Part shown: one piece after another, positions 1 to 64,000 of the stretch
How positions within the stretch are numbered: the stretch's first letter is position 1
How the letters are laid out: every line of letters starts with the position of its first letter
Assembly: GCA_028685185.1 (NCBI GenBank)
Contig: JAQUEK010000003.1
Span: 62,001 to 126,000 of the forward strand
Source: Candidatus Altimarinota bacterium
GTDB lineage: Bacteria > Patescibacteriota > Gracilibacteria > BD1-5 > UBA2023
Length of the DNA stretch: 64,000 nt
Direction of reading: 5' to 3'
Made by a program: the position numbers and the translations under genes
Notes under the pieces: model-generated
Told to the model about the DNA's origin: nothing
The model's input: the letters and a program-made list of their open reading frames with translations, nothing else
Databases searched by the model: none

Positions 1-629
1 TCAAGCAATTTTCATCTGTACGTAGGATTCTTTACTCTTATCCTTACAGATTTCGCAAATGGATTTTTTCAGAATTTTGTGATGTAGTATTGTGTTTTGT
101 AATCAAGTGAAAATATTCACGCAACTCTAAGATTTAGGGAAGAATCATAATTATACAGGATCTTTGTCTTGAATGCGGTAACGCCTGCCGGATTATTGAG
201 GTCATCTATGGATATGAAAAATGCGTTCGGTTCTATGAATTCGAATAATCATATTGCAGAGTTTGAATTTAGATTGTTCTCTGAAAAAATAGTTCATGAC
301 ATAGAGCTTATCTTTTCTATGATTTTATTGTATTTATCGACATTGGTAACTTTATCTCAATCTGTTGTGCTGTTTATTGCAGGAACTGATGGGACATTTG
401 CCGACGTGCTGTTTTTTGAGAAATTCTCAAGCTTTGCATTTAGCTCATCAAGCGTTTTCTTAAGCTTTTCATTTTCATTCTGCAATGCGCTTATCTTTTG
501 TATGTTATTCTGGATGCTTACGTAATATTCATTATAGGTTTTTTTGAGATCGGATAGCTCATCAGCCTTGGCTATCTCTATAAGAAACGGTATTATAGCC
601 AGAACGGCTAGTATTTTTTTTACTTGCAT
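1..629 (-). CDS. Secreted coiled-coil protein, C-terminus cut by window edge
   Basis: The first 22 or so residues form a typical signal peptide (basic start, hydrophobic stretch, then AKA before DELSDL), so the product is probably exported. Residues 25-70 are rich in Lys, Glu, Leu and Asn with heptad-like spacing and likely form a coiled coil. A Ser/Thr/Pro linker follows, then a region with no family I recognise. Several TGA codons fall in frame downstream of residue 90 and must be read as glycine; under the standard code the gene would stop at 357. No stop is reached before base 1, so the C-terminus lies outside the window. It points the same way as the RNase HII gene upstream. Function unknown; an envelope or pilus-related role is only a guess. 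Confidence 0.75.
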
Positions 630-665
630 AATAATAGTTTTAGGAATAAATCTAAGTTTAGCATA

Positions 666-1304
666 CTATATCGAAAAACCTCCTGAAATCAACCTATTTT
701 TTATGGGCTTGTATGATTTTCTGTGTATAGGTGTGACTCAGAATTCATCCAGAGCAAGCTGGTGTTTTTTTGTTCAATATCATTTATGGATTCCGAAGAA
801 ATGTTTTTTGTATTTTTTCCCTAATTCGACCATAAGTTCATCCCTATAGACCTTTGCGATTATCGATGCTGCCTTTATCTCATCTACGAGATCATCTCAT
901 CGGATTATATATTCGGTCTTTAACGAAGTGTTCTTGAATTTATAATTGTCATTTCAATCAACAAGTATTTTTGATATGTTTTCCTCTGACATAGAAAGGA
1001 AAAAATTTGAAATAGCCCTTTCCATAGCCATTTTATTTGCATTTCTTATGTTTATCTTGTCTATGATCTTGCTGCTTGCCTCTCAGATTCAGAAATATAC
1101 CTTTTTCTCCTTTTTAAGGTTTTTCAATTCCTCAGATATCTCTTTCCTCTTTTTTGCTGATAATTTCTTGGAATCCTTAAGTTTTCTTATGACATCAAGA
1201 TTATCATTGAATTTCGGATCGAATCAGAAAACAGCAGCAACTACGGGCCCAGCCCAGCTTCATCTTCAAGCTTCGTCTATTCAGACCATTATTTTATTTA
1301 CCAT
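666..1304 (-). CDS. rnhB: Ribonuclease HII
   Basis: Removes RNA from RNA/DNA hybrids, including single misincorporated ribonucleotides and replication primers. With TGA as glycine the 212-residue protein opens with GIDEAGRG (residues 8-15) followed by WAGPVVAA, the classic first motif, giving catalytic Asp10 and Glu11. The later DDLVDEIKAASIIAKVYRD stretch supplies the third acidic residue and the KAASIIAKV signature, and the C-terminal GYGTKKHQLAL and TPIHRKSY motifs are intact. Length matches bacterial RNase HII. Three of the four glycines in the first motif are TGA, so a standard-code reading destroys the gene; the plus-strand frame over it is a shadow. Confidence 0.96.
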
Positions 1305-1377
1305 TTTAAAAATTTATTTGAAAAAACATTTAATACCGTTAATATAACAAAAAATTTATATTCTTCAACTAAAGTTT

Positions 1378-1917
1378 ATGAGCGATATTTTCAATGAGTA
1401 CAAAAAGCAGAAATCAAGAAGGAACATTGTGATAATTTCATTAAGCCTTGTATTTGCATTAAGCATAAATGCATTCCTTTTCGATACGAATGTCTGAAAG
1501 AAGATACAGACCTCAGTAAGGAACTATGATGATACATCCAAGGAAGAAGTGAAGAAAGATCTATATTTCGAATCTACATGAAGTTGAACTGATATCCTAG
1601 AGCTTAAAGCATGAACAAGCTTTTCTAAAGCAGATAGTCTGAACCTTTCAATCCTACTTAATCCTGAAGTCCTTAAATTAGCGGATTTCACATCTGATGA
1701 TAAGGATGTTCAGATAACAAAGATTGCAAATGATCCAGGAGTTTTTAATTTCACGATAAAATTCAAGGATCCTCAGGATATAAAATCATGAGATGTTCTG
1801 GCTAAGCTTCTGCTTAACAGACTGAAGCAGGAAAATACAAGCATCAATCTTGCTCAGACAATGTTTATAAGTGAAGGAAAGACATATGAGCTTACCAATG
1901 AATCAATGGATTACTAA
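1378..1917 (+). CDS. Membrane-anchored extracytoplasmic protein
   Basis: 179 residues. A short basic N-terminus (residues 1-16) is followed by a hydrophobic segment at about 17-33 that should act as an uncleaved signal anchor. The remainder is soluble, with alternating polar and beta-forming stretches (for example DILELKAGTSFSK and FNFTIKFKDPQDIKSG). This resembles the layout of cohesin-like or other beta-sandwich surface domains, but I cannot assign a family. TGA appears four or five times in frame as glycine. It is followed at once by a strong terminator, so it is probably a single-gene unit. Confidence 0.7.
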
Positions 1918-1931
1918 AAAATCCGAAAATA

Positions 1932-1970
1932 AAAATCCGATTTATTATTAAAATCGGATTTTTTTTTATT
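1932..1970 (+). terminator. Intrinsic terminator after the 1378 gene
   Basis: A perfect 10-bp inverted repeat (AAAATCCGAT / ATCGGATTTT) with an 11-base loop of TTA repeats is followed by a run of T. It lies 14 bases after the stop codon. Confidence 0.88.
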
Positions 1971-2034
1971 TTTATTTTGGTTGTTTTTTAAAATTTTTGT
2001 ATAGAATAGGTCTTTAATTTAACAAAAAAATAAA

Positions 2035-3459
2035 ATGAAAAAGCACGATATATTAGAGAGAATCTTTGTGGAAAAACTGATTTTCTGATGAAAATGATTA
2101 GCAAAAGCACCGGATTGAAAAAAGATAATAATAACCTGAGGTGTTATTCCTGAAAGCATTGTTAATCTGAGGATACTTAAGATAAAGAACAGCTATATCG
2201 ATGCTCAAGTTTTGGATGTCGTTAAGAAATCACCATTGGAGGATAAGCTGCCTGATCATTTTCAGGTTTATGGAGGTTGCAAATGGCTTCCAATCAAGTA
2301 TGAAAAACAGCTTGAAATAAAGGAAGAACAGGTTAGAGAAGCCTTATATCATATAAGGGAATTCACTGAGAATACGAATTTCCACAAGATCGTGGCCTCT
2401 CCTGAAATTTACGGATATCGAAATAAGGTTGAATTCTCCTTTTGAAAATATATTTCTTCAAAAGAGCAGGTTCATGATGATTTCAGATTCTGATTCCATA
2501 AGCAGTGAGAATTCGACAGGATAATAAATTGCAGCTATTGCGTTTTAGCAGATGATGAGATAAATGAAATATTCAAGGAAGTGGATAGCTTTTCCAGAAA
2601 ATCAGGATTACCTACATACGATCCGTTCAATCATGATTGATTCTGGCGTCATTTCGTCGTAAGGAAAGCTTTCTATACTTGAGATATAATGATAATCTTC
2701 AGCGTGAATACCAATTATTCAGGATATTCGAAAATACATAAATCGGATTTGGAAAAATTTTCAGCTGAAATAAGCGAGAAATTCAAGAACATCAAATCCG
2801 TATATATCTTATGAAATACATGAAAAGCTGATATCGTAAGCTGAGACTTCAGGCTTGTTTTCTGAAAGGAAACCATAAGGGAAAAGCTTTTTGATTTCGA
2901 ATTCGAGATTAATCCGAAAAGCTTTTTCCAGACTAATTCTAAATGAGCTGAAGTTCTGTATTCTCAAGTCATGAATCTTATAAAAAAGGAGAAGAGTCTT
3001 GATGTTGCACTTGATCTTTATGCATGAACATGAACGATATGAATAATCTTATCCAATCTGTTCAAGAAAGTCTATTCTGTCGAGCTTGTTAAAGAAGCAA
3101 GCTTAGACTGAGAAAGAAACGCAAAACATAATAATGTTTCGAATATAGAGTTCGTGAATGCGAAAGTCGAGGACTTCCTAAATGAATTCGAGACTGATAT
3201 CCGAAAGGAGACCGGTCTAGTCGATCTCCTTATCATCGATCCGCCAAGAGATTGAATGCATCCTGATGCTCTCCCTAATATAATAAAATTCAACGCCTCT
3301 CAAATAATCTATGTAAGCTGTAATCCTTCAACATTAGCTCGTGATCTTGATTTCATCGTAAAGAATTCAGGATATGAGATCACTGATGTCATACCCGTAG
3401 ATATGTTTCCTCATACTCATCATATAGAGACAGTCGTCAGATTAGAGCTTAAAAAATAA
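2035..3459 (+). CDS. rlmD: RlmD/TrmA-type rRNA (uracil-C5) methyltransferase
   Basis: 474 residues. An N-terminal TRAM-like RNA-binding domain (about 1-65, with GGKGLAKAPDGK) is followed by a class I SAM-dependent methylase of the RumA/TrmA family. Diagnostic motifs near the C-terminus are LYAGTGTIG (SAM binding), IIDPPRDG and VSCNPSTLARD, whose Cys is the catalytic nucleophile that attacks uracil C6. It most likely makes m5U in 23S rRNA, although TrmA-like or RlmC-like specificity cannot be excluded. The [4Fe-4S] region looks degenerate: only GGC of the usual C-x5-CGGC remains, plus a later NCSYC. Many catalytic-region glycines are TGA. Confidence 0.9.
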
Positions 3460-3472
3460 TTTCTGATCCTAT

Positions 3473-3508
3473 AAAAAATCACCAATTTTTAAAAATTGGT
3501 GATTTTTT
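3473..3508 (+). terminator. Intrinsic terminator after rlmD
   Basis: An 18-bp perfect inverted repeat (AAAAAATCACCAATTTTT and its complement, directly abutting) ends in TTTTTT, 13 bases downstream of the rlmD stop. Confidence 0.88.
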
Positions 3509-3577
3509 GCATTAAAATCGAAATTATGTTAATCTTTAACAAACAAAAACAAATTTAATTTTTTAATTTATGACACT

Positions 3578-5206
3578 ATGGCAGAGAAAAAACAAGAAAG
3601 CAGTTCAAATATCGAGAAATTCCAGAAAGAATTCAAGACAGTGACATTTGATAGCGAGGTAACTACAGATGAGCTTGTAAAGCTTAGGGAAGAATACGAG
3701 AAAACAAAAAATGATATATCAGAATCCACAAAAAAAGAAATAGAGAGATTTTTGGAATCTACAGCAAAAACAATGATAACTTGAGGAGGTTTTGAAATCA
3801 GGGATCCTATAAAAGACGCTATTTTTCTTAAGAAAAATCTGAAATTCAACGAAGCTACAGTTAAGCTCATAATGAAGGATTATAATGAAAACGGATGAAA
3901 ATGAGTCGTTTATTCAGAAGATTTCGATGATAAGAATGTATTATTTTACGCTAAAGGTAAATGGGCATCAGGATCAAGCTTGTTAAACAGGACTTGAGTC
4001 ATAATCTCACATCCTGAAAGCATTGGAAGGGTAGAAAAGGCATTGAAGAACGAATTGAAATGAAAACAGCCTGAAAAGCTACAAGTGCAAGAGTCAATGT
4101 CTTCAGCAAAAAAATCTCCAGTAATACAAGAACCGATGTCTTCAGCTAAGATCGTTCCACCAGTTGTAATATCTACTGCACCTGAAGATACAGAAAAAGC
4201 ACCTGCTGAAGAAGCAGTAAAACCTGCTGTAAAACCTGAGAAAAAATCAAAATCATCTGATTCGCATAAGAAAAAAACCAAAACATACGAAAAGAAAGAG
4301 AAGAAAATAGTTGAAAATCCTAGCGATTGAGATACTTGAGCCATTACTGGTGACAGAGTCATAGTAAGGAACGCCGATGACAGCAAGACATCTTGCTTAT
4401 TGAATAAGACAGATAGCGTAATACTTAATTGAGAGACAAAAAAATTGAAAAGATGATTGTATTTCTGAATTCAGATGGAAGACTGAACTGTCTGATATGT
4501 GCATTCAAAATATATAAAGCTTGAAAAGGCACCAAAAATTGAAGTGTCTTGAGAGACGATAGAACAAGCGAAAGCAAGATTGATATCTTCTATCGAGGCT
4601 GCTAAAGGTCTGGAAAAACAGGATAAAAGCGATATGGAAGCTCTTAAGAAAGCTGAAAATGAACTTCATTCAGCGATCAAGGAAGCAGAATGAGCAAGCA
4701 AGACATGAACATTGGAACAGATCATTGCCGCTCAAGCAAGACTTGAATCTGCTGTTGCCAAAAGAAATGAGATAATAGATAAGATGAAAGCTGACGGGGA
4801 AAAAGCAAAGGAGAAAATAGATACGACTTGATCGATATCTTCTGCAGATTTGGAAAAAATAGAAAAATGAGAGACGGTGGAAGTTGCAAAATGGAAATCA
4901 ACTACTGCAGATGATAGAAAATATACTTCTGAAGATAAGAAAGAAAATGAAGGTCCAGGAGTAGAATTCATAAAAGATGGAGAAACTTGATTCTTTAAAA
5001 AAGTTGAAATTTACACAAATACTTTTGAAATCTATAAGAAAAGCTGAAAATATATACTTGAAATGAATTGAAGCTGATTTTTCAGCGATGATACTTTGCC
5101 ATTTGAAAAAATGCCTACCAAGTCTGAATTAGATAAAGCTATGAATGAAATGTTGAAAAAAAAGGCTGATAAGAAATTTTCACAGAAACTTGAGATAGTC
5201 AGATAA
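3578..5206 (+). CDS. Large Lys/Glu-rich protein with SH3b-like segment
   Basis: 542 residues, no signal peptide visible. Residues 1-65 are helical; 150-230 is a low-complexity Pro/Ala/Lys region containing a short repeat (QESMSSAKKSP and QEPMSSAKIVP). Around residues 250-310 the pattern GDRVIVRNADDS...GYVHSKYIKLEK matches the shape of a bacterial SH3 (SH3b) domain. A long Glu/Lys/Ala helix that is probably coiled coil follows at about 320-430, and the C-terminal part may hold a second SH3b-like unit. The start at 3578 is chosen because the ATG at 3570 is in another frame. Function unknown; a scaffold or peptidoglycan-associated role is inference only. Confidence 0.75.
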
Positions 5207-5219
5207 AAATATCATAATG

Positions 5220-5255
5220 AAAATACCTCAAACCGGATCCGGTTTGAGGTATTTT
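5220..5255 (+). terminator. Intrinsic terminator
   Basis: Perfect palindromic hairpin (AAAATACCTCAAACCGGA and its complement) 13 bases after the stop at 5206. It separates the recoded gene from the standard-code gene downstream. Confidence 0.85.
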
Positions 5256-5477
5256 AAAAAAAATAGGATGGAAATTATAAATTTATAAGATATATTTGAC
5301 ACTTTATAAAAATATTTTGACATATTAATTTATTTTAATATATCTAAATAGACAAAGGTAATTTTTTAAATATTTTTTATATTAAAAAGATATTATTGGA
5401 TGTACAATATTTGTTCCATTTCAATTCCTTGTCATTTGTTCATTAACTCATCAACTTAAAATTGAAAGGAGAATAAC

Positions 5478-6077
5478 ATGTTAAAATTAATCAGTTTTCT
5501 AGTAATCCTGTTTTATGCAAATTCTTGTTTCGCGTGGTGCTATTTGAATGATGATAATGTCAGAATTATCGGCGTTTGGGAACCTGGACATTGTACTGAT
5601 GATTTCGAGGCTTATGGGTTTGGGGTGGCAATTAATTATGATGAAAATTACGCATATATAGGAGAAGCAAAAAAAAGCATGCCTAACGGGAAAGGAATAA
5701 TGGTCTATTATAAAAGTTTTAAAAAAAAAATAATTAGAAAGAGATATATTGGTGAATTCAAAAACAGTCGAATAATAACTGGTAAAGTGGAATTTGAGGA
5801 TGGTTCAAGTTTTGAAGGATCTTTTGACAAGAATCAAAATCCATATATTGGTTTGGGAAAATTTGCCAACGGTGAGTCTCATTATGGTAAATGGAGAGTA
5901 AATAATGACCAAGATGTTGTTCCAATTGATGATGATTCTTTTCTTACGCTGTTAGGAGGAACAACAATTGCAATGGTGTTTGTTGCTGCTACTGGAATAA
6001 TTTTAGTTGGTGCTGCAGCAATAGCTGCTGCATCTTCTTCTCCAGAGCTACTTTTAATAGTTTTAATACCAAAATAA
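5478..6077 (+). CDS. Secreted MORN-repeat-like protein in the standard code
   Basis: 199 residues. A signal peptide ends near CFA at residue 19. The middle contains MORN-like units (YIGEAKKSMPNGKG, YIGEFKNSRIITGKVEFEDG, GLGKFANGESHYGKW), and the C-terminus has a hydrophobic Ala/Gly-rich segment (about 157-185) that looks membrane-inserting. MORN units often act in membrane or lipid contact. Unlike its neighbours, it has no in-frame TGA at all; every glycine is GGA, GGT, GGG or GGC, and a good Shine-Dalgarno (AAAGGAG) sits 8 bases before the ATG. Terminators flank it on both sides, so it is an isolated unit. Codon use and ribosome binding site point to transfer from a standard-code donor. Confidence 0.85.
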   Translation: MLKLISFLVILFYANSCFAWCYLNDDNVRIIGVWEPGHCTDDFEAYGFGVAINYDENYAYIGEAKKSMPNGKGIMVYYKSFKKKIIRKRYIGEFKNSRIITGKVEFEDGSSFEGSFDKNQNPYIGLGKFANGESHYGKWRVNNDQDVVPIDDDSFLTLLGGTTIAMVFVAATGIILVGAAAIAAASSSPELLLIVLIPK

Positions 6078-6102
6078 AAAAAGTTGATGAAATAATGTAA
6101 TC

Positions 6103-6137
6103 AAAAAGAGTGATTTATTAACAAATCACTCTTTTTT
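6103..6137 (+). terminator. Intrinsic terminator after the MORN-like gene
   Basis: AAAAAGAGTGATTT, a 7-base AT-rich loop, then the complementary arm ending in T6. It starts 26 bases past the stop of the MORN-like gene. Confidence 0.85.
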
Positions 6138-6281
6138 ATTTTGGATTTATATAGAATTAATATTCGTTTTTTTAATTTTTAAATTTTTTATTAGAGTTTT
6201 TAGAAAAATCATCTAGAAATTTGCATAGAATCTAAAAATATGGTAATCTTGAATAAATATTAATTCACTAAACCATATATT

Positions 6282-8126
6282 ATGTCAGATAAGAACATGT
6301 TAGCAGGTATAGAAAACATACCAACTCAGAATGAAGCAGCCAAAATAGAGGCAATCCGTTCTGTTTTAGAAAAAATAGCTAATGTTAAGGATATCGAAAA
6401 AGAGGAGTTTAAGGATGTGAAGTCAAAGCAAGACCTTAAAAATGCTCTTACAAATATAATAAATAAGATTTCGTTTTGACATATCAAGCCTAGTGAGATT
6501 GCATGACCTATTGATGTTGTTGTTGAGACAATATGGAAATTGTTTGAATGAGCCTGAAATGCATGAAAAACTTTTTGGGATTGGATAAAGGAGAATTTCA
6601 GTGCTTTCTTGAATATCTTCAACGATAATTTCGGTACGCCTAATCAGCTTGCTGTAAGGTCTTTTGTAAATACAGTTTATGGCGTAGGTTATCAGATACA
6701 GTTCATAAGATGAAAATACCATGTAGTATCGCCGAACTGAACTTTGATATTAGAGACTGAAATGAAAGCTATAAACTGAAATGAGGAATGAACCTGAGCT
6801 AAGATAAGTAGCCGTAAAAAAGTATTGGAATCTATTCTTATGGAAAGATCGCTTACAGAAGGTTGAGATACAAAACTTAGGGATATCCTTGTTTATTCGG
6901 GTATAAGTCCTACTGATAAGAATAAGATAGATAAATTGGAACCAAAAGATCTTGCAAATGCATATTTGAGATATGCACAAAAATGAGAAAAGACAGCTAA
7001 ATTGATCCCTTGAGTAACTTCTGATGAAGTTAGAAAAATGAAAGATCTTCCACAAATACAAAAAGATTTCATACTTATACAATTAGAACCATCTTCTTCA
7101 TGAAATATGACAGAAGTTGACATGTGACCTTTTAAAAGAGCAATAGAAGAACATAAGAAAACTTTATTTGCAACAACAAGTAACCTTGCAGCGTTAAAAG
7201 ATATCACAAGCGAATGACTTTGAAGAAGTGCAGATATGCTCAAACATCCTAAGGAAATAATGAAATATGTTCAATGACCTGAATTGGTTGTTTTATTTAT
7301 AGCATTCATGGCTACAATGGTGTTTGATACGACTTGAAAAAGAAAAGAGATTTGGCAAACTGCGATTCTTGGATGATCAGCTTTCGTTATAGCTAATATG
7401 CTGACAAAATATTATAACAAGGATAAGGAAAAATGAGTACTTTATGCAATCTGAGCTTGAGCAGAAAAATGATCTAAAAAATCTCAAAGGAAAATTGAGA
7501 ATATAGAAAAGATGGCAGAAAAAATGAGTATGACACCAGAAAATCTTAGAGTATTCCTTGATATTACTGATATGCCAGCTGAAAAGATACTTAAAGGTGT
7601 TAAGATAGATAAGGAATGAGATTTAGCTTTTGAGGATTATGAAAATCTTTTTGATAAATGACAGAGAGATAGATTTGATCAAGCTTTCTGAGAATGAAAA
7701 TGAAAAATTAAGGTTCTTGAATTCCTTAAAAGTTTCTTAAAGGAAGCAGGAGGGAATGATATCGAGAAAACAAGAAAGAATCTTATCAAGAAATATCCTT
7801 TGGAAGATAATTTCATATTCTGACAGGTTTTCAGCTATGAACTATGAATAATTAAAAATGATAGGGATGCAAAAAATAAAGCTGAATCTAAAAAATCTGA
7901 TAAGGAAATCTTCGTAGAAAGTGCCACTATTGTTGTGGAACATTATGAATGAACTGGAAAAATATGAAGCATGGTCATTTCTAAAGAGATTATATTAAAT
8001 ACTATAAAAAATGAGAATATGAGTAATACAGATAAGATCTTATATTTTAAAGGATTCAAATGTACAAGTGAGAAAGATAAGAAAATAATTGAAGAGATAG
8101 TTAAAGAATTACAAAAACTAAAATAA
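6282..8126 (+). CDS. Large unknown protein 1 of a four-gene operon
   Basis: 614 residues, no signal peptide. The N-terminal third is helical and mixed; a hydrophobic pair around residues 335-375 (VVLFIAFMATMVF, then AILGGSAFVIANML after a short basic loop) should form two membrane helices. The C-terminal region is soluble and rich in Lys and Glu. About 40 TGA codons serve as glycine, which is why only fragments show under the standard code. It starts a run of four same-strand genes with gaps of 15-69 bases, so they are probably co-transcribed. I recognise no domain. The shared design (long soluble arms plus a central hydrophobic segment) suggests a membrane-associated complex. Confidence 0.8.
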
Positions 8127-8149
8127 ATAATATATAATTTTTAAGTCAT

Positions 8150-10927
8150 ATGGCAGGAGAAACAGGTATAGACAGATCTATACAAGAAAATAAAAATAAT
8201 ATTTCAGAGCTTCAAGCTAATTCAATCCAGAATAATGATATCACTGAATATCAATGAATTTTAGAACAGATAGCTGAAATGCTTTCACAGGATAAAGATA
8301 ACAAGGAAAATTCAGGGGCTCTTCTGGAATTATCAAAAAAGATAGCTGAAACTAATCCTATTTTAAGCGATCAGATAACTCAAATGATTGCAAGTAAGAA
8401 AACAACCTGAGAGATAAATCCTGCAGTTATCGCAAAAGTCCGTGAACAGATAGATGCCGTAAAAAAAGCAAAGGATGAATATATAAAAAGAAAGGCAGAA
8501 TATATAAAATGAGCAAAAAGCTGAAAATTTGAAAAAGTAGCCTGATTTGACTCAAGTCTTACAGAAGAATCCTTAATGGCAAGCCTAAACACGAATTTAT
8601 CAAATACAAGAGGTTCTGTAGAAGAACTATTCAAAGATAATGAATATGTCGACAGGATTTTTAAATTGGAAATCCCTTGAACCAAATTATATTACAAATG
8701 AAAAAGTTTGATTCCTTGAAATGAAGTTTCATGAACAGGTGATGCAAAATCGGATGTAATAAATTCAAGCAAGACATATCTGAATGAAATGGTTGATTTT
8801 CTTGAGAAATCAGCCCAGATAAAGGACTGAGTCTTGAAATTACCAGGTTGGTGGCCAGGATGAAAACATACTTTTAATAGCTATAATGAAAAATTGTTCT
8901 ATATAAACAAGATTCTGGAGGCGATGAATGAGTGAATGCAGGAACAGAACAGATGAATAATAAGCTGAATTGCTCACACTTGAGTCGATCTTCTATGATA
9001 TGCTGCTATACCGGTTTGAGTTACACTTATAGTTTTTTATGCATGAAAGAAGATATTACCCAGGATTCCTATCTTATGACCTTTGACATGAGTTGCTTCT
9101 GAATGAATCTGACTTGTAAGGGATAAGATCAAAAAATCCAGAGCATCAAGCGAAGAAAATGCTATCAATAACAGACCACATTATACTATAGAAGAAGTGG
9201 AAGGTTTGGTGGAGGGAACAAGATGAGAGTTGAAATCAAGATTGAATTCAACTTCTAGAAAAAAGAAGATATCTGATGCTGAATTTTCAACCAGAAATTG
9301 ATTGCTTGATAAATTCCAAGAGGATTTCGCTCGTTGAAAATTCAGGAAAATGTCAAAAGAAAAGATTGATGAAAGATTGAGAAGGATATTCGATTGAGAA
9401 AAATGAATAGTATCAACTGGTATTAATGTAGCAAAAACAGTTTCTGTAACAAGAGCAGTTTCTCCAAGAAACATTCCAATAGATCCACTTGATTCTAGAA
9501 TGAAAAGAATCTGAAAGAAACTAGCTAATGCATGATTATCTACAATAAGATGATGAAAAACTGTTGTAGGCACTTGAGTTATGGCATGACTTGAAGTATG
9601 AAGAACTCCAGTAAGTGCAATAAGAGAGAAAACAAGCACTTATGATAAAAAAAGGACGGCGGAATTCAAAAGCAAGGTTGCATCTTATTCTACAGAAGCA
9701 TTCGATCATAAATTCGAGTTCTCTCAAGATATCAAACCTATAATAGAAGCAATTGATAGCTTAAGCGGAGAATGAAGGGAACTGGAATGAGTTTTGAAAT
9801 TACATGAAAAAGTTAGTGCTATTAATCTTGAAATTGGAACAAATAAAGATGATATAACAAGAATAGAATGAGAAGTCAGAGCAAAAGTTCATGAAATAGA
9901 AATTAAGAAACAAGAGATAAATAGGTTTGAAAAATCAAGAACCAGCCTTGTCAATCCAGCTATTGAAAATGAAATTACAGCTAAAACTAGTGAAATAGAA
10001 TCTAAAAATATTGAAATAGAATCTAAAATATTAGAATTAGAAAAAAGCAAACAAGATTTAGATATTAAAAAACAAGAATTAACTAGTTTAAAAAAATCAA
10101 AAACAAGTACAGTTGATCCTATTTTGGATTCAAAAATAATAACAGTAGAACAAGAAATTGAGAATATAAAATTAAATATTAAAACAAAAAATTCAGAAAT
10201 TACATTAAAAAATTTAGAAAAAGAATGATTAGTAAATTTTACTAAAAGTCTTATAAATTCAACTACTGATTGACAGATTAATGTAAAAAATCTTGAAATA
10301 CAAAATAAATGAATAGAAATCACAACCATCGATTCACAGATATCAAGATTGAATCGTGAACTGACAGAGATTAATCTTAATATCACATCACAAAGCAATG
10401 CTCTTATAACAACAACCAACAAAGCTGCAAAAACTTGAATCAATAATCAGATAACTTTGTTAAAAGGAGAAAAAAGCAGATTAGAGTTGGATATCGAGGA
10501 AAAAACAACTAAAAAGGAAGAAAAATTAACTGAAAAGTCTGAACTTGAAAATAAACTAGAAGAACTGAAAAATAATAAATCAATTTCCACTGAGGAAAAA
10601 GTAGCTGAGTTAAAGAAACAACAAACGGTATTGGAAGGTGAATTGGTTAAATTGAAAGATGATCTAGATGCCCATAAAGCAGAAAAAACTGAGCTGAAAG
10701 AAAAATTAAAGGAAGCTAAAACTAAAGTCGAATGAGCTAAATTCAATACTATGGCAGAAACTCAAATTAAAGATGCATTAGCAAGAAAAACTACAGATCT
10801 TAATACGAAATTGGGTGAATTGGAAGTGAAAAAAGGAATAACAGTAAATACCCTTAGTAGATCAATAGATGAGATCTCAATAAAGGATATATTTACAAGA
10901 GTGGCTAAGAAAGCAGTCAGAAAATAA
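8150..10927 (+). CDS. Large unknown protein 2, membrane segment plus long coiled coil
   Basis: 925 residues. The N-terminal 250 residues are helical and polar. A hydrophobic stretch near residues 275-300 (LLGYAAIPVGVTLIVFYAG) is a likely membrane helix, with a second weaker one just after. From about residue 555 to the end the chain is almost wholly coiled coil, with repeated IEIESKIIE/LEIEKS-type heptads. That section has diverged repeats and GGN-poor, Lys/Glu/Ile-rich composition. The architecture resembles tethering or SMC-like arms, but no ATPase motif is present. Second in the operon; no family recognised. Confidence 0.8.
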
Positions 10928-10942
10928 TGTTAATATCATAAA

Positions 10943-13186
10943 ATGGATAAATTTGAATCTGCACAAAATAATAGGATAGATTTCAAGAAATTAGTAACTG
11001 TAAGTAAGGAGGTTTCATATCCATTCGAATTCAAGAAAGAGGATTGATTTGATATCAGGACAGAATTACTTGCTGTTCAGGTTTGTGAATATCTGTCACT
11101 TATTTCAAAATCACAAAAAATCAAAGATAAGCAATTTTTAAGCGATTATATTGAGGATTATTCAGTTAATGTAATCAAAAATCTTATCATTTCCTATAAA
11201 TTGAAAGTTGAAGAAATCAGAAAAGTATCTTTTAAGATGTGAGTCTTATCAGTGGATTTTTATGATGGCTCAAAAAAATCTTTCAATATCTTACCAGAAA
11301 ACTCCTCTAAAAGCCAAAAGGAGAATGAAAAGGCATTTTTAAAGAAGAATTCGAAATTAGCTTTGGAAAATCTTAGGAATGATTCAAATATCGAATCGTA
11401 TCCGGATCTATGAATGGCAGTATCATATGCTTTAGCTCCATGAACTTGACTTTACTATGTAAGCAAGATAGTTTTCAAGAAAGCAGATTGAAAGAAATGA
11501 GTGATAAAAATAAAAGATTCACCAAAATTATCAAAAATTGAACATAGCAAAAATCTTTTAAAATTACTGAAAAAGAATTGATTGGAATACGATGCTGCGC
11601 ATTGAACAGTTGAAAGCGCTTCGAAGACAATTCTGAGAAAAACCATAGAGATAGCAAAGAGAATAAGATATGAAGACATAAAGAAAACTCATCCAGAAGT
11701 TACCAGACAGGAATTCGAAGCATGAAAGGATGGCTTCATAAAAAAAGCAAGAAAGTGAATCAAGAATTTCGGTGAAAAGTATCAATGAGCCATATCGAGC
11801 ATAGAAAGCAAGATATTCATGCCGATATTCTTCAGGGAATATTATAAGAACAGCCAAGACCTCAGCTCAATCTGAAAATCATTTGCAGAAATGTGATTGT
11901 TTCACCTATGAGCAAAAGTCTGAGCAGCTGCAGCACCTTGATTCCTGAAGATGCCAGTTTCACTTATTTCATGAGCATTATTTACAGTTGCATGAGAAGC
12001 TTATTGATGAGCCATACAATTAGATAAGCAATTTTGGAGAGTTTTTCCTGAAAGGGAAGATTTTTTCGAGAAGACTTGATCTGATAGATGAAAAAGCTTC
12101 TTTACGCATGCGATTACCATGGGCGCAGCCCATGATGTCTTGGATAAGGTCTGATGAAAATGAGATGTTGATATCGGAATACCCTGAACAAAGTGATGAT
12201 TCTATGTTAAGAATTGAGATTTCACGATTCCAGAAATAGATTTCATCAAATCTTCGATAGATCTGAGTACGGATCCTAGAGCTTATATGAGCAATGCCAA
12301 AGCAAGAGGTAAGGAATTTTGGAATAATAAGGTTGATAATTACGGAAAATGGCTTAAATCAGAAGTTTTAAAATTACTTGATGCATACAATCTATGAAAA
12401 TTCCCATTCTGAAAAAATAAGAAAGCCAATTATGCATTATTTGAAAAAAGGCTGGACTCGATATTGAAATGATCATGAGATTTCAACTGATTCGAAGATA
12501 TCATCGAATCCATAAGAAATACGATAATCGATAAGGATAAGAAGACTATACATATATGAGATAAAAATAGGATTATGCTTATAATCGATAATCAGCTGAG
12601 TCTGGTTAAGATCGATGATTTCTTCATAAGCGAAGGCAAGAAAAATAATATAAAAGAATGAAGAAATATCAGCGATATAATACATTGACCATCAAAAGAG
12701 ACACTTAAGATGATAAGGCTTGAAAACCTGGAATTGGCTAAAATCAGGAAAATATATCCAGAATCCGCAGGGTTGATCAAGGATATAAAAGTTGAAGATA
12801 TGTTCAGGAAATTCGAAAATATCATGGACCTGATAAAATCTGACCCGAAAAAACAGAAGCTTCTTGACAATATGATAGAAAGATTATTGAAACACAAGGA
12901 TATATTGCAGACTAGGGAAGACAAGAGATTATATAGTGAAATGCTGAACTCCAAACATATGAAGCCAAAAACATATAGAGTAATGCTTGATGAATTGAAT
13001 GTGACAGGATTTAAAGTAAAAAAATGACCCATATCCACGATTTCCTGCCATCCTGCAATAAAAATCCAGCAATCCGCATGAGATGAATTTGTGATTTTAC
13101 TTAATATGATAGTCGAATATAAAAGGCAAAGGGAATTTCTGGATAATCTTTCAAAAACATGATATTGAACCGAATGGAGAAAATAA
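10943..13186 (+). CDS. Large unknown protein 3 of the operon
   Basis: 747 residues beginning 15 bases after the previous stop. Mixed alpha/beta N-terminal region, then an Ala/Gly-rich hydrophobic segment at about 315-350 (AKVGAAAAPGFLKMPVSLIS) likely to contact the membrane. The C-terminal half is charged and helical. Sequence around residues 375-410 (THAITMGAAHDVLDKVGGKGD) looks conserved, but I cannot name a family. TGA encodes most glycines. Tight spacing to both neighbours indicates shared transcription and probably a shared complex. Confidence 0.8.
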
Positions 13187-13255
13187 TGTGCTGGATATTA
13201 GACAGAAGATCAAATATATGATATGATAAGAACAATTTATAATTAAATATCTATT

Positions 13256-14449
13256 ATGGCAGAGACACCTAAAAATTGAGAACAATGAAACGATAATACA
13301 CTTTCCGGAACTATATTATGATCTATGAGTAGATTTTTATGAGATGCAAAAGGTTATGTGGAGTCTAAAAAGAAGTCAAAAGGTGAAGTCGTAAAAGCTC
13401 CAGAAGCTGCAAAACCGGATTGAAAGCAGGAGACTGCAGCTGTTGCTGCAGATACCCAACAGAAGACCGAACAATTGAAGACCACTGTTTCGAGGGATGC
13501 TTTTTTAAGTAAATTGGATAAGCTTTATAATGAATGATTGACTAAGATAACCTGATTAACCTATCCTGATGCCATCAAAGATAAGGCAAAAGCTGATCTG
13601 GCAGAGAAATATAAATCAATCAAGGCTAAAGTTGAAGCATGTAATTCAGATGCTGTATTAAAAAACAATAAAGACATTCTAAGTGCTCTGAATTCTTGGA
13701 TTACAGAGCTTCAGAATATAAACATGCCTGATATAACATGAGAAGCTGTTGCAGGATTAGGTCTATTGAAGGCTGATATCTCATGAGCACAAGCAACTCC
13801 TTCATCAGGTTCCGAAGCCCCTGCTCAAGCGACCGCAGAAGCACCGAAAGATTGAGAAGCTGAAACCAAGGCAGCATCAGCTGAAAGAAAGACTAAGTTC
13901 ATGGAAACGCTCAAATGATATTGATTGCCTCCTATGGTTGCATGAATCATAGCATTCCTGTTCTGATCAATGGGTCATTTCGACAAGAAGGATTCATTTA
14001 TAGCTAAAGCGATAGATTTCATATCAAATCCTGTGGACTGATTGAAGTCGATGGTATGAATGAACTGAGGTGCGGAATCCTTGAATAATTGATTAAAAAT
14101 ATTAGCAAAAGAAACGGTTAAAAAAGGTGAAATAGTAAAAGATGATGTCAAAAAGACTGTTAATTACAAAAATGATAGGGTTGCAATCGCACTTAAAGAT
14201 TGAAAAGTTGAAAGTGTCTTGATCTGAGGGGTTCCTTATAATCTGAAATTAAAGGATGTAAAAAATTCTGCTTTATCTCAAGTCAGTTTCGTTCAGAATG
14301 ATAAATGAGATTTCATCAAATTTTGAAATAAGGAGATCGATATATTGGCTTTCACAGCATCTATTCAGACTTGAAGTCTAGAAAGCAACTATATATTAGA
14401 AAAGGAATTCAGTGCTTGAGATGATTTGAGATTAGATAAGATTGCCTAA
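13256..14449 (+). CDS. Unknown protein 4 of the operon, one membrane helix
   Basis: 397 residues. Low-complexity Ala/Pro/Glu/Lys linkers (residues 30-75 and 180-215) separate a small helical domain from a single hydrophobic segment near 223-240 (LPPMVAGIIAFLFGSMG). The C-terminal part is beta-rich with a segment (VPYNLKLKDVKNSALSQVSF) that could form a small sandwich. Last gene of the four-gene operon; its last 18 bases overlap the end of the convergent nucleotidyltransferase gene. No family recognised. Confidence 0.78.
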
Positions 14450-15181
14450 TATCTTATCTCTCAGTTCTTCTCTTTTATCAGTGTCGTGAAATTTCAATAT
14501 CTCCCTTGAGATTATAACTCAAAAAGGTCTTCGGACCTTTTTTGTTTTATGGCTTATGAACCTGAATATCCTCATATAAAGGAAATATCATAGGAAATCG
14601 ATAGAATCCCAAAAATATCCTGTTATCATAGTTATCATAGAGACGTTGCGTGCAACGTCTCTATGATAATCATATATATAGATATGATTCATATTATCAT
14701 TCGTTAAATCCTTTTCATCTATTCATAAACTCTTATTTTCTCCAATGAATTTTTCATACATGCCATCAGTATTCAAAACGGGCTTCATATAATAAATCCA
14801 ATAAAAAAGATATACATCATTCTCTATTGCAATCTTTGAAAGATCAAGATTATTTTCATCTATGAAGAAAGATAGGCAGAAATTCCCAGCAGAGTTCGAC
14901 TCATCCTTTCTCCATACTCAGAGTGAATAGAAAATTGCTGTCATAAGGAATCTTACAATCCAAACCCGGTTTTTTGCTGTAATAATGAAAAGGTCTATAT
15001 CAGATGCCGCATTTGTAGCGTACATTGATAAGCTATTGCAGACTCATACCATTTTCAGTCCTGGAATCCATGAAACATATCTAAGATATTTTTTCGTTCT
15101 CTTGAAAAGATCAAGTTCGAATCCATTCGGTGATTCCTTGATATTCAAAAGGCTTATGAATTTTTCTTTGTATTGTATCAT
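14432..15181 (-). CDS. Nucleotidyltransferase-fold protein
   Basis: 249 residues. Residues 40-67 read GLKMVGVCNSL then SDIDLFIIT, the helix-turn and paired aspartates of the pol-beta nucleotidyltransferase fold (metal-binding D-x-D). The rest is hydrophobic in patches (FLMTAIFYSLG; YLFYWIYYM), typical of CPR proteins annotated only by this domain. Substrate unknown. Its 3' end overlaps the convergent gene by 18 bases. Two striking DNA structures lie inside the reading frame: a 38-bp perfect palindrome (14632-14669) and a UUCG terminator hairpin (14521-14543). The start at 15181 follows an in-frame TAA, so no earlier start is possible. Confidence 0.82.
14521..14543. terminator. UUCG hairpin, terminator-like, inside a minus-strand gene
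   Basis: AAAAAGGTC, TTCG tetraloop, GACCTTTTT. It lies 72 bases after the stop of the 13256 gene and has an A-run on one side and a T-run on the other, so it could terminate either strand. On the minus strand it is within the nucleotidyltransferase frame. Confidence 0.75.
14632..14669. repeat. 38-bp perfect palindrome inside a coding frame
   Basis: TTATCATAGAGACGTTGC, two bases, and the exact complement. It lacks a T-tract, so it is not an ordinary terminator. The core AGAGAC resembles the stems of the terminators at 22997 and 58351 (GTAGAGAT...), which hints at a dispersed hairpin family. Confidence 0.8.
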
Positions 15182-15198
15182 AGCTTATTTTGCTAATA

Positions 15199-15328
15199 TA
15201 ACCCCTCTGTCTTTCAGACATCTCCCCTATATTAGGCGAGAAAAAGATAAAGAATCATTTAAAATAAAAACTTCTGGTAAAATTCTTTCCCTAATATAGG
15301 GAAGGTGGCTCTAAAGCCGGATGGGTTA
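15199..15328. mobile_element. MITE-like element with long imperfect terminal inverted repeats
   Basis: The left end (15199-15236, starting TAACCCCTCTGTCTTTCAGA) matches the reverse complement of the right end (15289-15328, TAACCCATCCGGCTTTAGAG) over about 38 bases, including CCCTATATTAGG in both. The 50-base interior is AT-rich and encodes nothing. No clear target duplication was found. It sits directly upstream of the nucleotidyltransferase start and could affect its promoter. Confidence 0.7.
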
Positions 15329-15463
15329 CAACTTAACCAGAAATAGATTTCGATAATTTGATTAACTAATTATAGTTTAGATAAATTTTAAAATTCTCAA
15401 ATTGATTTTTTTATTTTTTATATAAAATGTATTGGCTTTAGATTTTAAGAATAAAAAAAGTAG

Positions 15464-16591
15464 ATGCCTGAAAATTATTATGACATATTATGAATCCCAA
15501 AAGATGCAAATGCTGAAGATATAAAGAAAGCATATAGGAAAAAAGCGATGGAAAGCCATCCAGATAGACATGGTTGAGACAAAGAAAAAGAAGCTCAATT
15601 CAAAAAGATAAATGAAGCATATCAGACATTGTCTGATGCTCAGAAAAAAGCTCATTATGACAGATTCGGAAGCACCGAATGAATGTGACAATGATGATTC
15701 GGACAATGATTCTCCTGACAATGATTCGATGCTAATTTCGATATTTCAGATATTTTCGAATCTTTTTTCTGATGAGGATGATTCGGCGGATGATGACAAT
15801 CTAAAAGGAAAAAGAATGAATCATGAGAGGATATCGAGATAGAGGTGAAGCTTGATTTCTCTGAAGCGGTTCTCTGAACGAAAAGAAAGGTATCATATGA
15901 GAAAATGATACTTTGCAGCGAATGTTCAGGATCTTGAGCAAAGAAATGAACAAGCCCTAAAACATGTAATTCATGTCATGGGAACTGATATGTGAAAAAA
16001 AGGACCCAATCATTTTTCTGAGTCATAGAACAGACTGTGGTATGTGACGTTTGTCATTGAAACGGTCAGATAATAGAGGAAAAATGTGGTTCATGTAACT
16101 GAAACAAAAGAATCAGGACAAAGATGGAAAAAGAGATAGATGTCCCTGCATGAATAGATGACGGTATGACATTGAAATTAAAATGAGAATGATGAGTTTG
16201 AGTGAATTCCAAATCAGGAGACCTTTACATAGTATTTAGGGTTCCGCAGAAATTAGAATGAATGAAAAGGGATTGAGTCAATCTTAATTATGATTTAGTC
16301 ATAGATCCGATTGAGGCTATATTATGATCGAAAAGGAAGATAAAATTTCCGATCCTAGGAGAAAGGACAATAGAGATAAAGCCTGGAACCCAGAATTCCG
16401 ATATGCTTAAATTCAAATGAGATTGAGTGAAAGATGTTTCAAGAGACTTCAAATGAGACCTGTTCGTGAAGATAGATATCAAGATCCCTACGAGCATATC
16501 CAAGAAGGAGAGGGAATTGTATGAACAGATCGCCAAAGAGAAATGAATAGATTTCGCTGATGGAAAAGGCTTTTTCAGTAAAATATTTTAG
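15464..16591 (+). CDS. dnaJ: Chaperone protein DnaJ
   Basis: 375 residues, the full type I layout. The J domain has HPD at 32-34; the Gly/Phe linker (about 68-105) is built largely from TGA codons (GQGGFGQGFSGQG, then FFGGGFGGGQS). The zinc-finger region carries four C-x2-C-x-G-x-G-type motifs (CSECSGSG, CNSCHGNG, CDVCHGNG, CGSCNGN), and a C-terminal client-binding domain follows. DnaJ delivers unfolded clients to DnaK and stimulates its ATPase. DnaK and GrpE are not in the window. The Gly/Phe linker is one of the clearest proofs of UGA as glycine here. Confidence 0.97.
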
Positions 16592-16627
16592 GTCGCACCA
16601 GGATCATTTATTAATAATCGATAGAAT

Positions 16628-16855
16628 ATGACAACTTATAATGATTTGATAAACGTTCCATCATTCGGAAAAAAGAAAGAGAATTTCAATGCCGAAAGAT
16701 GAGATGTGCAGTTTTACTGCAGGGATTGCAGGAAAGTGGTCGAAGCGACAAGGCTTAATCCCAATAAATACATTTACGAATGTAATGTGTGCAAACAGAG
16801 AAACATTTCAATCTGAACCAAGGAAGGTTTGGTCGATTTCTATGAGGGAAATTAA
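16628..16855 (+). CDS. Small zinc-ribbon protein
   Basis: 75 residues. FYCRDCRK and, 20 residues later, YECNVCKQR give two C-x2-C knuckles that should bind one zinc ion. Two in-frame TGA codons (Gly at about 28 and 64) show it is a native recoded gene. It lies 36 bases after dnaJ and may be co-transcribed with it. Similar short zinc ribbons are common beside housekeeping genes in CPR genomes; the role is unknown. Confidence 0.75.
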
Positions 16856-16866
16856 TTTTTCTTCGC

Positions 16867-16902
16867 TTTTTCAATATTTTTCTTTTGTTAGGATATTAAT
16901 AT
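16867..16902 (+). promoter_or_regulatory. Copy 1 of the shared 20-bp promoter-type element
   Basis: TTTTTCAATATTTTTCTTTT at 16867-16886, then 10 bases, then TAATAT at 16897. The same 20 bases with the same 10-base gap occur on the minus strand at 40758, 44594 and 46736. It lies 138 bases before the 17040 gene, and a hairpin-forming AT-rich stretch (about 16975-17010) lies between. Confidence 0.6.
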
Positions 16903-17039
16903 ATACACGAATCTGTTTTTAGTTTTAGCTTTATTAAAGGCCTTAAAGTTAAATTTTAAAAATTGATTTGCATTCTTATATACATTTATATATACTAAGT
17001 GTATATAAGTTAGATATATTATATTTTAACTTATTTATT

Positions 17040-17396
17040 ATGAAAATTGAAAAGTTTGAGGAGCTAACCTTTTGGAAGGAATCCATAGATACTTCAGTAG
17101 ATATATTCAAGATTTTTGAATGAAGCAAAGATCTAAGCTTCAAAAATCAGATTACGGAAATGTCAGTATCGGTTTGATCGAATATTGCACATTGATTCGA
17201 GAGAAGATTCGAGACAGATGAGTTCAAGAACTATCTGTATAACGCAATCTGATCAAATACTGTCTTAAGGTCAATGCTTTATATCTGAAAAGATCTATGA
17301 TATATAAGCGAAGATGAGTTTCAGAAATTATATGACAGATCCGTGTGAATATCTAAAATGATCTGAGGTTTCATAAAGACATTCAAAAAAGACTAA
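17040..17396 (+). CDS. Four-helix-bundle protein (S23/IVS-encoded family)
   Basis: 118 residues. The pattern FEELTFWKESIDTSVDIF..., then SVSVGSNIAHGFER and LRSMLYIGKDLGYIS, matches the family of small four-helix bundles often annotated as S23 ribosomal or 23S-rRNA-intervening-sequence proteins. Many copies also sit outside rRNA genes, as here, and their function is unclear. The SNIAHG motif has a TGA-coded glycine before it. It is preceded by the copy of the shared 20-bp element at 16867 and by an AT-rich hairpin. Confidence 0.85.
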
Positions 17397-17419
17397 TTTA
17401 TTTTTTTATATTATTTGTT

Positions 17420-18409
17420 ATGACTGACAATAAGAAGGAAGCTTTAAGCCAAGCTTTGAGCATGATAGAGAAACAATTCTGAGCTTGATCCATTATGAAA
17501 TTATGAGATAAGCAATCTGTAAAAGTCGCTACTTCATCAAGCTGAAGTTTAGCTTTGGATGAGGCGCTAGGAGGATGATATGCGAAATGAAGGATAGTTG
17601 AGATATACTGACCTGAATCATCAGGTAAGACCACATTGACTTTACATGCCATAGCAGAAGTTCAGAAGGCTTGATGAACAGCTGCGTTCATAGATGCCGA
17701 ACATGCTTTGGATCCTGAATATGCAAGAAAGATATGAGTCAATACAGATGAGCTTATAGTTTCTCAACCGGATTATTGAGAACAGGCATTGGAAATCGTG
17801 GATGCTTTGGTCAGATCTTGAGCTGTTGATATCATAATCATCGATTCAGTTGCTGCTTTAGTTCCAAAGGCTGAGATAGAATGATCAATGTGAGATTCAC
17901 ATATGTGACTTCAGGCTCGTCTTATGAGTCAGGCGTTAAGGAAAATAACTTGAGTTATCTCAAAATCAAATACTACGGTTATTTTCATCAATCAGATAAG
18001 AATGAAAATCTGAGTTATGTTCTGAAACCCAGAAACAACAACATGATGAAATGCTTTGAAATTCTATGCATCACAGAGACTTGATATCCGCAAGAAAGAC
18101 AAGATCGAATCAGGAACTTGAGATGATAAGGAAGCAACTTGAAACAGAGCCAAGATAAAGGTAGTTAAAAACAAGATTGCACCTCCATTCAAGGAAGCTG
18201 AAATAGATATACTTTTTGCAGAATGAATCTCTAAGGTATGAGAGATATTGGATATCTGATCCGCAAAGGATATCATCAAAAAATCAGGTGCTTTCTATAG
18301 TTATTGAGAGACTAAACTTGGTCAATGAAGGGAAAATTCAAAGCAATTCCTAAGGGAAAATCCTAAGATAGCTTCTGAAATAGAGAAAAAAATAATCAGC
18401 GCAAAATAA
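17420..18409 (+). CDS. recA: RecA recombinase
   Basis: 329 residues. RecA forms filaments on single-stranded DNA, drives strand exchange and triggers LexA-type cleavage where present. Walker A is GPESSGKT at residues 64-71; its first glycine is TGA. Walker B (VDIIIIDSVAAL), the L1 region (SHMGLQARLMSQALRK) and L2 (FGNPETTTGGNALKFYAS) are all present. The usual acidic C-terminal tail is short. It starts 24 bases after the helix-bundle gene at an ATG with no Shine-Dalgarno sequence. Roughly two thirds of its glycines are TGA, so the standard code would leave only fragments. Confidence 0.98.
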
Positions 18410-18413
18410 TTTT

Positions 18414-18441
18414 TTGATTTTTTGATGCTTTATGATATAAT
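18414..18441 (+). promoter_or_regulatory. Sigma-70-type promoter before the 18470 gene
   Basis: TTGATT (18414-18419), 16-base spacer, TATAAT (18436-18441). The first good ATG is 29 bases further on. This argues for a start at 18470 rather than at the earlier codons, which would make the promoter coding. Confidence 0.7.
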
Positions 18442-18469
18442 CATACAAGATTATTTTATAAAGTCCAGC

Positions 18470-18805
18470 ATGACACAGGATAACAGCACAATACATAATC
18501 CACCGGAAACTCAAGAAAACAAACTACCAGAAAATGTGTCTGCCCTTATTGCTGAGACTCATAAAGGTGCTGGTGATATAGTTGATTTCTCTCAGATCAA
18601 ATTGCTTTTAAAGGATGAAGATAACCTTTTGGGTCTGTTCAGACAATTTATCAAGGCAGTTTGAAATACGGTTTCATTCACGCTTTGAATGGAACAGTTA
18701 AGCCCTGAACAATTCAGTGTATTGGTCAATGCAAGGAAAAGATATTCAAAACTGATAGAAGAATGATCTGCAGATAATCATAATGCAAAAGTTGTTAATG
18801 GATAG
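18470..18805 (+). CDS. Small unknown protein
   Basis: 111 residues, acidic and mostly helical, without signal peptide or membrane segment. LLKDEDNLLGLFRQFIKAV and the following SFTLGMEQLSPEQFSVLVNARKRY look like two amphipathic helices. One of the glycines at about residue 66 is TGA, so the frame continues beyond the standard-code stop at 18664. It is followed after a single base by the reductase gene, implying translational coupling. No family recognised. Confidence 0.7.
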
Positions 18806-18806
18806 A

Positions 18807-19466
18807 ATGAAACTTTTAAAAAAAGAAAAACTAACTCATGATGTTTATGAGTTAGTTTTTTATTGTGATAAAAACCTTGAAACTTTACCATGACAGTTCA
18901 TCACATTTATCTTACCTTCATGACTGAGAAGAGCTTATTCAATTTCGAATAAAGATTGAAATAATCTTGAATTCATAGTTAAACGTCTTGAAGATTGAAG
19001 ATGATGAAGCAGGGAATTATGTGATATTGAGATATGAACTTTGGTCGAATCAATATGACCTGTATGACATTTCATATTAAGGGAAAATGATAACAATAAG
19101 CTTTTTGTCTGAACATGAACCTGATTCGCACCTCTTTATTTTCAAGTGAAGAAAGCATTGGAATCATGACTGAAGTCGAAAATGCTATTTATCTTCTGAG
19201 TTAGGGGCTTCGAAGATGTTTTTTATGAAAAGCAGTTGAATTTTCTGAAAAATAAATACACTAACTTCGACTTCGAACTTTTTTTAAGCAGGGAAGATCA
19301 TACTCGAACTTCAAGGTGATATGTCACAGATTATCTGAAAATAGGGAACATTTGAGATTTTGATGAGTTCTATATATGTTGAAGCACAGTTATGGTTGAA
19401 TGCTCAAAGCAAAAGATAGAAGAAGCTTGATTTAAAAAAGAACAAATTTATTTTGAGAAGTATTAA
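18807..19466 (+). CDS. Ferredoxin-reductase-type FAD/NAD(P)H oxidoreductase
   Basis: 219 residues. PGQFITFILP and RRAYSISN form the FAD-binding RxYS motif; GTGTGFAPLYF is the pyrophosphate-binding loop of the NAD(P) domain, and YICGSTVMVE is the conserved C-terminal CG motif. The family moves electrons between NAD(P)H and flavin or an iron-sulfur partner. No 2Fe-2S cysteine cluster is encoded, so the partner must be separate. It starts one base after the previous stop. The first 18 codons contain a terminator-like hairpin (18826-18860), yet they encode conserved sequence (KLTHDVYELVF), so they are truly coding. Confidence 0.88.
18826..18860 (+). terminator. Terminator-like hairpin inside the start of the reductase gene
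   Basis: AAAAACTAACTCAT, loop GATGTTT, ATGAGTTAGTTTTT: a 14-bp stem followed by T residues. It lies 20 bases after the stop of the upstream gene, where a terminator is expected, yet codes residues 7-18 of the reductase. It could be an attenuator coupled to translation. Confidence 0.6.
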
Positions 19467-19484
19467 TTTTTTAATTATATTTTT

Positions 19485-20042
19485 ATGGCATGAATGGAAG
19501 ATGTTAAAGTTTGAAAAAAGCTTTTGATAGATTGAATACCTTACGAAGTATTAAAGGCTGAACATTTGAAGGTTGCAATGTGAAAATGAATGGAAAAGAC
19601 AAATCTGAAGAATCTTTTGAACTGAACGACAATGCAAAAAACATTTAGGGAGGTTGATAAGATTGAAGTTGCAGATATAACTTATGCAAACGCTGAATTT
19701 CTATACGCTGACAACGAGGGATTCAATTTCATGAACACTGATACCTATGAACAATTCAATCTTGATGAAGAGGTCATCTGAGATGCAAAATTATTTTTGG
19801 TGGAATGAGATAAAGTTGTACTTCAAGAATTCAACGGTAAGCCTATAAATATACAGCTTGAGCCTGCAGTTGCTCTAGAGGTTGCTGAAACTCCTCCAGG
19901 AGAAAAATGAGATACTGCGACATGATGAAAGAAGCCAGCTACCTTCACAACTTGACTAGTTGTTCAAGTTCCTCTCTTTGTAAAGGTTTGAGATAAGATC
20001 AGAGTTGATACTAGGACTAAAGAATATTTAAGCAGAGCATAA
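19485..20042 (+). CDS. efp: Elongation factor P
   Basis: 185 residues, three beta-barrel domains. EF-P enters the E-site and rescues ribosomes stalled on polyproline. The domain I loop around residue 36 reads MGKGMEKTNLKN; the residue usually modified (Lys or Arg) is in this tip. The C-terminal signature PLFVKVGDKIRVDTRTKEYLSRA is intact. Length is normal. Ten or more TGA codons encode glycine, including those in the domain I loop. No EpmA-like modifying enzyme is visible nearby. It is followed after one base by pepD. Confidence 0.95.
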
Positions 20043-20043
20043 T

Positions 20044-21438
20044 ATGCATTCAAAAACGATTTCAAATTTTTTAGAGATTTCAAAATATCCCCGACCTTCA
20101 TGAAATGAATCCAAGGTCAGGGACTTTCTTGTTTTATGGGCAGATTCAAAATGATTCGACCATAAGGCTGATATGGCTTGAAACCTTATTATATATGTCC
20201 CCGCAACTTCAGATAAAGAATTAAATGAAACGGTCATACTCCAATCCCATATGGATATGGTCTGTGTAAAAGCTTCTGATTCAAACCATGATTTTTCAGA
20301 AGATCCTATTGAGATAGTCGAAGAGGGATGATATCTGAAAGCTAATGATACAACGCTTTGAGCAGATGACTGAATATGAATCGCGCTTTCAATGACAGCT
20401 TCGGATTTCAAGTCTCATCCTAGAATGGAATTGGTATTTACGACAGAAGAAGAAGTGTGACTGATTTGAGCTCAAAAGCTTGATTTCGGCTTATTATCTT
20501 GAAAGATGGTCTTAAATCTTGATTCGGAAGATGAAGATCAGATATGCATAAGCTCAGCATGATGAACCAGATTTGATTTTAAAAAGAAATTGGAATTCAA
20601 AGCTCCAGAATATATTCAATACAGATTTGAGATTTTCTGAATGAAATGATGACATTCCTGAGCTGAAATTCATAAAAATCACTGAAATTCGGTGAAAATA
20701 ATCATTGATTTCTTATCGGAATATGACTTTTGATTTGAATTGGTTTCGATAAATTGAGGAACCGCTGATAATGTGATCCCATCAAGTGCTGAAGCGATAA
20801 TATGAATTGAGGACTATGAAAGATTTGAAAAAGAATTCAAGAGATATCTGGATACTGTGAAATCAAATCTAGACTGTCCTGATATATGATTTACATTAGA
20901 AAAACAGGAATCAAAATTGGAAATAATCAAAGATATGGAATCAATCTTAAATCCTATCAATTCAACAAAAATCTGAGTCTATAACTTCAGTGAGAAAATA
21001 CCGGAATTAGTGCAGACATCGATGAATCTATGAATGATAGATTTCAGATGAGATATTGTTCATATAGCTTTTCTTGCAAGATCAAGCATAAATATCGAAT
21101 TGAAGGAACTGGTTGAAAACACTATCAGCACCTTCAATATGAGCTGATTTGAATTAATGAGGAATGATTCATATCCTGGTTGGCAAGATGATCCTGAATC
21201 CAGACTTGTAAGAATTGCAAAATCAGAATTCGAGAATATCATCTGAGATAAGACACAGATAGTGGCATTCCATGCTTGACTTGAGTGTTGAATCCTTGTT
21301 GCAGGATTATGAGAGTGAGTTCATGCTATATCTATCTGACCAACCATGCATGATGTGCACTCGATAAATGAGAAAGTTGAAATCGCTTCTGTGGAAAAGA
21401 TGGAAAAAATTCTTGAAAATATCTTAAAAAGATTATAA
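20044..21438 (+). CDS. pepD: Aminoacyl-histidine dipeptidase (PepD family, M20)
   Basis: 464 residues. A cytosolic zinc exopeptidase that splits Xaa-His and other dipeptides. Metal ligands are visible as LQSHMDMV (His-x-Asp near residue 80), NDTTLGADDGIG (Asp near 118), TTEEEVGLIGA (Glu-Glu pair) and, in the C-terminal part, the FHAGLECG motif and a His in SIGPTMHDVHS. The lid domain sits in the middle. Length is typical for PepD rather than PepT. It starts one base after efp, so the two genes are probably co-translated. Confidence 0.92.
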
Positions 21439-21469
21439 TTTTTCACCTGAAATAAATTTATATTTAAAT

Positions 21470-21541
21470 TTGACTATAGAATCTTTTTGTATAAAATGCA
21501 CCTACTTTGATAACAAAAGATGCTAACTTTAGCATTTTTTA
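21470..21541 (+). promoter_or_regulatory. Promoter and leader hairpin upstream of rpsT
   Basis: TTGACT at 21470 and TAAAAT at 21492 with a 16-base gap form a plausible promoter. Downstream, ATGCTA-ACTT-TAGCAT plus a T-run (21520-21540) looks like a short attenuator 31 bases before the S20 start. It may serve feedback control of the ribosomal-protein operon. Confidence 0.55.
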
Positions 21542-21571
21542 GTTTGATTTATATGAATAATCCTTATATCG

Positions 21572-21844
21572 ATGCCAAATACTTCGTCTGCAAAAAAGGC
21601 TTTAAGACAAAACGTAACTGCGAGATCAAGAAATAAACATTTCTCTGCTCTATATAAAGAAACAGTTAAAGGTTTAGAAAAAGCAATTAAGAACAATTCA
21701 GTTGAAGAAGCTAAGACTTTACTTTCAAAAGTTTATTCTTCTATTGATAAATTAGTGAAAAAAAATATAATCCACCCAAACAACGGATCAAGAAAAAAAT
21801 CCAAGTTTGCTAAATTAGCAAAAAGCTTATCTTTAAAATCATAA
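21572..21844 (+). CDS. rpsT: Ribosomal protein S20
   Basis: 90 residues, basic and helical. The N-terminal SSAKKALRQNVTARSRNKHF and the C-terminal HPNNGSRKKSKFAKLAKSL are diagnostic for bS20, which binds 16S rRNA early in 30S assembly. The gene has no in-frame TGA, but it has very few glycines and the start lacks a Shine-Dalgarno sequence, so it is a native gene. It leads the cluster with infC, rpmI and rplT. Confidence 0.95.
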   Translation: MPNTSSAKKALRQNVTARSRNKHFSALYKETVKGLEKAIKNNSVEEAKTLLSKVYSSIDKLVKKNIIHPNNGSRKKSKFAKLAKSLSLKS

Positions 21845-21847
21845 TTA

Positions 21848-22360
21848 ATGGCTCAAAAAGGAAAACGAATTAACGAAGATATCAGAAGCGACAAGATTAA
21901 CGTTATAAGTGCGACTTGAGAACAATTGTGAATAATGTCTTTAGATAAAGCTCTACAGTTTGCAACTGAAGCTGAAATGGATTTAGTTGAGGTGAGCGAG
22001 CAGGATTGAGTCGTTTTGGCAAAAATAATGGATTACTGAAAATTCTTATTCAAGCAACAGAAAAATATCTCAAAGAGCAAAAGTCATTCTAAGAAAAGTG
22101 AATTGAAAACTATAAGGCTTACTTATAAGATTTGAGATCATGACTTAGAGATAAGAAAGAATCAGGCCCTTAAGTTTGCAAAGGATGGTCATCCGCTCAA
22201 AATAACTTTAATGTTAAGATGAAGGGAGAACCAATATGAAGCTTTAGCACAAGAGAAGATAAAAGAGTTTATACAAGGTTTGGACGAATTCTATAAAGTC
22301 GAATGAAGAATAGCAAAAACCTGAACAACATTTAATATAATGTTAAATCTAAAAAAATAA
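21848..22360 (+). CDS. infC: Translation initiation factor IF-3
   Basis: 170 residues, N- and C-domains joined by a Lys/Ser-rich helix. KRINEDIRSDKINVIS and SLDKALQFATEAEMDLVEVSE define the N-domain; TIRLTYKIGDHDLEIRKNQALKFAKDGHPLKITLMLRGRE marks the C-domain that contacts 16S rRNA. IF-3 prevents premature 50S joining and checks the start codon. The usual AUU start, a known self-control device, is replaced here by ATG. Gene order infC-rpmI-rplT is the common bacterial one; S20 in front is unusual. Confidence 0.96.
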
Positions 22361-22383
22361 TAAATTATAATTAATAAATTTTT

Positions 22384-22581
22384 ATGAAAGCAAAGACCCA
22401 CTCTTGAGCAAAGAAAAGAGTAAAAATCACTTGAACATGAAAATACGTTCTAGCTAAATCTTGCAAGAGACACCTTTTGTCTGACAAATCAAAAAAGGCT
22501 AAAGGAAGAAATAAATACGGTCAAATCGTATCAACTGCTATGCACAGGGAAATGAAACAATGTCTACCAAATGGTCTATAA
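22384..22581 (+). CDS. rpmI: Ribosomal protein L35
   Basis: 65 residues. KAKTHSGAKKRVKITGTGKY and the HLLSDKSKKAKGR stretch are typical of bL35, which packs into the 50S subunit near 23S rRNA domains. Gly residues at 8, 17 and 19 are TGA. Lies between infC and rplT. Confidence 0.95.
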
Positions 22582-22636
22582 AGTAAAGACGCAGTGTATT
22601 ACGTCTCAACAATAACTAAATATTAATAATAAAATT

Positions 22637-22981
22637 ATGACAAGAGTAAAAAGAGGTCTACAGACTCACAAAAGACATAAAAACCTTATAGCGAAAGTAA
22701 AAGGTTTCAGAATGATGAATGGTAATGTTTTTTCAAGGGCTAAGAATGCACTTGCAAAAGCTTGAACTAATGCATATATCTGAAGAAAGCTTAAGAAAAG
22801 GGATTTCAGAAGCTTATGGACAATAAGGATAAACAATGCTGCAAGAGAACTTTGAATGACTTATTCAACTTTCATACATGCATTGAATGTAAAGCAAGTT
22901 AAGCTTGATAGGAAAGTTCTATCAAACCTTGCAATCGCTAATCCAGAAATCTTCAAGAATATCGTTGATTTCGTAAAATAA
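22637..22981 (+). CDS. rplT: Ribosomal protein L20
   Basis: 114 residues with the basic N-terminal tail (TRVKRGLQTHKRHKNLIAKV) and globular part ([25 protein letters not shown]) of bL20, needed for 50S assembly. In many bacteria L20 represses its own operon. Ends the operon; a strong terminator follows at once. Confidence 0.96.
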
Positions 22982-22996
22982 TAGAATCAAAACAAA

Positions 22997-23031
22997 GTAG
23001 AGATACGATTAATCGTATCTCTACTTTTTTA
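22997..23031 (+). terminator. Intrinsic terminator of the infC-rpmI-rplT operon
   Basis: GTAGAGATACG, loop ATTAAT, CGTATCTCTAC, then T7. The stem resembles the hairpin at 58351 and the palindrome at 14632. Confidence 0.92.
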
Positions 23032-23109
23032 TTTGTAAAAGATTAAATATTTGTATAATTAAATAAAAAAACACAAACCAAGACAAATTCTAGAAAGGGG
23101 GTGAAGAAA

Positions 23110-23361
23110 ATGCTGAAAATTTACATTTCCGAAGTAAGGGATAGTGCAAAGACATTGGATGAATTCAATATCAGCTTCAAAGATAATGATATGTTCTGGT
23201 GTCATCACTGCAAAAGGATTTATTTTTATGCAAATATCTATCTCAATGAGGGCAAATGTCTGACTTGTGAAAGATATAAATTCGTTCCTCTATCACTGTT
23301 TTCTTTTTTGAATAATTTTCCAGACAAGCCTAAAGAAGGAGATAAATATGTCCCGAAATAA
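23110..23361 (+). CDS. Small zinc-ribbon-like protein in the standard code
   Basis: 83 residues from the ATG at 23110, preceded by a strong Shine-Dalgarno (AAAGGGGGTG) at the right distance; a GTG at 23101 lies inside that site and is less likely to be the start. WCHHCKR and KCLTCER give two C-x2-C pairs 18 residues apart, probably one zinc site. No in-frame TGA occurs and both glycines are GGC or GGA. Terminators on both sides isolate it from the recoded genes around it. With the ribosome binding site, this suggests transfer from a standard-code organism. Function unknown. Confidence 0.75.
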   Translation: MLKIYISEVRDSAKTLDEFNISFKDNDMFWCHHCKRIYFYANIYLNEGKCLTCERYKFVPLSLFSFLNNFPDKPKEGDKYVPK

Positions 23362-23392
23362 AAAAATTTTCATTTTTTTCTTATGCAAATAT

Positions 23393-23423
23393 AATGTGGG
23401 TTATAACTAACCCACATTTTTTT
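23393..23423 (+). terminator. Intrinsic terminator after the 23110 gene
   Basis: AATGTGGGTTA, loop TAAC, with the complementary arm ending in T7. It abuts the start of the next gene at 23424. Confidence 0.88.
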
Positions 23424-24353
23424 ATGCTAAATAAAACATTTTACGAAAGGATATGAAAAATCTATTGAAATGATGATATCAAGATAGTTCTGAAGTGATT
23501 TGATTCAGAAAGAGTGACATCATTCCGAGTAAATACTTTGAAATCTGATAAAAATGAGATAGAAGCATTTATGGATGAAAATAAAATAAGCTTCAAGACT
23601 TTGGATTTTTTAAAGGGAGCTTACATTATAGATAAGAGTAATGAATTTTTCCTTAAATGATCCAAGATGTTTTATGATTGAAAGATTTATGTACAATGAA
23701 TCGCAAGCCTGATCCCTTGAATGATTTTGGATCCTAGATCAGGAGAGAAGATTTTGGATGTAACAGCTGCACCTGGATCAAAAACAACCCAAATGTGCGC
23801 TTTGATGGATAACAGATGAGAGATAGCTGCATGTGAGCAGAATCAGATCAGATTCGACAAGCTAGCATATAATATAAAGCTCCAATGATGCAATATAATC
23901 AAAATGCTCAAAATGGATGCCAATAAGCTTAAAGATAAGATTCCATGATTATACTTCGATAAGATTCTTTTTGATGCTCCATGTAGCGCTGAATGAAGAA
24001 TAAATCTCAAGAATGAAAAATCTTACTGATTCTGGTCTGTTGAAAACATATCAAAAAAGCAGAAAATCCAGCTGGAAATATTCGAGAACATAATCCCTCT
24101 GCTTAAAGTCTGATGACAGCTTGTTTATTCGACTTGTACACTTGCACCTGAAGAGAATGAAGAAATCATCGATATGGTCTGCAGGAAATACGGTTTTGAA
24201 ATCATGGATATAGATTTGAATTTTGAGTTTGCAAGACCTTGAATAAAGGAATTCTCATGAAACGAATATTGCGATGATATTTCAAAAACAGTCAGGATAT
24301 TGCCGACAAGCGTCTGCGAAGGTTTTTATGTTGCAAATCTGAGGAAAAAATAA
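23424..24353 (+). CDS. RsmB/NSUN-type RNA m5C methyltransferase
   Basis: 309 residues. A short N-terminal PUA-less region is followed by the SAM domain: LDVTAAPGSKTTQM (motif I), then ILFDAPCSAEG (motif IV, with the proton-handling Cys) and QLVYSTCTLAPEENE (motif VI, with the catalytic Cys). This Cys pair is the signature of the RsmB/RsmF/NSUN family that makes 5-methylcytidine in rRNA or tRNA. The start at 23424 is the only ATG in frame with the conserved body; the ATG at 23453 is out of frame. Specificity (RsmB versus RsmF) is not certain. A second family member lies at 28054. Confidence 0.9.
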
Positions 24354-24464
24354 TTTGCAAAATATGAAATTTGAATAAAATGGAGCTATGAAATCTTGAA
24401 GTGAGAATTTGACCTGGTCAAATTCTTTTTTAATAAGGAAATCTTAATTTTTAATTTAATTAAT

Positions 24465-25523
24465 ATGTTGGACCTAAAAAAAATCGAGGCTGCAATAAAC
24501 CAGATAGCTGCAGAGAAGAAAATTGACAGACAGAAGCTTGTGGAAATAATAGAACAAGCTATAAAAACCGCTTATAAGAAAGATTACGGAAGCAAAGATA
24601 CTAATGTGAATGTCACTCTTGATCTTCCAAACGAATCGATGGAAATCACAGTTGAAAAGACTATAGTGGAAACCGTTGAAAATCCAAATATTGAAATTTC
24701 TTTAGCAGATCTGTGAGATGATGCTTCTGAATTCTCTCTTTGAGATACTGTTGAGATTGATGTCACTGATGAGATACTTGCAAATGAGGAATGATTCTGA
24801 CGTATCGCTTCACAAGCTGCAAGACAGGTGATAATCCAGAAAATCCAAGAATCTGAAAAAGAAAAAATCTACAATCTATTCAAGAATAAGGAATGAACAA
24901 TCGTTAACCTTAAGATAGAATTGGTTGAAAAGAATAAGGTTATACTTGATTACAACGGTAATCAGATAGTCCTACCTAAATCAGAGCAGGTGAGCAAGGA
25001 TAAATATGTTCCAGGACAAAGAATCTATGTATATGTATGAAAAGTTGAAGAAGATTCAGTTCTATGACCAAGAGTAATATTAACAAGAAAAGATAAGAGC
25101 CTTGTTTTGAAATTATTTGAAATGAATGCTCCAGAGCTTGAAGATGGAACTGTTGAAGTTATAAGGATAGCAAGAATCCCTGGATTCAAGACTAAGATCA
25201 TAGTCGGTTCTGAATATGAGGAAGTTGATCCAGCATGAAGCCTTATCTGACCTAAGTGAATAAGGGTGAAAGCTGTTGTTGACGAACTTTTCTGAGAAAA
25301 GGTTGATATAATCAATTATACAGATGATATCAAAGAGCTTATAAGAAAATCTCTAAGTCCTGCTCAGGTTGCTGATGTTAAGGTTGACACTAAGACAAAA
25401 GAAGCGATATGTTATGTTCTTCCAGATGAAAAACTTAAAGCAGTATGAAAATGATGAGCAAATGTAAACCTTGCTTCCGAATTGACTTGATATAGAATAA
25501 CTATAGTTTCAGGAGATGAATAA
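24465..25523 (+). CDS. nusA: Transcription termination/antitermination factor NusA
   Basis: 352 residues, N-terminal RNA-polymerase-binding domain (1-125), S1 domain (about 130-195) and two KH domains (for example AGSLIGPKGIRVKAVVDELFGEKVDII, where the GxxG loop uses a TGA glycine). NusA promotes pausing and modulates intrinsic termination and antitermination. The acidic repeats seen at the C-terminus in enteric bacteria are absent, as in most lineages. It begins a run nusA-rplI-ruvX-uppS-smpB with short gaps. Confidence 0.95.
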
Positions 25524-25542
25524 TTTTTAACCTGTATCGATT

Positions 25543-26010
25543 ATGACAGTTGAAAAGCTTAAGATACAAATGCTTAAGAGAGTTGCATGAATAGGTAAGG
25601 AATGAGAGATTGTCGAAGTCAGCTATTCCCAGGCAAAAAATTATCTTATTCCGAAATGACTTGCAAAGCTTGTTTCGAAAGAACAGGTTGAGGCTCTAGA
25701 AAAGAAAAAGGATAATCAGGTGAAAAATCTGAAAAGCCTTATTTATAATAGGCATAAGATAGCTGAAAGCTTAAATTGAAAAGAAATAATATTCCAAGCG
25801 AAATGATCCGGAGATAAGATATTCTGAGGTATCCAAGAATTGGATATAATAGAGAGGCTTAATAAGGAATTCGGAATAAAATTCGATAAGAAACATGTTA
25901 TATTACCAGATTGACACCATCTAAAGAAAGTATGAAAATATGATATAAAATTGAATCTGTGAACTGATGTTTATGTTAAGATTATTTTAGACTTAAGGGT
26001 CATATCATAG
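25543..26010 (+). CDS. rplI: Ribosomal protein L9
   Basis: 155 residues. [36 protein letters not shown] is the conserved N-domain of bL9; the long connecting helix (about 42-75) and C-domain follow. It contacts 23S rRNA near the L1 stalk and helps keep reading frame. Many CPR genomes lack L9, so its presence is worth noting. The stop TAG is directly joined to the next ATG. Confidence 0.92.
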
Positions 26011-26403
26011 ATGAATTATCTCGGAATAGATTATTGAACCAGAAAAATCTGATTGGCTATAAATGTCGAGAATATTTCTGTGCCATTAAAAATCATAGAG
26101 AATAAAAGTGCAGTAGATCAAATCAAACAAATTGTGAATGATAGGAAAATCGATCAGATAATAATCTGAATTGCTGATCATGTTAATTGAAGGGAATCGG
26201 ATCATTCAAGAAGAATAAAAAGCTTTTCAGGTATATTAAGGAAAGATATATGAATCGATGTCATATTCCATGATGAGAGATTCAGTTCATTTGAAGCTAA
26301 AACCAGCATGGAGAATATCTGAATGAAAAAATTCGATTCCAAAAGACTTGATGATGTGGCGGCATGTATAATATTGCAGAGCTACTTAGACTCTAAAATT
26401 TAA
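26011..26403 (+). CDS. ruvX: YqgF/RuvX-type RNase H-fold nuclease
   Basis: 130 residues. YLGIDYGTRKIGLAI at the N-terminus gives the first catalytic Asp; IIGIADHVNG, VIFHDERFSS (Glu) and LDDVAACIILQSYL (Asp) complete the RNase H-like site. In E. coli this family processes the 16S rRNA 5' end and has been called a Holliday-junction resolvase. Starts directly after the rplI stop codon. Confidence 0.9.
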
Positions 26404-26422
26404 TTTATAAAGCGTACCTGAT

Positions 26423-27124
26423 ATGCATATTTGATTTATAATGGACTGAAACAGGAGATGGGCAGAAAAAAGGTGAATGCTTAAATATCTATGACATGAT
26501 AAAGGTGCTGATAAGATGGAGGAGATCGTCGATCTTTGTCTGAAGGAATGAATAGAATATGTCAGCATATGGGCTTTGGCTAAGAAGAATCTTGAAAGGT
26601 CAAGCGAGGAATTGAATCATCTTTTCACTCTTCTTAGGAAGAAAATCATATCTATGAAGAAGAAATATATAGAAAACTGAATAAGATTTGAAACTGTCTG
26701 AAATCTTGAGCTTCTTCCTACGGATATAAAGGAGATATTGCTTGATCTGCAGGATGCAACTAAGGATTGAAGCAAAATCACCTTCATACTTGCAATGGCA
26801 TATGGATGACAGGATGAAATCGTAAGATGAGTGAAGACATATCTCAAGGAGAATATCGATAAGATTAATCCGGAGAATATAGATTCTATAATTGATAATC
26901 TCGATGAGAAGCTTTTCGCAAATTATCTGGATACCGGTAAATATCCGCCACCTGACCTTATCGTAAGAACATGATGAGATATCAGATTAAGCTGATATTT
27001 CTTATATCAGTCAGAATATAGCGAATATTATTTCACTCCTACATTTTGGCCGGATTTCGATGATAATGAATTCTATAAAGCTCTGGATTCACTTAAGAAT
27101 GCTAAAAGGAATTTCTGAAAATAA
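26423..27124 (+). CDS. uppS: Undecaprenyl diphosphate synthase (cis-prenyltransferase)
   Basis: 233 residues. HIGFIMDGNRRWAEKRG carries the catalytic Asp and the start of the phosphate-binding loop; HDKGADKM, VSIWALAKKNLERS and, near the C-terminus, DLIVRTGGDIRLSGYFLYQSEYSE are the other family motifs. It adds isopentenyl units to farnesyl diphosphate to make the lipid carrier for cell-wall polymers, which fits with LCP, PBP1A, PAP2 and MurI in this window. The substituted GRLSGYF (usually RLSNFLLWQ) is a little divergent. Confidence 0.93.
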
Positions 27125-27166
27125 TCAAATCAAGATCTCATATAATAATCTGATTAAATCTCATAT

Positions 27167-27640
27167 ATGGATAAGAAAAACATTAAAACTGAATCATTGC
27201 TTCTGAATAAGAAAGCCTTGTTCGATTATGAATTAATAAGACAGTTTGAGGCTTCAATGGAGCTTTTATGACATGAGGTGAAAAGCATCAAAGCATGACA
27301 TATAAATCTGAAATGAAGTTTCATAACCATAAGGGAATGAACCCTTTTCGTGCAAAAATTTCACGTTTCACCATATACGATGCTTCCGAATAAGACAATA
27401 GTAGATCCGCTAAGGGAAAGGAAACTTTTCCTACATAAAAGCGATATCTTGTTTTTGGATCAGAAGCTGAAGGAAAAATGATTTACACTTATACCTGTTG
27501 AAGTTTATCTTAAATGAAATCTCATAAAAATGAGAATCGCATTGGCAAAATGAAAAAAGCTTTATGAGAAAAAACAGGTCATGAAAGAAAGGGAAATAGA
27601 TAAGCAAGCGAAAATAGATGCTTCTAAATTCTTAAGATAA
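27167..27640 (+). CDS. smpB: SsrA-binding protein SmpB
   Basis: 157 residues. [45 protein letters not shown] and PVEVYLKGNLIKMRIALAKGKKLYEKK are diagnostic. SmpB carries tmRNA to stalled ribosomes in trans-translation; the C-terminal basic tail (KQVMKEREIDKQAKIDASKFLR) reaches the mRNA channel. With UGA reassigned, tmRNA is still needed for broken messages. The tmRNA gene is not in the window. Confidence 0.95.
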
Positions 27641-27649
27641 TCATTGCAT

Positions 27650-28072
27650 ATGGATGATAAGCCAAGATGAGTGACATTATGATGAGAGAACAACAAGAAA
27701 GCCTTAAGATATATCGAGCTTGAAAGGTCAATTGCAGCTAATTCTGATAATATACATGATATCATCAGTGTTTCCCAGGAAAAATATAAGAATCCCCAAT
27801 TATATGTGGCAGATGAGGAAATTCCTGAATTGAACTGAATAGGTATCTCTTACCTGAAACTTCAATCTATAAGGAAAAGATTCAAAGAAGTGAAAGACAG
27901 AAGATTAAAGATGCTTGAGCTCATATTGAAATATGCACAGAAAGATAAAAAAGACAACATCAGAAAGCGAGAGGATTTCGATATTGTCTTATTGCCGCAT
28001 GAATTCATGATACTTTCGGATATGATTATAATAGATAAGAATAACAACTTTATATGAATGAGAAATTTATAG
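27650..28072 (+). CDS. Small unknown helical protein
   Basis: 140 residues. The beginning (DDKPRGVTLGGENNKKALRYIELERSIAANS) is polar; the middle is a Lys/Arg-rich helix (LQSIRKRFKEVKDRRLKMLELILKYAQKDKKDN). Two glycines near residue 10 come from adjacent TGA codons. The last 19 bases overlap the start of the m5C methylase gene, which suggests translational coupling. I do not recognise a family; a nucleic-acid-binding role is possible from its charge only. Confidence 0.65.
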
Positions 28073-29409
28073 AATATTTCAGAAAAAACTTCTTCGAAAA
28101 TGAAGATGAATTGAAGATTTTTCTCTCAAGCCTTTCAAAGCATCTTAAAAAGACGATCAGGGTCAATACAAATAAGATATGATCAGATGAGCTTGTAGAA
28201 AGGATGAAAAACCTATGATATGATCTGAACCCGACTTTTTCCAAGAATGTATTTTATATTGAAAGATGAGAGAATTTCGATGAGATAGAAAGAAGGCTTT
28301 GATTCAGTTTGGAACATCTTATGTGATATTTTTACATTCAGGAGCTTTGAGCCAGTTCAAGCGTGTTTTATCTGTCAGATTGAGTTGTGGATAAAAAACC
28401 GTATCTGATTCTGGATATGGCGTCAAGTCCAGGATGAAAAACCACTCAACTTGCTGAATTCTATCCTAACAGCTTTATAGTTGCCAATGAATTCAGTCGA
28501 GACAGGACAGCTCAGCTTATTGCAAACATAGAAAGGATGTGAAATGAAAACATTTGAATAACATGCTACAACTGACAATTCATATGAAGATTGACTGAAA
28601 CTTTCGATAAGATACTTCTCGATGCGCCTTGCAGCTGAGAATGAATATGATTCAAAGCGATTGAAACTTTGAGATATTGGAATCTGAAAAATGTTAAGAA
28701 AATTGCCGATCTGCAGGAAAAGCTTTTCGAATCATGACTGAATGCTTTGAAGGTGTGATGAGAGATGCTTTATAGCACATGTACGATGAATAAGATAGAA
28801 GACGAATGAGTTGTAGGGAATATAATGAACAAATATCCAGGAAGCTTTGAAATAAGCTTTGAAAAAAGATTCTGGCCCCATATAGACAACACCTGATGAT
28901 TTTTCGTCTGCAGGATAAAGAAGCTTAGCAGTATCGATTACAGATTTTCCCCTAAGTTCGAGCTTTGCAATGAGGATATCAAGGAACTTTCAAACAATGA
29001 TAGAAGGATAATCGAGAAATTCAGCAAGGAAAAATGATTGGATCTGGAAAATCATTCATTATTGAATTATAAATGAGAGATCCTAGCTATGAAAAGCGGA
29101 AATTCCTATAAGGAGATCCAAAAAAGGCTTTATTTCATAAGGCTATGAAAGAAAATCGGAAAAATCGAAAAATGAGAATTCACACCGAATTATTATCTAT
29201 GAAGGGATTTCGAATTAGCTAAAGTTCAGAAATACGATATAAAAGATCAGATGGAACTTGATAATTTTTTAAGATGAATGGAGATATGAGAAAATCTCAA
29301 AGATTGAATCGTGCAGATTAGATTCGATAATATTAATATCTGATTGGGCTTTGCTTCAAATAGCTGAAGAATCAAGAATATCTTCCCTAAGCTATGGCTA
29401 AGGAAATAA
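28054..29409 (+). CDS. rsmF: RsmF-like 16S rRNA m5C methyltransferase
   Basis: 451 residues. Catalytic core: LILDMASSPGGKTTQLAEF (motif I), ILLDAPCSGEGIG (motif IV Cys) and EMLYSTCTMNKIEDE (motif VI Cys). A long C-terminal part (about 300-451) with PUA-like features (RGMEIGENLKDGIVQIRF) fits RsmF/YebU rather than RsmB. RsmF methylates C1407 of 16S rRNA in E. coli. The start overlaps the previous gene. With the 23424 gene, the window contains two family members. Confidence 0.88.
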
Positions 29410-29467
29410 TTTTTTGATTTCTGAGATAAATAATTATAATCCATCCGTTTAAAACTACCAAAAAACC

Positions 29468-30067
29468 ATGTTAGAAAAAATAATATCAGCTGATATATGA
29501 TTATTGAAATTCATACAATCATTTGTCGATCCTGATAATGGCATTCAGGTTGAAATAATAAAGCTTTTGTCTGATTTCTGAGTGATTCTTGTCGTAATCC
29601 TTTTGATATGACTTTGGATATATGGAGTCTACAAGAAAAAAGATATATTCAAGGAAAACGCACTGATGATATTCTATTCGATAGCATTCAGCTTCCTCAT
29701 ATATGTTATATTGAACCTATGATTGCCGTTAAGACCGAGACCTGAAACTGTTTCTGCTATCAGGCCATTGGTTGACCATCTTCCTGATAATTCATTTCCT
29801 TCATGACATGCTATTTTCGCTTGAGCTTCGATATTTGCAAGCTATTTCTTCTCTAAGAGATGTGTATTTTCAGTTCTTGTCATTTTTTCATTCCTTATGC
29901 TTATTTCCAGGATAATGGTCTGAATACATTATCCGACTGATATTTTCGTATGACTGATAATCTGAATGATCTGAGCTTTTTTTGTCTATAAGAATAAGGA
30001 TAGCGGAATCTTCAAGAAATATCTTTTACCTTTCCCTATAAAAATCGCTAAATTTATAAAATTATAA
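29468..30067 (+). CDS. PAP2-type membrane phosphatase
   Basis: 199 residues with about five membrane helices. The three PAP2 motifs are present: LRPRPE (K/R-x6-RP type, near residue 84), NSFPSGHAI and SRIMVGIHYPTDI, which bring the Arg and two catalytic His residues together outside the membrane. Such enzymes recycle undecaprenyl diphosphate or dephosphorylate phosphatidic-acid-like lipids. Close to uppS and the wall genes, a lipid-carrier role is plausible. The dedA-type gene follows 8 bases later. Confidence 0.88.
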
Positions 30068-30075
30068 TATAGAAT

Positions 30076-30669
30076 ATGGATCATTACCTGCAGATTGTTT
30101 TGGATTTTTTCGGATGATTGGATTATACTTCTATCACTTTTCTGATGGCATTGGAATCGAGTATTTTTCCAGTTCCTTCTGAAGCTGTGATGATACCAGC
30201 ATGATACCTGGTTGCATCCTGAAAGCTTAATATGTTTTTGGTCATACTTTCTTGAACTGTATGAAGCGTTTTAGGTGCTACACTTAATTATTTCATACTT
30301 GGACAGCTTATCTGAAAACCATTTTTATTGAAATACTGAAAATATATCCTCATAAAAGAAAAAGATTATCACAAGGCTGAAAAGCTTTTTCTTACAAATG
30401 ATAAGCTTTATACTTTTGTATGAAGACTTATCCCTGTTATACGCCATGTGATATCCATCCCTGCCTGAATATTTAAGATGAATTTTCCTATATTCACATT
30501 TATAACTGCATTATGAGCTTGACTATGGTGTACTGTACTTACACTTTTCTGATATTATTTCTGAGATGATATAATATCAATGGTTGAAAAATATACGAAG
30601 TTCATATGAATAATGTGAATTATTTTTGTCGCAAGCTATATTTTCAAGAATTTCTACAGAAAAAAATAA
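30076..30669 (+). CDS. DedA-family membrane protein
   Basis: 197 residues with four or five membrane helices. ESSIFPVPSEAVMIPAGYL and the GRLIPVIRHVISIPAGIFKM motif with conserved Arg are diagnostic for DedA (VTT/SNARE-associated) proteins. Recent work shows such proteins flip undecaprenyl phosphate or related lipids across the membrane. Downstream of a PAP2 phosphatase, it may form a lipid-recycling pair. A second, more distant VTT relative is encoded at 50214. Confidence 0.9.
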
Positions 30670-30671
30670 GG

Positions 30672-30699
30672 TTGACTTATTCATTATTTTCAATATAAA
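30672..30699 (+). promoter_or_regulatory. Promoter before the 30731 gene
   Basis: TTGACT (30672-30677), 16 bases, TATAAA (30694-30699). It overlaps the left arm of the terminator hairpin of dedA, so termination of one unit and initiation of the next share DNA. Confidence 0.6.
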
Positions 30700-30724
30700 A
30701 AACTTATAGCAATATAAGTTTTTT
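30697..30724 (+). terminator. Intrinsic terminator after the DedA-family gene
   Basis: AAAAAACTTATA, loop GCAA, TATAAGTTTTTT, 27 bases past the stop. Confidence 0.85.
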
Positions 30725-30730
30725 ATCATT

Positions 30731-31864
30731 ATGATGAATAAATATTCCATTTCAAAGGAAAATATCTATCTATTGGAGAAATCATGAATAATAGAGAGGA
30801 TAAGCAGGGTAGATAAAGATGTTTTCCCTAAGATTTCATACGAGCCGAGCAAAAGCGATATTGGCGATACCATAAGATATCTTAAAGAATGAGATTTCCT
30901 TGATGGAATAAAAGGAAAGGAACAATTTCAGAACAGATATTTATCCATATTGGATTATTCTCCTGAGAGCGTATGGAAAATTAACAGATCATGAAAGGAA
31001 GAGAAAATCCCTACCAATTATGCGGAGCTTAGGATATTCCTTTGAGAATATGCATCTCATGTACTTGGTCCTGATGAGATATGGGATCATGAAAGATTCT
31101 GATTCAGGAACTGAACCGATTTTGTCACAACCGTTAGCGTGTATATAATAAACAACATATTAGATATCGAAGATTGATATACCTGGTTCAGCGATAGGTC
31201 AGGATGAGAATACAGGAAATTCAGAGTCACAAAAACAAACGATGCTGATTTCAGGGTTCATCAGGAAAACCATGATATCTGCAAAACGATAGATCCGTTT
31301 TGAAATGAAAACTGATGTAGGCCAATCGCTGTTTCTGCAAAAGACGATATAAATGCATATCATTCAGTTGAAGCATGATTTTTTTGAACTCTTCTTCGAT
31401 ATATCGATCAAATATGATTCGAACCTGAGATATTTAAAGATTGAGGAAAGGAATTGATCGCATGGATAAAGAAAAATAGGTGAATCGAGCTATCTGCTAA
31501 TGAAATTAACCCAGATGATTTGGATAATGAAATGGAGGATTTCCTTCAAAGGTTCAATTATAAGATAACAAAATTCGATTGAAATAAGATAATAAGACCA
31601 TTTTATTTCAATATTTCCTGTTCACCTTGAAACTGAGACGGTTATAGGTCATATATTTGAGATGAAGATGAGCTTATCATAGCTATCCAAAACAATGATA
31701 GGGAAGATGTTCGTATAGTATCCAGATTTTACCCTAAGGATATCGAGCATCTGATGAAATGAATCCTTTCTGATACGAAATGACCGAATCTTGATTCGAT
31801 AATCAGAATGCTTGAATTGAAACTGCTCAATAAGGATTTCAAATGATTCATTCAAGGCAGATAA
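30731..31864 (+). CDS. Unknown protein
   Basis: 377 residues, no signal peptide or membrane helix. Composition is rich in Asp, Glu, Ile and aromatic residues; stretches such as YAELRIFLGEYASHVLGPDEIWDHERFG and SCSPGNGDGYRS look structured and globular. TGA supplies about 15 glycines. Two ATG codons in tandem (30731 and 30734) are possible starts. The gene has its own promoter and terminator, so it is a single-gene unit. I cannot assign a family. Confidence 0.75.
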
Positions 31865-31882
31865 TACTAGAAAATCCCCAGT

Positions 31883-31917
31883 AAATATCCAATAATTTGT
31901 AATTATCGGATATTTTT
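31883..31917 (+). terminator. Intrinsic terminator
   Basis: AAATATCC and GGATATTT arms extended by an AT-rich inner stem with one mismatch, then T7. Confidence 0.75.
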
Positions 31918-31958
31918 TTATAATGAAGCAGTTTTTTAAATAAATATAAGGATAACAA

Positions 31959-32771
31959 ATGAAACTATTAATTTTCTGAGATATATTCTGAAGAAACTGA
32001 AGAAGGCTAGTTGCTAAATATATATCATCGCTTAAAGATAAATATTCTCCAGACTTCATAATAGGGAACAGCGAGAATATCACAAGCTGAAAATGACCTG
32101 TTCTGAAGCATATCATTGAGATGAAGGAATTAGGTTTCGATTGTCTTACTTGATGAGATCATACTTTCTCGAATCTCAGGGATATAAGGGAATATCTTGA
32201 GGATAAGGATTCTATACAGCTTAGGCCGTTCAATTATTATGAATCAAGGTTATATAAAGTACCTGGAAAATGATTCAGGATCATAGAAAAGGATTGAAAA
32301 AAGCTTCTGGTCATAAATCTCATATGATCTGCATTCATATGATGACAATCACACAATCCTTTCATAAAGGTCGATGAATTGCTTGAAAGCTTTAAGGATG
32401 AGAAATTCGATGGAATCATAGTGGATTTTCATAGGGAAACAACCGCTGAGATTTATGCGATGAGCGAATTTCTGAGCTCACGGGTTTCTGTCGTATATTG
32501 AACACATACTCATGTGCAGACAAATGATGAGCATATACTTGGTACATGAACTGCGATGATAACCGATATCTGAATGGTAGGATCCCTGCATAGCTCAATA
32601 TGACAGACTTTCGATACAAGATTGCCGCAATTCATTTCAGGATTGAATATATTCTGAGAGAGGCCGGAACAGGATATGTGACTCGGGTGTGTAAATTGAA
32701 TCTATGTAGAAATAGAAGATTTCAAATGTATAAAGATAGAGAAGATAAGGATTATCGAAGAAAATAAATAA
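31959..32771 (+). CDS. YmdB-type metallophosphoesterase
   Basis: 270 residues. LLIFGDIFGRNGR, FIIGNSENITSGKG, CLTGGDHTF, VDFHRETTAE and YGTHTHVQTNDE form the metal-binding sites of the YmdB family (2',3'-cyclic phosphodiesterase of Bacillus). The strongly conserved ILGTGTAMITDIGMVGSLHSSIG block is present. Role here unknown; in Bacillus it influences RNA turnover and biofilm decisions. One of the few recoded genes with a weak AAGGA before the start. Confidence 0.9.
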
Positions 32772-32886
32772 GTACTGCAAAAATGTCGCGCCTAAGCCAT
32801 TTTTTCTTGCTTATTTTAACTTTGATTTAACATTAAATGTTAATATAATAAGCAGTTAGTTATTATATGTTTTAAACTTATAAAAT

Positions 32887-34083
32887 ATGAAATCAGCAAA
32901 AAACTTATTCATAATCACTGTATTGTTTTCATTTTCAGTTTCAATATTCTGAAGCTTTTTGGTTTTTAATTATATGAACGGAACTTCAAATAAAGATACA
33001 TCTCTTTTTCCCGGAACTTCAAATCAGGACATAAAAAAAATAACATCTTCAAATCCAGATCTCAAAACACTTCAGTCGAACGTTAAAACGATAGCATCCG
33101 TTGTAAGTCCGTCAGTTGTGAATATTATCATATCAAAAGATGTACAGATATATAGAAGCGATCCATTCTGATTTTTTCAGGAACCATCTTGAACCGTAAA
33201 AAGGAATGTATGATGATGAAGCTGATTTTTCATAACAAAGAACTGATTGATACTTACAAACAAGCATGTTGTCAGTGATACCAATGCAAGCTATACCATA
33301 ATAGAGGCGAACTGAGATGAATATGAAGGTAAAGTGATATCCTTGGACCCTACGAATGATCTGGCGATAATAAAAGCTTATAAATCTTGAAAGGAAATAA
33401 ATGATGCAATCCCTGTAAGTTTCGTAAATGAAACAAGTTCCATTCAAGTTTGAGATTTCATAGTTGCCATATGAAATGCTTTAGCTCAGTTTCAAAACAC
33501 TGTGACTTTCTGAGTGATATCCTGATTGGGTAGGAATATCCAAGCTTGAGATCAGATTGGATGAAGTGTTGAGCAATTGTCATGACTTATACAGACAGAT
33601 GCAGCGATAAACCCATGAAACAGCGGATGACCCCTTGTGAACCTTTCCTGAGAAGTCGTATGAATAAATACTGCCGTAGCAGAATGAGCTAACTGACTTT
33701 GATTCGCAATACCGTTATCACAGACCGAAATTGATTATCTTATCCAATCGATAAAAAAGTATAATTCTATAAAAAGAGCATATCTGTGAATAAGATATTT
33801 TTCCATAAATAAAAGCATTCAATCACAGCTTAAATTGAAGTCAGACTTTTGAGATTATATACCTAAGGATGACAGCACAAGCATAATTTCGGGCTGACCT
33901 GCCGATAAAGCAGGATTGAAGCCTTGAGATATAATCACAGAAGTAGACTCGACACCATTATGAAATTGAATCTCAATACGTGATATCATAAAAAACAAAT
34001 TCCCTGGTGAAAAGATTAAATTGAAGGTTATCAGATCTGACTGAAAAAGCGATTATATAGATCTGAAACTGTGACAATTTTAA
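32887..34083 (+). CDS. HtrA/DegP-type membrane-anchored serine protease
   Basis: 398 residues. An N-terminal hydrophobic anchor (8-28) is followed by a trypsin-like domain with catalytic His127 (TNKHVV), Asp158 (TNDLAII) and Ser246 (NPGNSGGP), and a single PDZ domain at about 330-398 (SGGPADKAGLKPGDIIT). HtrA proteins degrade or refold damaged envelope proteins. Several glycines in the active-site loops are TGA. Transcribed alone upstream of hisS. Confidence 0.94.
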
Positions 34084-34225
34084 CTTATCTCAATATAGTT
34101 TGTGTCTCTTTGTATTAAAATTATTTAAAAATAGAAAACCTGAGTTATAAATTAGATTTGATTTCTTTCCCAAATATTATAAACTGATTTAATCTTTAAG
34201 TATTTTATTTGATAAATATTAATAT

Positions 34226-35560
34226 ATGGAATTGCCGCAAAAAGTTAGATGAATGCAGGATATATTTTGAGAATACCAGAGATATTTCACATTCTTAAAG
34301 AAAGTTTCCAGACATGAGTTCAGAAAAAACTGATTCACACGTATCTCTACGCCTATTTTGGAGAAAGTCGAGCTTATAAAAAGAAGTATCTGAGAGGAAA
34401 CGGATATAGTTTCAAAAGAGATGTACAATGTGATAGATAAGAAAGGAAGAGAACTTGTACTTAAGCCTGAATCGACAGCATGAATAATGAGAGCATATCT
34501 CGAGAATTTTTTGGATGAGCCGCAACCTGTTTATCTATATTACATAGAACCTCATTTCAGGTATGAAAGACCTCAGAAATGAAGATATAGGCAATTCAAC
34601 CAAATCTGAGCTGAAATAATCTGAGAATTCGATTCGGTTCTTGATGCCAAGGCAATCTACATTTGAAAAAGTATACTGGATTCAATCTGATTGAAATGAA
34701 CTTTCAAAGTTAAGATTAATTCGATCTGAACATTGAAGGAGAGGGAAAAATATCTTGAAGAGCTTAAATGATTCTTCTCAAATAAAAAGCAGCACTTGGA
34801 TGAAACCGATCTACACAGGTTGGAAACGAACCCTATGCGTATACTTGATTCAAAAAACCCTGATACTGTGGAACTTTTAAAGTTTGCACCAAAGATAACT
34901 GATTTCTTAAAGAAAGATTCAAAGGAATTCTATGAAAAGGTTAAGGAATATCTTGATATCCTTAATGTTGAATATGTTGAAGATCATACTCTTGTAAGAT
35001 GATTGGACTACTATTGCCATACAGTTTGGGAATTTGTGGATTTTTCATGAAGAAGCCAAGATGCCTTAGGTTGATGATGAAGGTATGACGAGCTTTCAAA
35101 AACGATCTGATTCAAAACTGCAATTCCTGCAGTATGATTCGCATTTTGAGCTGAAAGGCTTATAGAGCAGATCATGGAGGCTTGAGTGAAATTGAAGAAT
35201 AAGGATGAAATCCAGCTTTACCTTATCCAGCTTTGAGATGAAGCTAAAAAAATATTGCTTCCTTTGAATATCGAAGCGAGAAACAAATGACTTAATTCAA
35301 CTCTTTCATTATGAACACCTTCACTTAAGGTTCAGATGAAAAAAGCCAATAAGATAAATGCGAAATTCGTAGCTATAGTATGAGTGATGGAAGCCAAGAA
35401 TAGGGTTTGTCAGCTTAAAGATATGACAGCTTGAACGCAAGAGGAGATAAAGCTTGATAATCTTCTGGAATATATAATCGAAAAGGTCTGAAAGGATAGT
35501 TTGGATTTTTATGATCCAGCAAGGGATTTTATAATAAATAAGCCAGATATCACAGAATAG
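34226..35560 (+). CDS. hisS: Histidyl-tRNA synthetase
   Basis: 444 residues. Class II motifs are clear: motif 1 near TRISTPILEKVEL, motif 2 [23 protein letters not shown], the histidine-specific GLDYYCHTVWEF, and motif 3 GFAFGAERLI. A C-terminal anticodon-binding domain follows (about 345-444). It charges tRNA-His. All residues that form motif 2 are intact, with three glycines encoded by TGA. Confidence 0.97.
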
Positions 35561-35644
35561 TTTTTTAAAATTAATTTTGATTATTCATACTTATATAGGT
35601 ATAATATGAGAGGGAAATAATTTATCCTTATAACCAAAAAATAT

Positions 35645-35947
35645 ATGGTAATACAAAGAAAAATAAATCTAAAGAATCTTGATAATGATAAGGCTGTAGT
35701 TGATAGATTGATTGAAGAAAATATCAACAACAAGATGGATCAGTACTTACAGAAATTCGAATGAAATGATGTTGAAGGTGAGATAGCATTGAATCTTGAA
35801 AAGAACAAAAAAGATCTGTTCAATTGAGTTCTTCAAATAACGATCGATTGAAAGAAATTCAGATATAAAAGAGAAGATTTCAAGAAACTTGATGATCTTA
35901 TAAATCATCTGTTCGATCACTTTAAAGAAGAATTGGCAAAAAAATAA
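35645..35947 (+). CDS. Small basic protein, possibly hibernation-factor-like
   Basis: 100 residues, charged, two predicted helices around a beta region (EGEIALNLEKNKKDLFNGVLQITIDGKKFRYKRED). The end (DFKKLDDLINHLFDHFKEELAKK) resembles the second helix of S30AE/HPF ribosome-hibernation factors, and the length fits a short HPF. The match is by pattern only. Two or three TGA glycines show it is native. Confidence 0.5.
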
Positions 35948-35954
35948 ATAATTA

Positions 35955-35976
35955 ATTCCCGCTTTAAAGCGGGAAT
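35955..35976 (+). terminator. Short hairpin after the 35645 gene
   Basis: ATTCCCGCTT and AAGCGGGAAT form a GC-rich stem with a two-base centre 7 bases past the stop; only a weak T-tract follows. Confidence 0.6.
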
Positions 35977-36000
35977 ATTTAAATCTATAAATGTAATATT

Positions 36001-37185
36001 ATGACAGTCGCTTTAGGTATAATACTTGCTATTTTAGTTTTTTGAGCAATCGTATTCTTCCATGAATTATGACATTTCTCTTTTGCAAAGCTTTTTTGAG
36101 TCAAAGTCGATGAATTCTGACTCTGAATCCCTCCAAAGATGATGAAATTGTTCAAAGATAAGAGCTGAACGGTATATACGCTGAATTGGTTGCCTATCTG
36201 ATGATTCGTAAAGCTGAAATGAGAAGAATATTCAGAAGATGCAAGAAACGGTAATGATTCATTGATATCCAAATCCATATTCAAACAGATGATAATTGTT
36301 TTAGCTTGAGTAATGATGAATTTCCTTTTAGCTTCGATGATTTTTTCAACATTGTTCTATATTTGAACTGAACCATTAGCTATAAATACGAAATTCCAGA
36401 CAACCACAAAAACCAAATTCATACCTGATATAGAAACTGCCATAAAATCGTGAATCCTCAATATAGACTGAATTTCTCTGGATCCGATAAAATGAAGCAT
36501 CGCGGAAAAATCATGACTTAAGAGCTGAGATATATTGCTTCAGATCAATGATAAGAAAATCCAAACACCCGAAGAGATGGTAAATCTGGTAAAATATTCA
36601 CCATGATCATTGATATTCAAGATCAAGAGGAATAATAACGAATTAACTTTCAATATAACACCTGTCTGATGAAAGGTATGAAGCTATGTATGATATAATA
36701 TAAAGAATCTGAACAAGGATTTCAAATATAAGTATTCCTTAAAAGAATCTATTCGCGAATGATTCATAGAAACTTATAATGAATCAAAGCTTACAGTAGA
36801 ACTCTTATGAAATCTATTCATAAAGATAGTTAAACCTAATAATGTATATGAGAGACAAGAAGCAGTAAATAGCCTTGGATGACCGATAGCTGTATGAAAC
36901 CTTTTTGTTACACTTGTTGATGAGAAAGTTAAATTCAGTGTAATCCTTCTTATTGCTGCAGTTTTGAGCATCAACTTATGAGTGTTCAATCTTCTGCCTT
37001 TTCCTGCCCTGGATTGATGAAGATTCTTTGTAATGCTGATAAATTCAGTTGTCATTTTCTTTTTCTGAAAGAAAGCGATTGATGACAGGATCGAACAGCT
37101 TATCCATGTTATGGGTTTCTCAATTCTTATATTATTAAGCATATTCATAGCTTATCAGGATTTCTTTAAGATTTTCACAAAATAA
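36001..37185 (+). CDS. rseP: Site-2 protease RseP (M50)
   Basis: 394 residues with four or so membrane helices. HELGH at 21-25 binds zinc, and FNLLPFPALDGGR near the C-terminus supplies the third ligand (the LDG motif). A PDZ domain (SIAEKSGLKSGDILLQINDKKI) lies in the middle. RseP-type proteases cut within membranes, for example anti-sigma factors or remnant signal peptides. The LDG motif and several PDZ glycines are TGA-coded. Confidence 0.93.
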
Positions 37186-37265
37186 TTTGACATAAAATTA
37201 AATATAATGTTTAATATATATGTATCACTGAATTGTGATGCATATATATTTTAAAAAACATATTT

Positions 37266-37499
37266 ATGAGATTACAAGAAACGCAATCAAATTCATGACA
37301 AAATAAAGTTTCTCATGGTTATCTTGATACAATAGCATTAACAAAGGAATTGCTATCTAGGACAATGGACCATACTAAACCTGAAAACATCATAGCTACA
37401 GCGAAGAGGCTCTGACATGAAATTCATACAGCAGATGCAATAATGCTTTCATATATGAATAATCCTAGATTTATAAAGGGTTCCAAAGTGAACAATTAA
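37266..37499 (+). CDS. Small unknown protein
   Basis: 77 residues, mainly helical (GYLDTIALTKELLSRTMDHTK...NIIATAKRLGHEIHTADAIMLSYM). Glycines 12 and 53 are TGA. The sequence TTGACA lies 73 bases before the start. No family recognised; coding status is supported by the frame-long code-25 reading and by the terminator that follows. Confidence 0.6.
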
Positions 37500-37530
37500 T
37501 TTTTTTAATTTTGAAACTCCTGCAAATTCC

Positions 37531-37563
37531 ATAAAATGAAGTAACTTTATTACTTCATTTTAT
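37531..37563 (+). terminator. Intrinsic terminator before tgt
   Basis: ATAAAATGAAGTAA, five-base loop, TTACTTCATTTTAT, then T7. It directly precedes the tgt start at 37570. Confidence 0.82.
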
Positions 37564-37569
37564 TTTTTT

Positions 37570-38769
37570 GTGTTTGAATTTAAAATAGAATCAACAGATT
37601 GATCAGCAAGAACCTGAGTTTTTTCAACTCCGCATGGCGATATAAAAACACCTGTCTTTATGCCAGTAGGAACTCAAGCCACCGTGAAATGAATCACAAA
37701 AGAGCAGATAATGGAGATTTGATCACAGATAATGCTTTCAAATACATATCATTTATATCTTAAGCCGGGAGATGAATTGATCGAGTCTTTCTGATGACTT
37801 CATGAATTCATGTGAATCGATCTGCCGATTCTGACCGACAGCTGATGATTCCAAGTTTTCTCCTTGGGAAACCTCAGGAAATCGAATCTTATCCCCGAAA
37901 ACACTTGAGAAACTGAACATAAAGGAGAGAGTCTTGTAAAGATAACTGAAGATTGAGTTTATTTCAGGTCACACAGGGATTGATCAAAGCATTTTTTCAC
38001 TCCTGAAAAGGCTATGCAGATACAGGAAAAGCTCTGAGCAGACATAATTATGGCCTTTGATGAATGTGCTCCTGGCGACAGCAGCCATAGCTATGCAAGA
38101 AAAGCGATGGAAAGGACACATAGATGGGCAGTAAGGTCATTAAAGGAACATAATAGGCTTCAGATCATAAGAAAAGAGCTCTGAAAAAAACCTCAGACAA
38201 TGTTTCCGATAATCCAATGAGTAATTTATGATGATCTCAGGACAGAATCAGTCAAATTCCTGAGAGATCTTAATACCGATTGAATTGCAATCTGATGATT
38301 GAGTGTATGAGAATCGAAGGAAGACCTCATAAAGATGCTGGATGTATTAAGTCCGCTTCTTCCTCCAGAAAAGCCACATTATCTCATGTGACTCTGAACC
38401 CCTGAAGATCTTGTGGAGTGAATCTACAGATGAATAGATATGTTCGATTGTGTTTTGCCGACAAGGCTCGGAAGACATTGAGTCGCATTTTCATCTATCT
38501 GAAATATAAAGATGACAAATGAAAAATACATTTATGAGAAATCTTGAATCCCTGTTGATCCAGAACTTGCTACACATGTGTCAAAAACCTATTCTTTAGG
38601 GTATCTGCGACATCTTCTCCATACTTGAGAGCTTCTCTGAGGACAACTCCTCAGTCTGCATAACCTAGAGTTCCTGCATAATATCACAAAAAGAGCCAGA
38701 GAAGCCATAGAAGCAGGGAAATATGAGGAATTCAGAAGTAGGTTTTGGAGCAATTACAACAGGAAATAA
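37570..38769 (+). CDS. tgt: tRNA-guanine transglycosylase family protein, zinc site missing
   Basis: 399 residues. TDSGGFQVFSL carries the nucleophile-region Asp; MAFDECAPGDSS, AIGGLSVGES and LPTRLGRHGVAF are the substrate-pocket motifs of bacterial Tgt, which exchanges guanine-34 for preQ1 in tRNAs with GUN anticodons. The usual C-x-C-x2-C zinc ligands after the TR motif are absent: the region reads DPELATHVSKTYS. The later His in the LHNL motif remains. Start is a GTG at 37570, which gives the typical N-terminus (FEFKIESTDGSARTG). No queuosine-synthesis genes are nearby, so it may be a salvage or altered enzyme. Confidence 0.88.
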
Positions 38770-38802
38770 TAATAACCCATCCTTAAAGGATGGGTTATTA
38801 TT
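38768..38802. terminator. Bidirectional terminator between tgt and the DUF4116 gene
   Basis: AATAATAACCCATCCTT and its perfect complement around a single base; it overlaps the stop codons of both convergent genes. Confidence 0.8.
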
Positions 38803-40693
38803 ATTTCATATACTTGTTTATTAAAGTATAGTTCGGATGTTTCCTTGTCTTGTTTATGAAATCCTTTGAAAATCATTGCCTTTTCAAATACCAGACAATC
38901 GTTTTCATTCATGCTCATACAGGCATCTTAAACATGAATAGATCTATATTATCAAGCAATTTTCAGACCACTGAAGTTTTCTTATGTGTTATTGCAAGGC
39001 TCAGTGCAGTATAATCTCAGAGTCAGATCTGATTCACATTTATATTTTCCTGATCCAATAATGTCAGAGCATGATTTTCATAATCTTGTTCAGATGATTC
39101 TATCAGTCTCATAAGCAGATTATATCAGCTTTCATCAATTACATTCAGATCTCACGTGCTTATTATCTTTTGTACAAGATTTTTGATTTTTTCATTCTGA
39201 CTATTTAAAAGTAAGGCTATAGTTGAATTAAGGTTTCATTTAACAATACCTGCAATGCAATTATTTTCCATTCATGCTCATCTAAATCTTGAAATACTCT
39301 CAGGATTCTTATCAATCAGTATCCTCATGAACTCAGGGTTGTTCTTTAATTGTTTTGGAAAGAATACAAGCAGTCTGCTGTCAGTTATTGCAAGATCGAG
39401 AAGATATCTAATATTGCTTGAGATATATGGCTTATTTAGAATATTTCATGAAGTTATATTTATCCAATGAATAGCAACTTCTTTAAAATTTTCAAAGATC
39501 ATTCTTATATAGCTATCAGGTAATCTGAGAATCTGCTCGCTATCCATATTTATCACTTGATTTAATATATTTTTCTCATAAATCCTAAGAACTTCCGAAA
39601 TGAACTCGGGACTATTTATCATTTCTGGATTTGATATCCTATTCAATGCGAATAATATATTTTTTGAAACTAAAAATGCCAATATATTTATATTATACTT
39701 CATGTCAGGATTCAAGATGTCATATTTTCCTATATCCTTGCCTAATATATGTATCATGAACTCGACATTGTTCTTTATCGCATTATCAAATAGGCTGTAA
39801 ACGAGAATATTCGAGTCAATTGCAGATTTCACAATTTCTTTTGAATATTTCAGATAATCCCTTGAAATATATCAATAAGCAAGTCAATTTTGCTTCACAG
39901 CTTCCAAAACAATCTCGGGATCCTGTTTCAGGGAATCGCATGCAAATTGTATAGCAAGTCAATTCTGCTTCACAGCGAGCATGACCATGGATTTATCGCT
40001 TCTTGCATTCTTCAATTTTTCCTCTCAAAGCGATATTCAATCATTTGATAATATATATTCGCAAGTTCTTTTCAGTTCATTGTACAGCATCATAAATCTT
40101 CCATCAGCTTTTTTTTCTGGAGATAGGAATCCGAAAGCTAAAAAATTATTATTCAATGCAGCAAAAATGATTTCATCATTATTTTTGGCTTCAGTTCAAG
40201 CAAATTGCATAGCCATTCAGTTCTGTTTCACAGCAGCGAATACAAAAGCAATATCATTTCTGAATTCCTCATATCTTTCATTTCAAAGAAGCATTCAATC
40301 ATTGTTCAGATTTTCCAAAAGAAAACCTCTTACGACTGCAGAATTCAAATGGTCCATCTGTTGCTTGATCTGCATTGAATCTTTTATGAAATCGATTTTC
40401 CTTATATTCAAACTTATATTTCACTCTTGAATCAATATATTATCAGAAAATATTCTGATATCTTCGCATTTTCTTGAAAAAACCAGTTTTCATCATACTA
40501 TTATCCTAGCATCTCAACCTATAAAGGTTCAGTTTGTGGTTTTATTTCCATGATCCGCCAAAATATATATCATGGTTTTGACGTTATTGACTTGGGATTC
40601 CAAGATATAAAGTCATTTTATCTCATTTTGAATCTCATCTGCATTTAATTCCTGATTTCTGTTTTCCGGATCTGCAGGTTTCATATTTTCCAT
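38801..40693 (-). CDS. DUF4116 plus ankyrin-repeat protein
   Basis: 630 residues, cytoplasmic by appearance. Residues about 165-275 hold DUF4116-type repeats (FAAVKQNGMAMQFAG, MLAVKQNGLAIQFAC, VLEAVKQNGLAYGYI). The C-terminal part holds ankyrin-like units (SGYNLLMRLIESSEQDYENHALTLLD; GDYTALSLAITHKKTSVVGKLLDN). Both are protein-protein interaction modules. TGA encodes many glycines. A copy of the 20-bp element shared with the JAMM gene and the lipoprotein operon lies 46 bases before its start. It sits directly downstream of the E1-like gene, which makes a role in the same system plausible, as an adaptor or target. That is inference. Confidence 0.82.
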
Positions 40694-40721
40694 AATTTTC
40701 AATTAAATTATAAAGCAGGTT

Positions 40722-40758
40722 ATTTATACTTTTTATATAAAAGAAAAATATTGAAAAA
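40722..40758 (-). promoter_or_regulatory. Copy 2 of the shared element, before the DUF4116/ankyrin gene
   Basis: TTTTTCAATATTTTTCTTTT (minus strand, 40758-40739), 10 bases, TATAAAT (40728-40722). Identical 20-mer and spacing to the copies at 44594 and 46736. Confidence 0.7.
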
Positions 40759-40779
40759 GGGAAGAAAAATACTGATAAA

Positions 40780-40812
40780 ATAATCCCGGAGTCTATTGGA
40801 CTCCGGGATTAT
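40780..40812 (-). terminator. Terminator after the E1-like gene
   Basis: ATAATCCCGGAGTC, five-base loop, GACTCCGGGATTAT, followed on the minus strand by TTTTATC. Its GC-rich stem differs from the AT-rich native ones. Confidence 0.8.
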
Positions 40813-40824
40813 ATACTCCTCCTT

Positions 40825-41664
40825 TTATTGTCATTGATTACAAATTATGCAATCTTTTTGTTTTTCAAGCATGATGAGCATAGATGAAAGATGTTTATCT
40901 ATGACATTCGCAATACCAAAAAGTGACCATAAAATCCAATTCGTGCCAACAGGAGGAAGAGAATGTTCTACATCTGCAAGTAAGACATCAAGCGCTTTCC
41001 GTGCTGCTATGGAACATAGGAATGATTGATCAATCCCGATTCCAGGTGCAGCACTTACATCTCTTGCTGATGAGCAATCTTTTTTATCTGTGGTCTCAGA
41101 ATATTTTTTCAGAAAATCCTTTCTTTCTCCATGGTCTGCAAGGCAGCAGTAGCATGCAAAATCTGGAATATAAGTGAATATTTCTCCTCCTGCACCTTTT
41201 TCAAACATGCTTACGAATATGGCTGGTTTTCTTAATTCGATGCAAACCTCGTTTATGAAATATCTCGATGAATCTGTATCAGTGGCACATACCACAACAT
41301 CTGACTCATGAATCAAATTATAGAATAAAGTTCTGTTGTCGAAAATATTCCAATCATAAGCGTTTATTGAACTTACTTGATTTCCGGCATATTCATCAAG
41401 AAGTTCCTTTACAGCAAAAGCTTTGTTATTTCCAATAAACCTGCTTCCGCAGATGTGCCTTACAAGATTTCCTGACTCGAGAATATCATTGTCGATGAGA
41501 TTCTGCTTTACTATTCCTGAGCGCAGAAGATGCAGTGCAATCTCTCCTCCTCCGCCAAGCCCGATTACCGTGACCTTTTTTTCTGATAAAGAAGTCTTGA
41601 TGAGGGTATTAATCCGTGGATTTTCCGTTCCTGTTTCATAAGCTGATTTTTTTGAAGCTTCCAT
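40825..41664 (-). CDS. E1-like ThiF-family adenylyltransferase in the standard code
   Basis: 277 residues to a TGA at 40831; in the host code two more residues (Gly-Gln) precede TAA at 40825. Nucleotide-binding GLGGGG (35-40), the IDNDILESGNLVRH block with Arg69, Lys81/Lys86, and Asp129 or Asp131 in ATDTD form the adenylation site. CYCC (Cys171, Cys174) and CIIC (Cys272, Cys275) form the structural zinc site found in ThiF/MoeB and E1 enzymes. Cys197 is a possible thioester cysteine. It should activate a C-terminal glycine of a partner with ATP. No in-frame TGA occurs and all 19 or so glycines are GGN; an AAAGGAG Shine-Dalgarno precedes the start. E2 and JAMM genes are close by. Confidence 0.87.
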
Positions 41665-41808
41665 GTCAATTCTCCTTTCTTTTTTTGAAGTTTGAATAAG
41701 AAAAACCTCCTCCTTCCTTTCTGGTATTTTATTTTAAAGATCTGGGATTTATATTCCCATGATCTGTTCGGAAAGATTCCGGACAGATATATGGATTCAT
41801 AAAACAAT

Positions 41809-44529
41809 CTATCTTACTATTTTCAGATTCACAGGGAAGATATCACTATCGGAATACTGTAGGGTTCAATCCTTCCTTAATACTTTCCAATAGCTCATTA
41901 TATAATCATCGGTTCATCAGAAATCAGCTCATCTTATTTCAATTGCGTTCGGCAGTAATCTTCAGCACCTGGATATATAATCGTTTTTTCTGACTACTAT
42001 GGAAAATGTTGTTACAGGAAGAGGTAGATAATGATTGAAGAATTTTGTTTCTCAATGAGGTCATACATCTCAATGGCTCGGAGAAAACAGACTTCACGGA
42101 TGCTTATGCCAATTGAACGCGAATACTTTTCAAGACATCTTCTCAGGATTTCATGCAGAAAGCCTTATAAGGTATCTCTGTTCGATTTCATCGAAATCAC
42201 CCTCGAATGATTTCTGGAAATTCCTGTTATTGAATTGATTAGGGTCATTTATATCTCAGATGATATGAAAGCTTCATCAGGTGGATATATATTCTTTGTT
42301 CAATATTGGATTTTGGATGTTTTTCATCCTCAGGACTCAATCATTCATATCATAGATGCTCTGATACCAATATCCTCACGTCTCAAGTCAATTGGCTTTT
42401 ATATAGGGCTCGTTTAATTGTTTATATATCTTTGGAATATCATGAATTGATATTTCAGCGGTATGAAAATTTTCCTTGTACTCCTTATTTTTGATATCAT
42501 CTCTTTTTATTAGTGCCTCAATGAATAATTTCTCTATCTTTTCAAAAACCGTTTGGCAATATCTGTTTTTGTCCATATTTCCATTGGAAATGACATCTGA
42601 AGAAGAAAACTTACAGATTCAATGATCAAGCCAATATATATTGAAGACTTCATTTCAATCTTTTACATCCAAGCTTATGGCAAATTCACCTCCTATGGTT
42701 TTTTTTGTCATCAGAAGCTTGCATGCAGTTTCAGAAATCTCAAAATCTCATTGTCTAATTCTAAATCAGAATCTTTGGCTGACAGTGCTTATGAAATAAT
42801 TTATGCTTTCTGCAAAATTTAGTTTATTGTCCGTTGCATTTTTATCTTTTTCAATGTTAGGGTCTTCAGATTTGTCTCTTTTGCTGATTTGCTTATCAAT
42901 CGGAACTTCTGATGGATCATCAGGCAGACTTTTGATCGGAACAGATTCAGTCTGATTTACCGGATCAGAAGGAATATCCTTATATGTGATAAGCTTTTGA
43001 TCTTTCGTGGTATTATTGATATCTGTAACATTGATAATACATGGTGCATTCGATTTCTTTTTTTTCTGGGATCTTTCAATTATGGATTTAACGGAAAATA
43101 TTCATCATAACAATATTAAAATCCGTTTTCATATTTCCAATATCTTCGATTTCCTATTTTTATAGCCATTTCTTATATTCATATATACATTTTCATGAGG
43201 TTTTTCCATTATAAATGTATCTGAATTTGATATAGGTTTTATTACGGAAAATCCCTTATCTGCCAATTCAGCATTTATTTCCTTTATAATATCTTCATTA
43301 TTTTTACTATTAAATCCTGAACTTTTGTTTTGGTTTGTTTTCTTTATGCTTGCAATATTCAGGTTATCATTGCTTTTTTCTGCAATCGCATTTTTTCATA
43401 TCAGCAATCATCATAGTATCATCGCTGTTCATATGGCAACTTTTTTTAGGGTTCATAATATGTTTGAAAGACGATTTTCCTGAATCTCATGTTTAGTGAT
43501 TTCCGGAATCTTTTCATGTATCATTGTTACTGGATTCATCTCTGAAATAATCTGATTTCAGGGAATAGCAGGAGCGTTTCTATATATTTCTTCTGCTATC
43601 TTGGATATTTTCTCTTCACTGAATTTTCTTGCTGCAACTTCAAGATTCTCTCAATTTTTTATATATCAAAGGTTTTCTGCGGCTTTCATAACTTTTCATT
43701 GCGGATCATGGACAAGCTCTGATACGCTTGCATTCATAGAAATAAGCTTTTCGCTTTCATTTAATTGTATTCAATCCCTAAGTCATTCAACTCTTCTTAT
43801 TGTCTGTTCCAATGTTATATATCACTGATTAGGGTGATCATTTCTTATATCGTTGAATATTTCCTTCAAGGCATCGGAATCAATCCTTTTGACCGATGAG
43901 ATATTTGGATCCGATGATAATATATTCCCAACATTTTCTTTCACTGCTGCTGTAGATTCTGATATTCAAGTGCCAGAAATTGCTTCAGCAACCTTTGTTC
44001 ATCATATAATTCATAAGGTGACCCCGACTCATATCGATATGGTTTTTTTTGCAAATCCTTTGGTCTTACTTCTTCTCTTTGCTTTATCTATCATTGCAAT
44101 TATCTCTTCTTTTGACTTATTTCAGATTTCTTCATATATCGCCTTAAGCTCATTTTTAAGATCATCCTTATTTTGGGTTTCCTTGATTTTCATTAAAATC
44201 CTATCGATCGAACCTTTTGTTATATTCTTGTCTATGATATCGAATATAGCTTCAGATGCGATATATCATCATGCTGCAGAAATAATTGCTCTTCATGCAA
44301 GAAGCCCTCATGCCAACACAAACGCTCATGAAGCTGTTGCAGCTATCGCTCATGCTGATAGTGCCAGTCCTCATGCCAACCTTCAATATCTGTTTTTGTT
44401 CCATAGGTTCTTGAAGCTTCCATAATAGGATGAAAATATAGATTTATCCTTATTTTCTCAAATCATCTTATTTAAGAAATCGTTTATTATTTCAATTTTC
44501 TCATAGTCTGCAGTATTATTTTTTTCCAT
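41809..44529 (-). CDS. Membrane protein with C-terminal JAMM metalloprotease domain
   Basis: 906 residues, recoded. Hydrophobic Gly/Ala-rich segments at about 51-78 and 80-98 and further ones near 170, 380 and 460 suggest several membrane passes. A Ser/Thr/Lys linker leads to a C-terminal domain (about 590-906). There HKH (808-810), seven residues, Ser818, two residues, Asp821 reproduce H-x-H-x7-S-x2-D, the JAMM/MPN+ zinc signature; Glu615 in IGGEFAIS is the likely catalytic glutamate. JAMM enzymes remove ubiquitin-like tags. The gap between Glu and HKH is about 190 residues, much longer than usual, so there is an insertion. An internal ATG at 42576 is not a separate start because the frame is open above it. 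E1-like gene downstream, E2-like gene upstream. Confidence 0.8.
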
Positions 44530-44557
44530 ATGATTTAATTATTCAGATAATTGAATC

Positions 44558-44594
44558 ATTTATAAGAGATTCATAAAAGAAAAATATTGAAAAA
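44558..44594 (-). promoter_or_regulatory. Copy 3 of the shared element, before the JAMM gene
   Basis: TTTTTCAATATTTTTCTTTT (44594-44575), 10 bases, TATAAAT (44564-44558), 29 bases before the JAMM start. Confidence 0.7.
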
Positions 44595-44614
44595 CCTAAG
44601 AAAAATAAATAAAA

Positions 44615-44639
44615 AAAGCCATCGCAATGCGATGGCTTT
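44615..44639 (-). terminator. Terminator of the E2-containing operon
   Basis: AAAGCCATCGCA / TGCGATGGCTTT with a minus-strand T7. It begins 14 bases after the TGA stop of the 82-residue gene, which supports TGA as its real stop. Confidence 0.88.
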
Positions 44640-44653
44640 CAAATAAACAAAAT

Positions 44654-44902
44654 TCAGAAACTGCCTTGAAGGTCTTTTGCCGTTTGCAGCTTATTGCTGA
44701 TATTAGGATCAATCTGCCTTATCTGATCCATTTCAGATGAGTTTGAACCGAGTATCTGTCCGCCTTGTGTTATGTTCACATCAGCAGTCCCTTCTGTAAA
44801 GGGTTTAAGAACAGATTCTGTTCCGGTGATATCTGCACGGTTGCGGTTCTCAGAGCTACCATATTGCTGCCTGAGATCATCGATTGTCAGAAGTGTTGTC
44901 AT
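44654..44902 (-). CDS. 82-residue protein of the E2 operon, ends in TGA
   Basis: Starts at an ATG behind GGAGAG, and ends at a TGA just before a terminator. The sequence is polar (IDDLRQQYGSSENRNRAD...) and seems mostly disordered, with helical ends; its last residues are QGSF, so no Gly-Gly tail. All glycines are GGN. If the host reads this TGA as glycine, the frame runs on through the terminator to a TAA at 44516, giving 128 residues with a hydrophobic tail. It lies 27 bases after the E2-like gene. It might be a substrate or partner; I do not see a ubiquitin fold. Confidence 0.65.
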   Translation of the reverse strand: MTTLLTIDDLRQQYGSSENRNRADITGTESVLKPFTEGTADVNITQGGQILGSNSSEMDQIRQIDPNISNKLQTAKDLQGSF

Positions 44903-44928
44903 TGTTCTCTCCTTTTTTAGTTTTATTT

Positions 44929-45384
44929 TTATGCTTCTGGGAGCAGCCATATGCCTTTTTCTTTTTTGTATTCGTATGCATGCAGCCATAATGCCATGTA
45001 ATTGATGATGGTGACGACTGAATAGTTCAACTTCCATCCTTCGCCGATAACATCATCTGGTTTCATTACACAAAGCTTGATTCCTACATCACGGAATGTT
45101 CCATAATTATGGAAATTATGCATGCCGTATGTATTGCAGAAATCCACAACATCTCTATCTGTGATTATCGGAGAGGGAGGTGAGTACGGATAATTGCTAG
45201 GATAATATGCCCTTGCAAGGTAGACATTATTGCTTCTTGTTATGAGCGGACCTTCGACGAAAAGCTCGCGATTGTCGATATGAAATCCGAATAACGGGTA
45301 TGATGCTTTAAGTTGTTCTGCCTCAAATATGAGGCGTTTTCCATACTTTTCAGGATTTTGGCTTACCCAATCTATATCTTTCAT
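44929..45384 (-). CDS. E2/UBC-like ubiquitin-conjugating-type protein
   Basis: 151 residues. The pattern YYPSNYPYSPPSPII (61-74) matches the UBC core motif YPxxYPxxPP, and a beta-sheet precedes it. His89-Asn90 and His92-Asn93 stand where the HPN motif lies, followed by KLCVM with Cys105 at the place of the active-site cysteine, then GEGW and a long C-terminal helix. E2 proteins accept a ubiquitin-like tag from E1 on this cysteine. It has no in-frame TGA, stops with TAA, and has an AGGAGG ribosome binding site six bases before its ATG. With the E1- and JAMM-like genes it forms a conjugation triad. Confidence 0.8.
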   Translation of the reverse strand: MKDIDWVSQNPEKYGKRLIFEAEQLKASYPLFGFHIDNRELFVEGPLITRSNNVYLARAYYPSNYPYSPPSPIITDRDVVDFCNTYGMHNFHNYGTFRDVGIKLCVMKPDDVIGEGWKLNYSVVTIINYMALWLHAYEYKKEKGIWLLPEA

Positions 45385-45407
45385 TTCATCCCTCCTCTCT
45401 TATGGTT

Positions 45408-46457
45408 TTAAAGTAAATCCACAGGAACTCTTCCGTCGATATTTGAACCTATGTATGTATTATCTATCCTACCTCCTCTTTCATCAGTTGATGTCTGATG
45501 ATTTATCCTTCCTTCAGGAATATTTGAACTTCTGGATTGAACCGGACGATTATTTCTGGCTGTATGCCGATTATTTCTTCCTATGCCTGAATTCTGCTGT
45601 ATGCTTCGATTAACAGTATTATTGACTGTCTGTTGAATTTCTGCAACCGGTTCAAATCTTAGGCTTTCAGGTGAAATCGAATTTCCGAATCTGTAAGGTT
45701 CGTTGTTTGCGGCATTGTTAATCGAATCCCTTAGATTTTCTATTCCAGAATCGACCCTGACATAGGCTTTTTTTGTATTACGTCTTTGTTTAAGCCTGTT
45801 TCTGAAATTTTTCGAAAATCTGTACAATATGCCAGGTGATGACCCGATCAAAGAGGAAAGGATTTTGTAGAATATTATCCTTCCGATAAACAATAGGAAA
45901 ATGAAAAGTATAGTTGTTATCATAATCTCCCTGTTATTATTTTCGACAAAACTTAGAGGAGTATTCTTAACTTCGGCTTTAGAGTCAACTGGTTCAGTCA
46001 TGATTTTTTCTGTCCTCAGTACTTGCATATCAGCCACTATCGGAAGAGGAGAAGGGGGCTCAACTTTTTTTTCGGTATTATTTTTGGGAAATTCCTCAAC
46101 CTCTCTTTCGGTTTGATTTAGGGTAGACTGATTTATATCAATTTTTGCAGTATCATTATCATTTTCCAATTTTTCTGTCTCTTTTTTGATATTCTCCATT
46201 AGCCAGTTCAGATTTACGAGATGCTTTTCGATTTCCTGCAATCTTTTCAGATCTTTCTGAGGATTTTCTGAATTGTAGATATTCCTATAGATATTCTCCG
46301 CTTCATTTTTCAGCTGACTCTTCCGGATTTCCATACTTTGGTAAGTCTTATTCAATCCTTCAAGATGGTCAGCGAAACAATTCTCTCCTGAAAATGAAAA
46401 GATGACAAATGAAAACAGGAGAATAAAAAAATATTTTCCACAGATATTCATATTCAT
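45408..46457 (-). CDS. Secreted/membrane coiled-coil protein of the E2 operon
   Basis: 349 residues. A signal peptide (about 1-30) precedes a Glu/Lys/Asn-rich coiled-coil region (30-115), then a membrane helix near 179-200 (IMITTILFIFLLFIGRIIFY) and a basic, low-complexity C-terminal tail rich in Arg, Asn and Ser (RNRLKQRRNTKK; RNNRHTARNNRPVQSR). Thus the N-terminal arm is outside and the tail inside. Every glycine is GGN and no in-frame TGA occurs. AGGAGG lies five bases before the start. It is 23 bases upstream of the E2-like gene. No family recognised. Confidence 0.75.
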   Translation of the reverse strand: MNMNICGKYFFILLFSFVIFSFSGENCFADHLEGLNKTYQSMEIRKSQLKNEAENIYRNIYNSENPQKDLKRLQEIEKHLVNLNWLMENIKKETEKLENDNDTAKIDINQSTLNQTEREVEEFPKNNTEKKVEPPSPLPIVADMQVLRTEKIMTEPVDSKAEVKNTPLSFVENNNREIMITTILFIFLLFIGRIIFYKILSSLIGSSPGILYRFSKNFRNRLKQRRNTKKAYVRVDSGIENLRDSINNAANNEPYRFGNSISPESLRFEPVAEIQQTVNNTVNRSIQQNSGIGRNNRHTARNNRPVQSRSSNIPEGRINHQTSTDERGGRIDNTYIGSNIDGRVPVDLL

Positions 46458-46477
46458 TTTAACCTCCTGTTTTCCGG

Positions 46478-46645
46478 TTATTTTGATCTTATGGATTTGA
46501 TGATTTCATACGCTTTTAGCTTTGCACCGCTTTTTTCTAATCTATCCTTGTAATAGGTGTCAGATTTTTTCGGATGATATGCGTGCCTTGAAGTTCCACA
46601 TCCTGAAATGATGAAACCAATAATGATGATCATTATCATTTTCAT
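46478..46645 (-). CDS. Small lipoprotein of the E2 operon
   Basis: 55 residues from the ATG at 46645, chosen because AAAGGAG sits at the correct distance before it; a longer reading from 46681 would run through this site. The hydrophobic MKMIMIIIIGFIISGCG ends in a lipobox (ISGC), so Cys16 or so is probably lipidated. The remaining 40 residues are basic and helical. No in-frame TGA. It is the first gene of the operon leading to the E2-like protein. Confidence 0.7.
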   Translation of the reverse strand: MKMIMIIIIGFIISGCGTSRHAYHPKKSDTYYKDRLEKSGAKLKAYEIIKSIRSK

Positions 46646-46699
46646 AAGCTGCTCCTTTCTTTTTATCATGTTAATGAACATTTTTTATTTTTGTGATTG

Positions 46700-46736
46700 C
46701 ATGATAGATTTTCAGCAAAAGAAAAATATTGAAAAA
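46700..46736 (-). promoter_or_regulatory. Copy 4 of the shared element, before the lipoprotein/E2 operon
   Basis: TTTTTCAATATTTTTCTTTT (46736-46717), 10 bases, TATCATG (46706-46700). It drives a standard-code operon, although the other copies precede recoded genes. Confidence 0.7.
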
Positions 46737-46905
46737 TCTCAGAAATTTGATTCGTCCGTCGAAATAATTTGTTAAATCCGATATTTTGATTATCATATGG
46801 TCATATTATCATTAAGAATGTATCATGAAGAACTAACCTGAAAAGGAGTTATAGATTTCTTATCAAAATCAACATCACCCATTTTATTAGTTAATTTCAT
46901 AAAAT

Positions 46906-48006
46906 ATGAAAGTAGTTTTAGTCGATATCGTACCGAAAGAAACAAAACCTGAAGATCTGAAGGATCGTATGGATGAGCTTGAAAACCTTGTTTCGACTTA
47001 TTGATCCCTGGTTGTCTTGACTGAGATCCAGAAAAGGGAAACACCCGACAATCATACTTATGTCGGATCAGGGAAGCTCGAAGAGATTAAGAATATATGA
47101 GAGGAACTGGATGCAGATGTGATCATCATCTGAAATATCCTGAAATCATCACAGATCTATCATATAAATGAATATCTTAAATCCACGAAATCAAAGCTGC
47201 AGGCTTGGGATAGGGTGGATCTTATATTGAAGATTTTCGATTTGCACGCAGTATCACCGGAAGCGAAGCTACAGATAGAGCTTGCTGCGATAAAACACAT
47301 GTGACCTAGGATATTCTGAATGTGAATGGAGCTTTCCCGTCAGGGTTGATGAGGTAGCTGAGCTATGAGATGACTTTGAGAGACAAATACTGAGATAATG
47401 AAAAGGCATCTGCGCGAGAAAGAATATAAGATAATGGATAAGCTTGAGAAATATAAGCAAACAAGAGCTCAGCACAGACAATGAAGATTAAGGAAAAACC
47501 TTTTGACTGTCTGAATAGTCTGATATACCAATGCATGAAAATCAAGTCTGATGAATGCACTTACCCACAAATGAGTCCTTTCCGAAAACAAGCTTTTTGC
47601 AACGCTTTGAACAAGTGTAGGTAAGATGTTCATAGAAACAGAAAATTGAGGACATGAAATCCTTATGAATGATACGATATGATTCATAAGGGATCTTCCG
47701 CCAAAACTCATAAAAGCATTCTCTTCAACTCTTGAAGATAGCATCGAGAGCGAATTGCTTCTTCATGTGGTGGATAGTTCAGATATGAAAGTCTGAGATA
47801 AGATAAAAATCGTTGATGATACTCTTGATCAGATCTGAGCCAAACAAGAAAGGATATATGTTTTCAATAAGACAGATCTTATCACAGAAGAAAAGCAAAG
47901 AGAGCTATCAAAGGAATTTAAGGACTTGAAGCCTATATTCATAAGTGCTGAAAATAAGACAGGATTTGAAGAATTGAAAGATAGGCTGATTGAAAAATTA
48001 TTTTAA
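46906..48006 (+). CDS. hflX: GTPase HflX
   Basis: 366 residues. N-terminal HflX domain (1-165) with [10 protein letters not shown] and [16 protein letters not shown], then the conserved LSRQGGGGSGAMRGLGETNTEI glycine-rich patch, partly TGA-coded, and a G domain: GYTNAGKSSL (P-loop), DTIGFIRDLP, and FNKTDL. HflX splits stalled or heat-damaged ribosomes. The upstream 160 bases hold no other gene. Confidence 0.95.
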
Positions 48007-48016
48007 TTCTAAGAAT

Positions 48017-48050
48017 AAAAAAGCTTCCCGATTATCGGGAAGCTTTTTTT
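48017..48050. terminator. Terminator after hflX
   Basis: AAAAAAGCTTCCCGAT and the complementary arm ending in T7; can also serve the small minus-strand gene that ends 14 bases away. Confidence 0.9.
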
Positions 48051-48063
48051 GCATAAAATATAA

Positions 48064-48168
48064 TTATGCTGCAGTTGTTTCTTCTATAGTAGTTTCAGTA
48101 GCTTCCGTTTCTGTAGTCTCTACTTCTGGTGTTTCTACTTCTGGAGTTGCAGTTGTTTCATCTGTCAT
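48064..48168 (-). CDS. Short Thr/Glu-rich peptide
   Basis: 34 residues in which EVET/TET-type units repeat; acidic and disordered. It has a clean ATG after an AT-rich leader and ends at TAA 14 bases from the shared terminator. It contains no glycine, so the genetic code cannot be tested on it. Possibly a real small protein; short length and low complexity keep confidence low. Confidence 0.4.
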   Translation of the reverse strand: MTDETTATPEVETPEVETTETEATETTIEETTAA

Positions 48169-48297
48169 AATATTTTCTGGTTAATGAATAAAATGTTCTC
48201 GCATCATATTATCAACACGAATCATGAGTGTATGTTAATAAAAATAAATAGCAATACTTAATTATGTATTGCATAAACCGAAAATATCATATTGAAA

Positions 48298-49095
48298 TTA
48301 AATGAAGCATAATTCATTCCTTCAGATGACCCTTGATAGCAATTCATGCGAATTATCATCAAGAGCTTCAAAGACAATATCTCATTTGATGTAATATTCT
48401 CTGGCATTTTCCTTGTTCTGGAGAAAGCCTATCAATATATCAAAATCCTTGTTTATTGAACATTTCAGGACTTTCGGGTTAGTGAAAAAATCTGTCATCG
48501 CATCCAAAAAACGTTCTATTTCTATCTGAGATTTATGGAAATTTATATAGCGCCATACTGAAATTATAGGTTCCATCTTATCTAACATTCAGAAAAAATT
48601 CATGATATCGATATATTCGTCGGTTTCATTATCCTCAAGCATGCTAATGGTGTTTTCAAAATCTATCTTAAGGTCATTCGGAAGATTTTCCATTATCAAT
48701 CTATTTGCCTTATTCTCCATCTCTTTTTTCATGGATCTATCCAGATATGTGTTACCAGCCAATTCCTTCGGAGTAAAATCGGGTACATCTCAAATTATTA
48801 CCTCAGACAGATCATGAAAGGCGCAGATATTTGCCAATGATTTCTTATCGAAATCATAATCGAACAATTCCAGAATCGAATCACTCAGAAATGCTAAAGT
48901 CATCACATGGCAGTAAATCGATTGTTTCTCAAGATTCAGATCGTACTTATCTATCCTTACTGCTTTTCATGTTCGAGGCAACCTTTTGAATTTTGATAAT
49001 ATCTGGATATTCTCGCCGTCGAATTCAAGATTAATGTAGAAATTTTTGAAAATATCTCTGAAGTATATTCAAGCACTGTTTTCATTTTTTGATAT
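48298..49095 (-). CDS. HD-domain hydrolase frame without a canonical start
   Basis: 265 codons open after the TAA that ends the phosphoesterase gene, in the same frame. ILSKFKRLPRTGKA and YCHVMTLAFL, then ICAFHDLSEVIIGDVPD form a YfbR/HDDC2-type HD phosphohydrolase (His of YCH, His-Asp of FHDLSE, Asp of GDVPD) that removes phosphate from nucleotides. The first ATG lies inside the domain; the first TTG (48981) follows conserved residues. So the start is either non-canonical (ATA at 49095) or the two frames were one protein whose TGA glycine became TAA. Confidence 0.65.
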
Positions 49096-49683
49096 TTAAT
49101 ATTTATGTGTTTTGGATTCGCTGAACTCAATCCATGATTTTTCCTTGAAAGTTTTCTCATCTTTTGCTTGAACTGATATAGTTCATTTTATCTTTATTAT
49201 CTCAGCCTTATTAGTTTCTGAATCATAAATTGCGAAAGTCGCCACATTTGTCTTATGTGCCGATATCTCTCATGGGTCAACGATAAGACAGTCATTTATC
49301 TGATCGATATTATAGATATGGTCATGTCAATAGAAGACCGCATCAAAATCTCATGATTTTGCCATTGGGCGTGCAAGCATAGGATAATGTGTGATGAATA
49401 TCTTTCTGTTTTCGATCTCTATCATGTCAAAAGTATCAAATCAGACTTCAAGATTGCTTCATTTGGTGAAAGATGTTTTTGTTATTGCAACCCTATCGCC
49501 ATCATTGTTTCACCAGATTGCATATACAGGAACTTCGCAAGCAGCAAGCATTTTCGCTATGCCATTATTTATAAAGTCTCCTAAAAATATTATTTTTTTG
49601 ATATCATGATTTTCTATCTCTTTCAAGAACAATGTAAGGTTTAGAACATTCTCATGAATATCAGAAATTATGGCAACTTTCAT
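49096..49683 (-). CDS. YfcE/MJ0936-type metallophosphoesterase
   Basis: 195 residues. AIISDIHENV (Asp-x-His), IIFLGDFINN, AIWGNNDGD (GNxD), FITHYPML and VFYGHDHIY are the five metal-binding blocks of this family, which cleaves phosphodiesters. The gene ends with TAA after KTHKY, and the open frame continues directly into the HD domain. Several TGA glycines, including the one in GNND, show native coding. Confidence 0.88.
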
Positions 49684-49713
49684 ATTTTTCCGGTTAAAAT
49701 TAAAAATATCTGA

Positions 49714-50058
49714 TTATCTTATTATTTCTGATTCGAAGAACCTTTCCTGGAATTCTGTCAGGGCTCTTATTTGCTCATCTGTGTAATTTTTCCCTTCTTC
49801 GACAATCACAAGCTTATCATCATCGTCATTTGTCCTGTGGATTATAGCAATGCAAACGCCTTCGAATTCATCTATAGGTTCGAATTCTCCAAGTACATAG
49901 GCATCTATCTCTTCTCAGTCTGGCGCTATGGTTCCAGGTATGAATCAGTAATTCAGACAATATATGAATCCATGTTTAGGATGCTTTGTACCTAAAAGCC
50001 TATCCATCTTAACTTTAACCTTTCGGTTTAGAAATCCTTTTGAATAATCCATTTTCAT
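49714..50058 (-). CDS. Inorganic-pyrophosphatase-like protein
   Basis: 114 residues. KVKMDRLLGTKHPKHGFIYCLNYGFIPGTIAPDGEEIDAYVLGEFEPIDEF matches the short CPR and Firmicutes proteins annotated as inorganic pyrophosphatase, with YGFIPG and the acidic DGEEIDAYVLG site. It is only about two thirds the usual length of a family I enzyme, so activity is uncertain. The last three glycines of the core are mixed TGA and GGN. Confidence 0.7.
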
Positions 50059-50213
50059 AAAAGATTATATAATGAAAGAAAACTTATCTATAAAATCTAA
50101 TAGATTCTATAAATATTACAGCTTAACGCAAGAATAATTTGAAAATAGGGGAGACTTGAAAAAATGATTTGATAATCACACAAAAAAAAGTAATCTAGGA
50201 AACGATTTTTTGT

Positions 50214-50918
50214 ATGACATCAATGAAAAGATTTTTAAGAGAACATTTTTTACAGATAATAACCTTCATATTTTGGTTAGCTATTATTTATTTGTATTTC
50301 CATTATAAGATAAAGCATGATCTGACGAATTCAGACATTGCGAAAAGCATATATTTCTTCATAAAGGCAGATATCATATACTGATGATTCATATATATCT
50401 GAGTATATATATTAAGGACAATCATTTTCGTCCCAGCATCCCTTCTTGTTATTCTTTCACCTTCATTGTTCTGATTCACATATGCTTTCATATATACTGT
50501 GATATGAGAGAATATAAGCGCAGTTCTATGATACTATCTTTGAAATTTTTTCTGAAAGATTCTTCTTAATGATTGGTTTCTGAAGAAATTCATGAAACTT
50601 AGGAAATTATTGAAAAAAGAGACATTCGGCACTATAGTGATTTCAAGATTGCTTTTTCTGCCGTTCGATGCTATCAATTATCTGTCCTGATTCCTGAGAT
50701 TGAATTTCAAACAATATTTCCTTTGAACCTTTTTCTGAATAATCCCTTGAATCCTAATGCTTCTTTTTGTCTGAAGTTCCATAAAGAATGTCGATAAGTT
50801 CAATCTGGAGCATATCACAATCGAACCAAGATATATAATTTACGCGGCTTTCATATTCATAATACCTTTGATTGCATACTACCTTTATAGGTTCAGATGA
50901 AATTATAAAAAGATATAG
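50214..50918 (+). CDS. TVP38/TMEM64-type (VTT-domain) membrane protein
   Basis: 234 residues with about five membrane helices. VPASLLVILSPSLFGFTYAF, the GENISAVLGYYLGNFFGK segment and SRLLFLPFDAINYLSGFLRLNFKQYFLGTFFGIIPG are the conserved blocks of the VTT/SNARE-associated family, related to DedA. Members are lipid scramblases or transporters. Upstream is a plain AT-rich leader; a long terminator follows. Confidence 0.87.
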
Positions 50919-50945
50919 GAATATAAATATTCCTATATCTTTTTA
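50907..50945. terminator. Bidirectional terminator, TVP38 / PBP1A
   Basis: AAAAAGATATAGGAAT, six-base loop, ATTCCTATATCTTTTT; serves both convergent genes. Confidence 0.85.
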
Positions 50946-50954
50946 TTTTGGTTC

Positions 50955-53900
50955 TTATTTTGCCATCACACTGAATTTCACATCCTTAGAAACTCTGCTA
51001 TTTCCTAGGATTCATTCAACTTTCAAGGTATAACTTCAAGGAATCAGATCATTTCAATCATTTATAGGCACTGTGAAATTCTTCGCAGAATCCACTATCT
51101 TTAGCAGATTTCAGTTCATGTAGACATTTATTACATCTGGTTCTACGCTGAAGCTTCATCTTAGATTGAAGAACTGGTCTGCGTATATCTTTTTCGAACT
51201 TCATTCTGGCGGATTTATCAGTGTAAGTGAAAGAGTATTTTTGATCTCTATCTTATCAGGCTTAACAGATGCAGTAGATCATGAATCAGTGCTTCAGGAA
51301 TCATTTATGATCTGAGGTAAATCAGAATTGTTTGTTATATTTATCTTATATGCATTCTCTCCTGAATAATAGAACTTATCGATAGCTTTGAAAATCAACT
51401 TATGGGTTCATACTGCATCTTTGCTGAAATCGAAAACCTGATCTATATTTCATCAGTTCTTCTCATCGATAGGAATGGTTTTATATATCTCTCAATCCTT
51501 ATATATCATTATCTTTATTATAGGATTGTTGGAATCGAACCTTATATCAACAGTTTTTTTGATTGCTGCATCTATATTCTCTCAATCTGTTATATTTGTG
51601 GAAACCATTATTGAAGATGAATCTTTCGTTGGTCTGATACATGGCTCGCTGCTGACAGAAGATACAAGACTTCAGCTTCAGGTTGAATCTCATCAGATAT
51701 ATCATCTTACTGTTTTCATCCATTCCTTATCATATGAATCTATTATCGGATTTGTACTTGTGCCAAGATAGACTGTTCTGATCGCTTCCTCTGGGGTTGA
51801 ATCTGAGATCTTTCAATTACATAGGCTGTCTACCTTTACACTTGTATATCATCCGTCATATTCGGTAGGTTTTACGGCGAATATGGATGATACCTTAAGA
51901 TCAGCAGGAGTAGAATCCGTTACAAGCTTTCATGAAGCTCTGGAGATAGTAGCATGGATAACTGAATCCGGTTCTATGAATGTTTTTTTCTCCAATCATC
52001 TATGAGCATATTCCATATAATCGTGCCAAATCGGAGCTGCACAGTTAAGTCAGTCACAAGTTCACTTAGTAGCTGATCAATCAGTGTTTCATGCCCAAAC
52101 CACAGTCGTTATCTGAGGAGTATATCATGCTGTCCATAAATCTCAAGGAAGAATCTTCTTCTCTTTTCATTTGATTGTCACATCCTTATTTGATGTTCAT
52201 GTCTTAGCAGCGATTTTCCTGTCTTTTAGAGTAAGTACATTGTTCCAGAAATCATTGGGACGATTTGCAGGGTCTGATAATATATTCGTTATGACATATG
52301 CTGCTGCATCGCTCAATACCTGAACTCATCTGTTTTCTTTCGTATCTTCTATTATGTTTCATTTCTTGTCTTCAATCCTTATTATAGGAGTTACATCTTT
52401 TCTGATTCACATGTTTGCGAAAACGCTGTATGCCTGAACAAGTTCAATCGGCTTCAATTCTCATGTTCATATCGCAAGAGGTCATCCGTAATAGTTTCAA
52501 TTCTTCAATGATTCTATTCATAATGAGTTTGCATATCTTATGATCTCATTTTCTCACCCTCCGTAGAAGAATACCTTGATAGCAGGTATATTCCTAGAAT
52601 ATCACAATGCTTTCTTAAGCGGCATCCTTCACATGAATTTCGTATCATAGTTATCAGGTTCCCAATCTCAGAATTCTGTGCTCGTGTCATATATTGGCGT
52701 ATCAGGTCAGATAGGATTCACTGATATCGCATGGGAATATACTATAGGCTTAAAGCTAGATCCAGGTTGTCTCTCTGATGTTATTACATTTACATTGGAT
52801 CATTTATCATCTGAAAAATAATCAACTCATCATACCATAGCAAGAATCTGTCATGTCTTGTTATCTATGCTTATCAGTGCAGCATTTGAAGCTCAGTATT
52901 TGACTTTATTTATCCCAACTTGTTTCTTTACCAGCTCCTCAGCCTTATCTTGAAGATTAGGATCGATAGAAGTGTATATCTTAAGTCATCATTGCGATTC
53001 GAAATCCTTTCAATATTTGTTCTCAAGATATTCCTTAACATAGAATATGAAATAAGGATATTTTATATTTTCCGTATATCTTTTGAATTTGAAATCAAGA
53101 GCTTTTATAAAAGCGTTTTTATAATCCTCTGAATTTATCTTATCATCCTCAAACATTCTTCATAGCACGAAATCCTTTCTTCATGTATTGTATTCAAGAA
53201 TATATGATAGGAGATTCTCATTAGGGTTTTCTATATTAAGCTTGGAATATGGTATCACTATATTGTTTATCAATGTCATAAGCTCATTATAATCTATCTG
53301 CGTACATCAGTTTGTTATGTTTATATCTTTCTTGAAAAAGACAGGATTAAGATTACATACCTTAACTTTGCTCTCATTTACCTCTTCGAATTTCATGTCG
53401 GTTATTATAGCTTTGAATTTATCTTTCAGCGGCTTATAGAAATTAGGGTTTTCTGTCTCTTCTATCTTTATCGTATCTTTCGGTGAATTCTCATTGTATG
53501 CATAAATATATCACATCAATCTGTCACTGTGATTATAAGGAGAATAATATGTAGGTCATTTTGGAATCGATGCCATTATGGAACTTTCAAGTATTCATAG
53601 TTCAGAAGCTTTTTTTCAGAAGAATGTCTTTGAAGCTTCTTCTATTCAATATGCATTGCTTCAATAGGATATCTTATTGAGATACAGTTCAAGGATTTTG
53701 TCCTTTGAATAATTGGAATTAAGCTGGTATGATAGAAATAGCTCTTGAGCCTTCCTCTTGATGCTTCTTTCTTGGTTCAGAAAAATATTTCTTATAAGCT
53801 GTTGGCTTATTGTAGATGTTCATTGTATCTTATCTGTTTTTCCTAATATATAATTTGCTCAAGCCCTTATAAGTCATTTGAAATCAAATCATTTGTTCTG

Positions 53901-54245
53901 ATAGAATGTCTTGTCTTCAGTGCTGACTATTGCATCTTTCATGGTTGTCGATATCTTCCCGATATCCACATAGGTTCTCTTTTCCTTTCAATAGAGATTG
54001 TATAGTTCATTTCATTTCTTATCATAGATCATCACACTTTCAGGAAGGATATCTTCTCATACCCTTTTGATCGAAGGAAGATCGTGCGCATATACTAGCC
54101 ATATTATTGCTAAAAAAAGAATCATCAGTCATAATACTATCCATAACAGATGACCAATGATAGCTTTTTTATCATCCTGTTCCATTTCCTGAAAATGTTT
54201 TTTTTCTATCCTTTTCTTGATTTGTTCTTTAGAGAAGTTTTGCAT
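50955..54245 (-). CDS. Class A penicillin-binding protein (PBP1A type)
   Basis: 1096 residues. A membrane anchor near 33-53 is followed by a glycosyltransferase domain (STEDKTFYQNKGFDFKGLIRA, with the catalytic Glu; STISQQLIRNIFLN; KRKAQELFLSYQL), then a transpeptidase domain with the serine motif PGSSFKP, SRN-type YSRNIP and KTGTSNK. A long C-terminal tail (about 790-1096) carries beta-sandwich segments that may bind the wall. It polymerises and cross-links peptidoglycan. It follows the LCP gene by 9 bases, and many TGA glycines occur throughout. Confidence 0.95.
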
Positions 54246-54254
54246 ATTTCGCTT

Positions 54255-55712
54255 TTATTTAAAATATAATTTATAGTCATTTCATATTACAATCTCGATT
54301 TTGGTACCTGGATTTTTTGAATATGTAAGTTTCTTGCTTGGAATCTGTTCTGAGAATATGAATTGAGATATCGCTTCCAGGCTTTTATTATCTGGGCTGA
54401 CTCAGGTTTTATTTACTTCGTCATATAGGAAATTGATCTTTGTCTTCTCGAATTTATCCTTTGTACTAAGTATAGAATCCTTCTCGGGAATATTGAATCA
54501 ATATTTTTTCAATTCCGTCGCAAATCTGTTGGCTAATCATGAAACCTTTGTGGTATTCACTATGTTTATCTCGTATTTATCCTTGAAAACTTCAGGATAA
54601 TTGAAAATCATGTTTGAGAATTTGTTTATATCTCAATATCTTGAAAGGTTTGATGCTGTGGCTCATTCAGGAAGTACGACGGAAGCTCATCAGAAAGCTG
54701 ATCTATCTCAATAATAAAGGAATCAACCTCTTTCACACAGATTTATATTATCGAAGCATGAAGTATTAAGATTGAAAGAATATATGTTTTCGGTTGGGAT
54801 ACTTTTTGCGAGCAGAGCAAAGGATATCATATCAGTCAAGCTTAAATCTGTCTTTATATTTGAGCTTATAGCATAGAACAATGATTTCAATTTTACAGGG
54901 TTTCATATGTATTCAAGCTTGAAAAGCTTGTCTTTTATGGCTTTGATCACAAGCTGCTGTCTCAATGACCTGTCGAAATCGCTTGTTGAATGCCTGCTTC
55001 TTGCGTATTTCAATGCTGTTGTTCAATTCAGCTTCTGAAGTCATTTCTTTATGGAGAAGGTTTCATATCACCAATTCGAATCAGGATATTCGGTATCCAC
55101 AAGTTTTTCAGGAACATCCACCTTTATTCAATCTATAAGATCCACGAATTTTATGAAACCGTCAAAATCGATGTTTGCATAGTAATCGATTTTCTCTCAA
55201 GTGATTTCGCTCACCTTATCTTCAAGATAGGTCATCGCTTTTGAAGGCGATAGATTTTTCAGTCATCTGAAATATAGCTCATTTATCCTTCATGCTCATC
55301 ATGCAGGATAAGACACATATAGATCTCTAGGTAGAGATAGCATTGTAACCATCTTCTTTTTCGTATTTATGGAGGCAAGTATTATTGTATCGGTAAGCTC
55401 TGCTCATTCATGGCTTCATCCTCATACTCAAGTAAGCAGGATATTGATCTTTTCCTGCTGAGGTCATGCAGATGATAGGCTGGACATGTTAAGCACATTA
55501 AGGAAGCTTAGGTCAAATTTGAAAGCTGAAAGCTTTCAAAATGTGAAAGTACCTATGAAGAATATTATCAGTATTCATATCACTGAAAGCAATACTCATG
55601 AGATGAAATTTTTTTTCTTTGCACTTATATATGAATTCCTTAGTTCGCCTATCTTATTTATGAGAATTTCTCAAACGTTATCATTTTTGATTTTCGATTT
55701 TTTAAAAGACAC
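54255..55712 (-). CDS. LytR-CpsA-Psr family wall ligase
   Basis: 485 residues. A membrane helix near 48-65 precedes the LCP domain: NILLTGVGGG, LTDTIILASINTKKKMVTMLSLPRDLYV, and KYARSRHSTSDFDRSLRQQLV are diagnostic (the Arg and Asp residues bind polyprenyl pyrophosphate). A C-terminal LytR_C-type domain (INIVNTTKVSGLANRFATEL) follows. It should attach glycopolymers to peptidoglycan. No ATG exists in frame near the N-terminus; GTG at 55712 is the best start, 16 codons before the GEILIN segment. Confidence 0.9.
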
Positions 55713-56000
55713 GATTTTTCTGGTTAGAAAGTACGGTATAAATGATTTTATTATTTTTTTATATACCTGTTTTTTTTGCTCTGAAAAGCAGTCGGATTAT
55801 ATGAAATAATATGAATTTTGCAAGGTTAAATTTGAGGAAATGAATATGGATTAAGGTTATATGGGATACATTGCATATGCAGGAAAACATATCCTGCCAT
55901 TTCCGATAATAACAGTAATATCATCGAAAATAATTTTCTATTTACAAATTTCAATAAGTGATTATTCTATAATTAGTTCATATTCTTATCAACATGTATC

Positions 56001-56777
56001 ATGAATAGGATTGTAATAAAAATAGGCACAGAATCACTTCTTAACGAAGAGGGGAGATTTGATCTCAGAAAACCTAAGGTGAGCTCAATGATAGCCGACA
56101 TAATATGTTTGATGGAAAGGAATGTCGATGTAGCTTTGGTAACTTCATGAGCCGTATGATTAGGGAAAAGCATTGTTCCAAGGCTTGAATGATACAGTGA
56201 TATAGCTTACAAGCAAACCTGCGCAGGAGTTGGACAGACAAAACTCATAAAGGAATATTCAAATGCATTCGCGTGATACGATATATCAGTCTCTCAGATA
56301 CTTTGCACACATGCTGATTTCCATAATAAGATCAGATCGAATAGCCTGAAAAACGTATTCGAATATTATTTCAGATCAAGGATATTGTCCATAATAAATG
56401 AAAATGACCTTCTGACAAAAGAAGAACTTACTCTAGTAAAATCAACTTCAGAGAACGATAATCTATGATTTCACGTAGCAAGGCTTGTCGAGGCTACGGA
56501 ATATATGGTGATAACGAATACGAATTGAGTATATACATGAGACCCGGCAAATCCTGAATCGGTAAGGATACCTATATTGAATGAAATATCCAATGAATTA
56601 TTGGAAGCCTCAAAATCGAAATCCAATTCCTGAACCTGATGAATGCATTCAAAGCTGAAAGTGGCAAAAGAATCTCTGAATAGCTGAATGAGGATGCATG
56701 TATTGGATTGAGAGAATTCAACTGTCATGGATCATTTCGAGTGAAGGCAAAGCTGATGAACTGTCATTTTCAGATAA
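56001..56777 (+). CDS. proB: Glutamate 5-kinase-type amino-acid kinase
   Basis: 258 residues. RIVIKIGTESLL at the start, VALVTSGAVGLGKS, GQTKLI, SIINENDLL and YMVITNTNGVYTGDPANP are ProB motifs; SGTGGMHSKLKVAKESLNSGM binds nucleotide. It phosphorylates glutamate for proline synthesis. The C-terminal PUA domain of E. coli ProB is absent, as in short versions. No proA or proC gene is nearby. Confidence 0.88.
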
Positions 56778-56988
56778 ATGAAGCAAGTCATTGATAACTT
56801 TTTAACAATCTGCATAAAAGTCAGAAAAATGTCAGTAACTTTTTATAACCAAAATAGTAGATTTTGTCAATATAAAAAATGTCTATTTAAAAGGATTTTA
56901 ATTTGACAATAGAACAAAAAAGATTAATTTACCTGAGAACAAATACAAATATAGACAACATGGACTTTTTAACATTTTTTTGACAATA

Positions 56989-57948
56989 TTGGAAGATTCG
57001 AATTTTTGACATAAGTCTGTTCTTTTAAATGAGCTAGTTAGTGCGATTAAGCTAGATGAAAACAAGAAAAATATAGTAGTCGACTGTACACTTTGACTTG
57101 CATGACATGCAATAGAGGTAATAAAAAAGATGAATCCATGAGATATTTTTGTCGGATTTGATGCGGATAATGATAATCTTGAATCTGCCAGGAAAATCAT
57201 AGAGGAAAAGGTTTGAGATGAAGCGGAAAAGAAATGAATAAAGATTTATCTTATTAATTCAAATTTCAGATTCCTTAAAGAGAAACTGAATGAAATTTGA
57301 ATAGATAAAGTAAATAATATATATTACGATCTTTGAGTAAGCAGTGTCCATCTTGATGATTTCAACAAATGATTTTCATTCAGATGAGAATGAGCCCTTG
57401 ATATGAGATATGATAGGACTTCATGAATTACAGCAAAAGACGTGATAAACGAATATTCGGAAAATGATCTTTATAGGGTTTTCAGGGAATACTGAGAAGA
57501 GAAGAAATCAAAGTTCATTGTTGACGAAATATTATTGCAAAGAAAAACAAAACAAATAGAGACAACAAAAGATTTGCTTGAGATAATAGAAAAATCAAGC
57601 TTTGATCCTAAATCGAAAACAAGGGTTTTCCAGGCAATCAGGATAGAAGTCAATGATGAGTTCTGAGTAATAAGAGAATCGGTTAAGGATGCGGTAAAAA
57701 TTCTTGAAATATGATGAATACTTGCAATCATAACATTCCATTCGCTTGAAGACAGGATAGCAAAACAGATAATAAACGGTTTCATAGAAACAGAGATAGA
57801 TCAGATTACATGACAAAGCCTTACAAAACCAGTATTGGAAAAGGTAAGTAAAAAACCTATAGAGCCTAGTGAATCAGAAATCAGGCATAATCCAAGATCA
57901 AGAAGCTCAAAGTTAAGGATTGCCAGAAAAATAAATAATATAACTTAA
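56989..57948 (+). CDS. rsmH: 16S rRNA m4C1402 methyltransferase RsmH
   Basis: 319 residues. [61 protein letters not shown] and ITFHSLEDRIAKQI are RsmH hallmarks. It adds the N4-methyl group to C1402 with SAM. No ATG lies before the conserved N-terminus; TTG at 56989 gives the expected MEDSNFGHKSV-like start. The FtsL-like gene follows, which is the usual dcw order. Confidence 0.93.
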
Positions 57949-57963
57949 CTTTTTATACAAAAG

Positions 57964-58335
57964 ATGAATCCAAACATCATTGTAATGAAAAAATGAAAGA
58001 TTCCTTTCTTCTCTGAAAGAAAAACCACAAGAGAAAACTATAAGATGTCTTTCACAAAAACCTATATTCTTACAATCTCCATGATCTGATTCCTTTGAAT
58101 CTATTATGTTTGGACTCTCAATGTAAATGCAACGAAATGATATCAGATAAGAAATCTTGAAATAGAAAGAAGAAATCTGGCCTTTGAAGAGAATCTGCTG
58201 AATATGAAGATAGCAGAAGTCCAGTCATTAAGCAATATATCTGAAGATAAAACGATCAATGCGATGGAAACTATAGATAATCCCAACTACTTGGTTCTGA
58301 AAGATGTAAATCTAGCTTACATAGCAAACAAATAA
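57964..58335 (+). CDS. FtsL-like single-pass coiled-coil protein
   Basis: 123 residues: a basic cytoplasmic N-terminus (1-33), one membrane helix (YILTISMIGFLGIYYVWTL, about 35-53) and a periplasmic-side helix with leucine heptads (IRNLEIERRNLAFEENLLNMKIAEVQSLSNI). Position directly after rsmH and this topology fit FtsL or FtsB of the divisome, although the primary sequence alone is not decisive. Confidence 0.7.
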
Positions 58336-58350
58336 AAATAAATATCTTAA

Positions 58351-58385
58351 TGTAGAGATTCGCTCAATCGAATCTCTACATTTTT
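58351..58385 (+). terminator. Terminator after the FtsL-like gene
   Basis: TGTAGAGATTCG, loop CTCAAT, CGAATCTCTACA, then T5. Same stem type as at 22997. Confidence 0.9.
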
Positions 58386-58395
58386 GTTTAATAAA

Positions 58396-59172
58396 ATGAT
58401 GAATATGATTTGAATATTTGATTCCTGATTCTGATGACTTTCAGTATTGAATGAATTCAGGAAAAATCTTGGAGAATATGACTACATCTATTTCTGAGAT
58501 TCCGAAAACATACCTTATTGAGATAAGGATCTTGAAGAGATAAAGGAACTAACTATCAGATGAGTTAATTTTCTTTTCGATAAATGAGCTAAAATCGTGA
58601 TACTTGCCTGTAATACCGCAACATCGAATATAAGAGTACTTCAGCAGGAGATATTTCCAGATAGGAAAATCTTATGAGTGACTATTCCAGCAGCTGAAAA
58701 AATAGCAGAGCTATGATTGAAGAAAGTTTGAGTCTTGGCGACAAATAGTACAGTCAAATCTCACTTATATAAAGAAAGGGTGCAAAGATTAGATGAAAGG
58801 ATCATTGTTCAGGAAATAGGATCACCTAAGCTTGTTCCGCTTATAGAAAGCTGAAATCATCAGACTGATGAATTCAAAGAGATACTGAAATGATATCTGT
58901 ATATGTTCGATAAAGATATTGAATACCTTGTTTTATGATGTACGCATTATTCTCTTGTTTCTGAAGAATTCAGAAAATTGCTTTCTACGGATATCGGAAT
59001 CATAGATCCAAGCTATGAATCTTCAATGAAATTCAGGCAATATCTTGAAAAACACTCTGATATAGAGAAATGATTGTCTAAGAATTGAAATCTGGAGATA
59101 TTCACAAGCTGAGATCATGATGAATTCATGAGGATATGAGGGGAATTTTTAAGAGACCGGTCTCCAGTTTAA
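58396..59172 (+). CDS. murI: Glutamate racemase
   Basis: 258 residues. GIFDSGFGGLSVL, ILACNTATSN (first catalytic Cys) and YLVLGCTHYSLV (second Cys) define MurI, which makes D-glutamate for peptidoglycan. Two of the glycines in GFGG are consecutive TGA codons. Three near ATGs make the exact start uncertain by up to three residues. The C-terminal codons overlap a GAGACCGGTCTC palindrome and use the rare codon CGG. Confidence 0.95.
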
Positions 59173-59220
59173 CGGATATGGCTTATTATGGATGAAAGCT
59201 TTATATGGGAGACCGGTCTC
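59153..59220. repeat. Two copies of the 12-bp palindrome GAGACCGGTCTC
   Basis: Exact copies at 59153-59164 (inside the murI end) and 59209-59220, 44 bases apart. Each is self-complementary. They bracket the murI-recR junction and might be a protein-binding pair or form a cruciform. Confidence 0.65.
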
Positions 59221-59296
59221 CTAATGACATATTTTTTAATTGCTCAATCCGAAAAAATCTATAGAATATCGGAAATCAAAATATTTAAAATAACTT

Positions 59297-59887
59297 ATGC
59301 CTGAAACTTTAAAGAAGCTTGTTGATATAATATCATTCTTGCCTTGAATCTGAGAAAAGACCGCAGTTAAGCTCGCATTTTTCCTGCTGAAGTCGAATCC
59401 TAATTATCTTAGGAACTTTACAAGTTGCCTTGAAAAGGTTCAAAAGGATATAAGGGAATGTAAGGTATGTTTTTCTTATACGGATAAGGAAAATGATATC
59501 TGTGACATCTGTGAGAATCGAAATAGGGATAATCACCTTATATGTGTGGTTGAGGATTATCTTGATATGGTAAGCATAGAGAGGCTTCATATATATAAAT
59601 GACATTATCATGTCCTTGGTTGATCAATATCACCTATTAACTGAATCCTATCCAAAGACCTTAAATTTGTAGAATTGTTTTCTAGAATCGAAAACTGAAG
59701 CTTCACAGAGATTATAATTGCAACTAATCCTAATATAGAATGAGAGGCAACAGCTATGTACATAAAAGAAAACATGCCAAAATCTGATGTAAGCATAACA
59801 CGTCTTTCAAAATGACTTCCCAATTCAGGATATATAGAATATGCCGATGAGATAACACTTATCAACGCATTCAAATGAAGGAACTAA
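59297..59887 (+). CDS. recR: Recombination protein RecR
   Basis: 196 residues. PGIGEKTAVKLAFFLL (helix-hairpin-helix), a zinc finger CKVCFSYTDKENDICDIC, a Toprim domain (LICVVEDYLDMVSIER; IIIATNPNIEGEATAMYI) and the C-terminal ITRLSKGLPNSGYIEYAD are all present. With RecO and RecF it loads RecA at gaps. Neither is in the window. Confidence 0.95.
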
Positions 59888-59893
59888 ACAATA

Positions 59894-59935
59894 AAAAAAA
59901 CCGTATATGAGATTAATCTCATATACGGTTTTTTT
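59894..59935. terminator. Bidirectional terminator, recR / rplA
   Basis: Almost perfectly self-complementary: AACCGTATATGAGATT and its complement, flanked by A and T runs, between convergent genes. Confidence 0.88.
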
Positions 59936-59944
59936 GGAAATCTA

Positions 59945-60628
59945 TTATTTCATGTCTAATTTTATTCAAGGTCACATAGCATTACAAACATATATCGTAT
60001 TGATATAATTTCCCTTAACTCAAGTTGGTTTAACTTCTTTTATGGTTTTAACGAAAGCTAATATATTAGTCTTCAATTTATCTTGTCCGAATGAAAGTTT
60101 ACCTACGATTGAATGGACATTTCATTGTTTATCATTTTTGAATTCGAATTTTCAAGCAACCAATTCCTTGATTATTGACAATAGATCATCTCATACAGTT
60201 CCTGCTTTAGGATTTGGCATAAGACCTTTTGGTCAAAGAACCTTGGCAACCTTTCACATCTTTCTCATCATTGCTGTTGTTGCGATAGCAACATCAAATT
60301 CTATTTTTCCTTGAGATACAGTATCTATAAGATCATCTCATCCAGCTACAGTAGCTCCAGCTGCAATCAATGCCTTCTCATTTCCTGAATCATCAAAAGC
60401 TCAGATTCTTACAGTCTTACCTGATCCGTTAGGAAGGGTAATAGTAGATCTAACCATCTGATCAGAATATTTAGGATCAATTCCTAGGTTGAAATGAATT
60501 TCAACTGTTGGGTCGAACTTAACTGTATTTGTCCTTTCTAGAAGCTCAACAGCTTCATCGATCGTATAAGCTTTTTCTGCCTCTATCAGAGTCATAGCTT
60601 GCTTATATTTCTTACCTCTTTTTTGCAT
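59945..60628 (-). CDS. rplA: Ribosomal protein L1
   Basis: 227 residues. [44 protein letters not shown] and [23 protein letters not shown] are uL1 sequences; L1 binds 23S rRNA at the stalk and releases E-site tRNA, and often represses its own mRNA. The usual partner rplK is not adjacent. TGA and GGN glycines are mixed. Confidence 0.96.
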
Positions 60629-60999
60629 AAAAATACGTTTTATTAAATAAATTGGTGCAAGTGATAGATTACTCTATCTCCCAAAATGCCTGTATATTTT
60701 ATGTATTTTTCTGAAATTGCAAAAGTTTTTGGAAACTTAATCATTTTATCATATCTGCCTTGAATTTATGTTGTTTTTATATATCATCGGCATATATATT
60801 ACTATTTAGCAATCTGTCTGATGTCTCATACAAACAATTGATTCCTATCCATGCCATCTTCATCTGATCTTATAAAATCAATGGTATTTGCATCATGCAT
60901 CGATTCAGATCCGAAAAATTTAGAAAAATGATGCACCAGATGTGATCTATGTGCAGCACACATCAGTTGATGTATAAATGATAGGATATTAAAATCGGT
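60629..60999. other. Gap upstream of rplA
   Basis: 371 bases without a supported gene. Short code-25 frames exist on both strands (for example minus-strand codons from 60978 ending near FVGDIRQIAK, and a Cys-rich plus-strand one), but with only two stop codons such frames arise by chance. The rplA promoter and an L1-binding leader are expected here; I cannot locate them. Confidence 0.5.
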
Positions 61000-62028
61000 T
61001 TAAAACTGTTTCAAGAATGCTACGTTAGGATGCTGGAAATATCTCATATCAGGAATTGAATATTTTATCATAGCTAGCCTATTCATTCAGAATCAGAAAG
61101 CGAATCATGAGTATTTTTCAGGATCTATTCATCATTCCTTCAATACATTCGGATGTATAAGTCATGCTCACATGAATTCTATCCATCAGGTATGCTTGCA
61201 TATCCTGCAATTATCTCCTGTTCACTTGCAGAAAGGGCAAGAGAAATCCACTTCCACCCCAGGTTCCACGAAAGGGAAATATCATGGCCTTAACCTTATT
61301 GTGACCTCGCTTTCGAAAAGATCGGAAAGCATAGTCCTTATCGTATATTTAAGGTTTCAAAGAGTTATTCATTCATCGATGACGATTCATTCGACCTGAT
61401 AGAAAGTATTCTCATGGGTTGCATCTATGTCTTCATTCCTGAAAACCCTTCAAGGTATAATCGCTCTTATAGGTGGATTTTGAGACTTCATTATTATATT
61501 CTGCATGCTTGATGTCTGTGTAGACAATACGTTTCATATTCATTCAAGCCAGAAAGTGTCTTGCATATCGCGAGCTGGATGAGTTGCAGGAACATTCAGG
61601 GAATCGAAATTGAAATATTCTGTTGTAACCTCATTTGATTCATAGATATCGAAACCCATTCTTTTGAAAGTGTCCTCTATCTGCCTCAATACGCTTGTAA
61701 GGGGGTGAGAATGGACTCAGAAATCTGCCTTACCAGGGATAGTGACATCAAAGAACTCATTCTTAAGTTTTTCCTGTATAAGATATTGTTTTATCTCATT
61801 CAATCTTTTTTCGAACGCATTCAGTATGACTGTCTTGATATCGTTTGAAAGCTTTCAGATTGTCTGCTTTTCCTCTATTGAAAGATCCTTTATTCATTTT
61901 AGGATTTCTGTAAGGGATCAATTCTTACCTGTTATATCATTCCTGTAATCTATAACTTCCTGTTCGGTCTTGAGATCACCTATTTTCATAAGAACCTCTT
62001 CTTGAAGTTTTGTTAGTTTTTGCTGCAT
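61000..62028 (-). CDS. pheS: Phenylalanyl-tRNA synthetase, alpha chain
   Basis: 342 residues. A coiled N-terminal arm (1-90) precedes the class II core: DVTIPGKADFGVHSHPLTSVLRQIEDTF, DSLNVPATHPARDMQDTFW, a motif 2 loop ([9 protein letters not shown]-like [24 protein letters not shown]) and motif 3 near LGHPNVLKE...GFAFGFGMNRLAM. It forms an alpha2-beta2 enzyme with PheT, which is not in the window. Confidence 0.96.
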
Positions 62029-62036
62029 ATTGAAAA

Positions 62037-63155
62037 TTATATCTTAAGTGGCATTATTATGTGTTTATATTCGAAATCGCTTTCTTTTTCAGTGATTCAT
62101 CTCAGCATTATCGGTGAAAGGCTTGTCTCGAAATCAAGAGAGACATAATCATCTTTTATGACATTCAAAGCCTCTATAAGATACGTCGAGTTCAGTCATA
62201 TCATAGCATTCTCTCATTCGATTGAAGCTGGAAGACTTATCCTTCATGCTCAGATTTCAGTATCTCCTGTGGATAGCTCGATTCAATTCTCTGAGTTGAA
62301 ATCCATTCTTGTATTGAAATTGTTCTCCTTTGATATAAGATTGATCCTTTTAAGCGCCTGGATAAGATCCTGCCTCTGGATAACTCATTTGGTGGAATAT
62401 GATTTTGGGAAGAAAACCCTATGATCAGGAAAATGTCCATTAAGCAGACGTGAGAAGAGCTTGATATTTCAGAATGTGAAAAGTATCTGATTATCGCTTA
62501 TGAAAAGTTCAACCTTAGCATTTTCAGGTAGGATCCTTGATAGTTCCAATGCAGTTTTTGATGGTATTATTATGGATATCACCTTGTCTATGTTCGATTT
62601 GTTCTTTGTCTTGAATTCACTGAGTCTGAAGCTGTCAGTTGAAGCGAACAGAATCTCAGATTCGTTTATGGAAAGATGGATTCATGCTAAAGTCGGCCTT
62701 ATATTTCATGATGCGGTGGAGAAAATGGTTTTTTCTATGGCTTTCTTAAGATCCGCAGAATTCATGTTAAATGAATATTCCTGCTTGAATACAGGGATAA
62801 GCGGAAATTTGGATGCTTCGATTCATTTTATCTTTGTCTCTGAGGAAGGGGTTTTCAATCAAAGGCTCGAGTTTCAGAGAAGCTCCAGATTTATCTTCTC
62901 ATCGTTTACAAGTGATATGAAAGAAGATATGAACCTTGAAGATACAGTGAAGCTTCACTCGGATTTTACATCAACTCATTCTGAAATCACATATTCGATC
63001 GCCATTTCAAGATTATTCGAAGTCAGCATTACTTTCTTATATTGTGCGTTTATCAGGATATTTTCAAGAATCGGAGTAAGATTCCCTGAACTTGAAGCAT
63101 GATTTACAGTATCTATAGCCTCTTTCAAGGATTTTGTATCTATTTCAAAATTCAT
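62037..63155 (-). CDS. dnaN: DNA polymerase III beta clamp
   Basis: 372 residues, three similar domains. The start (NFEIDTKSLKEAIDTVNHASSSGNLTPILENILI), DFPDHRVFFP-like GHFPDHRVFFP and the C-terminal IIMPLKI are DnaN features. The ring holds the polymerase on DNA. It is followed after 8 bases by pheS, an unusual neighbour; dnaA and recF are not adjacent here. Confidence 0.94.
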
Positions 63156-63294
63156 AAATGTGAAATAGTTATAATATAAGATTTTTATTGGTTCTAATTT
63201 ACATAATTGATTCAGAAAATCAACTAAAAATATAATTTTATTGTATTTTAAAAAAATATGATTATATTTGGGGCAATTATTAAAAAACATATAT

Positions 63295-63765
63295 ATGGCA
63301 AGACTTTTTGAAAAAAGCTCTTGAGGTATTGTCTATCGCAAAAAATGAAGCCAATATGAAGTTCTTTTGCTTGAAAGAAAAAATCCGAAAGGGAAGATTG
63401 TCTATGTGATACCGAAGTGACACATTGAAAATGAAGAGAAAGCAAAGGAAACAGCATTAAGGGAAATTAGCGAAGAGACATGACTTCCTCATGAAGATTT
63501 GGAGATAATCAAATTTATAACAAAGATAAATTTTACCTTTATCGCAACATACAAGGATGGGAATCCTACGATAAATAAAGATGTTTATCTATTTTTGGTG
63601 AAGCTTAATTGAGACAAGGAACCTGATTTGAGCGCGTTTGAAAATTCAGTTGAAAAAAAGGAAAAAATCATATGATATAAATGGTACAGACTTGAAGACC
63701 TAAAGAATGTTGAGATAAAGCCGGATATCTATACATACATAAAGAAGAATCTTCAATATATGTAG
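63295..63765 (+). CDS. NUDIX hydrolase
   Basis: 156 residues. KGHIENEEKAKETALREISEETGL fits the NUDIX box G-x5-E-x7-REUxEExGU, the metal-binding site for hydrolysing nucleoside diphosphates linked to another moiety. The first glycine of the box and its last are TGA. Substrate (oxidised nucleotide, dinucleotide or mRNA cap-like) is not predictable. Confidence 0.9.
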
Positions 63766-63813
63766 GCATATCTTTTAAAAACAATAAAATATTATTTTAA
63801 TAATCAAGAAAAT

Positions 63814-64000
63814 ATGGAAATATTTGCTAGAAACTGAGATATAGTTTTTATATCAGATAAGAAAGAAGTTGTATTCAATGATACTAGGGTTATTATAGAA
63901 TGAATGGTTTTGGATTTTCCAGGTGAATATGAGAAATCAGGTTTTCTTGCTCAGATAGTTGAAAATAAGGAAAAATTGTTTTTTCAGGTAAGGATAGAAG
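63814..64000 (+). CDS. Start of an unknown protein, possibly MBL-fold, cut by window end
   Basis: The first 62 residues are visible, with two TGA glycines near the start (ARNGDIVFIS; VIIEGMVLDF). The PGEYEKSGF motif resembles PGEYE(V)KG of a small group of metallo-beta-lactamase-fold hydrolases. Too short to be sure. Confidence 0.5.

Follow-up and report, generated by a model that had tools for sequence, protein, structure and literature searches.

An E1/E2/JAMM gene cluster in a UGA-recoded Gracilibacterium

We analysed a gene cluster at 40825-46645 of a 64,000-nucleotide stretch of a Gracilibacteria genome (the window), where all open reading frames listed by a first-pass annotation were confirmed at their positions. 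Transcribed in order along the minus strand are genes for a lipoprotein, a coiled-coil (cc) protein, an E2, an 82-residue protein, a JAMM protein and an E1. The small lipoprotein (46478..46645, 55 aa) carries a lipobox, GFIISGC, read in the sequence; its gene has the Shine-Dalgarno (SD) site AAAGGAG and no UGA, and the orthologous position is kept in most relatives' operons. The cc protein (45408..46457) appears by eye to consist of a signal peptide, a coiled coil, a transmembrane segment and a variable tail with the C-terminus GxVPxDL-COOH. Next come the UBC-like E2 (44929..45384), with a predicted active Cys in an LCV motif, and the small protein (44654..44902), a candidate E1 partner that two relatives encode as an N-terminal fusion with E1. 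This small gene exists as annotated, and its length of 82 aa holds only with UGA as the stop; a hairpin and T-run terminator (44606..44640) lies directly 3′ of that UGA. The membrane-associated JAMM protein (41809..44529, 906 aa) has its metalloprotease domain, recognised by motif and fold model, at the C-terminus (residues 559-906; 41812..42855), and a by-eye reading of hydrophobic stretches suggests a multi-pass topology. With 51 UGA glycine codons and no SD site, it is a native-code gene. The ThiF/MoeB-like E1 gene (40831..41664) stops at UGA, and reading it in code 25 extends it to 40825, adding 2 residues. Downstream of E1 lies a putative further member, a native-code gene on the minus strand, with 27 UGA, for a DUF4116/ankyrin-like protein (38801..40702). 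The same promoter-like block, TTTTTCAATATTTTTCTTTT, stands upstream of the lipoprotein-led unit (46717..46736), the JAMM gene (44575..44594) and this next native-code gene (40739..40758), in each case on the minus strand.

The identities of the E1, E2 and JAMM proteins are real, with support from HMMs, motifs and predicted folds. E1 matched Pfam ThiF at 4.9e-24, and its profile matched MoeB (1.9e-17), UBA5 (3e-14) and Cap2 (1e-12) in the PDB; a model of an orthologue in which the small protein and E1 are fused has the ThiF/MoeB/UBA5 fold. The first-pass description of a ThiF-like enzyme with two zinc CxxC pairs stands for the enzyme and for the C171/C174 pair, which is invariant among relatives, and only in part for the second pair, in which C272 alone is invariant. 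Cys197 is likewise invariant and is the candidate catalytic Cys. For E2, the PADLOC E2 models gave 2.3e-6, the best PDB match of the profile was the bacterial E2 8hsb (7e-5) and UEV/UQ_con matched weakly. The LCV Cys is retained in 8/10 copies; the two that lack it are duplicates, second, UEV-like E2 genes in two genomes (L014:7699-8145, L015:9445-9927); the profile similarities and the conserved Cys bear out an E2/UBC-like protein as far as sequence comparison can. The JAMM residues E...HxHx7Sx2D are invariant in 7 relatives, and an AF2 model of the domain (pLDDT 84, pTM 0.84) had as top Foldseek matches the JAMM/MPN domains of Sst2/AMSH, BubCD, CSN and Rpn11/Mov34, so the motif noted in the first pass is backed by an MPN fold. 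Predicted folds for E1 and JAMM thus agree with ThiF/MoeB/UBA5 and JAMM/MPN, and the matches, motifs and models together suggest that the three activities are real, far beyond chance. These results support the earlier proposal that a Gracilibacterium with recoded UGA carries a conjugation module of E1, E2 and JAMM accompanied by envelope proteins.

The operon is conserved within one Gracilibacteria family

Within the window's Gracilibacteria family, E2 and JAMM occur in the same 7 of 27 genomes, a strict co-occurrence, and the neighbourhood proved to be conserved as a collinear operon. The usual order in relatives is JAMM–p170–lipoprotein–cc–E2–small–E1, where p170 is a membrane protein of ~170 aa; JAMM is the first gene of the collinear order in four loci, and in two genomes (G010 and G005) the genes lie near dnaA. 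The rest of the 288 sampled genomes of the class yielded one weak partial match and no convincing case, searches of viral contigs with the E1 and E2 profiles found no relatives, and a search of plasmids for E2 found none. This is very probably an E1/E2/JAMM conjugation module of a single Gracilibacteria family. The relatives' genomes are draft MAGs, and few independent lineages stand behind the arguments from inheritance given below, strong as these are for the pattern.

The closest E1 outside the family, among the matches listed, is ~31% identical; such matches come from Chloroflexi, from Synergistaceae and from plasmids of rhizobia, and some adjoin JAMM or E2 genes. For example, a Synergistaceae MAG encodes an E2 and then a JAMM-E1 fusion (L034:8306-10897), and two Chloroflexi MAGs encode an E1 and then a JAMM gene (L032:92-2381, L033:9554-11607). 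These distant relatives resemble the present operon in their E1s (29-31% identical, among the matches listed) and in the ETGG and WHKHP/WHQHP..PSxGD-like motifs of their JAMMs, but they belong to standard-code organisms, have other fusions and showed no lipoprotein, cc or p170 genes.

The first-pass annotation had called the modifier missing or unrecognised, and this held: a Pfam scan of the cluster genes found no beta-grasp protein, and 1.159 Mb of the window genome held no convincing short Gly-Gly-ended open reading frame resembling a modifier. The small protein was considered as a beta-grasp modifier and rejected, since it had no Pfam support and its domain was of low confidence or disordered in the fusion model. 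A conserved feature was found at the extreme C-terminus of cc, where G-x-[VI]-P-x-[DS]-hydrophobic-x-COOH, with some shift of the D/S position and V allowed, stands behind a variable linker or tail in 7/8 cases; the motif is missing in G010, and the cc end is not Gly. The cc tail is a candidate, judged possible from its conservation, for the end that E1 activates.

Several known systems combine related parts. Bil operons (BilABCD) also encode E1, E2 and JAMM together, but their hallmark, a beta-grasp modifier with an exposed C-terminal Gly, was not found; where a BilA-like modifier would be expected there are membrane proteins together with the small candidate partner of E1, and the JAMM domain follows a long hydrophobic N-terminal part of the same protein. 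The E1 domain is related to Cap2 of type II CBASS (Cap2/Cap3), as the PDB profile match indicates, and conjugation through a protein's own C-terminus rather than ubiquitin is a possible further likeness; here, however, E1 and E2 are separate genes, and a CD-NTase and Cap effector were not seen in the operon, as scanned over the cluster and the next gene on one side. Both the JAMM model and the E1 profile match BubCD of the Citrobacter Bub pathway in the PDB, a distant similarity (fold match at ~10% identity) with different gene content.

All operon genes except JAMM are free of UGA glycine codons

In the window genome (G000), UGA encodes Gly: 70-80% of the Gly codons in open reading frames are UGA, a tRNA with a UCA anticodon is present, and none of the seven carriers yielded an RF2 (RF1-like matches fell below the cut-off, with none at all in G017). 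The cassette, by which we mean the operon with the JAMM gene not counted, departs completely from this usage, with 0 UGA among 522 Gly codons in 43 genes from eight loci. The genomic UGA/Gly backgrounds are 0.76 (G000), 0.28 (G005), 0.12, 0.09, 0.10, 0.07 and 0.025, or 7–76% with one fragment left out. Treating codons as independent, zero UGA has a probability of 3e-34 in G000 and 4e-12 in G005; in the low-UGA genomes the values run from 0.3 to 6e-5 and are individually weak. At the same loci, UGA accounts for 51/67, 19/58, 12/57, 14/40 and 10/75 of the Gly codons of JAMM, which in each genome acts like a native gene, rich in UGA.

UGA is moreover the stop of 14/43 cassette genes. In G007 all five cassette genes (5/5) stop at UGA, where read-through would add 14-361 codons, and five native genes at that locus stop at TAA/TAG. 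For the G000 small gene, the next in-frame TAA/TAG lies beyond the terminator. The G010 and G016 cassettes use TAA/TAG exclusively. The first pass missed that JAMM follows the recoded code of the bacterium whereas the genes for E1, E2, the small protein, cc and the lipoprotein do not. The conserved conjugation operon is, JAMM aside, written as for the ordinary genetic code, a hint that it may be meant for action in another cell or translation state.

SD matches of at least 5 nt precede 40/43 cassette genes (5-7 nt), as against 35/753 native genes in G000. The 16S of the window genome is absent from its assembly; the tail seen in relatives' 16S, ...UAUCUCCUUA, leaves pairing with AAGGAGA possible, and the cassette SD sites may thus work at home. 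The family 16S 3′ tail reads GGATGGACTATCTC(C/T)TT where the canonical one is GGTTGGATCACCTCCTT, an altered anti-SD (L089, L090, L092), and native genes for the most part have no SD site. The promoter-like block was considered as a marker of UGA-free genes and rejected, as native genes carry it too. Since the lipoprotein-led unit of G000, JAMM and other native genes share this block, the cassette is probably transcribed at home, which argues against expression in a host only. A BoxA-like TTAAC, found upstream of 4/13 UGA-free genes (within 130 nt) and 22/753 native genes (within 60 nt), was also set aside as a signal of UGA-free genes, the statistics being weak.

The cassette appears to have been inherited vertically. 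In G016 and G007, of one genus, the flanks are common at 67-80% identity, and E1 and E2 are 70% and 72% identical. The two genomes differ in GC (0.39 in G016, 0.53 in G007), and cassette GC tracks the genome while lying a few points above it.

Other UGA-free genes with Shine-Dalgarno sites

A scan of G000 (1.159 Mb) revealed more UGA-free, SD-led open reading frames, including two chemoreceptors, a lytic transglycosylase and a MORN-repeat-like protein, among others. The chemoreceptors (MCPs) at G000:C3:220430-222142 and G000:C5:11854-13482 are full-length and have no UGA-Gly. Across the family, MCP-domain matches occur in 10/27 genomes, and the full-length ones are UGA-free, several with a UGA stop (L141-L152). 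A CheW-domain search of the family genomes revealed no CheA. It did reveal an orphan CheW in two UGA-rich genomes (L154, at about 144130-144627 of G000:C4, and L153 in G011), the CheW matches being without UGA and that of G000 being led by the SD site GGAGGA. The G011 stretch with CheW also encodes a UGA-free periplasmic protein of 95 aa that resembles a protein adjoining an MCP in G000:C5.

Secreted SLT lytic transglycosylases, UGA-free and SD-led, are found in two UGA-rich genomes (L064 7114-7794, L096 1480-2205) and are 35% identical; that of G000 has a UGA stop. Within the window itself, the plus strand at 5478-6077 encodes a secreted MORN-repeat-like protein of 199 aa with 19 Gly codons, no UGA and an SD site, surrounded by a UGA-rich neighbourhood. 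It had no Pfam match. MORN-like repeats are also present in the cassette lipoprotein or cc proteins of some relatives.

Discussion

The absence of UGA-Gly, the UGA stops and the SD sites in all genes but JAMM suggest selection for decoding by standard-code ribosomes, and for the cassette genes, JAMM excepted, we consider this somewhat likelier than the contrary. Where such ribosomes would be met is a more tentative matter. Gracilibacteria depend on hosts (PMC11452946), and decoding of the cassette in the host cell is a possibility that we favour mainly because chemoreceptors without CheA would be useless at home; judged from gene content, and with the same tentativeness, the orphan chemoreceptors and CheW would have a sensible function only alongside CheA from a partner.

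Could the UGA-free genes instead have arrived from elsewhere? Horizontal transfer of the cassette, chemoreceptors, CheW and transglycosylase, from standard-code bacteria in recent and repeated events, or their circulation on elements between code-11 and code-25 hosts, with UGA not yet gained, would account for the patchy distribution, for the further UGA-free genes with SD sites scattered over the genome and for a cassette GC a few points above that of the genome. There is a precedent in the predicted Gracilibacteria phages compatible with code 11 (PMC10746230), which share the lack of in-frame UGA and have several different stops clustered at gene ends; here, in contrast, a chromosomal operon is retained by a recoded lineage. 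We nevertheless regard transfer as rather unlikely. A UGA-rich JAMM always accompanies the cassette, and because it sits within the collinear unit, differing residence times leave the UGA contrast unexplained unless further assumptions are made. Synteny within one genus, with E1 at 70% identity, the tracking of host GC and the lack of close standard-code relatives (E1s outside Gracilibacteria being, among the matches listed, ~31% identical at best) all appear to argue against a simple recent transfer.

Two further explanations keep expression at home, as the promoter-like block would allow. One is ordinary expression in which read-through does no harm, and in which the avoidance of UGA and the SD sites reflect high or specially regulated expression; SD variants that can pair with the 16S tail and short read-through in some genes (2 codons in the G000 E1) agree with it, and we still think it improbable in view of the 46-361-codon read-through in several genes, the terminator that precedes the next stop of the G000 small gene and the 0/522 count set against native UGA use. 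The other supposes an anti-phage (CBASS/Bil/Bub-like) cassette decoded conditionally, when a standard-code phage brings RF2 or altered translation, so that UGA-free genes stay intact, UGA stops terminate and a UGA-rich JAMM antagonist is truncated. Bacterial operons of the E1/E2/JAMM type act in anti-phage immunity (PMC11153139), Bil operons have been described (PMC11354881), PADLOC matched both E1 and E2, and standard-code-compatible phages are predicted for Gracilibacteria (PMC10746230). Very unlikely all the same, this explanation does not cover the UGA-free chemoreceptors, CheW and transglycosylase, or the G010 and G016 cassettes with no UGA stop, and no effector gene was seen. Pfam and PADLOC searches covering the cluster and one adjoining gene, on the E1 side, recognised no CD-NTase, effector nuclease, Cap effector or beta-grasp gene. 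The anti-phage role raised in the first pass is possible, but given this lack of a recognised CD-NTase, effector nuclease or beta-grasp gene alongside, no finding favours it over host-cell interaction.

Our overall explanation, offered tentatively, is a cassette for conjugation that has stayed legible to ribosomes using the standard code, with the host as their most likely source. The substrate, direction and target of conjugation that follow are inferred. E1, acting with the small protein, would adenylate membrane-anchored cc at its exposed C-terminal end, E2 would move the cc tail to a target at the envelope, and the JAMM protein would cleave the conjugate again, making the modification reversible. 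The standard-code genes would reach the host or prey cell of the episymbiont by DNA or RNA transfer, while JAMM would stay in the sender. A wider and, in our estimation, unlikely extension is that Gracilibacteria keep a second, standard-code, SD-led gene set (the E1/E2 cassette, chemoreceptors, CheW and transglycosylase) that is delivered to and expressed in hosts, an inter-bacterial counterpart of Agrobacterium T-DNA with the code as the mark of destination. In the open-access literature searched we found no account of Gracilibacteria retaining standard-code genes on the chromosome, which is weak evidence of novelty. If true, the present reading would mean ubiquitin-like conjugation at the envelope without a recognisable ubiquitin, and genes long kept in another code inside a recoded chromosome would signal their site of translation. 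Candidate host-acting genes of uncultured episymbionts could then be listed computationally, and whether such bacteria reprogram their hosts could be put to the test.

Follow-up and report, generated by a model that had tools for sequence, protein, structure and literature searches.

A probable membrane-tethered JAMM deconjugase of a ubiquitin-like conjugation operon in Gracilibacteria, in a gene cluster split between two genetic codes

In a 64,000-nucleotide stretch of a Candidatus Altimarinota genome (the window; contig JAQUEK010000003.1), one long gene appears to join a JAMM protease signature to a membrane-type N-terminal module, raising the question of whether it encodes a membrane-tethered deconjugase and, if so, which pathway it would serve. 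A reading of the sequence alone had proposed a single open frame here, and this is the case on the minus strand only when TGA is read as glycine (code 25), at 51 codons. TGA=Gly is the right reading for the 1.17 Mb host genome, in which 1036 of 1415 aligned TGA positions lie opposite glycine in relatives and a search with an RF2 model returned only an RF1-level match. No tRNA-Gly(UCA) turned up in the ~344 kb sampled, which carries no weight because this is only ~30% of the genome. A second code conflict, CGA/CGG read as tryptophan, was ruled out, as CGR codons align with arginine in the host.

By sequence and structural model, the C-terminal part of the protein is a JAMM/MPN fold with the MPN+ catalytic set. 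The zinc motif, HKHPGSLFSPSHGD (residues 808-821), matches the JAMM pattern HxHx7SxxD exactly, as the sequence-only reading had stated, and the full set E ... HxHx7-10SxxD is present as E716, H808, H810, S818 and D821. In an alignment of eight homologues from seven genomes (23-34% identity), H808, K809, H810, P811, P817, S818 and D821 are invariant, and the HKH motif, whose loss would have counted against the earlier reading, is thus fully conserved; E716, G719 of the ETGG motif, W721 and S724 are invariant too, with EVLG replacing ETGG in two genomes. The same alignment relocates the catalytic glutamate. The residue nominated earlier, Glu615, falls in a column reading E,E,E,E,E,T,Q,L, so that three of the eight homologues lack it, and Glu716 is the invariant alternative. 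With Glu716 in this place the distance to H808 is 92 residues, and the large insertion once deduced from a spacing of about 190 residues disappears. In AfJAMM, AMSH, Rpn11 and CSN5 the glutamate and histidine are 45-62 residues apart, so the somewhat longer spacing here perhaps reflects an insertion of 30-45 residues.

An AlphaFold model built with seven sequences has good confidence for most of residues 588-906 and low confidence in the N-terminal two thirds. When residues 679-906 were compared by VIA-align, many MPN+ proteins matched with Z scores of 10.5-12.5 over ~145-170 residues, including Rpn11 and CSN5 (Z ~12), BRCC36, the archaeal Rpn11 homologue of Caldiarchaeum, the bacterial complex 8tyx (Z 11.1) and BubCD residues 2-155 (Z 11). 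Foldseek gave probabilities of 0.99-1.00 to Sst2 and BubCD; Sst2 reached 1.00 with an E-value of only 3e-3, weak E-values being usual for one domain within a long model. The Pfam model Prok-JAB (PF14464) gave no match to the protein at E<=1 with hmmscan, and none in a genome search. Zinc-dependent isopeptidase catalysis would be expected of such a domain. That it is instead catalytically dead and kept as a scaffold is highly improbable: nothing specific suggests it, and the metal ligands, the serine and the glutamate are all invariant across very divergent homologues.

The N-terminal two thirds are less clear. Gly/Ala-rich hydrophobic segments, noticed in the original reading, are indeed present at residues ~55-86, 364-382 and 466-484, and they are only moderately hydrophobic (Kyte-Doolittle maxima 1.6-1.8); membrane insertion of the module is likely on these sequence features. 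Residues 1-316 also include a conserved stretch (Table 1). Between the module and the JAMM domain come a linker modelled with low confidence and a small domain built on a beta-sheet (residues 588-678; five strands, then helix 654-687, by DSSP of the AlphaFold model). No fold could be assigned to the module, the model being poor there, and this gives no sign that its fold is new. Six of the seven genomes retain the fusion to JAMM; in the seventh, G211, the protein has one hydrophobic segment and the JAMM domain, and lacks the N-terminal third. Thus, of the suggestion that a JAMM protease is fused to a membrane module, the protease and the fusion stand on fold, invariant residues and recurrence, and the membrane nature of the module is only probable; we regard the protein as real and probably membrane-tethered. 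A proposed resemblance to the large proteins at 6.3-14.4 kb found no sequence support: BLASTP against those at 6.3-13.2 kb (the fourth, at 13.3-14.4 kb, was left out) gave a best score of 25 bits, outside the Gly/Ala segments, so the likeness is compositional at most.

Table 1. Coordinates in the window of the JAMM gene, its parts and the neighbouring genes.
Feature	Position	Strand	Details
JAMM gene	41809..44529	minus	906 aa, code 25, 51 TGA=Gly + 16 GGN, stop TAG
N-terminal helical/hydrophobic module, residues 1-316	43582..44529	minus	Gly/Ala-rich ~50-97; DIRxDHPxQxYxTLEQxxRRVEGL
Hydrophobic segments at residues 364-382 and 466-484, with connecting linker	43078..43440	minus	low-confidence part of model
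Beta-sheet and long-helix domain, residues 588-678	42496..42768	minus	precedes JAMM; holds non-conserved Glu615; DSSP
JAMM/MPN catalytic domain, residues 679-906	41812..42495	minus	AlphaFold pLDDT mostly 75-93; VIA-align
Codon of predicted catalytic Glu716 (ETGG motif)	42382..42384	minus	invariant in 8 homologues
Zinc motif His808-Lys-His810 ... Ser818-x-x-Asp821	42067..42108	minus	H808, K809, H810, P811, P817, S818, D821 invariant
E1-like ThiF-fold activating enzyme	40825..41664	minus	277 aa to TGA (40831-40833), then CAA TAA; no earlier TGA
Hairpin, then T-run	44614..44640	minus	just 3' of small gene's TGA; folding z-score -4.8
Small partner protein	44654..44902	minus	82 aa, conserved C-terminus ends SF, stop TGA
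E2-like conjugating enzyme	44929..45384	minus	151 aa, Cys in LCVM, no TGA
Signal peptide + single-TM protein	45408..46457	minus	349 aa, polar tail ends GRVPVDLL, no TGA; candidate conjugated protein
Putative lipoprotein	46478..46681	minus	67 aa, lipobox-like IISGC, no TGA
DUF4116 + ankyrin-like protein	38801..40702	minus	TGA-rich, adjoins E1; Pfam DUF4116 5.7e-36

The term deconjugase is now well supported by genes for E1- and E2-like enzymes that adjoin the JAMM gene and that the earlier reading had not mentioned. The E1 matches Pfam ThiF (4.9e-24), the PADLOC E1-E2 model (3.2e-25) and, in the PDB, MoeB, UBA5 and Cap2; its nucleotide motif GLGGGG is conserved in the alignment, and an adenylation domain is present. 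The E2 matches the PADLOC E2 model (2.3e-6), with PDB 8hsb as its best solved relative (7.6e-5), and gave no match to Pfam UBC; the catalytic cysteine of its LCV motif is found in 8 of 10 sequences, the exceptions being the second copies carried by two genomes. These second E2-like genes (L020:8699-9145 and L021:9448-9927) resemble UEV-type pseudo-E2s and lie beside an active E2. Between E2 and JAMM sits the small gene; in G197 and G198 the E1 carries a homologue of it as an N-terminal fusion. Its model shows helices and a short hairpin (pLDDT 65) and has no PDB match, and a beta-grasp Ubl identity is not supported by a model of such low confidence with no fold match. The hairpin downstream of the gene has a similar counterpart at the same place in four relatives (folding z-scores -5.6, -4.6, -1.9 and -6.2). 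On the far side of E1, the DUF4116/ankyrin-like gene was not seen in relatives' loci, and its association with the operon is not established.

The components travel together. In class-wide searches, full-length relatives of E2 and JAMM occur in the same 7 of 353 genomes, all of one family; beyond these, the E2 search gave one weak partial match and the JAMM search three matches to the N-terminal segment only. In these genomes they cluster with the E1, small, lipoprotein and TM genes (on two contigs in one fragmented genome), the locus set being JAMM, TM protein, lipoprotein (with MORN repeats in some loci), signal-peptide TM protein, E2, small protein and E1; E1 and JAMM are in separate genes in the loci read. 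The window differs in layout, with JAMM moved between the small gene and E1. Pairwise divergences of E1 and JAMM are strongly correlated (r=0.90, Mantel p=0.001) and track rpoC only weakly in a six-genome comparison leaving out G208; this weak tracking indicates that the locus seems to move between species. Neither relatives of E1, E2 and JAMM in viral contigs nor relatives of E2 in plasmids were found. Variants of the locus include a gene of G207 that joins a MORN-like region to a TM protein with a VPDS tail (L019:10204-11277) and a second, shorter JAMM paralogue in the same genome (L019:1812-3881), whose closest relative is L063:1-2439 in G208.

Which protein is conjugated is a guess, because no beta-grasp Ubl was recognised in the operon, nor a CD-NTase among the neighbours scanned at 38.8-49.0 kb. 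A precedent comes from type II CBASS, in which a conserved C-terminus marked cGAS as the Cap2 substrate (PMC10097602). On this analogy the first candidate is the signal-peptide TM protein, since its extreme C-terminus is conserved in seven of eight homologues with otherwise divergent tails (GRVPVDLL, GEVPDSLT, GEVPDSYT, GDVPDSFH, GVVPVDLR, GAIPSDFR and GVIPEDIV; that of G216 differs). Against it, the last residue is not Gly/Ala, unlike in ubiquitin or cGAS. The TM protein tail is thus the most likely conjugated end and the small protein a less likely one. We propose that E1 would adenylate the partner's C-terminus, either the tail G-x-[VI]-P-x-[DS]-[LFYI]-x or the SF end of the small protein, and hand the partner to the E2 cysteine; that E2 would link it to a target at the inner membrane face, through a lysine or another nucleophile on that target; and that JAMM, held at the same membrane through its Gly/Ala-rich module, would cut the bond and so restrain or reset the system.

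That JAMM acts as the deconjugating half of such a membrane-associated operon, by this mechanism, is in our judgement likely. Counting against it are the absence of a recognised Ubl or CD-NTase and of a Prok-JAB match, the moderate hydrophobicity and low model confidence of the N-terminal module, and its absence from G211. JAMM proteins that process sulfur-carrier precursors exist, and the membrane partners in the operon could serve as substrates, so JAMM might not be an isopeptidase for E1/E2 products at all: it might process a membrane partner or the small protein, or be an enzyme of the sulfur-carrier type. We find this distinctly unlikely, given the constant company of E1 and E2, the lack of a recognised ThiS/MoaD-like carrier and the absence of a conserved C-terminal extension on the small protein. 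The membrane-tethered deconjugase first imagined from the sequence therefore survives and gains a pathway, while its key-residue and insertion claims fall.

Among known systems, type II CBASS shares E1, E2 and a JAMM deconjugase in one operon (Cap2, an E1-E2 protein, and Cap3, a JAB/JAMM protein) and the idea that a conserved C-terminus of its own can make a protein that lacks the ubiquitin fold a substrate for conjugation (PMC10097602). In contrast, the operon in the window lacks a CD-NTase or CBASS effector, encodes E1 and E2 in separate genes, and has a JAMM protein with a 600-residue membrane-type module together with membrane and lipoprotein partners. The deubiquitinase of the bacterial Ubl-deubiquitinase complex 8tyx shares the JAMM fold, whereas no beta-grasp Ubl was recognised in the window operon. 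A similar comparison applies to the Bub proteins BubCD and BubB (PDB 9ea4 and 9eae), known here by PDB titles and the fold match. BubCD presumably carries JAMM and E1 in one chain, as its PDB entry also suggests; in the window JAMM is not fused to E1, no Ubl is recognised, the fusion is to a membrane-type module and the host uses code 25. Simpler cassettes occur in Chloroflexi, E2-E1-JAMM with ETGG and HxHP in L090 and E1-JAMM in L089. Among the matches listed, they have the nearest E1 outside the family (31%), together with E2 and a small JAMM carrying ETGG and HxHP...SxxD; unlike the window protein, their JAMM is 267-270 aa without an N-terminal module, in the standard code and with no membrane partners seen. 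More broadly, standard-code E1/E2/JAMM cassettes were noted in Chloroflexi, Synergistaceae and Anaerolineales (L089, L090, L091 and L094), with an HxH motif and E1 in one frame, a BubCD-like layout, in L091 and L094.

The window system is most likely an envelope-associated variant of bacterial E1-E2-JAMM systems; comparison with type II CBASS and similar operons makes defence or envelope stress its probable role. Such a system would bring bacterial ubiquitin-like conjugation to the envelope of ultra-small cells, where the deconjugase would be held at the membrane.

The locus offers, in addition, a natural example of a single pathway whose genes are written for two genetic codes. Across the seven genomes, none of the 536 glycine codons in conjugation-side genes is TGA, compared with 122 of 444 in JAMM (7-76% of glycines per genome, the window JAMM reaching the full host level at 76%). 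The TGA share expected from conserved genes lies between 2% and 8% in five genomes, and is 27% in G211 and 78% in the window genome. Depletion of TGA from the conjugation genes is beyond doubt in G211 (p 1e-11) and the window genome (p 2e-36) and supported in sum in the other five; the split appears in all seven (Fisher p 0.044 to 3e-20 each; combined depletion p ~4e-46). In low-TGA genomes JAMM even exceeds its own genome's TGA share (33% vs 4.5% in G197; combined p 1e-15). Weaker conservation of the gene may be all that this excess reflects: TGA is almost missing from rpoB and rpoC in those genomes, and in G216 it stands at 24% in a large surface-like neighbour.

TGA also ends ~14 of 45 conjugation genes, in genomes where RF2 was not found (six genomes; the seventh, the 79% complete G208, gave no match). 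These include at least four of five genes in G198, several in G207 and G208, the small gene in G211 and the window, and the window E1, where TAA follows two codons later; all conjugation genes of G216 and G197 end in TAA. TGA is rare at background gene ends in low-TGA genomes, a count that is uninformative for the window genome, where sense TGA is common near gene ends. For the small gene, relatives stop at the same place with TAA or TAG and a stable hairpin follows immediately, so in evolutionary terms its TGA marks the gene end; a read-through product would carry a tail of 45 residues. With glycine codons set aside, codon use departs mildly from the typical in the window conjugation genes (pooled percentile 0.0075) and is typical in JAMM.

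The simplest account of the split is that standard-code bacteria or mobile elements have supplied the conjugation genes recently and repeatedly, and that only JAMM is a long-standing resident with host TGA. Import accommodates the absence of TGA-coded glycine alongside TGA stops in genomes without RF2, the atypical codon use, the apparent mobility of the locus and the imported look of other TGA-free genes such as a chemoreceptor. Phages of Gracilibacteria that lack in-frame TGA and are compatible with code 11 have been reported (PMC10746230), and like the window they have genes without TGA that either code can read, in a TGA=Gly setting; in the window, however, the boundary lies within a single cluster of chromosomal genes. 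Against import, no standard-code relative closer than 31% was among the matches listed in the contig scan, and viral contigs and plasmids yielded nothing. Moreover, E1 and JAMM diverged in step, seemingly from a shared history, yet JAMM stands at 76% TGA and the E genes at none, which is hard to square with one new and one adapted partner. We give import about an even chance.

Alternatively, the split could be functional: JAMM needs UGA=Gly and the conjugation genes do not, some even needing UGA as a stop, so that loss of UGA-Gly decoding would remove the JAMM brake while the conjugation machinery keeps running. A phage could cause such loss by bringing RF2 or by destroying tRNA-Gly(UCA), and so could transfer of the DNA to a host with the standard code. 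Presence of the split in every genome, the JAMM excess in low-TGA genomes and the TGA end of the small gene next to its hairpin are in line with a functional role, which we nevertheless consider rather unlikely: it needs a trigger or RF2 source, none being known here, the JAMM enrichment may only mirror weaker conservation, and the G216 and G197 genes all end in TAA. Selection for readability without UGA-Gly would fit both the lack of a close donor and the in-step divergence. In its full form, conjugation gated by the genetic code, with the operon sensing a UGA change and switching on, the idea is unlikely. The remaining probability goes to mixtures and unknowns. Whether this is gene traffic across the code barrier or a control device matters for understanding gene exchange between recoded organisms and those with the standard code, and the defence of the former against the latter.

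Few TGA-free genes were seen outside the operon in the 344 kb sampled. They include a chemoreceptor (L073:11854-13482, MCPsignal 1.6e-49), an unknown protein of 248 aa (L070:3675-4421) and another of 282 aa (L065:11237-12085), all probably recent imports. Within the window, a secreted MORN-like protein of 199 aa (5478-6077, plus strand; no TGA, 19 GGN glycines, no Pfam match) directly precedes the TGA-rich large unknown proteins at 6282-14449. Finally, the family that includes G197, G198, G207, G208, G211, G216 and G000 uses TGA for 2% to 78% of glycines with no RF2 detected, a series that offers natural material for following how far a codon reassignment has progressed.
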